Positions 1 to 41,030 of a DNA stretch of 41,030 nucleotides are shown one piece after another (within the stretch, counting starts at the first letter, position 1; each line of letters begins with the position of its first letter). The stretch is from Akkermansia muciniphila (GTDB taxonomy: Bacteria; Verrucomicrobiota; Verrucomicrobiia; Limisphaerales; SXQI01). Location of the stretch: positions 1 to 41,030 of the forward strand of contig CAMBHS010000008.1 in the NCBI GenBank assembly GCA_945867235.1. Reading direction: 5' to 3'. Position numbers and translations under genes: made by a program. The notes beneath the pieces are model-generated. The model saw nothing but the letters and a program-made list of their open reading frames with translations, was not told where the DNA came from and made no database searches.

Positions 1-1001
1 TCCACAGGCACTCCCGAAAGCCGCGCAGCTTCTCGATTCCCACCAACGGCATAAAGGTAACGCCCTTGTTTCATTCGCGACATGAGTATATGGGCGAACA
101 AATAGAGGGTGAGCATCAACACGACGGCATTGGGTAACTCGAAAAAATCTGCTCCGCGACCTAACCACACGAACGAGTCCGGTATTTGGTAAATCGATTG
201 TCCACCCGCTAGGATATAAGCTAATCCGCTGCCGACCAGCATCATCGCCAATGTCACAATAAAAGGGGGAATGCCAAACCTAGTGATCATGAGTGCGGAA
301 AAGGCACCTATGACTCCACAAAGTAAAATGGCAGCCACACAGGCAATCAGCATTCCTCCTGCAGTCGCCTGCATTCCACCTGCACAATCTCGGATGAATT
401 TTGCCGCGAACACGGCCGAAAGAGCGAGGAGGCTACCGACTGAAAGATCAATGCCTCCTGTTATGATTACCATGGTCATTCCAATCGCAACAATCGCGAT
501 CACGGCGATTTGATTCGCAATATTGAGTAAATTTTCAGACTTGAGAAAATTAGGCCACCGATAACTCACAGGCGTGATTACGACCGGTTTACCGATTGCA
601 GGAAATTTATTGGTGATCTCAGAAAAAACCAACCAACCACTCGTCACATGAGTGCAAGCGATGGCCTCTATAATTTCTCCATTTTTATTGGCCTTCTCCA
701 TGGCTTCACGAGCCTCTCGGGGTTCTCCATTGACGATTCCAATAATCCGCCCCCCTGACGCAGCGAGTCCGCGTTCGAGCGTGGAAATATAAATTGTGTC
801 TTCTGGTAAACCGCTCGCCGCAATGAGCACTTTTGGTGAGGTAGGAAATTTATTTTTGATCGCCTCGATCACCTGCTTCGCAGCAGATTCGCCCTTAGGC
901 ATTTGATCCGTGTATGTGGCAATGCTAAAGAAAATACAAAGGATCAAAAAAACAAATACCATGCCGTAGTTGGTCATGAATCTGGAGATGGATTGTTTCA
1001 T
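1..1001 (-). CDS. Ribose-type ABC transporter permease with inserted extracytoplasmic domain (partial, C-terminus off the left edge)
   Basis: This is the inner-membrane permease of a sugar ABC importer of the RbsC/BPD_transp_2 family. It is absent from the ORF track because its stop lies outside the window; I translated it from the reverse strand. It starts MKQSISRFMTNYG with a membrane segment at about residues 12-29. The family signature GGIDLSVGS appears at residues 181-189, followed by further hydrophobic helices. In ordinary RbsC proteins the stretch matching NFLKSENLLNI follows the first helix at once. Here about 120 extra residues separate them and look like alternating strand/helix. 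The start is 4 bases after the stop of the upstream ATPase gene, so the two are almost certainly co-transcribed. About 333 residues are visible. The substrate is unknown; a pentose is a guess from family and from the ribulokinase elsewhere in the window. Confidence 0.88.
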   Translation of the reverse strand, partial: MKQSISRFMTNYGMVFVFLILCIFFSIATYTDQMPKGESAAKQVIEAIKNKFPTSPKVLIAASGLPEDTIYISTLERGLAASGGRIIGIVNGEPREAREAMEKANKNGEIIEAIACTHVTSGWLVFSEITNKFPAIGKPVVITPVSYRWPNFLKSENLLNIANQIAVIAIVAIGMTMVIITGGIDLSVGSLLALSAVFAAKFIRDCAGGMQATAGGMLIACVAAILLCGVIGAFSALMITRFGIPPFIVTLAMMLVGSGLAYILAGGQSIYQIPDSFVWLGRGADFFELPNAVVLMLTLYLFAHILMSRMKQGRYLYAVGGNREAARLSGVPV

Positions 1002-1005
1002 TATT

Positions 1006-2496
1006 TCAAGCCACGGCTAGTTGCATAATGTGCTCTTGAGTAGCTGATCTCATATCGGTGATTTCTCCTGTTATTTTACCATCATGCATGACGATGACTC
1101 GGTCTGCCATGCCAAGAACCTCAGGAAATTCAGAACTGATCATAATCACGGACTTTCCTGAGGCCACAAGTTCATTCATCAGCTTGTAGATTTCGAACTT
1201 CGCACCGACATCGATACCACGTGTTGGTTCGTCAAAAATTAGGATGTCGCAGTTTCGAGCCAACCATTTTGCGAGCACCACTTTTTGCTGGTTTCCACCT
1301 GAAAGATTGCAAGCAACTTGTTCCATGTGGGGTATTTTGATCTTCAGTAGTTCTATATATCGACTGAAGTGATCCCGCTCAAATTGTTGCTGCACGAAAC
1401 CAAATCGTGAAAGCCACCCTAAATTAGGAAGCCCAAAATTGTCGCGAACCGGATGCATTAAAACAAGCCCTTGCAGTTTTCGATCCTCAGTCAAAAAACC
1501 AATCCCCATGGCGATCGCGTCTCTAGGGGAGCGGATGTCCAACAGCTTGCCATCCAGCCAAATCTCGCCCGATTCTTTTACATCAGCCCCAAATATTAAT
1601 CTCCCAGTTTCCGTTCGCCCTGCCCCTACCAACCCTGTCAATGCGAGGATCTCTCCTCGTCGCACTGAGAATGAAACATCCTGCACTTCTCGTCCTCGTC
1701 TCAATTGGTTGATCTTTAATCGCGTTGTCCCGATTGGGGAATTGCGACTGGGGAATTCATCCTTGAGCGGACGACCCACCATCATTTCGATCAATTCCGG
1801 ACGAGTAATTTGAGAGATGTCTTTTTCGCCAACATTCTGTCCGTCACGTAACACCGATACCCGATCCGCGATGGTCGTCACTTCTTCCAGTCGGTGACTG
1901 ATGTAAATAATCCCTATTCCTTGTCGTTTGAGATCCCGAATTATTTCAAACAATCGCCCCACCTCAAATGACGTTAAGGTCGCACTCGGCTCATCCATGA
2001 CGATGATCCGAGCCTTGAAGGCGAGTGCTTTTGCAATTTCAACGAGCTGTTGTTGGGCGGTGCTTAGGGATCTACACGGTATATCGACATCAATTTCAAC
2101 ACCCATCCGCTGAAATAATGCTAGAGCCTGTTGTCGTTCTTTTCGGTGTGAAACGAAACCAAAACGAGTGACTTCATGACCTAGGAATATGTTTTCATAA
2201 GCTGTGAGGGTCGGGACAAGGTTAAACTCTTGGTAGATTACCGCGATTCCTGATTCCTGAGCATCCTGCAATGCTGTGAAATCGGTAGGTTTACCATGAA
2301 TGAAAATGTTTCCTTGATCGGCACGACATGCTCCGCCAAGTATTTTAATCAAGGTGCTTTTGCCCGCGCCATTCTCACCCAGCAACGCGAGAACTTCCCC
2401 CTCATGCAGGTTAAGATCAACCCCGCGCAACGCCTGCACACCGGGGAAGGATTTCACAATCCCCCTCATGTCGAGCAGCGGAGTCGAATCCATCAT
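1006..2496 (-). CDS. Sugar ABC transporter ATP-binding protein, RbsA/MglA type (two ATPase domains)
   Basis: This is the cytoplasmic ATPase that powers import through the adjacent permease. Two ABC cassettes lie in tandem in 496 residues, the normal length for RbsA/MglA/XylG. The first has Walker A GENGAGKST and a degenerate signature around LSTAQQQLVEIAKAL. The second has a weaker P-loop (GLVGAGRTE), the canonical signature LSGGNQQKVVLAKWLA and Walker B ILIFDEPTRGIDVGAK. Such asymmetry between halves is normal in this family. It sits between the binding protein and the permease on the same strand, giving the usual B-A-C style importer set. Two consecutive ATG codons open the gene; either could be used. 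The exact sugar cannot be read from the sequence. Confidence 0.93.
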   Translation of the reverse strand: MMDSTPLLDMRGIVKSFPGVQALRGVDLNLHEGEVLALLGENGAGKSTLIKILGGACRADQGNIFIHGKPTDFTALQDAQESGIAVIYQEFNLVPTLTAYENIFLGHEVTRFGFVSHRKERQQALALFQRMGVEIDVDIPCRSLSTAQQQLVEIAKALAFKARIIVMDEPSATLTSFEVGRLFEIIRDLKRQGIGIIYISHRLEEVTTIADRVSVLRDGQNVGEKDISQITRPELIEMMVGRPLKDEFPSRNSPIGTTRLKINQLRRGREVQDVSFSVRRGEILALTGLVGAGRTETGRLIFGADVKESGEIWLDGKLLDIRSPRDAIAMGIGFLTEDRKLQGLVLMHPVRDNFGLPNLGWLSRFGFVQQQFERDHFSRYIELLKIKIPHMEQVACNLSGGNQQKVVLAKWLARNCDILIFDEPTRGIDVGAKFEIYKLMNELVASGKSVIMISSEFPEVLGMADRVIVMHDGKITGEITDMRSATQEHIMQLAVA

Positions 2497-2539
2497 GGGT
2501 CTAGCTTGGTTCCGAAAACTTAGGTCGATCCGCTGAAGT

Positions 2540-3508
2540 TTATTTGAGTTCAGGGTCTTTTAGGGCGTCCGCTTTTCTATAAAGCCTGGTGGGAATGAGC
2601 GTCTGAGGCGGAAGCACCTCACCACTCAAATGACGAATGATGGACTCGACGATTTGTATTCCCATTTTATCAGGAAATTGAATCGGGTCGGCGTAGATTT
2701 TTCCATCCTTGATCGCCTGTTTTCCTTCGGGTTGACCGTCAAAACCAATGATGATGACCTGTGTTTTTCCAGCTTTTTCGAGGGCTGCCCTTGCACCTAA
2801 AGCGGAAGGGTCGTTAATAGCGAATATCCCTCTTAATTCGGGATGTGCCTGAAGAGCGTCTTCGGCAGCTTTGTATCCCATATCCTTCGCTCCGCCGCTT
2901 TCCAATTCGGTTACAATCTCAATTTTGCCTGTGCTCTTCGCGTTGTGTGTTTTAAGAAAATCCTGAAATCCCTTAACTCTTAAGAGGCAGGATTCAGCTT
3001 GTTTGAAATGCAGAACGGCAACTTTCCCACCTGTCTCGCCCAAGGCTTCAATCATCGCTTGTGCCGCTTCCTTGCCGCCGCCATAATTGTCACTGGCAAT
3101 TTGGGTTACGATTTTTACACCCGTTTCATTGCAGGGAATATCGACTGTGAACACAGGGATGCCTGCTGCATTTGCTTCCTGAATCACGGGGATAATTGAC
3201 TTTGAATCACAAGGACTGAGGACGATAGCACTGACTTTTTTGACGATGAAATCTTTGATCTGGTTGCTTTGCTTGGCTACGTCCTTGTCACCGCTGACCA
3301 CAATTGTCGCAAATCCGTACTTTTTTCCGGTCGCGGTAATGTTGTCTCCGATAACTTGAAAGAACGGGTTGTCGAGAGCCAACAGGGATACCCCGATGGT
3401 TCCTCGTTGAGGAACTGCACCTGTGGAAGTTTGGGGGTCACTCGACTTGCTGCAACCTGAGAGTAGCAGGATCGCGCAAAACAGGAGGGATGGAATGCTG
3501 TGTTTCAT
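2540..3508 (-). CDS. Periplasmic sugar-binding lipoprotein (RbsB-like, Peripla_BP_4)
   Basis: This is the substrate-binding component of the importer encoded just downstream. The ORF track starts at a TTG; the ATG three codons later (MKHSIPSLLF) gives a clean lipoprotein signal peptide ending LLLSGCSKSS, so the mature protein is expected to be anchored by the lipobox Cys. The body has the two-lobe type I binding-protein pattern: GTIGVSLLALDNPFFQ at the start of lobe 1, AIVLSPCDSKSIIPVIQEA, then IFAINDPSALGARAALEKAG and IIGFDGQPEGKQAIKDG in lobe 2. It is 322 residues, typical for RbsB-like proteins. It is the first gene of the minus-strand operon and diverges from lepA. Confidence 0.92.
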   Translation of the reverse strand: MKHSIPSLLFCAILLLSGCSKSSDPQTSTGAVPQRGTIGVSLLALDNPFFQVIGDNITATGKKYGFATIVVSGDKDVAKQSNQIKDFIVKKVSAIVLSPCDSKSIIPVIQEANAAGIPVFTVDIPCNETGVKIVTQIASDNYGGGKEAAQAMIEALGETGGKVAVLHFKQAESCLLRVKGFQDFLKTHNAKSTGKIEIVTELESGGAKDMGYKAAEDALQAHPELRGIFAINDPSALGARAALEKAGKTQVIIIGFDGQPEGKQAIKDGKIYADPIQFPDKMGIQIVESIIRHLSGEVLPPQTLIPTRLYRKADALKDPELK

Positions 3509-3668
3509 AGTGATCAATCAGGCTTTCATATCAGGATAAAACCCCGAGGTCGAATAGGTTTATTTGATAATTCGCCTCCGATGGGATTCGTGGTTGTCAT
3601 CAATTTGCCTTTTCTTCCACTTGCTTGCCGTTATCTTGCTGATGGTCTGCGACCTCTAGGGCGTCAAG

Positions 3669-3693
3669 GATTAGGAGGATTATTTTCCTAATC
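3669..3693. promoter_or_regulatory. Perfect 8-bp inverted repeat in the rbs-type/lepA divergent intergenic region
   Basis: GATTAGGA and TCCTAATC form a perfect inverted repeat with a 9-base spacer, about 50 bases upstream of lepA and about 160 upstream of the binding-protein gene. No T-run follows, and no gene ends here that would need a terminator. An operator for one of the divergent transcripts is the likelier reading, but no regulator gene for it lies in the window. Confidence 0.4.
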
Positions 3694-3743
3694 TCAAAAC
3701 GAAGTAATTTGACCTAGGTTCAGTCCAGCCTGACAGAATTGAC

Positions 3744-5534
3744 ATGGATCCAAAGTATATACGGAATTTCAGTATTATCGCGCACATTGATCATGGAAAG
3801 ACCACTCTTTCCGATCGTTTATTGCACCGAACGGGCACCATTGCCACACGGGAGATGAAGGATCAATTGTTGGATTCGATGGATTTGGAAAGAGAGCGAG
3901 GCATCACGATCAAGGCTCACCCTGTCACGATGCTCTATACGGCGAAAAATGGGGAAACCTACGAACTCAACCTTATTGATACCCCTGGCCATGTTGATTT
4001 TGCTTACGAGGTGTCACGAAGTCTGAGTGCTTGTGAAGGAGCCTTGTTGATTATTGATGCCGCCCAAGGAGTGGAGGCTCAGACGGTGGCCAATGTCCAT
4101 CTGGCGATGAAGCAGAATTTGACGATCATTCCTGTGATCAACAAAATCGACCTGCCTCACGCCAATGTCCCCCAAACAAAATCACAGTTGGAAGAAATTT
4201 TAGCCATTCCGGGAGACACTTCGATCCTAGCCTCAGCCAAAGAAGGAATTGGGATTGAGGACATTTTAGAGGCCATCGTTGAGCGGATTCCACCGCCGGT
4301 TCCCACTGGGGAAAAATCACTCCAAGCTCTCGGGTTCGATTCCTACTTTGACACCTATAAAGGCGTGGTCACCCACGTCCGTGTTTTTAATGGAGAGTTG
4401 AAAGCGGGAATGATGGTTAAGCTTTTGCATTCGGGCAAGAATGTAGAAATAAAGGAAGTAGGAAGTTTCAATCCCAAACCCTATGTGCGTGACGTCCTCA
4501 CCGTGGGTGAAACGGGTTACGTAACGGCCAATATCAAGAGCCCGAAGGATGTCAAAATGGGGGACACCTTGACTGACTGGCGCAACCCTTCTCCCGCTCT
4601 GCCTGGGTTCAAAGAAATCCATCCCATGGTGTTCAGCGGCATCTATCCGATCAATACGGCGGATTATGAACACCTAAAGGGCAACCTTGCGAAACTCCAA
4701 TTAAACGATTCGGCTTTCGTTTATCAATCGGAAAGCTCCGTCGCTCTCGGTTTCGGTTTTCGATGCGGTTTTCTTGGACTGTTGCACTTGGAAATCGTTC
4801 AGGAACGGCTTCGTCGAGAATATGCCATGGATATTATCGCGACCTATCCGAGCGTTATTTACCGTGTTTACATGACGAATGGCACCATGAAGGAGGTGGA
4901 TAATCCAGCTTTCATGCCTGAGGCAAACTTCATCGAGAAAATCGAAGAGCCGATGGTGAAAGCGTTCGTTATCTGTCCCAACGAAAATATCGGAGATATG
5001 ATGGCACTCATCGCCGAGAAACGGGGCGCTATCGACAACACCGAAACGCTCGACCAACGTCGTGTGATGTTGACCAGTAGAATGCCTTTGAATGAGATTC
5101 TCATCGATTTCCATGATCGCATCAAAAGCATTACCCGAGGATTCGGGTCCATGGACTACGAACATGATGAACCTCGTGTTTCGGAAATGGTGAAATTGGA
5201 TTTGCTTGTTAATTCCGAACCGGTGGATGCTTTCTCCTGCATCGTGCATCGCGATAAGGCAGAGTTAAGAGGTCGGGCACTGGCTTCAAAACTTAAGGAA
5301 GTCATTCCTAAACAACAGTATGCTGTCGCCATCCAAGCGGCGGTCGGCGGAAAATTTGTGGCTCGAGAAACTGTCACTGCCATGCGAAAGGACGTTACTG
5401 CCAAATGCTACGGCGGCGATATTTCTCGAAAACGCAAACTTCTTGAGAAGCAAAAAGAAGGTAAAAAACGAATGAAAGCCTTTGGAACAGTGCAAATTCC
5501 GCAGGAAGCTTTCATAGAAGTTCTCAAAGCTTAA
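3744..5534 (+). CDS. lepA: Elongation factor 4 (LepA) GTPase
   Basis: LepA/EF4 is a ribosome-associated translational GTPase acting in the cytoplasm. At 596 residues the protein has the standard length. The G1 motif AHIDHGKT is at residues 13-20, the switch II region reads DTPGHVDFAYEV, and the G4 motif is NKIDLPHA. The LepA-specific C-terminal part includes KCYGGDISRKRKLLEKQKEGKKRMK. The ATG start gives the expected MDPKYIRNFSIIAHIDHGK opening. As in many bacteria it is followed immediately by a signal peptidase I gene, 17 bases downstream, suggesting a lepA-lepB operon. Nothing is missing from the catalytic motifs. Confidence 0.98.
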   Translation: MDPKYIRNFSIIAHIDHGKTTLSDRLLHRTGTIATREMKDQLLDSMDLERERGITIKAHPVTMLYTAKNGETYELNLIDTPGHVDFAYEVSRSLSACEGALLIIDAAQGVEAQTVANVHLAMKQNLTIIPVINKIDLPHANVPQTKSQLEEILAIPGDTSILASAKEGIGIEDILEAIVERIPPPVPTGEKSLQALGFDSYFDTYKGVVTHVRVFNGELKAGMMVKLLHSGKNVEIKEVGSFNPKPYVRDVLTVGETGYVTANIKSPKDVKMGDTLTDWRNPSPALPGFKEIHPMVFSGIYPINTADYEHLKGNLAKLQLNDSAFVYQSESSVALGFGFRCGFLGLLHLEIVQERLRREYAMDIIATYPSVIYRVYMTNGTMKEVDNPAFMPEANFIEKIEEPMVKAFVICPNENIGDMMALIAEKRGAIDNTETLDQRRVMLTSRMPLNEILIDFHDRIKSITRGFGSMDYEHDEPRVSEMVKLDLLVNSEPVDAFSCIVHRDKAELRGRALASKLKEVIPKQQYAVAIQAAVGGKFVARETVTAMRKDVTAKCYGGDISRKRKLLEKQKEGKKRMKAFGTVQIPQEAFIEVLKA

Positions 5535-5551
5535 CTAGGGTAGGGGAATAG

Positions 5552-6739
5552 ATGCTACGATGGCTTTTATCAAAATCGGTTCGCCAAGGTCATGAACTGC
5601 TGAAACGCATCGAGAAACATCTCCGTGCTCAAGACGACATTTTAACGATTGCAAACCGGCAAAAAATTGAACAGGCAATCGACGAGTTTAGGAAAATTCT
5701 TTCGGATCCAAACACGCCAAAAAAAAGAATCGATTCTGCTGGAATAGAACTTGCGCTGACCGCTGATAAATACTTCAAGATTTACCCGAACTCTTCGGTC
5801 AGGGAAAATGTAGATGTGGCTCTGGTTGCGTTGGTTGTAGCCTTGGCTATCCGCACATTTTTTCTTCAGCCCATGGCAATCCCCACGGGATCCATGCAAC
5901 CGAGCTTGTTTGGAATCACACACCAAGATTTACGTGGTTCTGAAACAACTAATTATCCTTCAATTGTAGGAAGAATTTATAAATTCTTTGTTAATGGAGA
6001 ATCCTACTACCATGTTATAGCCAAAGAAGACGGCGTATTCGAAGGGGCAGGGGAGCCAAAGCAATTTCTTCCATTTGTTCAAAAACAGCAATTCAAAGTA
6101 GGATCACAGATCTACTCAGTTTGGCTTCCTCCGGACAGTTTATTCGCGCCACCCTACAACCGATCTGGCATTGTGGTTGGGCAAAAATTTAAAAAGGGAG
6201 AGAGTATTATTAAACTCAAAGTGACCAGTGGTGACCGTTTATTTGTTGACCGGGTCGCTTACAATATCCGGCATCCGAAACGGGGGGACATCATTATTTT
6301 TGAATCCACGGGAATCCCCAACATCACCCAAAACACACATTATATTAAGCGCCTTATCGGACTTGGAGGAGAAACCATACAGATCGGGGATGATCGTCAC
6401 GTCGTAATAAACGGCACCCGACTTGATGCCGCGACACCTCATTTTGAAAATCTCTATGCATTCAAGACCCCCCCAAAAGAAGATCATTATTCCGGTCATG
6501 TGAACGACAAAATCGGAAGGCAGTTTGGTAAACCGGAAGTTCCGCATTACGCACCCCATTTCTCCGATGGACTGGCGAAATTTACCGTGAGAACCAACCA
6601 CCTTTTTGTCTGTGGTGATAATACCATGAGCAGCTACGATTCTCGTTACTGGGGTGATTTTCCTAAGGAAAAAGCGGTGGGGCGACACTCCTTCGTTTTC
6701 TGGCCGATCTCGGAAAGATTTGGTTGGGGAGTGCGTTGA
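5552..6739 (+). CDS. lepB: Signal peptidase I, first of two tandem copies
   Basis: This is the membrane-bound S26A peptidase that removes signal peptides from exported proteins. The catalytic serine lies in IPTGSMQPSLFG (Ser114), directly after a single hydrophobic helix at about residues 87-105. The general-base lysine is in YIKRLIGLGGE (Lys266), and the C-terminal box reads CGDNTMSSYDSRYWGDFP. At 395 residues it is longer than usual. An extra N-terminal cytoplasmic segment of about 85 charged, helix-prone residues precedes the membrane anchor, and there is a long insertion of about 110 residues between the serine and lysine boxes. Both extras recur in the next gene. It is 17 bases downstream of lepA and 5 bases upstream of its paralogue. 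Confidence 0.95.
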   Translation: MLRWLLSKSVRQGHELLKRIEKHLRAQDDILTIANRQKIEQAIDEFRKILSDPNTPKKRIDSAGIELALTADKYFKIYPNSSVRENVDVALVALVVALAIRTFFLQPMAIPTGSMQPSLFGITHQDLRGSETTNYPSIVGRIYKFFVNGESYYHVIAKEDGVFEGAGEPKQFLPFVQKQQFKVGSQIYSVWLPPDSLFAPPYNRSGIVVGQKFKKGESIIKLKVTSGDRLFVDRVAYNIRHPKRGDIIIFESTGIPNITQNTHYIKRLIGLGGETIQIGDDRHVVINGTRLDAATPHFENLYAFKTPPKEDHYSGHVNDKIGRQFGKPEVPHYAPHFSDGLAKFTVRTNHLFVCGDNTMSSYDSRYWGDFPKEKAVGRHSFVFWPISERFGWGVR

Positions 6740-6744
6740 AAATC

Positions 6745-7908
6745 ATGATCTGGCGTTGGCTTACCTCCACTCAAATGCGGCACGCATGCGAAATGCGTCG
6801 ACAGGTGCAAAAACTCGTCTCCGAACAAAGCGATCTCTTGTCGCCACAGGATCTATTAGAACTCAAAACAGGGATACTAGAATTCAAAAAAGAGATCCGC
6901 TCTATTCCGGTTGCTCAAGTCAAATCTTCGATGCAGCGACTTGAAAACCTCGCGAATGCCAAATTAAAACCGTTCCCAGGTGGACAGATGCGCGAACAAA
7001 TTCGTGAGATCACCTTGGCAGTCACGGTGATTTTGGCCATCACAACCTTTTTTCTCCAACTTACCAAGATCCCCACAGGGTCTATGCAACCCACCTTGTT
7101 TGGAATCACCCATGACGATTTAAGAAATCGACCTGGAGCCATCGTTCCGACTTGGTTCGGCCGGATTAAGGAATATATCGTAAATGGTTCCTGTTACTAC
7201 CATCGTGTCGCCTCGGAAGATGGAGAAATTTCTTCGATTTCATCGCCGCGAACCGTATTTCCATTCGTTAAAATACAAAACATTACCTTCGCAGGACAAA
7301 ATCTACGGTTCTGGTTTGTTCCCGATGATTTGGATAAGCGAGCCAATCTCCACGTCGGTCAGTTTTACCGCAAAGGTGATGATATTGTGAAACTAAAGGT
7401 ATCGAGTGGCGATCACTTGCTAGTCGATCGTATGACCTATAATTTCCGGCGTCCTGAACGAGGTGAGATTTTTGTTTTCAAAACGCGCGGAATTCATGAT
7501 CTCCCTCAAGATCAACTCTATATCAAACGATTGGTCGGGTTGCCTAATGAGCATCTGACCATCGGTGATGACCGTCATCTGGTCGTGAACGGTCGTCGTT
7601 TGGATGCGAACACGCGACATTTTGAGTATGTCTATACTTTCAGCAATCCTGGAACTCCTCATCCTTACCTCGGTCACATCAACAACAATGTGGCCGCGAA
7701 ATACAATCGATTCGGGTTGGCTCCACTTTTTGATAAAGCAACCACGGAATTTGTCAGTGGCAAAGATCGCTACGTCGCGATGGGAGATAATTCGCTCAAC
7801 TCCTATGACTCGCGAGGATGGGGCGATGTTCCTCAGGAAAACATCATTGGGAAATGTTGGTTTGTTTACTGGCCTCTGACGGATCGTTTTGGATGGGGTT
7901 ACCGTTAA
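6745..7908 (+). CDS. Signal peptidase I, second tandem copy
   Basis: This is a paralogue of the preceding peptidase and appears catalytically complete: Ser113 in IPTGSMQPTLFG, Lys261 in YIKRLVGLPNE, and GDNSLNSYDSRGWGDVP near the C-terminus. The ORF track begins at a TTG inside the upstream gene. I prefer the ATG giving MIWRWLTSTQ because it aligns with the MLRWLLSKS start of the first copy and lies 5 bases after its stop. It shares the long N-terminal cytoplasmic segment and the insertion between catalytic boxes, but the two have diverged widely outside the motifs, so the duplication is old. The two copies may divide substrates between them; the sequence does not say which. Confidence 0.93.
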   Translation: MIWRWLTSTQMRHACEMRRQVQKLVSEQSDLLSPQDLLELKTGILEFKKEIRSIPVAQVKSSMQRLENLANAKLKPFPGGQMREQIREITLAVTVILAITTFFLQLTKIPTGSMQPTLFGITHDDLRNRPGAIVPTWFGRIKEYIVNGSCYYHRVASEDGEISSISSPRTVFPFVKIQNITFAGQNLRFWFVPDDLDKRANLHVGQFYRKGDDIVKLKVSSGDHLLVDRMTYNFRRPERGEIFVFKTRGIHDLPQDQLYIKRLVGLPNEHLTIGDDRHLVVNGRRLDANTRHFEYVYTFSNPGTPHPYLGHINNNVAAKYNRFGLAPLFDKATTEFVSGKDRYVAMGDNSLNSYDSRGWGDVPQENIIGKCWFVYWPLTDRFGWGYR

Positions 7909-8112
7909 CGAGCTATCCGACGGATTTAATAACTAAGCAAGGAGTTCCGCAGTTCTTCCATATTTTTAATTACGCACAATGTATGTTATATCTAATAGAC
8001 AGAAATCTAATCCCAGCTTTTTCACAGTTTGCACTTTCCTTCGCGACTCTTTAGATTCCTGACGACCCAGAAAAAACGAGTGGTGAATTCCTGAATTTAG
8101 GAGCGACTCGTA

Positions 8113-9411
8113 ATGCAATTTATTATGCCAAGTGACAACAAAAACGGTGCGACATTATCAAACCAGGCTCCCGAAGGCTGGAAGGATCTATCAGGTCAAC
8201 AAAAGAAGTCTGGACTCGCAGCATGGCTGGGATGGTTATTCGATGGACTGGACATGCACCTTTACACATTGGTCGCCGCACCATTTGTGATGGAACTCAT
8301 CCATGCCCAAACCACGAGTGATACGCAGGTTAAGAGATATAGTTCCTACATACAGGCGTCCTTTCTTGTTGGCTGGGCGTTGGGGGGAGCGTTTTTTGGA
8401 CGGATTGGCGATGTGCTGGGGCGTAGCCGGGCGTTGAGTTTGACAATATTAACATACGCAATTTTTACTGGATTAGCTTTTTTTGCCCAAACATGGTGGC
8501 AATTGATGATTTTTCGGTTTTTGGCTGCGTTAGGCATCGGAGGTGAATGGGCTGTCGGATCTTCGTTATTGTCCGAAACGTGGCCGAAAAAATGGCGACC
8601 ATGGATTGCTGCTGTGTTGCAAACAGGTGTTAATCTAGGCGTCCTTCTCGCATGCGCGACTACTTTTATATTGGCCGACCAACCCCCACGTTACGTTTTC
8701 TTAGTTGGAATTCTTCCAGCATTCCTTGTTTTGTGGATACGTCGCGCTGTGCGTGAACCGGAAGAGTGGCATCGGGCTAAAGCGGCGGCGGGAAATAATA
8801 TTCCGGGTATCAGTGATTTGTTTCGCGGTAAAGTCCGACGCACCACCTTGTTGACCATCAGCGTTTGTGCCTGTTCTCTCACAGCTTGGTGGGCAATCAT
8901 GTTTTGGAATTCTCAACATATCAGGAATTTACCGGATGTGGCTCATTGGCTTCCTGCGGCTCGTGAGAAACTCGTCAGCAGTGTATTTTTTCTTATCATT
9001 GCGGCCTCTATTGGTGGCAATTTTTTTGCCGGTTGGATGGCAAAAAAGTTTGGGTATCGGAGTGCAATTATGCTGATGTTTATCGGGTTTTTCTCAGCGA
9101 TAATCGTGACTTACGGTTTTCCAAGAACTTACGATTCTTTATCACGATGGGTTCCACTCGTTGGATTCTTTTCCGGGGTGTTCGGACTTTTCACCATGTA
9201 TCTTCCTCCGTTGTTCCCTACCCTGCTCCGCACAACGGGTGCCGGATTCTGTTATAATATCGGGCGTGTTTTCGCGGCAATTGGCACCATTGTTTTCGGA
9301 CTAGTCTCTCAAGTGGACGATTTCAGAATGGCATTACTGGGGACAGGATTACTATTGATTCCTGCGATTGGCGCGGCTTTCTTCCTACCAGAGCTCGATG
9401 ATTCAAGGTAA
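8113..9411 (+). CDS. Major facilitator superfamily transporter
   Basis: This is an inner-membrane secondary transporter of 432 residues with about twelve hydrophobic segments. The first helix carries WLGWLFDGLDMHLYTL, resembling the acidic-residue TM1 motif of sugar/sialate and aromatic-acid:H+ symporters. The loop after helix 2 reads GRIGDVLGRSRAL, the classic MFS loop motif. Helix 4-5 has GIGGEWAVGSSLLSETWP, a feature of the metabolite:H+ symporter-like branches. An upstream sequence containing AGGAG about 9 bases before the ATG supports this start. The gene stands alone: about 200 bases separate it from the signal peptidases and about 95 from yicC. The substrate cannot be assigned. Confidence 0.88.
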   Translation: MQFIMPSDNKNGATLSNQAPEGWKDLSGQQKKSGLAAWLGWLFDGLDMHLYTLVAAPFVMELIHAQTTSDTQVKRYSSYIQASFLVGWALGGAFFGRIGDVLGRSRALSLTILTYAIFTGLAFFAQTWWQLMIFRFLAALGIGGEWAVGSSLLSETWPKKWRPWIAAVLQTGVNLGVLLACATTFILADQPPRYVFLVGILPAFLVLWIRRAVREPEEWHRAKAAAGNNIPGISDLFRGKVRRTTLLTISVCACSLTAWWAIMFWNSQHIRNLPDVAHWLPAAREKLVSSVFFLIIAASIGGNFFAGWMAKKFGYRSAIMLMFIGFFSAIIVTYGFPRTYDSLSRWVPLVGFFSGVFGLFTMYLPPLFPTLLRTTGAGFCYNIGRVFAAIGTIVFGLVSQVDDFRMALLGTGLLLIPAIGAAFFLPELDDSR

Positions 9412-9505
9412 CTCTGAAAATGAGACCCCGGTTCACTGCTCAGTAAATAGGTATTCAAATGGGTTGGAGTTGCGGTTGACCTTGGGTTTCCTCATAGTCT
9501 GATCT

Positions 9506-10387
9506 ATGAAGTCAATGACGGGTTATGGTCGAGGTCAGACCACGCTGGGTCACTTTAAAGCCTCCTGTGAAATAAGTTCTGTAAACCGCAAACAAAGTGA
9601 AATAGCGGTTCATTTACCACGCGAACTTGAGTCGCTCGAAACACAAACGCGCGCTGAAATCGCCGGACGTATTTCTCGTGGTCGTGTTACGGTGAAAATC
9701 TTGGTGCACGAGGATAACGAAGCGGGATCGGCACAGTCCTATATCAACTTCCAGTTAGCTAAGTCCTATGCGAAAGAACTGAAGGAATTAGCACATACTC
9801 TAAAATGTTCGACGGAGCTTTCAATCGACACGCTGATTCGTATCCCTGGGGTGTTGCAGGTTCAAGACAGTTCTGAAATGGCTGAAAAAGCTTGGCCAGC
9901 GATTCATTTTTCCTTGAATCAAGCCTTGGATTCATTGATTAAAATGCGCCTCAAGGAAGGTTCGCATTTGACCAAGGATCTCAAACAACGAATCACTACC
10001 ATGCGAAAAGCAGTGCTTCGCGTTAAAAAAGCCGCACCAGAAATGCTTGTCAAATATCGAGAAGCCTTGCGCAAAAGAATTGCTGAAGCAGGTCTCAACC
10101 TTCCTACTGAGACCGATGATCGACTGCTGAAGGAGGTGGTCTACTTTGCAGACCGATCCGACATTTCAGAAGAATTGACTCGGTTAGACAGTCATTTCAA
10201 GCAGTTTGATGAAGCCGCTCGTTCCGATGAACCCGTCGGACGTACGCTTGATTTCTTAGCCCAAGAAATTAATCGAGAAATAAACACCATCAGCTCCAAA
10301 GCCGCAGACAGTAACATCTCACGCGAGGTCGTAGGGCTTAAAGCGGAATTGGAGAAATTTAGGGAACAGGTGCAAAACATTGAATAG
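9506..10387 (+). CDS. yicC: YicC family endoribonuclease
   Basis: This is a cytoplasmic protein of the YicC/YloC family, members of which have been shown to be endoribonucleases. The hallmark start MKSMTGYGRG is present, and the C-terminal conserved block GRTLDFLAQEINREINTISSKA is intact. At 293 residues it matches the family. It is followed 14 bases later by guanylate kinase, the commonest genomic neighbour of yicC. It opens a plus-strand run that continues through coaC, a two-component system and a terpenoid synthase. Confidence 0.95.
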   Translation: MKSMTGYGRGQTTLGHFKASCEISSVNRKQSEIAVHLPRELESLETQTRAEIAGRISRGRVTVKILVHEDNEAGSAQSYINFQLAKSYAKELKELAHTLKCSTELSIDTLIRIPGVLQVQDSSEMAEKAWPAIHFSLNQALDSLIKMRLKEGSHLTKDLKQRITTMRKAVLRVKKAAPEMLVKYREALRKRIAEAGLNLPTETDDRLLKEVVYFADRSDISEELTRLDSHFKQFDEAARSDEPVGRTLDFLAQEINREINTISSKAADSNISREVVGLKAELEKFREQVQNIE

Positions 10388-10401
10388 CAGTAAAACCAAC
10401 C

Positions 10402-11031
10402 ATGCCTACGACCGATAATAAAGGTTTGTTAATCGTTATTTCTGCACCCTCCGGAGGAGGCAAGACAACTCTTTGCAACCAATTATTAACCACGTATCAA
10501 AATACGGTGCGAGCCATCACTTGCACAACGCGGAAACCACGAGATGGGGAACAAGACCGGGTGGATTATTTTTTTCTTAGTCCCGCTACTTTCCTCGAAA
10601 ATGTGCAAGCAGGCAATTTTATCGAGCATGCAACGGTTTACGGCAATAGCTACGGCACATTGAAGTCCGAAGTTCTAAGCAAGCTCCGACGTGGCAACGA
10701 TGTGTTGCTCAGTGTGGACGTTCAAGGAGCAGCCACAATAAAACAAAAAGTCGTTGAGGATGTGGAATTGAATTCAGCACTTTTGTCCATATTTTTAGCC
10801 CCTCAATCCATTTCCATTCTGGAACAACGGTTGCAAAAACGCAATCAAGATTCATCGACTACTATCCGTGAACGCTTGGCCGTGGCACGTCAAGAAATTA
10901 GCCAGTCCGTCAATTTTGATTATATCATCGTCAGCGGCTCGATCGGAGAGGATCTCTCGAGCATGCGTTCGATTATCGTCGCAGAGAAAATGCGTCAATG
11001 CAGAACCTTACTTCCGAGTTATGATGAGTAA
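10402..11031 (+). CDS. gmk: Guanylate kinase
   Basis: Guanylate kinase phosphorylates GMP to GDP with ATP in the cytoplasm. The P-loop APSGGGKTTLCNQLL opens the protein. The GMP-binding region contains TTRKPRDGEQDRVDYFFLS, and the lid region is followed by SVDVQGAATIK. At 209 residues the length is normal. It is tightly linked to yicC upstream and coaC downstream. The rpoZ (omega) gene that often sits between gmk and coaBC in other bacteria is not found here. Confidence 0.97.
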   Translation: MPTTDNKGLLIVISAPSGGGKTTLCNQLLTTYQNTVRAITCTTRKPRDGEQDRVDYFFLSPATFLENVQAGNFIEHATVYGNSYGTLKSEVLSKLRRGNDVLLSVDVQGAATIKQKVVEDVELNSALLSIFLAPQSISILEQRLQKRNQDSSTTIRERLAVARQEISQSVNFDYIIVSGSIGEDLSSMRSIIVAEKMRQCRTLLPSYDE

Positions 11032-11062
11032 GACTTAACGGTCGAATTTCGCACATACAACC

Positions 11063-11611
11063 ATGAATATGCCACCACTGATTGTATTAGGAGTTACTGG
11101 ATCGATAGCTGCCTACAAAGCGGTGGATCTAGCCAGTCAACTCTCCAAGGCGGGCTATCGTGTCCAAGCGGTAATGACCTCGGATGCGCAAAAATTTATC
11201 ACCCCGTTAACATTCAAAACGGTGACAAGGCAACCTGTCGTGACGGATCTTTACACCGAGGAGGATGGGTGGATGCCCACTCATATCCGTCTGGCGGATG
11301 AGGCCGCACTCCTTGTAGTGGCTCCTTGCACAGCCAATTACATTGCCAAAATGTCATTGGGACTAGCCGACGATGCTCTTTCCTGTATCGCTCTCGCGAT
11401 GAACCCGAATGCTAAAGTTTTGTTAGCACCGGCGATGAACGGAAAAATGTGGCTCCATCCGGCAACTCAAGAACATGTTCTCAATCTACAAAAACGAGGG
11501 GTGGAGTTTATCGGCCCCGAGGAGGGTATCCTTTCATGCGGATATGAAGGCTTAGGACGATTGATGCCAGCGGAACAAATCATTCAGCGATGTATCACGC
11601 TGTTGTCATAG
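11063..11611 (+). CDS. coaC: Phosphopantothenoylcysteine decarboxylase, stand-alone (CoaC)
   Basis: This HFCD-family flavoprotein decarboxylates 4'-phosphopantothenoylcysteine in coenzyme A synthesis. Visible features are the FMN-binding start GVTGSIAAYKAVDLA, the active-site His in THIRLADEA (His74), VAPCTANYIAKMSLGLADD, the substrate-binding PAMNGKMW (residues 123-130) and the cysteine flap CGYEGLGR (Cys159). Most bacteria encode a CoaBC fusion of about 400 residues with the ligase at the C-terminus. This gene stops after 182 residues, and the next ORF is a histidine kinase, so the CoaB ligase must be encoded elsewhere if it is present. Two in-frame ATGs lie two codons apart; either start is possible. 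Confidence 0.93.
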   Translation: MNMPPLIVLGVTGSIAAYKAVDLASQLSKAGYRVQAVMTSDAQKFITPLTFKTVTRQPVVTDLYTEEDGWMPTHIRLADEAALLVVAPCTANYIAKMSLGLADDALSCIALAMNPNAKVLLAPAMNGKMWLHPATQEHVLNLQKRGVEFIGPEEGILSCGYEGLGRLMPAEQIIQRCITLLS

Positions 11612-11640
11612 TCGGTTAATCTTTAAAACCCAAGGTATCA

Positions 11641-13053
11641 ATGAATATTTCCTCTTGGGTGAAATTACGGGCACTCACCCTACCCCGCCCCGACCCGAGG
11701 CGGTTGGAAGCCGTTCTTCGTTACGTGGAGCGCAATGTGGCTTTACCGGTCAAATGCGTGGTGATTCAGGTTCTATTCTACTACTTTTATTTTTCTAATT
11801 GGTTCGACAATGTTACTCGCTTTAAGCCCTCCTTGAATCAAATTCTTCCTCAGGATTTTGTTTTTTCTACGGTTCGATCGTTGTTCCTAGTTTACGTAAT
11901 CTTAAACATCGGGGTCGCTGTCCTCATGATCAGGATGAAGCACCTTCCTCTGCGCTGGGTGCAAACCACCGCGTATTCAAGCAGTTTATTGGACGCTCTT
12001 TTTCTCGCGGCCTTAACTGTCGTGACAGGAGGATCCGGCAGTATTCTTTTTTGGGTTTTTGTCGGCTTGATTCTTCGCAATTCCATCAGTCACCCAGAAA
12101 CTTTTTCGCAAATTTCTCTCAACATTCTTACCAGTGCCTGCTTTGTATTGGGAGGGACATTGGAAATCGTGATGCGCCGTGCTGAAATTGGTTTATTAGA
12201 TAAAACAGTTCGAACAGCACTGGAACAAGGTCCTCAGGAAATAAATGCCGAACCCTTTTTGCTCCGCACATTCCTTTTACTCCTCGTTGCGGCTTGCTGT
12301 TATGGTTTGCAATTGCTGACGGAACGTCAACGGCGCATTGAGGAGGAATCCCGAGAGTCCGCGTTAAGGCAAGAACAACTCCACGCCACAGGCAGATTGG
12401 CGGCCGAGATTGCACACCAATTGAAAAACCCACTGGGTATCATCAACAATGCTGCCTTTACGTTGCAACGAACTGTAAAAGAAGGAAAAACAATCACCCA
12501 ACAAATTCAGATTATTCGAGAGGAAGTCGATCGTTCCGACCGCATTCTGACGGAATTAATGGGATACGCGCGACTCAATGAAGGTCGAGTTGAGAAACTA
12601 GATGTGATCCAAGAGATCGAGAGTGCGATAACCCTAGTTTTCCCGCCAGGAGCCCGATACGAAACGGAACTGATTCGAGATTTTTCAACAGACCTACCCG
12701 CTTTGCTGGCACAACGGGCTCATTTTTCTGAAATTTTGGTGAACCTGCTGCAAAACGCCCGTGAGGCGTTGGATGGAAAGGGCAAAATCTGGATTTCTAT
12801 TAAAGTGGACGAATTCTATTCTCTCCGACTCGATATCAGGGATAATGGTTGCGGCATCCCTCCGGACAAAGTCACACGTATTTTCGAAGCCTATTTCACA
12901 ACGAAAGCAAAAGGTTCCGGCCTTGGTCTTTCCATCGTTAAACACAATACCGAAATGTACAATGGCACGGTTGCGGTGAGCTCGATAGAAGGAAAAGGAA
13001 CACTTTTCACTGTAAAGTTGCCCGCAAAAACTGTAATTAGATTCAGGAAATGA
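11641..13053 (+). CDS. Membrane sensor histidine kinase (NtrB/ZraS-type)
   Basis: This is the sensor of a two-component pair. The N-terminal 225 residues hold about six hydrophobic segments (about 37-55, 78-97, 112-128, 134-147, 158-173, 207-226) with no large periplasmic domain, so it probably senses a membrane or intracellular signal. The phospho-acceptor motif is AAEIAHQLKNPLG with His259. ATP-binding motifs follow: the N box VNLLQNAREALDG, G1 DNGCGIP (from 401), the F box FEAYFTTK and G2 GSGLGLSIVKH. The gene overlaps its response regulator by four bases (ATGA), indicating translational coupling and a cognate pair. The signal is unknown. Confidence 0.95.
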   Translation: MNISSWVKLRALTLPRPDPRRLEAVLRYVERNVALPVKCVVIQVLFYYFYFSNWFDNVTRFKPSLNQILPQDFVFSTVRSLFLVYVILNIGVAVLMIRMKHLPLRWVQTTAYSSSLLDALFLAALTVVTGGSGSILFWVFVGLILRNSISHPETFSQISLNILTSACFVLGGTLEIVMRRAEIGLLDKTVRTALEQGPQEINAEPFLLRTFLLLLVAACCYGLQLLTERQRRIEEESRESALRQEQLHATGRLAAEIAHQLKNPLGIINNAAFTLQRTVKEGKTITQQIQIIREEVDRSDRILTELMGYARLNEGRVEKLDVIQEIESAITLVFPPGARYETELIRDFSTDLPALLAQRAHFSEILVNLLQNAREALDGKGKIWISIKVDEFYSLRLDIRDNGCGIPPDKVTRIFEAYFTTKAKGSGLGLSIVKHNTEMYNGTVAVSSIEGKGTLFTVKLPAKTVIRFRK

Positions 13054-14474
13054 GTCCTACCCTACCACCACTTCTGGTCGTTGATGACGAAAAGAACATG
13101 CGACTTTCGTTAGAGGCGATCATGAATGGGGAGGGATATCAATATCGTGCAGCGGATTCTGCCGAACAGGCCTTGAAGATGATGACGGAACAGGAATTCT
13201 TCATGGTGATCACTGATGCACGGCTTGGAGGGATGAGTGGATACGAGTTTCTGGAGATTGCCCGCCAAAAATTCCCGCGACTTCCGATCTTGATGATCAC
13301 GGCCTATGCAACGCCAAAACTGGCGGTGGAGGCGATTAAATCCGGGGCTATAGATTATCTGGCCAAACCATTCGCTCCCGAGGAATTGCTTCACGCCGTC
13401 TCTCGTTGCGCCGAACGTCATCAATTAATTCAAGAAAATGCCTCCCTCAAAGCTCGTGCAGGTGAAGCCTACCGATTGGAGCAACTGATCGGACAGTCGC
13501 CAAAAATACTTGAATTGAGGCAATTGATTCAAACCGTCGCGCCAACGAATGCAACGGTGCTCATCTTAGGCGAAAGTGGCACCGGGAAGGAACTGATTGC
13601 TGGAGCCTTGCATACTCTCAGTAAACGCGCTTCCGCGAACTACGTGCGCATCAACTGTGCCGCCATTCCTGAACTCTTGTTGGAGAGTGAACTTTTCGGA
13701 CACGAGAAAGGGGCATTCACCGGAGCGTTGCGTCAAAAGCATGGTCGAGTTGAAGAAGCAGATGGAGGCACCATTTTTCTTGATGAAATTGGGGATATGA
13801 GCCGCCCCCTACAGGCTAAGTTGCTGAGGTTTTTGGAGGACGGAACGTTTACGCGTGTGGGTGGGAACCAAGAATTACATGTAAACGTTCGGCTCATTGC
13901 AGCAACCAATCGAGATATCGTGGCGGCTATCCAAATGAATCAGTTTCGAGAAGACCTGTTTCATCGTTTGAACGTTGTCCAATTTCGCCCCCCCACTTTA
14001 CGAGAACGCGGTTCGGATATCCTATTGTTGGCCGACCACTTTTTGAAATATTTCCGTGCCTCGATGAACAGGAATATCAAGGGCATCTCCAAGGGGGCCC
14101 AGCAGGAATTACTCGCTCATTGCTGGCCGGGTAATGTTCGTGAACTGAGAAATGTTATTGAGCGAGCCGTGATCTTGGAAACGACGGAAGAAATCCAATG
14201 TGCCAATTTGCCAGATTTTCATTTGGAAACCAGACTCAGAAAAAATGAACCGGGTGAAGTCCTTCCAGTCAGCGGTTCGCTCAACGAAATTATTTCCAAT
14301 TACGAACACGATCTTATCACCAACATCCTAGAAAAAAACCACTTCAGTCTCAATCGTACTGCGGAACAATTACAAATAAGCCGTCACGCATTACGCTATC
14401 GAATGCAGCGTCTCAATATCAGCAGTGGGTTGGAAGAGGACGCCAATTTTTCAACCAAGGAATCGAATCAATGA
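13050..14474 (+). CDS. Sigma54-dependent response regulator (NtrC family)
   Basis: This is an enhancer-binding activator of sigma54 RNA polymerase. The receiver domain has Asp12/Asp13 (VVDDEKN), the phospho-acceptor Asp56 (VITDARLGG) and Lys107 (AKPF). The AAA+ domain has Walker A GESGTGKE at about 174-181, the sigma54-contacting loop GAFTGA at 221-226, Walker B TIFLDEIGDM and the sensor region AATNRDI. A Fis-type helix-turn-helix ends the protein (NRTAEQLQISRHALRYRMQRLNI). All key residues are intact. It is coupled to the kinase by an ATGA overlap and to the next small gene by a second ATGA. Targets are unknown; the sigma54 promoters of the glnK-amtB copies in this window are candidates but not proven. 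Confidence 0.96.
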   Translation: MSPTLPPLLVVDDEKNMRLSLEAIMNGEGYQYRAADSAEQALKMMTEQEFFMVITDARLGGMSGYEFLEIARQKFPRLPILMITAYATPKLAVEAIKSGAIDYLAKPFAPEELLHAVSRCAERHQLIQENASLKARAGEAYRLEQLIGQSPKILELRQLIQTVAPTNATVLILGESGTGKELIAGALHTLSKRASANYVRINCAAIPELLLESELFGHEKGAFTGALRQKHGRVEEADGGTIFLDEIGDMSRPLQAKLLRFLEDGTFTRVGGNQELHVNVRLIAATNRDIVAAIQMNQFREDLFHRLNVVQFRPPTLRERGSDILLLADHFLKYFRASMNRNIKGISKGAQQELLAHCWPGNVRELRNVIERAVILETTEEIQCANLPDFHLETRLRKNEPGEVLPVSGSLNEIISNYEHDLITNILEKNHFSLNRTAEQLQISRHALRYRMQRLNISSGLEEDANFSTKESNQ

Positions 14475-14833
14475 TCGAAACGATATTATCACTTCCATTA
14501 TTTGCAGTTTTAGAACTTCCCGGAGCCGCCAGCAAAGGAACGAACCAATTACCTGTCCTGCTTTTTAAAGACACACTCCTGATAGGCGGGGGCGTTTTAT
14601 TTATCATTATCATCCTTGTCAGTTGGGCTGTGTTCATTCGGAAGCCAAGGAGAGAACCGGACCGCGTTTACCCTTCGTCCAAAAAGACGTCTCCGGAGGA
14701 GGAAGGCAACACAAAGAGGCAGCGCAAAAAAAGAAGAGAACCTCGTCGTTCACACAGAAATCGTAATGCTACCCTGGCCGACACAGGCGGATTACCTCCT
14801 ATTCGGTCGGAAGGGGCTCAAGATCCGCATTGA
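14471..14833 (+). CDS. Small single-span membrane protein with basic tail
   Basis: This is a 120-residue protein of unknown function. A hydrophobic N-terminal stretch is followed by a strong transmembrane helix (about residues 37-56, LIGGGVLFIIIILVSWAVFI). A long, very basic segment follows (KRQRKKRREPRRSHRNRN), then TLADTGGLPPIRSEG. I believe similar basic-tail proteins ending in a TLAETGGLPP-like motif occur in Verrucomicrobia, but that is from memory. The start overlaps the stop of the response regulator by four bases (ATGA), which favours real translation. By the positive-inside rule the tail is probably cytoplasmic, where it could bind nucleic acid or phospholipid head groups; this is inference. 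Confidence 0.75.
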   Translation: MIETILSLPLFAVLELPGAASKGTNQLPVLLFKDTLLIGGGVLFIIIILVSWAVFIRKPRREPDRVYPSSKKTSPEEEGNTKRQRKKRREPRRSHRNRNATLADTGGLPPIRSEGAQDPH

Positions 14834-14852
14834 AATTCCTTCTCGTGTCCCA

Positions 14853-15722
14853 ATGCAAGTCTGCGAGAAAATCACACGCAAAAGTGCTTCCAATCTGGCA
14901 CTCGCATTCATCCTTCTTCCAAAACACAAACGGAGGGCGATGTCTGCCCTTTACGCATTTTGTCGTGAGGTTGACGATGTTGCCGATGACGAATCCATAG
15001 AAACCGAACAGCGGCGTCTGCAATTAACTGCTTGGAGAAAGGACGTTGAATCTGCGTGTCTCGGCATTGAACCTCAGTTTGAGGTCACAAAAGAACTTTC
15101 GACGATTATCCATTCTTACCACCTTCCATTCTCCTTGTTTGACGAATTAATTCGTGGTGTTGAAATGGATTTGGATGTGAACCGTTATGAAACGATTCAG
15201 GATCTTGAAGCCTATTGCTATCGAGTAGCCTCTGTCGTTGGGTTATTGAGCGTAGAAATTTTTGGATACCAAAACAAAGACACGAGGAATTACGCGATTT
15301 ATTTGGGTAAGGCATTACAATTAACCAATATTCTCCGAGATGTGCATAACGATGCTCTACGTGGGCGAATTTATATTCCCATGGAGCAATTGCGGGCATT
15401 CGGGGTCAGACCGGAAGATATTTTACAGGGAAAATATACTCCCCAATATTATTCTTGCGCGAGATGGATGGCGGAACGAGCAAAGGAATTTTATTCCAAA
15501 GCCAGATTATCTTTGCCAGAAATCGATCGAAATTCCATGAACACTTCGGAACTGATGGGATCCGTTTATTGGAATGTTCTAGAAAAAATCACGAAGCAAC
15601 AATTCAACGTTTTCGATCATCCCGAAGCAAAGCTCAGCAAGTTACAGAAACTACGGTTAATCGGCCGAATCTGGATGCGTCAACTTCTACGGGTGTCCAC
15701 GCCAAACTATGGCACGACCTAG
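14853..15722 (+). CDS. Squalene/phytoene synthase family protein (probable HpnD/CrtB-like)
   Basis: This is a trans-isoprenyl diphosphate synthase that condenses two prenyl diphosphates head to head. Both Asp-rich motifs are present, DDVADDES near the N-terminus and NILRDVHNDALRGRIYIP, along with the family opening KSASNLALAFILLPKHKRRAMSALYAFCREVDD. The ORF track begins 79 codons earlier, inside the small membrane protein gene. The ATG chosen here gives 289 residues, which fits the family, and lies 20 bases after the upstream stop. Sequence alone does not separate presqualene diphosphate synthase (HpnD, hopanoid/squalene route) from phytoene synthase. No hpnC, hpnE or carotenoid desaturase gene is nearby to decide. 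Confidence 0.9.
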   Translation: MQVCEKITRKSASNLALAFILLPKHKRRAMSALYAFCREVDDVADDESIETEQRRLQLTAWRKDVESACLGIEPQFEVTKELSTIIHSYHLPFSLFDELIRGVEMDLDVNRYETIQDLEAYCYRVASVVGLLSVEIFGYQNKDTRNYAIYLGKALQLTNILRDVHNDALRGRIYIPMEQLRAFGVRPEDILQGKYTPQYYSCARWMAERAKEFYSKARLSLPEIDRNSMNTSELMGSVYWNVLEKITKQQFNVFDHPEAKLSKLQKLRLIGRIWMRQLLRVSTPNYGTT

Positions 15723-15737
15723 GGTGTAGTATCGCAT

Positions 15738-16262
15738 TTATAAAGATTCAGGAGGAGATGGACTGTTTTCTTGAAGCAGGAGTTGGAGATAAACTAAATC
15801 CAACCATCGTCCGAATTTAAATCCCACTTGTGGAAAATAAGCGACCTTTTTAAAATCTAATCGTTCGTGCAATTGGATACTGACATTATTTGTCGCATCG
15901 ATCGCCGCAATGATCGCGTGTAATTGGAGGCTTTTTGCGGCCTCGATCAAGGGAAGAACTAAACGAGACCCAATCCCCTGCCCCCTGTAATTGGCTTCAA
16001 CATAAACGGAGCTTTCTACAGTGTAGCAAAAACCGGGACGATCATGATACCGACTCAATGAACTCCAACCTGTAATCTGGCCTGTCAACTCCTCAGCGAC
16101 AAAAATTGGCAATTTTAATCGCAGGTGTTCTTGATACCAATTAAGTCGATGATCCAACGTGTTGGGCTCATAATCATAAGTCGCCGTTGTATTCGCTACG
16201 GCTTCATTATAAATGGCGAGAATACTGGTTAAATCCCGTTCTTGGGCAGCGCGAATAATCAT
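15738..16262 (-). CDS. GNAT N-acetyltransferase, phosphinothricin acetyltransferase-like
   Basis: This cytoplasmic acetyl-CoA-dependent N-acetyltransferase has 174 residues. The opening MIIRAAQERDLTSILAIYNEAVANTTATYDYEP is characteristic of the Pat/Bar/YncA branch. The acetyl-CoA P-loop is YRGQGIGSRL, followed by LHAIIAAIDATNNVSIQLHERLDFKKVAYF. Members of this branch acetylate phosphinothricin, methionine sulfone or similar small amines, so the natural substrate is uncertain. Its ATG overlaps the stop of the ribulokinase gene by four bases, so it is translated from the same message. That pairing has no obvious metabolic logic. Confidence 0.9.
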   Translation of the reverse strand: MIIRAAQERDLTSILAIYNEAVANTTATYDYEPNTLDHRLNWYQEHLRLKLPIFVAEELTGQITGWSSLSRYHDRPGFCYTVESSVYVEANYRGQGIGSRLVLPLIEAAKSLQLHAIIAAIDATNNVSIQLHERLDFKKVAYFPQVGFKFGRWLDLVYLQLLLQENSPSPPESL

Positions 16263-17968
16263 TGATTAGAACTCAAAGAGGCTCGTTGCAGGTTCCTCAA
16301 TCGTTTCATGGGTGATGCTGCGGAGGCTCCAAAATAATCATGAAGACGAGTGTATTCTTTGTATAGTAAATCGTACTTCCGATGGTTTTCCTTGTTTGGA
16401 ATGAATGTTTTTATCGGAGGCTTTGTCATGCTTCGAATCGCTGACGAGGTCGTTGGATACACCCCCGCAGCAACGGCTCCAAATATCGCAGACCCTAATG
16501 CACTGGCTTCCGGTGCAGCCGCCAACTGGATGGGGTGCCCGATTACATCGGCATAAATCTGCAAAATCAGGTTGTTCTTCGTGGCGAGACCTCCACAGGC
16601 CACAACCTCGCGAACAGTTATTTTATTAGAAGTAAACGCATCGATGATTTTCCGTGTGCCAAAGGCAATCCCTTCGATCAACGCTCGATAAATCTCGTGC
16701 GGCTTCGTTTGGATTGTCAACCCTACCAACAACCCGCTCAGATCCGCGTCCATCAAGACGGATCGATTTCCATTCCACCAATCCAACGCGAGCAAACCGG
16801 ATTGCCCCACCTTGAGTTGAGCCGCGCGGTCACTCAAAAGTCCATGGATGCCGCCTTGGAATCCTCTTGCTTCTCGAGTCAATGACGCAGGCAGATTGTT
16901 TTCCACAAACCAAGCGAGCATATCTCCGACACCGGCTTGCCCAGCCTCGTAGGCCCAAAGCCCATCCATCACCCCGTCTTGCACGACCCCACAGATGCCC
17001 GGAATCCGACGCCCATTTTTTGCAAGCAAAAGATGACAACTTGAAGTGCCCATAATCATCACCAACCGACCGGGTTCCCCTACACCGCATCCTAGAACAG
17101 CAGCGTGGGCGTCAATATTGCCTACGGCAATGGGAATCCCCACGGGCAATCCCAAGTGTTTTGCGGCTGTCGCAGTCAGGTGACCCGCACAAGCTCCGGG
17201 TTTGAGATGAGGTGCCGCAAGGTGTTTTTCAACGAGTGTTGATAAATCTGGATGTAGTTTAGCAAAAAATATTGAATCAGGATATTCGGCATCTGTCGCG
17301 TTGGCACCTTGTACGACCCTCATCGCTTTAAAACCCGAAGCTGATACCCCTCGACACTCAACTCCAGTCAGCTTCCAAATAATCCAATCTCCAGCCTCAA
17401 TCCAACGATCGGCAGCACGATGAACCTCTGGAGCTTTGCGAACGGTTTCCAGAACTTTAGAAACCAGCCACTCACTTGAATAACGTCCACCATAGGCCGT
17501 AATAAAATCCTCGTTTCGCTTTGCTGCCATTGCGTTAATCAAATCCGCTTCGGGTTGTGATGCATGGTGTTTCCACAGTTTTACATAGGCATGGGGTTCT
17601 TGACGAAATTGAGGTTTCAAGCAAAGGGGAACCCCTTCCTTATCCGTCGGAAGAACCGTGCTGCACGTGAAATCAGTTCCCAACCCGACGATCGAGTTTG
17701 GGGACACCTTCGACTTTTTTAGGACCGCCTGGATTGTTCTTCGCAGAGCACGCCAATAGTCTGAGGGATCTTGCAATGCGGTTTGGGGTGGAAGAGGAAC
17801 TTTTCCTTCGTCAAGGATTTCCTCCATGACTCCGTGCGGATAGGACTCAACCGCAGATGCGCAAACTTCGCCATTGGCGACGTCCACCAAAACCGCTCGC
17901 GCTGATAGCGTGCCAAAATCAATACCAAGAACATACCTAGGAGTTGATAATTTGTGCGGTGAATTCAT
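16259..17968 (-). CDS. araB: L-ribulokinase
   Basis: This FGGY-family kinase phosphorylates L-ribulose, and often related ketopentoses, with ATP. The N-terminal ATP-binding fold begins YVLGIDFGTLSARAVLVDVANGEV. The segment YPHGVMEEIL is typical of AraB. GWASGFKAM-like contacts appear as GVSASGFKAMRV. The C-terminal lobe has MIMGTSSCHLLLA and VVACGGLATKNNLILQIYADVIG. At 569 residues it has normal AraB length. No araA or araD gene lies in the window. It is coupled to a downstream acetyltransferase by an ATGA overlap and diverges from cysK. The ribose-type importer 13 kb away could supply its substrate, but no shared regulation is visible. Confidence 0.92.
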   Translation of the reverse strand: MNSPHKLSTPRYVLGIDFGTLSARAVLVDVANGEVCASAVESYPHGVMEEILDEGKVPLPPQTALQDPSDYWRALRRTIQAVLKKSKVSPNSIVGLGTDFTCSTVLPTDKEGVPLCLKPQFRQEPHAYVKLWKHHASQPEADLINAMAAKRNEDFITAYGGRYSSEWLVSKVLETVRKAPEVHRAADRWIEAGDWIIWKLTGVECRGVSASGFKAMRVVQGANATDAEYPDSIFFAKLHPDLSTLVEKHLAAPHLKPGACAGHLTATAAKHLGLPVGIPIAVGNIDAHAAVLGCGVGEPGRLVMIMGTSSCHLLLAKNGRRIPGICGVVQDGVMDGLWAYEAGQAGVGDMLAWFVENNLPASLTREARGFQGGIHGLLSDRAAQLKVGQSGLLALDWWNGNRSVLMDADLSGLLVGLTIQTKPHEIYRALIEGIAFGTRKIIDAFTSNKITVREVVACGGLATKNNLILQIYADVIGHPIQLAAAPEASALGSAIFGAVAAGVYPTTSSAIRSMTKPPIKTFIPNKENHRKYDLLYKEYTRLHDYFGASAASPMKRLRNLQRASLSSNQ

Positions 17969-18094
17969 GGTTCAAATTCTTGCTAGGGATATAACTCATG
18001 CAAGCTTAAAGCAGCCGAGGCATTCGGTTTCATGCTCCAGAACTGAAAATCAATCACTTTTGACTTGCCCAATCCTGACTGTTGCAAACACTTC

Positions 18095-18129
18095 AGGAAG
18101 TTAGCACCATGATCACCAACGCTAAATAA
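18095..18129 (+). promoter_or_regulatory. Shine-Dalgarno plus six-codon minigene (MITNAK) leading into cysK
   Basis: An AGGAAG sequence sits 8 bases before an ATG that opens the tiny frame ATG ATC ACC AAC GCT AAA TAA. Its stop is only 3 bases before the cysK ATG, while cysK itself has no recognisable ribosome binding site. This arrangement suggests that ribosomes load at the minigene and reinitiate at cysK. The peptide contains no cysteine, so classic cysteine-sensing attenuation is unlikely. The alternative is that the minigene is incidental and cysK starts without a Shine-Dalgarno sequence, as several genes here do. Confidence 0.5.
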
Positions 18130-18132
18130 CTT

Positions 18133-19116
18133 ATGGGACGCATCTACAACAACATCGTTGAAACAGTCGGACGCACTCCGCTCGTGAGACTGAATAAGGT
18201 TTGTGCAGGAATTGACGCTACGATTCTACTTAAGTGTGAATTTTTTAATCCGCTGGGGAGTGTTAAGGATCGCATTGGAATGGCGATGATTGATGACGCT
18301 GAAAAGCGAGGTTTGATTAATAAGGAAACGGTGATCGTGGAGCCTACCAGCGGCAATACAGGAATTGCACTCGCCTTCGTGGCGGCTGCACGAGGATACA
18401 AACTTATCCTGACCATGCCGGAAACCATGTCGCTTGAAAGACGAACTTTGCTCGCGATGCTCGGAGCCAAATTAATCCTAACTCCCGGTAGCGAAGGGAT
18501 GAGAGGAGCTATCTCCCGTGCTTTGCAAATTCACCAGGAAACCCCTAATTCCTGGGTTCCTCAACAATTCGAAAACGATGCGAATCCAGAAATCCATCGC
18601 AGAACGACGGCTCTTGAAATTTGGGAGGACACCGAAGGTAAAGTGGATATTTTTATCTCCGCAGTGGGGACAGGTGGAACCATCAGCGGCGTTACTGAAG
18701 TGATTAAGCCCATGCGTCCCACCTTTCAGTCGATCGCCGTAGAGCCGAAAGATTCTCCCGTAATCACACAGACGTTGACCGGTCAACCAATCAAACCAGG
18801 GCAACACAAAATACAAGGTACGGGTGCAGGATTCGTCCCGAAGAATTTACATCTCACCAACAGTAAAGGTGAAAGCCAGATCACCGAGTGCGTGCAAGTC
18901 ACCAACGATGATGCCTTTGCCATGGCTCGCCGATTAGCCAAGGAGGAAGGGATTCTCGTCGGCATTTCAACGGGTGCTAACGTGTGGGCGGCGATCGAGG
19001 TTGCCAAACGCAGTGAGAATAAAGGTAAAATGATTGTTACTGTGGCCTGCTCGACCGGAGAACGGTATCTGAGCACGGCTCTCGCGGCGGAAGCAAAAGC
19101 GGAGGTCGGGGGTTAA
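18133..19116 (+). CDS. cysK: Cysteine synthase A (O-acetylserine sulfhydrylase)
   Basis: This is a PLP enzyme making cysteine from O-acetylserine and sulfide in the cytoplasm. The PLP lysine is in [11 protein letters not shown] (Lys45). The substrate loop is [19 protein letters not shown], the phosphate cup is [10 protein letters not shown], and [11 protein letters not shown] lies near the C-terminus. At 327 residues it is normal for CysK. The opening [23 protein letters not shown] matches the family. It diverges from araB, and no cysE or sulfate-assimilation gene is adjacent. Confidence 0.96.
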
Positions 19117-19170
19117 TCGGCAGTGAGTTCTCATGGGAAAACTCATCGACATTCCACTTCCCGCCTGTTG

Positions 19171-19197
19171 ACGTTGACACGCATCACGGACTATTAA
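19171..19197 (+). promoter_or_regulatory. Possible sigma70-type promoter giving a leaderless ligase transcript
   Basis: TTGACG and TATTAA are separated by 18 bases. A transcript starting about seven bases after the -10 box would begin at or next to the ATG of the nuclease-ligase gene, which lacks a Shine-Dalgarno sequence. The match is suggestive only; a second TTGACA overlaps the spacer. Confidence 0.3.
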
Positions 19198-19205
19198 TCT
19201 CCTTG

Positions 19206-21974
19206 ATGTCCGCCTTTAACCTCCATTTTCACCGCGGTGGAGTGCACCTTCCGCAGCTGAATCTTTGGCTGGATTCCCACGAACCGAAAATCGGATCTGA
19301 ACAGGTTTTTATAAGCCACGCTCATTCCGATCACATCGGCGTGCATCGAGAGGTGATCCTCACCCCACCCACCTCCCGATTAATGCACGCCCGTTTGCAG
19401 GGCGATTGGCTGGAGCATCAACTCGCGTTCGATCAACCATTCTCGCCAAAGGGTTGTCCGACTCCGTATGAAATAACGCTTCTTCCTGCCGGTCATATCT
19501 TGGGGAGTGCCATGGCATGGCTGTGTGATGGAAAACAGTCACTCCTTTACACGGGCGATTTCAAACTGCGACCAAGCCTGACCGCCGAGCTATGCAGCCC
19601 CAGACCTGCTGATATATTGATCATGGAAACCACCTTTGGTAGGCCCGCCTATCGGTTTCCACCCACAGCGGATGTGATCAAAGGAATTATTCGTTTTTGT
19701 CAGGAGTCCATCGACAATGAGGAGATTCCCATCCTGCTGGGATATGCATTAGGCAAATGCCAAGAGTTACTCCTAGAACTTGCAACCGCAGGTTTTCCCA
19801 TCATGGTGCATGAGAATATAACTCGCTTCACACCCATTTACGAACAGTCGGGTTGCACGTTTCCTCCCTTTCAGCAACTCGATCTGAAGAACGCTTCGGG
19901 CAATATATTGATCTGCCCTCCGAGTTTCACGAATTCTTCCACCTTTAAAAACCTCGGTAAAACTCGAACGGCAATTCTCACCGGTTGGGCCGTCGATCCG
20001 ACTTGCAGATTTCGTTACAAGGTTGATGCCGCGTTTCCGTTGAGTGATCACGCTGATTTTTCAGAATTATTACAACTGATTCAAGTGGTGAATCCCAAAA
20101 AGGTTTATACCCTTCACGGATTTGCTACCGAATTTGCTGCAACTTTGAGAGAAATGGGGATCGACGCTCAGTCCCTGAGTCAGCAAGACCAACTCAGTCT
20201 GGATCTTGCATTCTCCCTCCCTAAAAAAAAGCGGGTGATTGCAACCTCGTTGCCAACATTATCGCAATCTTCACTTTCTCCCCCACCCACCTTGGATTCC
20301 TTGGAGTGGTTTGCTCAAACGTGCTTTCGAATCTCCAACACCACGAAAAAACTGGAAAAAACACACCAATTGTCCGATTACTTTCGCCAACTCACTGCCG
20401 AACAATTGCCCCATGCCGCGACCTGGTTTACCGGAAATCCGTTTCCACCTTCTCAAAATCGAACTCTCCAATTAGGATGGGCTGTCATTCGCGACACGCT
20501 CTGTGAAGTCGGTGGATTGGATCAGTCAGAATTTGGTCAAATATACCTCAAGCACAGCGATTTGGGTGAGGCAGCACAGGAGGTCATGTCGATCACCCCA
20601 CGGCTAGAACATCCCTATACACTGATCAAAATCCACGAATTGTTTTTGCAGTTGCTCGCTGCCAAGGGTCCCACCGGAAAACTTCCAATTCTCCGCCATG
20701 CATTGCTCCAAGTTTCCCCATTGGCTGGGAAATACTTGGTGAAGATTCTGACTGGCGACTTGCGAATTGGATTAAAGGAAGGATTAGTTGAAGAGAGTTT
20801 GGCCGGAGCTTTCGGAGCCACTCTCGATTCGGTAAAACGAGCAAACCTACTCGTCGGAGACATTGGTCAAACCGCGACATTGTGTGCGTGTGGCCAATTG
20901 GATTCCGTCTCGTTAATGCCTTTTCGCCCGATAAAATACATGCTGGCTTCGCCCGAGGAAACCTCTGCAACCATCGCGGCACGCATCGCCAATTGGCAGG
21001 CTGAACGGGAACTGGAAGTGACTTTACCCTTGTGGAATGTGACCCCCGCTGAAGGATGGAGCGAAGAAAAATTCGATGGCATCCGTGCCCAGATCCATAA
21101 AGTGGGATCCCATGTGGAGATTTACTCGCGTGACCTCAAGGAAATAACTTCTTCTTTTGGAGATGTTGCCGACAAGATCCGAGCCTTGCCTCACAACCTG
21201 GTTTTAGACGGCGAAATTGTGGCGATGCGCGAAGATGTTGTCCTCCCCTACAATGAATTGCAAAAACGACTCGGACGCCGAGAGAATGACATGTTTATTC
21301 GCGAGGAAATTCCTGTGCAGTTTGTTGCGTTTGACCTGCTTTGGCTCGACTCTAAAAACCTTCTTAATGAACCATTATGGTCTCGTCGTCAGTCTTTGGT
21401 CACATTGCCAAAGAACTCCTTTCGTCTCTCCCGGATCGTTTCTGTTCGAAATGAAGACCAAATAGAAAACGCATTTATCGATTCGAGAAACGCTGGCAAT
21501 GAGGGATTGATGATCAAAGACCCTTCGAGCCCCTACACACCCGGGCGACGCGGAATGTCCTGGCTCAAGTTGAAAAAGGCTCTCGCCACGCTCGATTGCG
21601 TTGTGGTTGGTGTGGAGCATGGTCACGGGAAGCGTAAAACCATGCTGAGCGATTATACTTTTGCTTTACGCGATGTGTTGTCTGGTGAGCTTAAAACGAT
21701 CGGGAAAGCTTTCACGGGTCTTACCAATGCGGAAATCACATTATTAACACAGCATTTTTTGAAGCAAACGGTCACCCAGACGGGGCGGTATCATTCTGTA
21801 ATCCCTGACACGGTGATAGAGGTCGCCTTTGATTTGATTCAATTCTCAGATCGCCACGATAGCGGGTTGGCGATGCGATTTCCGCGCATTGTTCGCCTTC
21901 GTCCCGATAAATCTCCTGAACAGATTGATACGATAGCCGACGCACGGGCACTTGTGGATTCGAAAAGACAGTAA
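19206..21974 (+). CDS. Fusion of ligase-associated MBL-fold exonuclease and ATP-dependent DNA ligase
   Basis: Two DNA-repair enzymes are joined in one 922-residue chain. The N-terminal part (about residues 1-340) is a metallo-beta-lactamase/beta-CASP-like nuclease with SHAHSDHIG, AGHILGSAM, YTGDFKLRP and PLSDHADF. It matches the exonuclease usually encoded next to this ligase type. After a short linker comes the ATP-dependent ligase: an N-terminal helical DNA-binding region, then the nucleotidyl-transfer lysine in EEKFDGIRAQ (Lys622), DGEIVAM, FVAFDLLWL, EGLMIKDPSSPYTPGRRG and WLKLKK, ending in an OB-fold. All catalytic motifs are present. The start is taken at the ATG one codon after the TTG in the ORF track. 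The usual DEXH helicase and phosphoesterase partners are not in the window. Confidence 0.93.
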   Translation: MSAFNLHFHRGGVHLPQLNLWLDSHEPKIGSEQVFISHAHSDHIGVHREVILTPPTSRLMHARLQGDWLEHQLAFDQPFSPKGCPTPYEITLLPAGHILGSAMAWLCDGKQSLLYTGDFKLRPSLTAELCSPRPADILIMETTFGRPAYRFPPTADVIKGIIRFCQESIDNEEIPILLGYALGKCQELLLELATAGFPIMVHENITRFTPIYEQSGCTFPPFQQLDLKNASGNILICPPSFTNSSTFKNLGKTRTAILTGWAVDPTCRFRYKVDAAFPLSDHADFSELLQLIQVVNPKKVYTLHGFATEFAATLREMGIDAQSLSQQDQLSLDLAFSLPKKKRVIATSLPTLSQSSLSPPPTLDSLEWFAQTCFRISNTTKKLEKTHQLSDYFRQLTAEQLPHAATWFTGNPFPPSQNRTLQLGWAVIRDTLCEVGGLDQSEFGQIYLKHSDLGEAAQEVMSITPRLEHPYTLIKIHELFLQLLAAKGPTGKLPILRHALLQVSPLAGKYLVKILTGDLRIGLKEGLVEESLAGAFGATLDSVKRANLLVGDIGQTATLCACGQLDSVSLMPFRPIKYMLASPEETSATIAARIANWQAERELEVTLPLWNVTPAEGWSEEKFDGIRAQIHKVGSHVEIYSRDLKEITSSFGDVADKIRALPHNLVLDGEIVAMREDVVLPYNELQKRLGRRENDMFIREEIPVQFVAFDLLWLDSKNLLNEPLWSRRQSLVTLPKNSFRLSRIVSVRNEDQIENAFIDSRNAGNEGLMIKDPSSPYTPGRRGMSWLKLKKALATLDCVVVGVEHGHGKRKTMLSDYTFALRDVLSGELKTIGKAFTGLTNAEITLLTQHFLKQTVTQTGRYHSVIPDTVIEVAFDLIQFSDRHDSGLAMRFPRIVRLRPDKSPEQIDTIADARALVDSKRQ

Positions 21975-21981
21975 TCCGAGA

Positions 21982-23376
21982 TCAAGGTTGATTACGGAAG
22001 GCATAGTTTTGATCAAGCCATGTCCGGATCGATTTAATGTTGGCTCCTTCACCACAGTCGTCTATGCCAGCAGCCATGCCACTGATCATGGCCGTCGCCG
22101 GAGAAGTTCCTGTCACATCATAATTCGTGCCATTGAATTTAATTCGCGTTGTTCCAGGAGCCATTAAATCTACAAAATTCCCTCGATTCGCATAAGTCGC
22201 TACTTGTCCGTGCGTATCACTGGCAGTCACTGCAATAACATTTGGATTCGCAGCAGGAAAAACCGGATCGGTTGATGGAGCATTCCCAGCGGCGGCAATG
22301 ACAAGAGTTCCTTGGCTGTGTGCATAATCAATCACATCGTTCAGAAGAGTGCTGTCCCCGCTACCGCCTGAACTGATATTCACGATGGAAGCCCCATTCG
22401 CCACAGAAGCATAAATCCCCTTCGCAAGTTCAAAACTTGAGGTTGCTTCGTTGTTTCCGTAAACATCGACTGGCAATATTCTCACAGTGGATCCAGCCCC
22501 GGGAGAAGTCACAGACCTAAGGCCCTGCAGAATGGACTGTGCCATCGCCGTTCCGTGGGATGGAGTATTCGGATCCAGCGAGGCCTCGCCCGCAACCCCG
22601 ATCGGTTTCATCAAAAACCCTGCCTGGTTTGCTGATAGCGGTTGGATCGCCGTGTCTAGCATGGCCACCACAACGTTGCACCCGTCACTGCTCGTGATCG
22701 GTTTCAACGAAAAATCTGAATTATTGTTCAGTAACGATTGCGTCGATTGATCTGGGCGATGATACGCATAGTTGTTATCGGACCTCACTCCGTCCATCTC
22801 ATTCAATGCATCCCGTGCTTGTGCCGCACTTTGCTCTGAATCAAATCGGAGTCTGTAAGACTTCATTTCGTCAGATCTCCCCACAATAGTGGCACCTAAT
22901 TTCTTAGCTAATTCTTCAATCGATAGCTTGGAGTCAGGTGCCAAACTCACGAGTAATTCGCGCGCCAACCAATCCTTGGAGATAGTTGTATCTGTTTTAT
23001 CCAGCACCAACTCGGTTGCCGCCGAAGGCTGGCTCAAATAAATACGGATTTCGGTGACTCCCTTTAATCCGGGAACCATCGCATAGTTCAGATCTCCGAG
23101 CATCAATCGCAACGCCGCACCTCGGTCTAACTTCTTAAATTTGACGTGCAACGGTCGATCTGTGCCAGGTTGAAGGAAAAATTTCCACCCTGTCGAACCA
23201 GAAAGTTTTGCGAGAACCTTTGATAAGGCGAGTCCGGATACATTCGCGTCAATTTTCCGAGTGTCCTTATTCCATTGAATCCGTCCTGTAGGTAAAGGCA
23301 GAACCTTCTCAGCAAATGCATTACTGGTGAGCAGCCCAATTAGGGAGACTACAAGAATTTTTATTGCGGGGCGCAT
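21982..23376 (-). CDS. Exported subtilisin-like (S8) protease with N-terminal STN-like domain
   Basis: This is a secreted serine protease of 464 residues. A Sec signal peptide (residues 1-22, ending SNAFA) precedes about 95 residues with the STN secretin/TonB short-domain pattern: VSGLALSKVLAKLSGSTGWKFFLQ, then KLDRGAALRLMLGDLNYAMV. A propeptide-like region follows (LSIEELAKKLGATIVGRSDEMKSYRLRF). The catalytic domain has Asp241 (VAMLDTAI), His274 (PSHGTAMAQ), the oxyanion Asn364 (AAAGNAPS) and Ser425 (GTSPATAMISG). The gene ends 7 bases from the convergent ligase gene and lies downstream of the prepilin peptidase on the same strand. An STN module on a protease is unusual; it may bind an envelope partner such as a secretin. 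Confidence 0.92.
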   Translation of the reverse strand: MRPAIKILVVSLIGLLTSNAFAEKVLPLPTGRIQWNKDTRKIDANVSGLALSKVLAKLSGSTGWKFFLQPGTDRPLHVKFKKLDRGAALRLMLGDLNYAMVPGLKGVTEIRIYLSQPSAATELVLDKTDTTISKDWLARELLVSLAPDSKLSIEELAKKLGATIVGRSDEMKSYRLRFDSEQSAAQARDALNEMDGVRSDNNYAYHRPDQSTQSLLNNNSDFSLKPITSSDGCNVVVAMLDTAIQPLSANQAGFLMKPIGVAGEASLDPNTPSHGTAMAQSILQGLRSVTSPGAGSTVRILPVDVYGNNEATSSFELAKGIYASVANGASIVNISSGGSGDSTLLNDVIDYAHSQGTLVIAAAGNAPSTDPVFPAANPNVIAVTASDTHGQVATYANRGNFVDLMAPGTTRIKFNGTNYDVTGTSPATAMISGMAAGIDDCGEGANIKSIRTWLDQNYAFRNQP

Positions 23377-23466
23377 GGCAGAACTGAGTGTTCAAAACTT
23401 ACATTCATTGAATCACCTTGGCGACTGAAAGGTTGCGTCCAAAGAAAAAAGCTTCTGCGATTGAAC

Positions 23467-24606
23467 TTAGATTTTAGGCAAAAAAAGCTGCAATGCCTCT
23501 TTGATGTAAACGATCCACATTGCCTGCCACGTAGCGGGAAGAAATATCCAGACCACCGCAGCCAAAGCGATGAAAGGGCCGTATTGCACTTTAGCGGACC
23601 ATTCCCTCCTTCGAAGAACAACAGCAGTAACCGCGAGGAGGGATCCAAACACTGCGCTAAGCATCAGGCACAAAACTGTGGCCCAAGGTCCGAGAAAAGC
23701 TCCGATCGCCGCCATAAATTTTACGTCACCAAGCCCCATGGCTTCACGAGGAATGATGAGTTCATCAGTCGTGATAATCATTTGTGAAACTTCGGATGGA
23801 ACCATGACCTTATCTCCAATTCGAAGCTCCGAAACAGTCAGGCTAACATCCACATTCCAATGACAAATGTCAGGTAACTCGACCCTTTGAGCCTGAACGG
23901 TAATCCGATCATTAGCTCGGTAGAATATATCTTCATACGGCACGACCAGATCGGGCAAAGTCAACCCCGTCTCTCCAAAAATAATCGAGGATCCGGGAGG
24001 AAAGGAAAATCGCTGCCGACCAAAAAGCAATTTACCAATCCTAAGCATTGCATAAACGATTCCACCGCCGACAACGATTCCAAAAAAACTGACCCTCATG
24101 GCCGCGGCTCGATCTGCTGTGTAGTGAAGAGTCGGAACAATTACAGTCAAAAGAAAGCCTGCCCCGATACCCCCCAAGGTGATCTCGTCAGGAATGATAA
24201 AATGTTCGTAATCGATGAACGTGGCGGCAATCAATCCTGATAAGGCTATTGCCATCACCAAAGCCACCGGCCAATAATCTGGTCCATACCGCAACCAGGC
24301 ACCAAGAAAGAGTAAACCTGTCAATAATTCCACAACGAGGTAGCGCGGAGAAATGGAATTACTGCAATTTTTACATCGACCTCTCAACACCGTCCAAGTG
24401 ATGAGCGGGATATTCAAAAACCACGGAATACTATAACTGCAATGAGGACAATGAGACGGAGGAGTTATGACGCTGAGTCCACGCGGAAGCCGGTAAATGC
24501 ACACGTTCAGAAAGCTCCCCATCATGCTTCCCAAGGTGAAAAAGATCATCGACCAAAAAGAGAATGGCAATGACGACCAGATATTTGAATCTATGAAGAA
24601 ACCCAT
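23467..24606 (-). CDS. pilD: Prepilin peptidase/N-methyltransferase (A24) with a central insertion
   Basis: This inner-membrane aspartic peptidase cleaves and methylates type IV prepilins or type II pseudopilins. The N-terminal methyltransferase-type region has GSFLNVCIYRLPRGLSV and the zinc cysteines CPHC...CKNC. The catalytic aspartates are in FIDYEHFIIPDEI (Asp132) and GLGDVKFMAA (Asp294). In typical PilD about one helix-loop separates these regions. Here about 90 extra hydrophilic residues (about 196-288) precede GLGDVK and are probably cytoplasmic. The ORF track starts at a TTG; the ATG six codons later is preferred. It presumably serves the secretion operon at the right end of the window. 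Confidence 0.93.
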   Translation of the reverse strand: MGFFIDSNIWSSLPFSFWSMIFFTLGSMMGSFLNVCIYRLPRGLSVITPPSHCPHCSYSIPWFLNIPLITWTVLRGRCKNCSNSISPRYLVVELLTGLLFLGAWLRYGPDYWPVALVMAIALSGLIAATFIDYEHFIIPDEITLGGIGAGFLLTVIVPTLHYTADRAAAMRVSFFGIVVGGGIVYAMLRIGKLLFGRQRFSFPPGSSIIFGETGLTLPDLVVPYEDIFYRANDRITVQAQRVELPDICHWNVDVSLTVSELRIGDKVMVPSEVSQMIITTDELIIPREAMGLGDVKFMAAIGAFLGPWATVLCLMLSAVFGSLLAVTAVVLRRREWSAKVQYGPFIALAAVVWIFLPATWQAMWIVYIKEALQLFLPKI

Positions 24607-24656
24607 GGAGGAATAATCAGACAAAAGATAATCGGAAGCATCTCAGTTTTGCGAAC

Positions 24657-25598
24657 TCAAGAATGCTCCTTTTTTGGAGAATCATGGACCATCTTTCCAT
24701 AAATGTTTTCATGTAACGCACGCTTCATCACCTCAACCGGTGCCGGTTGACCTGACCATAATTCTAGAGCCTTCACACCTTGAAATAAAAGCATTCCTAA
24801 CCCATTCGCAATCCGACACCCAGCCTCTTCGGCCTTGGTAAGAAACAACGTTTTAGCGGGCCTGTAAATCATATCAAACGCCACAATTGTTCCTCTCAAT
24901 GAAAAACGAGACTCATCCCATGGCAAAGGGTCTGTAGGATTCAAGCCGGCTGAAGTGGCGTTCAAAACCAAGTCAACAGGGGTTTTCGGATAGTCTAATA
25001 TCGTTTGAACTTTTGGAAAATGCCTATGAACAATCGCTGCGATTTCCTCACATTTTTGTTGGGTGCGATTCACCAAATAGAGCGTATTTACACCCTCCGC
25101 AGCCAACCTTAAAGCAGCGACCCTCCCTGCCCCACCGGCGCCTAAAACCAAAACGTGTTTACCCGAAACATCCAAATGAGCGTCCTCTTTTAATGCACGA
25201 ATGACAGCATCCGCATCCGTATTGAATCCTCGACTGCGCACTTCACGAGCTTGCCCGTGATTCAGTTCACCCATCGGCACCCAGACATCATTGGATCCCA
25301 ATCCTTCAAACCTGATCGTGTTAATCGCTCCCCAAAACGTCGCGGATTCATCGACAATATCGACCATCGGCAACGCGATTAATTTGTGCGGAACAGTAAG
25401 GTTTAATCCGATAAACCGCATGGATTTGGCAGCAAAGATTACTGACCCCAACTCTCGCGGATCCACTTCGAAAGCCAAATAACGCCAGTTCAAACCAAGT
25501 TCCAAAATGCCAGCGTTTTGCATTGCTGGTGATGCAGAATGGTGTATCGGTTGCCCCAAAACTGCACACAACCTAGTATTTGCGTTTATTTCCTTCAT
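24657..25598 (-). CDS. aroE: Shikimate dehydrogenase
   Basis: This NADPH-dependent enzyme reduces 3-dehydroshikimate to shikimate in aromatic amino acid synthesis. Shikimate-binding serines are in HHSASPAMQN, the catalytic Lys72 is in LNLTVPHK and the catalytic Asp is in RGFNTDADAV. The dinucleotide fold has LGAGGAGRVAALRL, then VNRTQQK and NATSAGLNP. At 313 residues it is about 30 longer than typical AroE, partly from an insertion between GAINTIRFE and FNTDADA. It lies 15 bases downstream of the UxaC-like gene and 50 upstream of pilD, within a minus-strand run. Confidence 0.95.
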   Translation of the reverse strand: MKEINANTRLCAVLGQPIHHSASPAMQNAGILELGLNWRYLAFEVDPRELGSVIFAAKSMRFIGLNLTVPHKLIALPMVDIVDESATFWGAINTIRFEGLGSNDVWVPMGELNHGQAREVRSRGFNTDADAVIRALKEDAHLDVSGKHVLVLGAGGAGRVAALRLAAEGVNTLYLVNRTQQKCEEIAAIVHRHFPKVQTILDYPKTPVDLVLNATSAGLNPTDPLPWDESRFSLRGTIVAFDMIYRPAKTLFLTKAEEAGCRIANGLGMLLFQGVKALELWSGQPAPVEVMKRALHENIYGKMVHDSPKKEHS

Positions 25599-25613
25599 CT
25601 TCCCCAGTCTGAA

Positions 25614-26909
25614 TTATTGACTCATTGTTTTTGAAGGTGAAAGGTTGGAGCCATGCCGACAAAACTCTTCGAAACTACCTCCGAGCAATGCTTGCACATC
25701 GCGCTGAAGCTCGGCATTCGTGGGTTCCCAACCCACGGAACTGAGGGACCCATAGGCTTTTTGCAACACCTTTGTTACCACTTCACGGGTGTGATCCCAT
25801 TTGTAAATGAGTTGATCGACAACGCGGGCGTCCGAGTGCTGAGCCGTGAAACTGAACCCGAGTAACTCCAAACGCATGGAGGTCATTTCCTCGATAATAC
25901 TCGGGATATTCGTAAACCACCAGCACCCGAACACATGCAGGTTTCTAAATTTTCGCGCTAGGACGCAGAGTTCGTGTTGGTTTTCTCTCGATAGCACGGT
26001 GGCCAAAAACTTTTGTTGAGGATACTGAAGACACATATTTTCCAGCGACCTCAAATTACTCACGCCTAGTCCGTCTCCTGCCATTCCTAACTCCGAATTA
26101 ACCTGACGCCGAACCCCCAGCATCATTGCAAACGGCAGATCCGCTTCAACGCAATGGGGTAGGACGACGGAATCAAGAATTCGTTGAGTCATCGAATCGG
26201 ATGGATACTTGAATGTCGGAGGCAAGGAAACCATCGCGTAGCGAGGATCAATGCGGGTTGTCCAATCGCGTAAAAATCGCCTCAGCTCGGAAACCGTTTT
26301 CCTCGTCAGAGTCGGGTTGACCTCATAACCCATACTCCGGATTTGGCGCATGGTTGATTTATAATTAAGAATCAACGGATCTAATCGCAGCCCTGACTCG
26401 AAACGAGGGTGTCTTTTGAACGAATTTGCCCATACTCCCTGCTCATCCACATCGAAAGGAGAGTTAGTCATGCAAACCGTGGAAACATTCGCCAAGTCAA
26501 GGCAGTGATCTACAAAATCTTTTGGATGCCAGGCATTAAACCATTTACGAATCTTCGGAAGATCATTTTTTCTGACATCCAATCCTAGTCGATTCAATGT
26601 GGTGATGACGCCTCGTGCAGCCTCTGAAATGGGAGCATGCTCCAAAAACAAGGCACGCCAGATTAATTCAGCCTGCTGAGGTTTGGTAAGTGCCCAGAAA
26701 TTTTCATAGGACAATTCGAAATGACGAAACGATTCCGCCACCAAGTAGTGATACACCAGAAGATCATCAATACCCCAAAGGACAAGTTTCCCAAACGCAG
26801 GATCATAAAGGTGGGTATGAATGTCCCTAATGGGCGTTGAGGCCACTGCAGAAGCTATCCTCTGTGATAACTTTCCATCTGAAAATCGTTCACTCACGCG
26901 CTTGGTCAT
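25614..26909 (-). CDS. Glucuronate isomerase-like amidohydrolase (UxaC-related)
   Basis: This is a cytoplasmic TIM-barrel protein of 431 residues related to uronate isomerases. The metal-binding start reads RDIHTHLYDPAFGKLVLWGIDDLLVYHYL. Conserved blocks WFNAWHPKDF and VFGCWWFTNIPSIIEEM recall the late WWF motif of UxaC, and EVVTKVLQKAYG closes the barrel. It diverges from E. coli UxaC enough that the true substrate may differ. The ORF track begins at a TTG; the ATG 14 codons later (MTKRVSERF) is preferred. No uxuA/uxaB genes are nearby. It is tightly followed by aroE, with no clear pathway link. Confidence 0.75.
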   Translation of the reverse strand: MTKRVSERFSDGKLSQRIASAVASTPIRDIHTHLYDPAFGKLVLWGIDDLLVYHYLVAESFRHFELSYENFWALTKPQQAELIWRALFLEHAPISEAARGVITTLNRLGLDVRKNDLPKIRKWFNAWHPKDFVDHCLDLANVSTVCMTNSPFDVDEQGVWANSFKRHPRFESGLRLDPLILNYKSTMRQIRSMGYEVNPTLTRKTVSELRRFLRDWTTRIDPRYAMVSLPPTFKYPSDSMTQRILDSVVLPHCVEADLPFAMMLGVRRQVNSELGMAGDGLGVSNLRSLENMCLQYPQQKFLATVLSRENQHELCVLARKFRNLHVFGCWWFTNIPSIIEEMTSMRLELLGFSFTAQHSDARVVDQLIYKWDHTREVVTKVLQKAYGSLSSVGWEPTNAELQRDVQALLGGSFEEFCRHGSNLSPSKTMSQ

Positions 26910-26993
26910 TACTTTTTGGAAACCACAGTTAGCCACGCTCGAACCCTGCAACCAAGCAAATTATCACGATCATCCTTCGTTCTTTTCAGTCCG

Positions 26994-27803
26994 TTATTCA
27001 AACGAAAGCTGTATAGTTTTTGATTTGCGACTTGTGAACTGGCGACATTCTGAATATCCGGCTCGCTTTGCCGCTTGCAATGCTTCCGAATAATTCAAGC
27101 CGACCTCCTCGGGGGAATGCGCATCCGAACCGAAGACGATCGGAACTCCCGCAACTTGAGCTGCTTTCAAAAGTAATTGGCCTGGATAAATCTCACGGCA
27201 ATCCTTCCTGAGCCCCGCCGTGTTGATCTCGATCGCCACATTTCGTTCTGCGGCTTTTTTAAGGAATGGAGAAAAAATCAGTTCCAAAGATCGCTTGGGA
27301 TAGATGCAAAATTTCTTAGCCAAATCCATGTGCCCAATGATGTCGAAAAGTCCGGAATCCGCCGCTTGGGTTAATCGTGCCGCGTAGAGTTCCCAAACTT
27401 CGTCAGGGTCATGTTGCTTCCATTGGGAAAGCTTTTTAGGATTATCAATATCCCATCCCCCGTCCAAATAGTGGACGGACCCAATAAAATAGTCCCAAGG
27501 ATGGCGGGATGCCAGTTCACGAATCCAAGGTTCATGCCCCGGTAAATAGTCAACTTCCAGCCCTAACTTGATTCTCAACTGCGGATTAGCTGTTTGAGCC
27601 TCCTGCACCATTGCAACATATTCGTCCAACTGCGACGCCTTCATCCGCCAGTCGTCAAAATCATCCCGAGGCATGGGAGAATGATCTGAAAACCCAATTT
27701 CCTTCAACCCAACTCTTAGTGCTTGAGCCGCGTAGTCAATGGGGCGTCCCACCGCGTGGCAACAGAGCGGTGTATGCATGTGGTAATCTGCAGGCCAATT
27801 CAT
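26994..27803 (-). CDS. PHP-family histidinol phosphatase-like protein (HisJ/HisK type)
   Basis: This is a metal-dependent phosphatase of the PHP superfamily, 269 residues from the preferred ATG (MNWPADYHMHTPLCCH); the track extends upstream to a TTG. Metal ligands are visible in DYHMHTPLC, GFSDHSP, GLEVDYLPGHE, FIGSVHYLDG, IIGHMDLAKKF and FGSDAHSPEEVG, which follow the HisJ order. In histidine synthesis it would remove the phosphate from histidinol phosphate. The absence of other his genes leaves the substrate open. It lies 84 bases upstream of the UxaC-like gene on the same strand. Confidence 0.87.
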   Translation of the reverse strand: MNWPADYHMHTPLCCHAVGRPIDYAAQALRVGLKEIGFSDHSPMPRDDFDDWRMKASQLDEYVAMVQEAQTANPQLRIKLGLEVDYLPGHEPWIRELASRHPWDYFIGSVHYLDGGWDIDNPKKLSQWKQHDPDEVWELYAARLTQAADSGLFDIIGHMDLAKKFCIYPKRSLELIFSPFLKKAAERNVAIEINTAGLRKDCREIYPGQLLLKAAQVAGVPIVFGSDAHSPEEVGLNYSEALQAAKRAGYSECRQFTSRKSKTIQLSFE

Positions 27804-27970
27804 GTGTGATGCAAAGGTAACTCTACGAATACTGTTCTGATTCCTTCGCAGAGCCAAGTGGGAATTGGAGTCTCCACAGAAGAGAAACTGTAAGGCTGAT
27901 TGATTTGATACAAGGGGTGTTTACAATGGTGAATTCTATCAGCCCTGCTCAAAACGAAACAGAGAGGTTG

Positions 27971-27998
27971 ATTCATGATTAAAAAGACCCACGTTCAT
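27971..27998 (+). promoter_or_regulatory. Shared upstream element of glnK-amtB copy 1 (candidate activator site)
   Basis: ATTCATGATTAAAA followed by a second TTCAT 22 bases after the first occurs here and again before copy 2 with the same internal spacing. It begins about 100 bases upstream of the -24 element, a normal place for a sigma54 enhancer-binding protein. TCATGA at its core is palindromic. The DNA between the element and the promoter has diverged between copies. Confidence 0.5.
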
Positions 27999-28068
27999 TT
28001 AATTTTTAGAAATGTTGTAACATGTTCTTACTAAGGAAATTACAAATGTTTTGTTTCCTAGGACTTTG

Positions 28069-28085
28069 TTGGCATCTCCAATGCT
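28069..28085 (+). promoter_or_regulatory. Sigma54 (-24/-12) promoter for glnK-amtB copy 1
   Basis: TTGGCATCTCCAATGCT has the invariant GG and GC separated by ten bases, and matches TTGGCA of the -24 box well and TGC of the -12 box. The transcript would start near 28096, leaving a leader of about 165 bases before glnK. The leader holds a possible 17-codon frame (28141-28194), and I found no recognised riboswitch in it. This accounts for most of the 457-base gap upstream of glnK. Confidence 0.7.
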
Positions 28086-28194
28086 AAAGGGTAATTGCCT
28101 CGTGAGCTGATGCTCAATTCAGTTTTGTTCCTTAGGGGAAATGAACGCAGGGAATAGGACGGTTTTTTGGTTCGCGAGGTTGCGTTTAAATTGA

Positions 28195-28599
<405 letters not shown>

Positions 28600-28625
28600 T
28601 TCAAATCCATTCCCAGCAACCCTCT

Positions 28626-30122
28626 ATGAAAAACTTTTTTACACTTCTTAAATTCGCGTTGGCACTCGCTGTTTATCCACTGGCGACTCAAGCGCAGGCT
28701 CCAGCTCCAAATCCAACAGCCGAGGTGGCACCCGCCGTCGCTCCCACGAAAGCCGAACCCACCGATCCACAACGTATCTCAGACCTCGAAGCCTATGTGA
28801 ACAACACGGCTCGCCTTTCCGATGCTGTGGACTCCAAAGTTAGTTCTAAAATTTCCGGTGCAGGACCAGGCCACAATGGTTTCCAAATGGTTTGTGCGGC
28901 ATTGGTTCTTTTCATGACTCTCCCCGGTCTTTTCCTGTTCTATGGAGGGTTGGTGCGTAAGAAAAATATCCTGTCTGTTGTCGCCCAGTGCTTTGGTATT
29001 GCGGGTCTCGTTACCATTCTTTGGTTCTTGTATGGTTACAGCTTCGTATTCGGAGACGGTGCGGGTTCCATCCTAGGGAATCTTAAATTTGCCCTTTTTG
29101 ATGGGGTCGATTCGATGCCAAATACGAACTACAGCTATTGGATCTCTCACAACGTTTTTGCCATCTACCAGTTGATGTTCGCGATCATCACCCCTGCCCT
29201 GATCATCGGAGCGATTGCCGAACGCATGAAATTCTCAGCTATCATGGTGTTCGTTGCTATCTGGATGGTAGTGGTTTACTTCCCCTTGGCACACATGTTG
29301 TGGGGAATTAACGGCCTCATGAACGGCGTTTGGAATGCAGACGCAAAAATCAAAGCGATCGATTTCGCAGGCGGAACCGTGGTGCATATGTCTTCAGGTT
29401 GGTCGGCATTGATTCTGTGCCTTCTCCTCGGTAAGCGTCTGGGTTTCGGTAAGGAATCCATGCAACCCCACAGCATGACCATGTGCGCCATCGGCACCGG
29501 AATGCTATGGGTTGGTTGGTATGGTTTTAATGCCGGAAGTGCTGTGGCCGCGGACGGTATTGCTGCCAATGCGTTTACTACCACCACGATTGCTGCAGCC
29601 GTTGCTTCCTTTGTTTGGGCGATGGCGGAGTATATTCTTAGAGGGAAACCCAGCATTCTTGGTTTCTGCTCAGGTGCCGTCGCCGGGTTGGTTGTTGTGA
29701 CACCTGCTTGCGGATTCATCACTCCAGGGGGTTCGTTTATCATCGGAATCGTTGCCGGTATCATTCCCTTCCTCGCTTGTTGGAAGCTCAAGTCGATCTT
29801 CGGGTATGACGATGCCTTGGATACATTTGGTGTTCACGCAGTCGGTGGCACCCTAGGTGCATTGTTAACAGGCATGCTGGCTCGTAATTCAGCGAACGGC
29901 AACCTCGCCACGAATCTAAAAGCCTACGTCACAGATACGTTGTTCCAACCGCTATTGATGGAACAAATCAAAGCAATCGTTATTACCGTTGTTTTGAGCG
30001 TCGTCGGGACCCTTGTCATCGCTTTGATCACCAAAGCCGTCGTCGGTCTGCGAGTGGATGAAGAGGTTGAATCCGTCGGCCTCGATATCGCAGAACACGG
30101 AGAAGAAGGTTACCACGGTTAA
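28626..30122 (+). CDS. amtB: Ammonium transporter, copy 1 (AmtB)
   Basis: This is an inner-membrane ammonium channel of the Amt/Mep/Rh family, 498 residues. A signal peptide (ending ATQAQA) and an Ala/Pro-rich periplasmic segment of about 65 residues precede the eleven transmembrane helices, which begin at FQMVCAALVLFMTLPGL. Both pore histidines are present: the first in IDFAGGTVVHMSSG (His254, equal to E. coli His168), next to the conserved Asp, and the second in FGVHAVGGTLGALLTG. The C-terminal tail ends VGLDIAEHGEEGYHG, matching the GlnK-contacting tail. A hairpin terminator follows. It is the canonical copy of a tandem pair. Confidence 0.97.
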   Translation: MKNFFTLLKFALALAVYPLATQAQAPAPNPTAEVAPAVAPTKAEPTDPQRISDLEAYVNNTARLSDAVDSKVSSKISGAGPGHNGFQMVCAALVLFMTLPGLFLFYGGLVRKKNILSVVAQCFGIAGLVTILWFLYGYSFVFGDGAGSILGNLKFALFDGVDSMPNTNYSYWISHNVFAIYQLMFAIITPALIIGAIAERMKFSAIMVFVAIWMVVVYFPLAHMLWGINGLMNGVWNADAKIKAIDFAGGTVVHMSSGWSALILCLLLGKRLGFGKESMQPHSMTMCAIGTGMLWVGWYGFNAGSAVAADGIAANAFTTTTIAAAVASFVWAMAEYILRGKPSILGFCSGAVAGLVVVTPACGFITPGGSFIIGIVAGIIPFLACWKLKSIFGYDDALDTFGVHAVGGTLGALLTGMLARNSANGNLATNLKAYVTDTLFQPLLMEQIKAIVITVVLSVVGTLVIALITKAVVGLRVDEEVESVGLDIAEHGEEGYHG

Positions 30123-30154
30123 ATAATAATCGTTCACCACGATTAGTTAGTCAG

Positions 30155-30187
30155 CGGCGCGGACATTACTGTTCGCGCCGTTTTTTT
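30155..30187 (+). terminator. Rho-independent terminator after amtB copy 1
   Basis: CGGCGCG and CGCGCCG form a perfect GC-rich stem with a 12-base loop, partly extendable by A-T and G-T pairs, followed by seven T residues. It ends the first glnK-amtB transcript before the second promoter. Confidence 0.9.
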
Positions 30188-30256
30188 GCGCAACCACCAC
30201 CAACCCGAATTAGTCCGTTTTCGATCACACTGGTCAAATCTACGCACATGAATTCT

Positions 30257-30284
30257 ATTCATGATTAAAACTAACCATTTTCAT
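30257..30284 (+). promoter_or_regulatory. Shared upstream element of glnK-amtB copy 2 (candidate activator site)
   Basis: ATTCATGATTAAAA plus a TTCAT repeat 22 bases later is identical in layout to the element before copy 1, and starts about 99 bases upstream of the -24 GG. A further GCATGATT follows at about 30288. Confidence 0.5.
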
Positions 30285-30294
30285 GTTTGCATGA

Positions 30295-30750
<456 letters not shown>

Positions 30751-30774
30751 ATCACTTCTCTCTTGATGATCCTG

Positions 30775-32265
30775 ATGAAAAAAATAATTCTTTTCCTAAA
30801 TCTGGCGATTGCCTTGCTGCTGATTCCGGTGAGCAACGGTGTCGAAAGCCCGACGCCCGTTTCCACCGGTTCCGCCCTAGCGGCAAAGGCATTGAACAAT
30901 CCTACAGAACTTCAACGCCTTGAGGACGTCGAAGCCTACATCAATAATACCGCGAGAGGTGCTGACGCCCAAGGTTCTAAAATAGGAACAAAAGTAGTGG
31001 GTGCAGGCCCTGGGCATAATGCCTTCCAAATGGTATGTGCTGCTTTGGTGCTGTTCATGACCCTGCCGGGTCTCGCCATTTTTTACGGGGGACTCGTACG
31101 CAGAAAAAACGTGCTTTCGATCGTGGCCCAGTGCTTTGGCATCGCGGGATTGGTGACCATCATGTGGTTTGTTTATGGCTACAGCTTCGTTTTTGCTGAT
31201 GGAGCAGGTCCTGTTTTGGGAAACCTCAAATTCGCATTTTTTGAGGGAGTCGATTCCAATCCAAACCCCAACTACAGCTACTGGGTTTCACACAATGTAT
31301 TCTCCATGTATCAGTTAATGTTTGCCATCATTACTCCCGCTGTGTTGATGGGAGCCGTTGCCGAACGAATGAAGTTTTCCGCCGCGATGCTATTTGTAGC
31401 CTTTTGGATGGCCATTGTTTATTTCCCCATCACACACATGGTTTGGGGGATCAATGGTATGATGAATGGCGTTTGGAATCCAGATGCTAAAATAAAAGCG
31501 ATCGATTTTGCCGGTGGTTACGTCGTCGAAATGTCGTCCGGTTGGTCTGCCTTGGTTCTTTGTTTGATCCTTGGAAAACGGACGGGTTACGGAAAAGAAC
31601 TGATGCAACCTCATAGCATGACGTTATGTGCGATTGGTGCAGGGATGTTGTGGGTAGGATGGTATGGGTTTAATGCAGGCAGCGCGGTGGCAGCCGATGG
31701 GATCGCGGCCACAGCCTTTACCACAACTACCATCGCTGCCGCAGTGGCCTCATTCGTTTGGGCCATGGCAGAATATATTGTCCGCGGAAAACCCAGTATT
31801 CTAGGTTTCTGTTCTGGTGCCGTGGCTGGATTGGTCACCATTACACCCGCCTGCGGTTTTGTGACTCCAAGCGGATCGTTCATCATTGGAATATTGGCGG
31901 GAATCATCCCATTCCTCGCTTGTTGGAAATTGAAGGCTTTCTTCAATTATGATGATTCCCTCGATGCCTTCGGCGTTCACGCTGTTGGCGGAACGATGGG
32001 CGTCATACTAACCGGAATGCTGGCTCGGAATTCCGCGAACCCCAATCTTGCGACGAACCTGAAATCCTACGTCACAGACAGCCTGTTCCAACCTCTGGTA
32101 ATGGAGCAGGTCAAGGCGATGCTCATCACGATTGCATTGAATGTTGTTGGAACTTTGATCATTGGGCTCACGTTGAAGGCCACCCTAGGCATTCGCGCCG
32201 ATGAAGAAGTGGAGACAATTGGTTTGGACCTCGCTGAACACGGAGAAGAAGGTTATCACGTTTGA
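30775..32265 (+). CDS. Ammonium transporter, copy 2, with His-to-Glu substitution in the pore
   Basis: This is a paralogue of the preceding AmtB, about 496 residues with the same signal peptide plus N-terminal extension and eleven helices. The key difference is at the first pore histidine. Copy 1 reads DFAGGTVVHMSSG, whereas this copy reads DFAGGYVVEMSSG (codon GAA, residue 252). The second histidine (FGVHAVGGTMG) and the neighbouring Asp are kept. Glu at this position occurs naturally in fungal Mep1/Mep3-type transporters and is associated with altered transport properties. The C-terminal tail VETIGLDLAEHGEEGYHV is conserved. The start could also be the ATG three codons earlier; MKKIILFLNLAIALL aligns best with copy 1. 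Confidence 0.95.
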   Translation: MKKIILFLNLAIALLLIPVSNGVESPTPVSTGSALAAKALNNPTELQRLEDVEAYINNTARGADAQGSKIGTKVVGAGPGHNAFQMVCAALVLFMTLPGLAIFYGGLVRRKNVLSIVAQCFGIAGLVTIMWFVYGYSFVFADGAGPVLGNLKFAFFEGVDSNPNPNYSYWVSHNVFSMYQLMFAIITPAVLMGAVAERMKFSAAMLFVAFWMAIVYFPITHMVWGINGMMNGVWNPDAKIKAIDFAGGYVVEMSSGWSALVLCLILGKRTGYGKELMQPHSMTLCAIGAGMLWVGWYGFNAGSAVAADGIAATAFTTTTIAAAVASFVWAMAEYIVRGKPSILGFCSGAVAGLVTITPACGFVTPSGSFIIGILAGIIPFLACWKLKAFFNYDDSLDAFGVHAVGGTMGVILTGMLARNSANPNLATNLKSYVTDSLFQPLVMEQVKAMLITIALNVVGTLIIGLTLKATLGIRADEEVETIGLDLAEHGEEGYHV

Positions 32266-32277
32266 ACTCCTGACATT

Positions 32278-32296
32278 GGCGCGGACAATTCTCGTT
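32278..32296 (+). other. Decayed remnant of the amtB terminator
   Basis: GGCGCGGACAATTCTCGTTC resembles the left arm and loop of the terminator after copy 1 (GGCGCGGACATTACTGTTC), but the matching right arm and T-run are gone. It marks the end of the tandem duplication. The remaining sequence up to the next gene (about 135 bases) shows nothing clear. Confidence 0.55.
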
Positions 32297-32430
32297 CAAT
32301 AATTCGAGGTTAAAGGTTGGGTGCTGAGAGGTCGCAATGGATTAATGATTTGCGAATTTCGAGACACCCCAATCCAAGCTTGAGTATTTCTAGGGTTTCT
32401 CCAAAGTTATCAGACAACCATTCACTTGCT

Positions 32431-34728
32431 ATGCACCGCATCGCTCTAATACTTTTATTGGGTCTCCTCCCTGTCCACGCAGCACTTCCATTGGTATCGG
32501 GGGTTCCCGTCCAACCCCTTGCTGCTCAAGTTAGACGATTGCTTGAAGCTTTGGATTTTCTCGGGTCTCCTCTTGCACCCGCCGACCGGGCTGCTTTAAT
32601 GGCGTCGCTGAAGCAAAATAATGAAACTGCAGTTTCATCCGTGCAGTCGATTTTAGATAAATACTGCATACTCGGAATCAACGTGAATCCTGAGTCACGG
32701 GTCAAACTCGAGGCAGGCGATGCGAAACGTCAGTTGGTCACGGGGGGATGGCGTAATTTCCTTGTCAAAGTGCACAACGAGGCGGGTGTCACAGCGAATC
32801 TCATCGGGGTGAGTCCGAATGCAAAATCCTCCTTTGGAGGAGGATCGTTTAGCAATGCTTCAGATAAATATTTCAAAAAAACCGAGGGAAAAGGGTATGT
32901 CCCCGGCAGCGATCCTGAATTGTGGTTGGATCTCCAACTTTATGTGGGTCAACTAATGCCCAAAGAGCTTTCGGGCCTCGCCTTGGAGTATCGAATTCTC
33001 CAACTTTATAGCCGTGATTCGGGACAGCGTGAGGCTCGTTTACTCTTTAATGTTGGCCAAGGGACACAGGATATCGGGTTTCGCAATGAAACAAGTTTGC
33101 TTTTTAAAAGTGAACCTTCTCACAAGGTAACACTGGGGGTGATGGATGAGCATGGTGAAGCCGCTACGGCATCGTTTATTATCAAGGATTCTCGGGGTCA
33201 CATTTATCCATCGCAGTCCAAACGATTGGCTCCTGATTTTTCTTTCCACCCCCAGATCTATCGTCGTCACGGGGAAACGATCGAATTGCCCACAGGTGAA
33301 TACACGGTCGAATTTTCTCGCGGTCCTGAATCGATCGTTAAAAAACGAACGATCAAAGTGGACGCCTCCAACCGGCGTTTTGATTTCAAAGTTGAACGAT
33401 GGATTGATCCTGCGCAGTCAGGTTGGTGGTCAGGAGATCATCACATCCACGCGGCAGGTTGTGCCCACTACACAAACCCGACAGAAGGGGTACACGCACC
33501 GGATATGTTGCGCCATTGCCAAGGGGAGGACTTAAAGATCGGTGCCAATCTCACATGGGGTCCTTGCTTTGATTATCAAAAACAGTTTTTTAGCGGAGCA
33601 ATAGACAAGGTCTCCCAATACCCTTACCTCCTGCGTTACGATATCGAGGTTTCTGGATTCGGTTCTCATGAATCCGGTCACCTGTGCCTTCTGCGTTTGC
33701 GCAACCAAATGTATCCTGGAGGCGAGTCAAAAAACCATTGGCCAACTTTGGGACTAAACACTTTGCGTTGGGCCAAAGCTCAAGGTGCATTGGTAGGACC
33801 CGCGCATACCGGTTGGGGATTGGGTGCGGGGACTTCGGATCTGCCCAATTACGTAGTTCCACCTTTCGACGGCATCGGGGCCAATGAATACATCGTGGAT
33901 GTAACGCATCAGTTACCTGGACCAGACGGAAAACTTCAGCCTGCCGTCGATTTTCTTTCCACAGTGGACACTCCCTATCCATGGGAACTCAATATTTGGT
34001 ATCACACACTCAATGCAGGGTTTCGCACACGGATCAGTGGGGAAACGGATTTTCCCTGTATTTACGGTGAGAAAGTTGGGTTGGGACGATCTTATGTCAA
34101 ACTCGACGGAAAACTCGACTATGAGGATTGGTGCGAAGGCATTCGTGCGGGTCGCAATTACGTGGGCGATGGGCGCAGTCATTTGTTCGATTTCACCATA
34201 AATAATGTCGTCATGGGGGAAAATGGGAGCGAATTGAAAATGAATGGACCCGGCGAATTGGAGATCACAGCACGACTTGCGGCTCGTTTGGAAATTGAAC
34301 CGAACCTTGCGATTCAAAAGCGGTCCCCCGAAGAAAAACCCTACTGGGACATCGAACGTGCCCGCATCGGTTCGACAAGGGAAGTTCCTGTCGAGGTCAT
34401 TGTCAACGGTTACCCGGTGGCACAACTGAACCTACTCGCCGACGGAGTCATCCGAAAGCTGGGATTCAAAATACCTGTATCAAACAGCAGTTGGGTCGCC
34501 TTGCGGATTCTCGCTTCTTCCCACACAAATCCTATATTTGTAATCGTTGGCAATAAGCCAATTCGGGCTTCGAAACGGAGCGTGGAATGGTGCCTGAAAG
34601 GCGTGGATCGTTGCTGGTCACAAAAACAACGATTTATCCGAGCCAATGAGTTGGACACTGCAAAATCGGCCTACGAACACGCTCGGATTTCCTACAAGCA
34701 GATACTCGCCGAGACAGAGTTACCTTAA
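32431..34728 (+). CDS. Exported CehA/McbA-type PHP metallohydrolase
   Basis: This large periplasmic or secreted protein has 765 residues from the ATG that gives a signal peptide (MHRIALILLLGLLPVHA); the track starts 38 codons earlier without one. The N-terminal half looks beta-rich (GWRNFLVKVHNEAGV, then a region around EYTVEFSRGPESIVKK). The PHP metal-binding core begins WWSGDHHIHAAGCAHYTNP, followed by GHESGHL-like FGSHESGHLCLL and VGPAHTGWG, then SGETDFPCIYGEKVG. CehA/McbA members include carbaryl hydrolase, but most are of unknown substrate. The C-terminal region carries a beta domain (ELEITARLAARLEIEPN). A propeller protein gene follows 46 bases downstream. Confidence 0.82.
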   Translation: MHRIALILLLGLLPVHAALPLVSGVPVQPLAAQVRRLLEALDFLGSPLAPADRAALMASLKQNNETAVSSVQSILDKYCILGINVNPESRVKLEAGDAKRQLVTGGWRNFLVKVHNEAGVTANLIGVSPNAKSSFGGGSFSNASDKYFKKTEGKGYVPGSDPELWLDLQLYVGQLMPKELSGLALEYRILQLYSRDSGQREARLLFNVGQGTQDIGFRNETSLLFKSEPSHKVTLGVMDEHGEAATASFIIKDSRGHIYPSQSKRLAPDFSFHPQIYRRHGETIELPTGEYTVEFSRGPESIVKKRTIKVDASNRRFDFKVERWIDPAQSGWWSGDHHIHAAGCAHYTNPTEGVHAPDMLRHCQGEDLKIGANLTWGPCFDYQKQFFSGAIDKVSQYPYLLRYDIEVSGFGSHESGHLCLLRLRNQMYPGGESKNHWPTLGLNTLRWAKAQGALVGPAHTGWGLGAGTSDLPNYVVPPFDGIGANEYIVDVTHQLPGPDGKLQPAVDFLSTVDTPYPWELNIWYHTLNAGFRTRISGETDFPCIYGEKVGLGRSYVKLDGKLDYEDWCEGIRAGRNYVGDGRSHLFDFTINNVVMGENGSELKMNGPGELEITARLAARLEIEPNLAIQKRSPEEKPYWDIERARIGSTREVPVEVIVNGYPVAQLNLLADGVIRKLGFKIPVSNSSWVALRILASSHTNPIFVIVGNKPIRASKRSVEWCLKGVDRCWSQKQRFIRANELDTAKSAYEHARISYKQILAETELP

Positions 34729-34774
34729 TGGAATAACGGTGACATCCTTCCGGTCTTATAGCTAAATTCACCCC

Positions 34775-36037
34775 ATGACTTTACATCGTCCTCGGGTGAA
34801 TTTCTTTCAATCAATTGTAGGGATAATTGCCCTTTTATTGATTATCGGCCACGGCTTGTGTTCGGCTGTCCACGCGGAGGATTGGATCCAATGGCGAGGT
34901 CCGAATCGCAATGGGATTTCTCCCGAATCTAAATGGTTAAACCAATGGTCTGATGGGGGGCCCACCATTCTTTGGAAGGCAACTGTTGGGATGGGGTTTT
35001 CCTCGTTCGTGGTTTCAAATGGCAAAGTTTTTACGATGGGGAATGCCGACAACTCAGACACAGTTTTCGCGCTCGACGCCATGACTGGAATTATAAAATG
35101 GAAGCACACTTATCCATCGGACTTGGGCGACAAATACTTTGAAGGCGGCACCACTGGAACTCCGACGATCGATGGAGATAACCTCTACACCCTCAGTCGC
35201 TGGGGCGATGTGTTTTGCTTTCAAGCCTCCACGGGTAAAATTCTTTGGACGCGAAATGTGCAAGTTGAGACAGGCGCGAGAGTGCCTAGTTGGGGATTTA
35301 CCGGAGCCCCACTCGTGATCGAGAAAATGCTGATCCTGAATGTCGGCGAAACCGGCTTGGCATTGGATAAATCGACAGGCAAAACTCTCTGGCAATCCTC
35401 GACCAAGGAGGCTGGATATACCACCCCCGTTCCATGGGTAACAGGTGGAAAATCCCAAGTGGTATTCGGGTCAGGCCAAGGCTATATCGGCGTCGATTCG
35501 TTGAGCGGCAAGGAGGTTTGGCGGATGAAATGGGTAACACAATACGGGGTCAATGCCGCTGACCCCGTGATCGACGGTGACCGCTTGTTTATCTCATCAG
35601 GTTACGGAAAAGGGGCCGCATTGATCAAGCCGCTGGCGAGTGTAGAGCCGGAATTAGTTTGGAAAAGCAAGGTCCTGCGAACCCAAATGAACGCGGCTGT
35701 TCTTTTCGATAAACACTTGTATGGCATTGATGGTGACACCACAGAAAAACCATTGCTTAAATGTGTTGAACTCGCCACTGGGGCGGAGAAATGGTCTGAC
35801 AGCACAAGCGGGACGAGAGGTCTGCTCATCGCGAATGGAAGGTTAATCCTCCTAGGAGAAAAGGGAGAATTAATCATTGCTCCAGCTTCTCCAAGTGGAT
35901 TCAAACCCACGTCGCGGGCTCAGGTTCTTGGGGGGAAATCATGGACAGCTCCCATATTGGCCAACGGGATGCTTTTCTGCCGCAATTCGCGGGGTGAAGT
36001 TGTCAATGTGGATTTGAGAACTGCGGCAACCCCATAA
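34775..36037 (+). CDS. Exported PQQ-like beta-propeller repeat protein
   Basis: This is a 420-residue extracytoplasmic protein. After a hydrophobic signal segment (IVGIIALLLIIGHGLCSAVHA) comes WIQWRGPNRNGIS, a common opening of Planctomycete/Verrucomicrobial PQQ-repeat proteins. Repeats of the type VFALDAMTGIIKWKH, VFCFQASTGKILWTR, LALDKSTGKTLWQ, YIGVDSLSGKEVWRM and CVELATGAEKW form an approximately seven- to eight-bladed propeller, as in BamB and quinoprotein dehydrogenases. No clear PQQ-dehydrogenase active-site motif is visible, so a scaffold or binding role is more likely than catalysis. It lies 24 bases upstream of the oxidoreductase gene. Confidence 0.85.
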   Translation: MTLHRPRVNFFQSIVGIIALLLIIGHGLCSAVHAEDWIQWRGPNRNGISPESKWLNQWSDGGPTILWKATVGMGFSSFVVSNGKVFTMGNADNSDTVFALDAMTGIIKWKHTYPSDLGDKYFEGGTTGTPTIDGDNLYTLSRWGDVFCFQASTGKILWTRNVQVETGARVPSWGFTGAPLVIEKMLILNVGETGLALDKSTGKTLWQSSTKEAGYTTPVPWVTGGKSQVVFGSGQGYIGVDSLSGKEVWRMKWVTQYGVNAADPVIDGDRLFISSGYGKGAALIKPLASVEPELVWKSKVLRTQMNAAVLFDKHLYGIDGDTTEKPLLKCVELATGAEKWSDSTSGTRGLLIANGRLILLGEKGELIIAPASPSGFKPTSRAQVLGGKSWTAPILANGMLFCRNSRGEVVNVDLRTAATP

Positions 36038-36061
36038 AAAACAGACTTTTTTCAATTTGTT

Positions 36062-37375
36062 ATGAATCGACGATCCTTTATCCATACGGCTGCATCCGTC
36101 AGCCTTCTCGCTCAAGCCCCCTACATCCTCGCGCAAAAGCCCGGACGCAAATGGCGAATTGCGCTGATTGGCAGTGGTTGGTGGGGGAAAAACATTCTCA
36201 AGCAAGCCCTCGCCTCGGGCCAATGTGAAGTAGTAGCACTTTGTGATGCGGATTCGATGGCACTCGAGGTGGCTGTCGAGCAGGTCAATGAACTGAGTGG
36301 AGATAAGCCGAAGCGTTATAAAGATTATCGCGAGCTGTTGGAAAAAGAGAAACCCGACATTGTCATCATTGCAACCCCGGATCATTGGCATGCGTTGCAA
36401 ACAATTGCCGCGTTAAAGTATGGTTCGCATGTCTTTGTCGAAAAACCCACAGGTCACACGGTCAATGAAAGTCGTGCGATGCTCAAGGCGGCTCAAGACA
36501 GTGGTCGAGTGGTGCAAGTGGGACTCCACCGCAGGGTTGGGCCCCATCACGTGAATGCCATGAAGTTTTTAAAATCCGGCGCCGTTGGCGAAGTGGGTAT
36601 GGTACGTATCTTCGCACATGGTGGCGGCGGCCGCGAACAACCCCAACGCAACAGTGAACCACCCGAATCTTTGGACTGGGATCTTTGGTGTGGACCCGCT
36701 CCAAAACGCCCATTTAATGGGAAACTTCACCCGGGAGGGTGGCGCAATTTTCTCGATTACGCGAACGGAACTCTGGGTGATTGGGGGGTCCATTGGTTGG
36801 ATCAAGTCCTCATGTGGACTGATGAAAAATATCCCAAACGAGTTTACAGCACCGGTGGACGACATATAGCGGGAGCTGCCGTCCTAAATGATCGAGAACA
36901 AACCAGTGATGCCCCTGATCACCAGGTGGCCGTGTATGATTTTGAAAAATTCACCTGCGTCTGGGAGCACCGACGTTTTGCTGAGAACAGCGCGGAAAAA
37001 CACAAAATTGGAGCCTATTTTTATGGCACCAAAGGCACCCTGCACATCGGGTGGCAGGATGGATGGACTTTCCATCCCAGTAGAGACAGCGACAAAATGT
37101 TGCATGAAGATTCCCAACTTCAACAACCAGACGGACATAATTTGAAGATTCTTTGGGATGACTTTATCACCGCAATTACGGACAAAAAATATCCCGCTGC
37201 CGGGATTGAATTAGCTCACCGTTCGTCTGTCCTGCCATTGCTGGGGATGATCTCCTATAAGGTCGGGAGAAGCATCAATTGGGATGGAACCAAGGAACAG
37301 ATCATTGGTGATCCATCTGCTAATGCGCTTCTCTCGCGACCTTACCGAGATCCTTACACTTATCCCACCGTTTAA
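36062..37375 (+). CDS. Tat-exported Gfo/Idh/MocA family oxidoreductase
   Basis: This NAD(P)-dependent sugar oxidoreductase-like protein of 437 residues carries a twin-arginine signal (MNRRSFIHTAASVSLLAQAPYILAQ), implying folded export. The dinucleotide fold begins WRIALIGSGWWGKNIL. DIVIIATPDHWHALQTIAAL and VFVEKPTGHTVNESRAML follow, with the conserved EKP lysine. The C-terminal domain has GDWGVHWLDQVLMW and DNGT-like segments typical of exported members of this family in PVC bacteria. The substrate is unknown. It ends the plus-strand run and converges with the secretin gene 20 bases away; no terminator is seen in the gap. Confidence 0.93.
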   Translation: MNRRSFIHTAASVSLLAQAPYILAQKPGRKWRIALIGSGWWGKNILKQALASGQCEVVALCDADSMALEVAVEQVNELSGDKPKRYKDYRELLEKEKPDIVIIATPDHWHALQTIAALKYGSHVFVEKPTGHTVNESRAMLKAAQDSGRVVQVGLHRRVGPHHVNAMKFLKSGAVGEVGMVRIFAHGGGGREQPQRNSEPPESLDWDLWCGPAPKRPFNGKLHPGGWRNFLDYANGTLGDWGVHWLDQVLMWTDEKYPKRVYSTGGRHIAGAAVLNDREQTSDAPDHQVAVYDFEKFTCVWEHRRFAENSAEKHKIGAYFYGTKGTLHIGWQDGWTFHPSRDSDKMLHEDSQLQQPDGHNLKILWDDFITAITDKKYPAAGIELAHRSSVLPLLGMISYKVGRSINWDGTKEQIIGDPSANALLSRPYRDPYTYPTV

Positions 37376-37395
37376 CCCGCACATCATTTCCAAGT

Positions 37396-38616
37396 TTACT
37401 TTTTATTGGACTTTTTAGGTGCGGGCACGGGCTTCACATCCTTTGGGGCCTTGTCGTCCTTGGTGGGTAAGCGATCGATAAAATGATCGAGTTCTGTTTC
37501 GGAAATTGCTTTCGGTTTGAGGATCGCGTTTGCGCGTTCCTCAGCGGTCAGCGAGGCGAGTTCCACAGGAGCCGCGACAACATGTGGGGTAAGAAAAATC
37601 ATCAATTCAGTTTTCACTTTAGATTTCTGTTTATGCTTGAACGCAGCCCCGACCCATGGAATGTCCCCAAGCCAAGGAATCTTGCTTTCTGACTCAAGCA
37701 CCTTCGTATCCATAAGTCCGCCTATAATGACCGTTTGACCATCGGGAACCACCACGACGGTATCTGCTAATCGCGAGTTGATGACAGGTGCCAATGCATT
37801 GGCAGAAATGGGAACCCATTGAGAACGATCCGCCAATTGAGAGGACTCGGGTGAAATGATCATTTCCACCATGCCATCCGATGTGATGAACGGAGTAACT
37901 CTGAGTATAATCCCAACGTTTTGGTAAGTGACGGTGTTTATTTGTCCATTCACGGCATCGAATCGGGTGTTGCTTACTAGGGGAACTTGTTGGCCAAGGC
38001 TGATGGTTGCAGGTTGATTGTTCCGAGCAAGAATGGAAGGGCGAGACAATACCTCTGCCTTACCCGCTTGTGCGATGGCTCGTAAGGTCACTTGGTAATC
38101 AGAACCAAGAATCTGATATAACCCTGCCCCTGGAGGCGTTGGTGCAAAATTTTGGACATTTTGCCCGAACACATTACCAACCGCATTAGTAGGTGATCCA
38201 TTTAGACCTGATAATCCGAACGCATTCGCTCCTACAGCTGTCGCTCCATTCCCTATCCCTTTCTTCATCCCTCCTTCGATGCCCATATCAGAACTGTTGT
38301 TGTGCGTGATTTCCAGGAATACCACCTTGATCAGCACCTGTGGCCTTGGCATATCCAGACGCTTTAATACATCCTGGATCTGTAAATTGGTTTCATCATC
38401 GGTGATGACAATGACCTTTCGGGTCTCTGGATCGACAGTAATCGTCGCATCACCAACTTGGGTGTTGTTGGGATATTCTCGAGCAGCGGAGCCCGTGCCA
38501 CCAGTTCGTTGACCATTACCGCCTTGGTTAAACTGAGCCCATGTACTACTCACCAAGCAGCTCAGAAGGCTGATTCCACAAAGGAATTGGGCGGGGGAAC
38601 TAAATTTTATTCTCAT
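37396..38616 (-). CDS. Secretin C-terminal protein (GspD/PilQ pore domain, split gene)
   Basis: This 406-residue protein holds the outer-membrane secretin pore. It begins with its own signal peptide (MRIKFSSPAQFLCGISLLSCLVSSTWA). A short Gly-rich stretch is followed by half an N-module (ATITVDPETRKVIVITDDETNLQIQDVLKRLDM). The secretin core then runs from VLIKVVFLEITH through AIAQAGKAEVLSRPSIL and ISLGQQVPLV to VVVPDGQTVIIGGLMD and IPWLGDIPWVGAAFKHK. The remaining N-domains are encoded by the upstream gene, 38 bases away, so a complete secretin needs both products. The tail (PKDVKPVPAPKKSNKK) is Lys/Pro-rich and may bind a pilotin or peptidoglycan. Confidence 0.92.
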   Translation of the reverse strand: MRIKFSSPAQFLCGISLLSCLVSSTWAQFNQGGNGQRTGGTGSAAREYPNNTQVGDATITVDPETRKVIVITDDETNLQIQDVLKRLDMPRPQVLIKVVFLEITHNNSSDMGIEGGMKKGIGNGATAVGANAFGLSGLNGSPTNAVGNVFGQNVQNFAPTPPGAGLYQILGSDYQVTLRAIAQAGKAEVLSRPSILARNNQPATISLGQQVPLVSNTRFDAVNGQINTVTYQNVGIILRVTPFITSDGMVEMIISPESSQLADRSQWVPISANALAPVINSRLADTVVVVPDGQTVIIGGLMDTKVLESESKIPWLGDIPWVGAAFKHKQKSKVKTELMIFLTPHVVAAPVELASLTAEERANAILKPKAISETELDHFIDRLPTKDDKAPKDVKPVPAPKKSNKK

Positions 38617-38654
38617 GATCCGAATGCTGTTATAAATGGATAAATTGATATCTC

Positions 38655-40247
38655 TTAGTTGTTACGCCCGAAATTGCCACCACCGCCTCCTGCCCCTCCG
38701 CCGCCTCCTTGACCTCCTCCATTGTTGCCTCCAAAGGAACCACCCGTTCGAGTTCCAGTTTGTGACTGTCCAGAACGTGTGGTCAGTGCGCTATTCTGGT
38801 TCGCACCAGTCGTGGTTCTACGGTTTTGTGACTGAGTGTTCTCAAAAAGACCTTTGAGCACTTGTTGGACTTGTTGCGGATCCGCATTTTCTAAATCATA
38901 GACAAATACCTTCTGTTTTTTTGCCGGATTCGAGTCAAGCTGGGTAATCATCTGGCTGATTTGCGGCATCAGATCCCGAGCCGCGCTCACGACAATGGAG
39001 CCTGTGCGTTGATCGGGCATTGTGATCACTTTACTTTGTTTTTTAGCGCGTTCACTAGTCGCGGCTCCACTGTTTTGCCCACCTGAATTCCCAAAACCGC
39101 CAAATTGACCTCCACCAAAGCGAACCTGACCTCGGCTATTGTTGTTGTTGGATTTCGATTCGTCAGGAAATAAACCTTCGAGCATGGTTGCCATCTCAGC
39201 GGGGTCTGCATATATCAAGCGAAACACGCGTAGTTCTGTCACATCCTCAATATTGGTATCTACTTTGGCAATGAGATCTTCTATCGCTGGCATCACATCA
39301 TCAGGGGCCTTGACGGCAACCGAATTGCTGTGCTCATCAGCGGCAACCACAATTCTAGCAGCGGTTGCTCGTGTGTTCGAACTGCTGGCCCCTCTATTCC
39401 CCTGCCCTCCACCTCCTGCAAAAGGATTGCCGCCTCCAGCAAAAGGATTACCTCCACCGCCTCCTCCGCGTCCGCCACCGCCACCGGCACCGCCGCGCGA
39501 AGAATCCTGCTGGGTAGGAAACAACTCTTTCAGCATGGTCACGACTTGTTTCGCATCTGCATATTTTAGCGAAAATACGTGAACCACGGTGTCTTCAGAA
39601 CCAGAGGTGTCTAATGCGCGGATGATTTCCGCAATGCGCCTGATACTGGCTTGCGTATCGGTGATCACGAGTGCGTTCCCTGCTTCATTAGCAGTCATGC
39701 TGGCTTCGCTTGGCAACAACGGTTGCAAATTCTGCGTCAGTTGTGCCGCGTTGATGTAGTGGACAGGAATAATTTGAGTCACCATTTCATCCGTCTTAGG
39801 GATAGCTTCCGGGTTACTGCCACTCTTCACAGGGATTTCGCGTTTTTTAGCTGCTTCTTTGCTGACAACCGTCAGAGTCCGCTCATTTCGTAATGCGGCG
39901 TAACCGTTTTTGCTCAACGCGGAATTCAATATTGTCAGTGCTTCTTCTTGGGTCACGGGTTGGTTACTCCACGCATCAATTTTCCCTTTAATTTCGGTTT
40001 CGAGAACGATAATGAATCCGGCGGCTTCGCTCAAGTAGTTGAGAACCATTTCCAGCGGTGCGCTTCTGAAATTAAGGCGCAGCATTCCATAAGGAAGGGG
40101 AGCCTCTTCTGCCTTGGGTAGGGAATTTTCAACTCTATCAAGAGTTACCTTGTTCGTGTTGATGTCTGCAGCTCGACCCGAGCCAGCCATGAGTAAACTA
40201 AGCAGTAGAAGGCAGCTTAGCCTTGGATTTGTGTTAACGCTTTTCAT
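38655..40247 (-). CDS. Secretin N-domain protein (N0 to partial last N-module, split gene)
   Basis: This is the periplasmic vestibule half of a type II secretion / pilus secretin, 530 residues. The start chosen has GAGGAG eight bases upstream and gives a signal peptide (MKSVNTNPRLSCLLLLSLLMAGSGRA); the track extends 24 codons further. Domains are an N0-like module (LRLNFRSAPLEMVLNYLSEAAGF) and N-modules starting at TQIIPVHYINAAQL, VVHVFSLKYADAKQV, ELRVFRLIYADPAEM and KVFVYDLENADPQQV. The last module is only half present and runs into a Gly/Asn-rich tail. Gly-rich loops also interrupt the middle modules. No pore domain is present; the next gene supplies it. It overlaps the upstream GspC-like gene by 14 bases. 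Confidence 0.9.
   Translation of the reverse strand: MKSVNTNPRLSCLLLLSLLMAGSGRAADINTNKVTLDRVENSLPKAEEAPLPYGMLRLNFRSAPLEMVLNYLSEAAGFIIVLETEIKGKIDAWSNQPVTQEEALTILNSALSKNGYAALRNERTLTVVSKEAAKKREIPVKSGSNPEAIPKTDEMVTQIIPVHYINAAQLTQNLQPLLPSEASMTANEAGNALVITDTQASIRRIAEIIRALDTSGSEDTVVHVFSLKYADAKQVVTMLKELFPTQQDSSRGGAGGGGGRGGGGGGNPFAGGGNPFAGGGGQGNRGASSSNTRATAARIVVAADEHSNSVAVKAPDDVMPAIEDLIAKVDTNIEDVTELRVFRLIYADPAEMATMLEGLFPDESKSNNNNSRGQVRFGGGQFGGFGNSGGQNSGAATSERAKKQSKVITMPDQRTGSIVVSAARDLMPQISQMITQLDSNPAKKQKVFVYDLENADPQQVQQVLKGLFENTQSQNRRTTTGANQNSALTTRSGQSQTGTRTGGSFGGNNGGGQGGGGGAGGGGGNFGRNN
39412..39453 (-). repeat. Two tandem 21-bp repeats encoding GGGNPFA
   Basis: Two adjacent 21-base units in the secretin N-domain gene encode repeated GNPFAGG within a Gly-rich loop. 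The repeat is in frame and probably arose by slippage. Confidence 0.8.
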
Positions 40248-40914
40248 TATTGGACTCCTCTTGTTCTCTTTTTTGCAAAAGGCGTTTGAGCACATCGCTC
40301 TCGCCATCGGCACTTTCAACTACTGGGGTCTTGTCAGAATTTTGACTTGCGCCACTTGATGCGACGCTGGCTGTTGGTAAGCCTGCGGTTGTTACTTCCC
40401 ACTCGCCTTCTTCCTCACGGCGTAATTGGCTGCCGATTTTCAACACCAATTTTTGTACACTATTGGTTAAATTAACTTCGGCGGATGAAATCGAGATCAA
40501 TGTAAGTCCTGCCACCGTGTCGAGTTCTTTAACAGCACTTCGAAATGAAGCTGAGGAACCATCAAAAAACGCACGTTTTCCCTTTTCCGAATTAATGATT
40601 CCTACAAGTGAAATCATCTCCACCCTAGGTGCCTGTGCTACCGCCCGAGGAGTATGCATCGCCCTATTTGGTGCGAATATATTTCGAGTGGTCACGATGG
40701 AGTAGGTCCTGAAGTCGTGTGCATCCGGAGCATTCGTCACGACGGTGGGAGGTATTAGTTCGACCGCAACAGGCACACTGATAGTGATCTCGTTAGTTTT
40801 TTCGAACTTCACCTCATTCGTCGCCTCTGCTATCCCCATCAAAGTAGTAAGACAAGTCACCGCCGAGCATAGGAACCATTGGAACCTTTTTGTAATGGTT
40901 TGGTTATCGTTCAT
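40234..40914 (-). CDS. GspC-like / PilP-like secretion system component
   Basis: This 226-residue protein has one N-terminal hydrophobic segment (about residues 11-30). A linker leads to a domain with YSIVTTRNIFAPNR, VEMISLVGIINSEKGKRAFFDG, LDTVAGLTLISISSAEVNL and QKLVLKIGSQL. This pattern matches the homology region of GspC and the PilP beta-domain, which contact the secretin N0 domain in the periplasm. The C-terminal charged tail (DVLKRLLQKREQEESNNEK) is helix-prone. Position supports the call: it directly precedes and overlaps the secretin N-domain gene. Its ATG overlaps the stop of the gene upstream (ATGA). Confidence 0.75.
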   Translation of the reverse strand: MNDNQTITKRFQWFLCSAVTCLTTLMGIAEATNEVKFEKTNEITISVPVAVELIPPTVVTNAPDAHDFRTYSIVTTRNIFAPNRAMHTPRAVAQAPRVEMISLVGIINSEKGKRAFFDGSSASFRSAVKELDTVAGLTLISISSAEVNLTNSVQKLVLKIGSQLRREEEGEWEVTTAGLPTASVASSGASQNSDKTPVVESADGESDVLKRLLQKREQEESNNEKR

Positions 40915-41030
40915 GGCTGTTCGGTGGGGGTAAGAAACAAACCGCTTACCTGCAATCCAAGGGTGAGTTGCGCTCCATCCTTATCCCGTGAGTTCAGTTC
41001 CAGTCGTTCAACCTTGAGTGCTAGGAGATC
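40911..41030 (-). CDS. C-terminal end of an upstream secretion/pilus component (partial)
   Basis: An open frame reading LLALKVERLELNSRDKDGAQLTLGLQVSGLFLTPTEQP runs from the right edge to a TGA that overlaps the next start by four bases. Position and the beta-strand-like ending LTLGLQVSGLFL suggest a GspM/PilO-type inner-membrane protein, but only 39 residues are visible and the family cannot be fixed. Confidence 0.6.
   Translation of the reverse strand, partial: DLLALKVERLELNSRDKDGAQLTLGLQVSGLFLTPTEQP

Follow-up and report, generated by a model that had tools for sequence, protein, structure and literature searches.

A glutamate-type AmtB beside its histidine-type copy in a verrucomicrobial genome, and related cases in Verrucomicrobiia

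RESULTS AND DISCUSSION

Two consecutive glnK-amtB units

The window (the whole stretch of DNA analyzed here, 41,030 nucleotides) is the entire contig 8 of a 2.7-Mb draft genome in 199 contigs, whose closest relatives in the genome collection, e.g., L003 and the Pedosphaera assembly L004, are draft Verrucomicrobia. We observe two consecutive units on the plus strand, glnK1-amtB1 followed by glnK2-amtB2 (Table 1), with the two amtB genes being the sole PF00909 genes found in this genome at 96% completeness. The tandem arrangement of a His-type and a Glu-type transporter given in the preliminary description is thereby confirmed. The two P-II regulators are identical at 96 of 112 residues, and the second unit has the layout of a glnK-amtB operon, with a P-II gene directly upstream of a transporter that ends in the GlnK-binding tail HGEEGYH. 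The amtB2 open reading frame (ORF) encodes 500 amino acids and starts either with TTG at 30763 or with ATG at 30775. An Rfam scan of the window gave no matches. The ORFs flanking the Amt units (25614-26951 and 32431-34728) have no Pfam match, and the latter encodes a His-rich stretch, GDHHIHAAGC.

Table 1. Features of the two glnK-amtB units (positions in the window; residue numbers follow E. coli AmtB)
Feature	Position	Strand	Evidence or remark
Weak sigma54-like site before unit 1, TGGCATCTCCAATGCT	28070..28085	+	2 mismatches
glnK1, P-II regulator	28261..28599	+	PF00543, E=2.8e-33
amtB1, ammonium transporter, His168 and His318	28626..30122	+	PF00909, E=1.6e-110, full length
amtB1 Thr165 codon	29376..29378	+	
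amtB1 His168 codon, CAT	29385..29387	+	Sequence reading; numbering via E. coli AmtB alignment
amtB1 Thr314 codon	29823..29825	+	
Perfect sigma54 -24/-12 site before unit 2, TGGCACTTTTGTTGCT	30355..30370	+	0 mismatches
glnK2, P-II regulator	30412..30750	+	PF00543, E=4.2e-33
amtB2, ammonium transporter, Glu168 and His318	30763..32265	+	PF00909, E=1.1e-106, full length
amtB2 Tyr codon at Thr165 position, TAC	31519..31521	+	
amtB2 Glu codon at His168 position, GAA	31528..31530	+	
amtB2 Ala codon at Thr314 position, GCC	31966..31968	+	
amtB2 His318 codon, CAC (second pore histidine, kept)	31978..31980	+	

Glutamate at the first twin-histidine position

In the frame of 30763-32265, positions 31498-31545 of amtB2 translate to AIDFAGGYVVEMSSGW, which contains Glu168, and the counterpart motif in amtB1 reads AIDFAGGTVVHMSSGW, with His at this position. 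The glutamate does lie in the His168 column, since phmmer (HMMER) aligns it with residue 168 of E. coli AmtB and the top PDB match of amtB2 is 2now, the AmtB chain itself with Glu at 168; amtB1 also matches AmtB chains in the PDB and favors those with His at 168. The preliminary description had further stated that the second pore histidine is kept in both copies and that the first is highly conserved, and we find the same, with His318 present in both and His168 being otherwise essentially invariant. The outer-site residues W148 and S219 and the Phe-gate residues F107 and F215 are likewise retained in amtB2.

PF00909 spans amtB2 fully (profile 1-399 of 399), and an AlphaFold model based on a 41-row alignment (pLDDT 85.6) superposes on E. 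coli AmtB chains with TM scores of 0.92 to 0.94; a single-sequence model (pLDDT 41.6) was discarded for this one. By domain and fold, amtB2 is a member of the Amt/Mep/Rh family. The twin-histidine pair reads Glu first and His second, and we base membership on domain and fold because fungal Mep1/3 members of the family tolerate Glu at the first position. With E. coli AmtB, amtB2 shares the fold, the conserved transport path, and the pairing with GlnK.

Distribution of Glu168

The Glu168 case is rare and not unique, and other Verrucomicrobia carry it. Searches with a DNA motif pattern found Glu168 Amt genes in 17 of 384 Verrucomicrobiia genomes in a class-wide sample and in 5 of 388 genomes sampled across the phylum. 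All of these counts are lower bounds, because the pattern presumes the context FAGGxVVE, with slight latitude in the class-wide search and in one search of another group. The pattern recovered no Glu168 Amt from a further 592 genomes in four other groups, comprising 199 genomes from the phylum of L059 (a Pirellulaceae record), 199 from that of L073 (an Acidobacteria record), 148 from that of L025, and 46 from that of L068, with Pseudomonadota lying outside the sample. Pattern matches in these four groups, and about a dozen in Verrucomicrobiia, belonged to genes other than Amt and were discarded.

In most Glu loci with a long enough contig, a His-type Amt adjoins the Glu-type copy or lies near it, and one or two glnK genes are present. 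Two loci show disrupted genes. Genome G500 (lineage f17) has its Glu-type Amt (L197:4534-5680) split across four short reading frames, and the gene is therefore broken or misread in that assembly, and in an Opitutaceae genome with Glu and His copies a third Amt copy is broken by an in-frame TGA (L082:7790-9322).

Repeated origin of the Glu168 state

We built a tree of 95 proteins with columns 164-170 removed. The best tree requires five changes between His and Glu, and its well-supported branches force at least four. Not one of 200 bootstrap trees joined the Glu copies in a single group, and forcing a single Glu clade costs 181 log-likelihood units (AU test, P = 3.6e-5). Every Glu clade groups next to His copies from its own lineage, with support of 100/94 for amtB2 with the His copies of its genus, 100/99 for f17, 89/90 for the Opitutaceae group, and 91/67 for the f123 group, and with f121 placed inside a 100/100 group. 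A quicker tree that lacked neighboring His copies gave three Glu origins; with the neighbors included, the number rose to five, of which four have firm support. Judging from these trees, Glu168 arose at least four, probably five, separate times. The grouping of amtB2 with His copies from its own genus, in a tree that contains no Mep1/3 sequences, speaks against descent from the fungal Mep lineage, and amtB2 scores higher against AmtB than against Mep2; both observations indicate that it arose within bacterial Amt and is no member of the Mep1/3 group by descent.

Since Glu and His copies adjoin, which favors gene conversion, the separate origins could be apparent only: one ancient Glu paralogue may have had its history outside the pore wiped out by conversion from the neighboring His copy, and this would fit the observation that the same columns differ in every Glu lineage. 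Each of the four protein quarters on its own, however, needs four to five His/Glu changes and puts amtB2 closest to the His copies of its genus, which leaves no sign of an old Glu gene inherited as a mosaic. Moreover, a sliding comparison of amtB1 and amtB2 shows identity distributed over the gene and no converted tract, and the coupled residues vary by lineage (Tyr, Phe, Met, or Leu at 165; Ala or Val at 314; Ser or Ala at 170). We consider gene conversion from this evidence to be unlikely. Repeated independent origin points to Glu168 as a convergent specialization and not a one-off oddity.

Selection on the glutamate copy

Between amtB1 and amtB2, 64% of third and 9% of second codon positions differ. 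This contrast takes the place of dN/dS for the pair, which is not computable with synonymous sites saturated; among the Glu copies of other lineages, dN/dS is 0.03 to 0.11. Because of the third-position bias between the copies and these values from other Glu lineages, amtB2 is judged to be maintained under purifying selection.

The branch leading to amtB2 has roughly three times the length of the amtB1 branch (0.24 versus 0.076), as expected for a duplicate that changed role. The same length could be taken as a sign of a redundant duplicate that is drifting and has lost the histidine without functional meaning, but this is very improbable, given the strong third-position bias, the dN/dS among the Glu copies of other lineages, and the return of the same residue with the same coupled columns in independent lineages. 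Although the genome is a draft in 199 contigs, the chance of a sequencing or assembly error at codon 31528-31530 is practically negligible: going from His (CAY) to Glu (GAR) requires two nucleotide changes, ten further near-invariant columns change alongside position 168, and independent genomes of other families have the same Glu state. The two nucleotide changes, the other altered near-invariant columns, and the third-position bias together make a base-call error implausible, and with purifying selection and two base changes needed, neither decay nor read error explains Glu168.

Pore changes coupled to Glu168

Residue 314 is Thr in all 121 readable His copies (122 His copies in the set), whereas the 19 Glu copies have Val (18 copies) or Ala (the window copy). 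At residue 165, 118 of the 122 His copies have Thr and the other 4 have Ile; this residue is bulky in four of five Glu lineages, with Tyr in the window and Phe, Met, or Leu elsewhere; f123 is the only Glu lineage that keeps Thr165. Furthermore, a change from Leu114 to Val is common to the Glu copies of the window, f121, and f6. The Thr-to-Tyr change at 165 had been guessed to be compensatory, a guess that is strengthened by the replacement of Thr165 in four of five independent Glu lineages; the strongest coupled change, Thr314 to Ala or Val, had been overlooked. The four His-type copies with Ile165 (L067:773, L057:5846, L024:7870, and L068:5947) keep His168 and Thr314, and three of them are second copies in one divergent clade.

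Across the 174 columns that are at least 95% conserved in His copies, columns 165, 271, 311, 314, and 326 are altered in four or more of the five Glu lineages, compared to an expectation of 0.02 under random placement, a test that treats columns as equally free to change. For that reason, we added an empirical control on 462 sets of five divergent His lineages (one row per lineage), none of which yielded more than a single column of this kind; in an earlier and less clean control with related rows, 1 of 126 quintets matched the column number of the Glu set. A sign test on four independent pairs gave the same direction in 4 of 4 for residue 314 and in about 3.5 of 4 for residue 165. Four pairs cannot reach significance, and the column overlap and the divergent-His control were therefore used.

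The other Glu-type Amts of Verrucomicrobiia (L049, L055, L081, L082, L185-L196, L198, and L199) resemble amtB2 in having Glu168, His318, and mostly a bulky residue at 165, and often in lying near a His copy and glnK. They differ from it in their separate origins, in having Val314 where amtB2 has Ala, in other residues at the coupled columns, and in gene order. In published simulations, Val314 and residue 114 lie close to His318 within the hydrophobic pore (PMC3647058, PMC7447429). A plausible effect of having Val or Ala in place of Thr314, and a bulky residue in place of Thr165, is to readjust the pore around the carboxylate. We regard it as fairly probable that Verrucomicrobia repeatedly evolved a second mode of ammonium transport through this coupled switch (Glu for His168, Val or Ala for Thr314, and a bulky residue for Thr165) in a duplicated AmtB.

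Predicted regulation of the two units

The perfect site before unit 2 is found in identical form ahead of the second glnK in sister genome L003, and rpoN is present in the genome analyzed here (E=1.3e-58), a combination of -24/-12 site and sigma factor gene that marks predicted sigma54-dependent nitrogen regulation. The weak site before unit 1, taken alone, is within chance for the window; its counterparts in L003, L004, and L119 lie 154 to 190 bases before glnK and have one mismatch. The sigma54 control proposed in the preliminary description thus holds as a prediction. In L003, which belongs to the same genus, the second glnK is followed by the first 174 codons of a second Amt (L003:3585-4523) that stops at the contig end, before residue 168; it is probably the counterpart of amtB2, because Ile30 and several other residues are common to both.

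Unlike amtB2, the examined Glu copies of f17, f121, and f6 (L194, L195, L191, and L186-L188) have no sigma54-like site within 350 bases upstream, and the neighboring His copies in these lineages, where examinable, usually do have one. This suggests that the two copies are regulated differently there. Nitrogen-starvation control of the Glu copy is likely here, but it is not general, because no such site was found before the examined Glu copies of f121, f17, and f6.

A proposed high-flux role for amtB2

We propose, with a rough probability of 0.55, that amtB2 is a duplicated, Glu-specialized working transporter of high flux and lower affinity that is paired with a scavenging His copy. A glnK-amtB unit would have been duplicated, yielding in amtB2 a working ammonium transporter of the Amt/Mep/Rh family, which then would have specialized by changing the first pore histidine to Glu, together with Thr314 to Ala, Thr165 to Tyr, and Leu114 to Val. 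The outer site and Phe gate, both unchanged, would recruit ammonium, the carboxylate at 168 would substitute for the histidine in the proton and water path, and the resulting pore would allow faster flux at lower affinity. amtB1 would scavenge at low ammonium, and GlnK protein would shut each copy when nitrogen is plentiful.

The kinetic part of this proposal draws on E. coli AmtB H168E and on yeast Mep1 and Mep3, by analogy with which amtB2 is most likely a high-flux, lower-affinity transporter. AmtB H168E gives a current of 22.28 nA versus 3.38 nA for the native protein, with a Km of 12.9 versus 0.8 mM, and shows no potassium current (PMC9040831). The preliminary description had linked Glu at this site to changes in both rate and selectivity; the effect on rate is borne out by these values, whereas for a lone acidic substitution at 168 altered selectivity is not supported. 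Relative to Mep2, yeast Mep1 and Mep3 are lower in affinity and higher in Vmax (PMC4501750), and a Mep2 that carries Glu at the first twin-His site clears ammonium more quickly than the native protein and has lost its signaling role (PMC7048316). In line with this, Mep1/3-type kinetics and electrogenic transport are predicted for amtB2.

H168E (PDB 2now) has the same Glu as amtB2 but is a laboratory change in a pore with Val314 and Thr165, whereas amtB2 is natural and has a verrucomicrobial background in which, unlike in E. coli AmtB, His copies have Thr314 and Glu copies do not. The kinetic analogy relies on E. coli and yeast transporters that have different residues at 314 and 165, so affinity could be restored by the coupled changes instead of staying low.

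That the Glu copy has its own glnK, that sensor-type Amt proteins exist (PMC5764959), and that yeast signaling is decided by the residue at this position (PMC7048316) would agree with a copy that now acts mainly as a sensor or GlnK docking partner, or that assembles into mixed trimers with the His copy and so tunes its activity. Such a role is rather unlikely, as no extra signaling domain was found in amtB2, it retains the entire path for transport, and AmtB and Mep2 with a single Glu substitution still transport (PMC3647058, PMC9040831, PMC7048316). We keep the reading of amtB2 as a working transporter, and the two ammonium uptake modes suggested by the preliminary description would follow from its division of labor with amtB1.

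Parallels with fungal transporters

As had been pointed out, Glu at the first twin-His site is the state of fungal Mep1/Mep3. These S. cerevisiae proteins resemble amtB2 in having His at the second position and in the retention of a His-type relative in the same genome, and they differ from it in being fungal, in their separate descent, and in being regulated by Npr1 and Amu1, not GlnK. Fungi usually retain one of each type, Mep1/3-like and Mep2-like (PMC4501750). The histidine pair is described as widely conserved except in fungal Mep1-like proteins (PMC7048316), and Glu at its first position as a fungal peculiarity of unclear purpose (PMC3647058), with the natural Glu state described from fungi only (PMC3647058, PMC7048316, PMC9040831). 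A literature search, to which most subscription papers were out of reach, found no bacterial Glu-type case.

The repeated appearance of bacterial Glu168 near a His copy, with the same neighboring changes, amounts to a natural experiment on the role of the twin-His site. It names residues 314, 165, and 114, which may make an acidic pore selective or efficient. If true, the coupled switch has a parallel in fungal Mep1/3 and identifies the pore residues that shift in concert once the twin-His site turns acidic. These observations suggest that some bacteria, like fungi, keep scavenging and high-flux ammonium transporters side by side.

Follow-up and report, generated by a model that had tools for sequence, protein, structure and literature searches.

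Introduction

Secretins are textbook single-chain multimeric pores. The locus discussed here raises the question of whether such a pore can instead be divided between two genes in the middle of one of its folded modules, and how the divided module would then be completed. It lies in a stretch of 41,030 nucleotides (contig CAMBHS010000008.1 of assembly GCA_945867235.1; hereafter "the window"), for which an initial annotation, made from the DNA letters only, had proposed that a secretin is split into two genes midway through an N-module, by a fission inside a Gly-rich loop that was accompanied by the acquisition of a new signal peptide. In the open-access literature, nothing was found on split gspD genes in Verrucomicrobiota, and no description was found of a GspD that is broken within a module.

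Layout of the gene pair

Direct reading of the minus strand of the window reveals two adjacent genes in different frames, named UP and DN (Table 1). UP encodes a signal peptide, N0, N1, N2 and N3, followed by the first half (strand-helix) of a fourth N1-type module. In DN, a separate signal peptide and a Gly-rich linker precede the second half of that module (strand-strand-helix), which leads into the secretin domain. After the three Secretin_N modules, UP continues with KKQKVFVYDLENADPQQVQQVLKGLFE before entering its Gly/Asn-rich tail; between the Gly-rich linker and the secretin domain, DN reads GDATITVDPETRKVIVITDDETNLQIQDVLKRLD. The start of UP is most likely the ATG at 40247 (MKSVNTNPRLSC...) rather than the TTG at 40319 of the open reading frame list. 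The start codon of DN is the ATG at 38616, and its residues M1 and Q28 are present in at least 90% of 50 relatives. Given the gap between the genes, the new ATG, the change of frame and the second signal peptide, the claim that the break is not a frameshift stands.

The gene that precedes UP gave no match in Pfam and is called GspC-like based on its position (the interval between the GspM-like gene and GspD in the operon of a same-genus relative) and on the retention of a similar gene upstream of UP in relatives. Elsewhere in the window (28626-32265), a PII (GlnB-like) gene flanked by two ammonium-transporter-like genes was noted by sequence reading.

Table 1. Coordinates of the split secretin, its parts and its neighbour in the window, and of three-gene versions in other loci
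Feature	Position	Strand	Size, basis and remarks
UP, first secretin gene	38655..40247	-	530 aa; Pfam, TIGR02517 positions 1-283, AlphaFold2 model m91037b2bd801
DN, second secretin gene	37396..38616	-	406 aa; PF00263, TIGR02517 positions 276-600, AlphaFold2 model m947bed127390
Gap from UP stop to DN start	38617..38654	-	38 bases; direct reading
GspC-like gene	40234..40914	-	226 aa; directly upstream of UP, 14-base overlap with UP start
N0 domain	39822..40082	-	PF21305; AlphaFold2 model
N1 module, complete, without long loop	39597..39791	-	PF03958; model E155-161 H167-177 E183-187 E192-198 H199-216; module profile
N2 module	39258..39593	-	AlphaFold2 model; module profile; loop composition
N3 module with 43-residue Gly/Asn-rich loop	38934..39242	-	AlphaFold2 model; module profile; loop composition
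Broken module, first half (strand-helix)	38841..38921	-	module profile positions 6-27; model helix 457-469; dN 0.03-0.06
UP C-terminal tail, Gly/Asn-rich, with NSALTTR-type motif	38658..38840	-	pLDDT <50; composition and motif
DN signal peptide (MRIKFSSPAQFLCGISLLSCLVSSTWA, then Q)	38536..38616	-	sequence; conservation in relatives
DN Gly-rich linker, disordered	38455..38535	-	AlphaFold2 model; composition
Broken module, second half (strand-strand-helix)	38353..38454	-	PF03958 positions 29-69; model; module profile positions 27-59; dN 0.05-0.09
Secretin domain (gate and outer-membrane barrel)	37567..38352	-	PF00263, 169 bits; Foldseek to GspD/PulD structures
Three-gene T2SS secretin version, L044	5258-8441		break in N2-module loop, own signal peptide
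Three-gene T2SS secretin version, L066	5134-8051		break in N2-module loop, own signal peptide
Three-gene T2SS secretin version, L073	5192-8051		break in N2-module loop, own signal peptide

One N-module halved between two products

In UP, N0 (PF21305) and three Secretin_N modules (PF03958) score above the Pfam cut-offs. The Pfam matches in DN are Secretin (PF00263) and, ahead of it, a stretch that covers just the C-terminal part of a Secretin_N module (profile positions 29-69 of 69; 20 bits, below cut-off). The GspD model TIGR02517 is covered in order by the two products (Table 1). AlphaFold2 models were calculated for the single chains from 47-50 sequences each and reached a pTM of 0.48-0.57. 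Modelled alone, DN starts with a disordered stretch that is followed by strand-strand-helix (58-61, 68-71, 74-88) at a pLDDT of about 80. UP alone keeps the helix at 457-469, and the preceding KVFVYDL receives no strand assignment, while its counterpart is a strand in the complete modules of the same model. These complete modules have the order strand-helix-loop-strand-strand-helix with long disordered loops; as the annotation had pointed out, Gly/Asn-rich loops join the same two halves in the two modules before the break. The loops measure 52 residues (39360-39515) in N2 and 43 residues in N3.

A module profile of 59 positions, built here from complete modules, matches a terminal first half in 45 of the 50 UP products and an initial second half in 46 of the 50 DN products, the others having been recognized by eye. 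Single half-modules score low against this profile (3-17 bits), so that the weight rests on their consistent position. The proposed division in mid-module is confirmed, as are fission within a Gly-rich loop and the gain of a new signal peptide. The secretin described here has four N1-type modules, whereas canonical GspD has three. In about ten relatives, the canonical number (N0-N1-N2-N3) is found and the module that is broken is N3 itself; the others have one module more.

Selection has evidently kept both half-modules. Between members of the genus, the UP half-module has a dN of 0.03-0.06 and the DN half-module one of 0.05-0.09, compared with 0.05-0.09 for intact modules, while the cut ends diverge far more (0.23-0.31 in the UP tail, 0.29-0.49 in the DN signal peptide and linker); only dN was used, because dS is saturated within the genus. 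This strong constraint on both sides of the break argues against a vestigial half. The loops and tails (38658-39515 and 38455-38535 in the window, and their counterparts in the 50 loci) consist of 30% Gly and contain 213 FG dipeptides, compared with 121 (standard deviation 8) in shuffled loops; GF is enriched, too. These dipeptides may indicate a disordered mesh in the channel or merely reflect simple repeats. Although the UP tail varies otherwise, most families share a short motif in it (NSALTTR or NNPLTQR type), possibly a contact site.

The same break in relatives

The same break was found in 50 loci. These come from the majority of the families sampled in the order, from further orders of its class, and from two genomes outside that class. 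In a comparison of 58 relatives, for the most part a single genome per family of the order, most of those with a DN homologue likewise encode it as a short gene. At the DNA level, UP lies directly upstream of DN in nearly all of the 50 loci and ends in the first half of the module, and DN opens with a separate signal peptide, after which comes the second half. The distance between the genes ranges from overlaps to about 50 bases, with 805 bases in L045, and a third gene is interposed in three loci. A search of the phylum with a DN profile retrieved the split form outside the class in only two genomes at an E-value of 1e-80.

Split genes of this kind could arise from an assembly error, a frameshift or a pseudogene, and the window genome is indeed a fragmented assembly of 199 contigs. 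However, independent genomes share the break at 50 loci, one of which (L085 of G162) lies on a single contig of 4.15 Mb. Each locus has a new start and signal peptide, gap and frame vary, and both UP and DN are under purifying selection, which makes an artefact exceedingly improbable. The annotation itself had named close relatives with a single intact gene as a sign of such an error; the search for them returned relatives broken at the same place, and all relatives found with this secretin share the break site. A fused orthologue inside the split clade was looked for among the relatives and none was found. An apparent fusion in G010 (an open frame of 942 aa) was rejected, since the DNA contains a TAG stop followed 11 bases on by the ATG of DN in another frame. 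The break is ancient, and many families have conserved it.

In a tree with 32 fused secretins of the phylum, the secretin domains of the split DN proteins form one clade (support 100/99), a topology that fits one ancient breakage event. In other classes, fused GspD is frequent; G288 and G327 carry both a fused and a split form, with the fused ones falling outside the split clade.

Identity as the secretin of a type II secretion system

Most of the operon lies beyond the end of the contig, which has room for the GspC-like gene only; therefore, the type II secretion system (T2SS) context was read from the same-genus relative G001. There, the pair closes a run of gspE, F, G, H, I, J, K, L, M, C, D1 and D2, in which G, H, I, J, K and M were named by Pfam (H, I and M weakly) and E, F, L and C by position and sequence, so that the split secretin is identified as the T2SS GspD. 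Comparison by sequence and by fold places both parts on GspD/PulD, with GspD as the best match for DN. N0 followed by repeated Secretin_N modules, as expected for TIGR02517, is found in UP (PF21305, PF03958), PF00263 follows straight after the last N-module in DN, and the T2SS gene neighbourhood (gspC, gspE to M) is present in G001. The curated whole-protein cut-off of 351 bits lies above the scores of UP (220.8) and DN (246.5), each of which matches about half of the model in register; in place of the one polypeptide per subunit of GspD, there are two genes with two signal peptides in 50 loci. On contig C10, the window genome encodes a further GspD-like secretin, a fused one, accompanied by a GspE-type ATPase, and hence the split secretin need not be the sole T2SS pore.

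With T2SS GspD (PulD, XcpQ and EpsD; TIGR02517; structures 6hcg, 5wln, 5wq7 and 5wq8), the pair shares N0, the N-modules, the secretin domain, the order after gspC and the fold matches. It differs from this family in being encoded by two genes that are broken in the last N-module, with two signal peptides, and in having long Gly-rich loops in N2 and N3 and often one extra N-module.

Another secretin encoded by two genes is known from rhizobial-type type III secretion systems (T3SS), where RhcC1 is a remnant, RhcC2, which contains a BON domain, is a Tad-like secretin with a different origin, and the genes lie apart (PMC3459982, PMC3574062, PMC4500985). In both cases, the N-terminal part and the secretin domain are found in separate genes, and a replacement of this kind—leaving the N-terminal remnant of one secretin beside a secretin domain acquired elsewhere—thus has a documented precedent (PMC3459982, PMC4500985). 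For UP and DN, it is nevertheless very unlikely. Two complementary halves of a single module flank the break precisely, an arrangement that a replacement would not leave behind; UP and DN match GspD in register; and the genes are adjacent in nearly all loci. Pfam detected no BON match in DN. In contrast to RhcC1/RhcC2, the pair corresponds to one GspD cut within a module, with its genes adjacent in a T2SS operon (G001), and the two systems differ in origin.

Position of the break and a model for completion in trans

The alignment to PulD ends at residue 296 and restarts at residue 308 of that chain. In the cryo-EM structure of PulD, loops 288-303 and 462-470 were not buildable, and the N3 constriction sites lie in the channel (PMC6882859). 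The loop that contains the break is therefore one that lacks order in canonical GspD; judged from this structure, it would face the channel.

On the level of sequence, the break, both halves, both signal peptides, their conservation, the T2SS operon of the same genus and the single clade are firmly in place. We consider it likely that an ancestral GspD chain was broken in the loop of its last N-module, that its parts are exported separately, and that the module is completed in trans. A single-chain ancestral GspD would have been cut, probably once, in the Gly/Asn-rich loop that leads from the helix to the second strand of that module, with a stop and a new Sec signal peptide most likely replacing part of the long disordered loop. 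UP and DN would then be exported separately, and in the periplasm, the terminal strand-helix of UP and the initial strand-strand-helix of DN would together complete one N-module. This module would link the periplasmic ring stack (N0 to N3), which would meet a GspC-like inner-membrane partner, to the outer-membrane barrel. Both chains would be present in the ring in equal numbers. What is left of the cut ends would be disordered, Gly-rich tails that probably lie in the channel, at the site of the N3 constriction of canonical GspD.

Several observations support this model: the recurrence of the same break with its own signal peptide in 50 loci of one clade; half-modules as conserved as intact ones next to divergent cut ends; a strand that is left unpaired in UP and a strand-strand-helix in DN when each is modelled alone; the operon from gspE to D2; a break that maps to the unresolved N3 loop of PulD; and the independent recurrence of comparable breaks in the N2 loop and in the barrel loop of a second secretin. 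A less probable arrangement, to which we assign a small but appreciable chance, is that UP and DN form separate rings held by other contacts (the tail motif, GspC or peptidoglycan), with the half-modules pairing with themselves or with neighbouring subunits. The conserved NSALTTR-type motif could provide such a separate contact; however, the halves are exactly complementary, no other part of either chain offers the missing strands, and both are strongly conserved. Under the preferred model of completion in trans, the joint of periplasmic stack and barrel could be assembled, opened or titrated in trans, and a conserved natural break in a ring-forming module constitutes a ready-made split-protein system. 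The position of the break in the N3 loop further implies that the N3 constriction needs no continuous chain.

Recurrent breaks in secretins of the phylum

In G007, G031 and G052, the N2 loop is broken as well, with an additional signal peptide, yielding N0-N1-N2a / N2b-N3-N4a / N4b-secretin (coordinates of three-gene versions in Table 1). Grouping these three genomes as one clade is rejected (AU p 4e-8) and the tree requires three changes; by this phylogenetic measure, three lineages broke the N2 module independently.

The second secretin of the window genome (G000:C58), a distant relative of the Amuc_1098 family type IV pilus secretin (NF042912), is divided, too (L006 6310-8697, 795 aa, and L006 5691-6284, 197 aa). 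Here, the break lies inside PF00263, and the 197-aa part has a new signal peptide. Fused relatives have a Gly/Asn/Ser-rich loop exactly at the break site, which corresponds by motif order in the alignment to PulD 462-470, so that this break, too, maps to a loop unresolved in the PulD structure. Such a break inside PF00263 with a new signal peptide occurs in the window's family and several others, while most relatives are in one piece: among the relatives (L127-L141), no fewer than seven families have the split gene, and most others have the fused one. At least four changes between the split and the fused state are required, a single clade of split genes is rejected (AU p 1e-5), and for some relatives, re-fusion is possible. 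No hit was obtained when a fragment of a fused Amuc_1098-like relative was searched against the PDB. As a single order contains fused as well as broken orthologues side by side, this secretin allows one to trace directly how new signal peptides and obligate two-chain domains arise.

Whether these cases reflect a general tendency is, in our estimate, an even question: the gain of a stop and a new signal peptide may repeatedly cut secretins of the phylum at Gly-rich loops that are disordered and face the channel, with folded units—the N-modules of the T2SS secretin and the gate/barrel domain of the second secretin—being built in trans from separately exported chains. The split GspD itself is a genuine variant of a known machine, both ancient and recurrent, and pipelines that require one GspD above a score cut-off will call such T2SS incomplete.

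Two further features of secretin genes were observed. In L134 1465-4146 (G051:C50), the N part of a split Amuc_1098-like secretin ends in an extension that, by eye, resembles the intramolecular chaperone domain of peptidase S74. Giant open frames of about 3,600-5,150 codons with a C-terminal secretin domain are present in L093 7005-16001 (G034:C5), L075, G010:C162, G044:C60, G030:C1 and G001:C139; the one in L093, which is cut at its end, contains at least 26 Secretin_N modules, and a secretin with that many N-modules would be extremely long.
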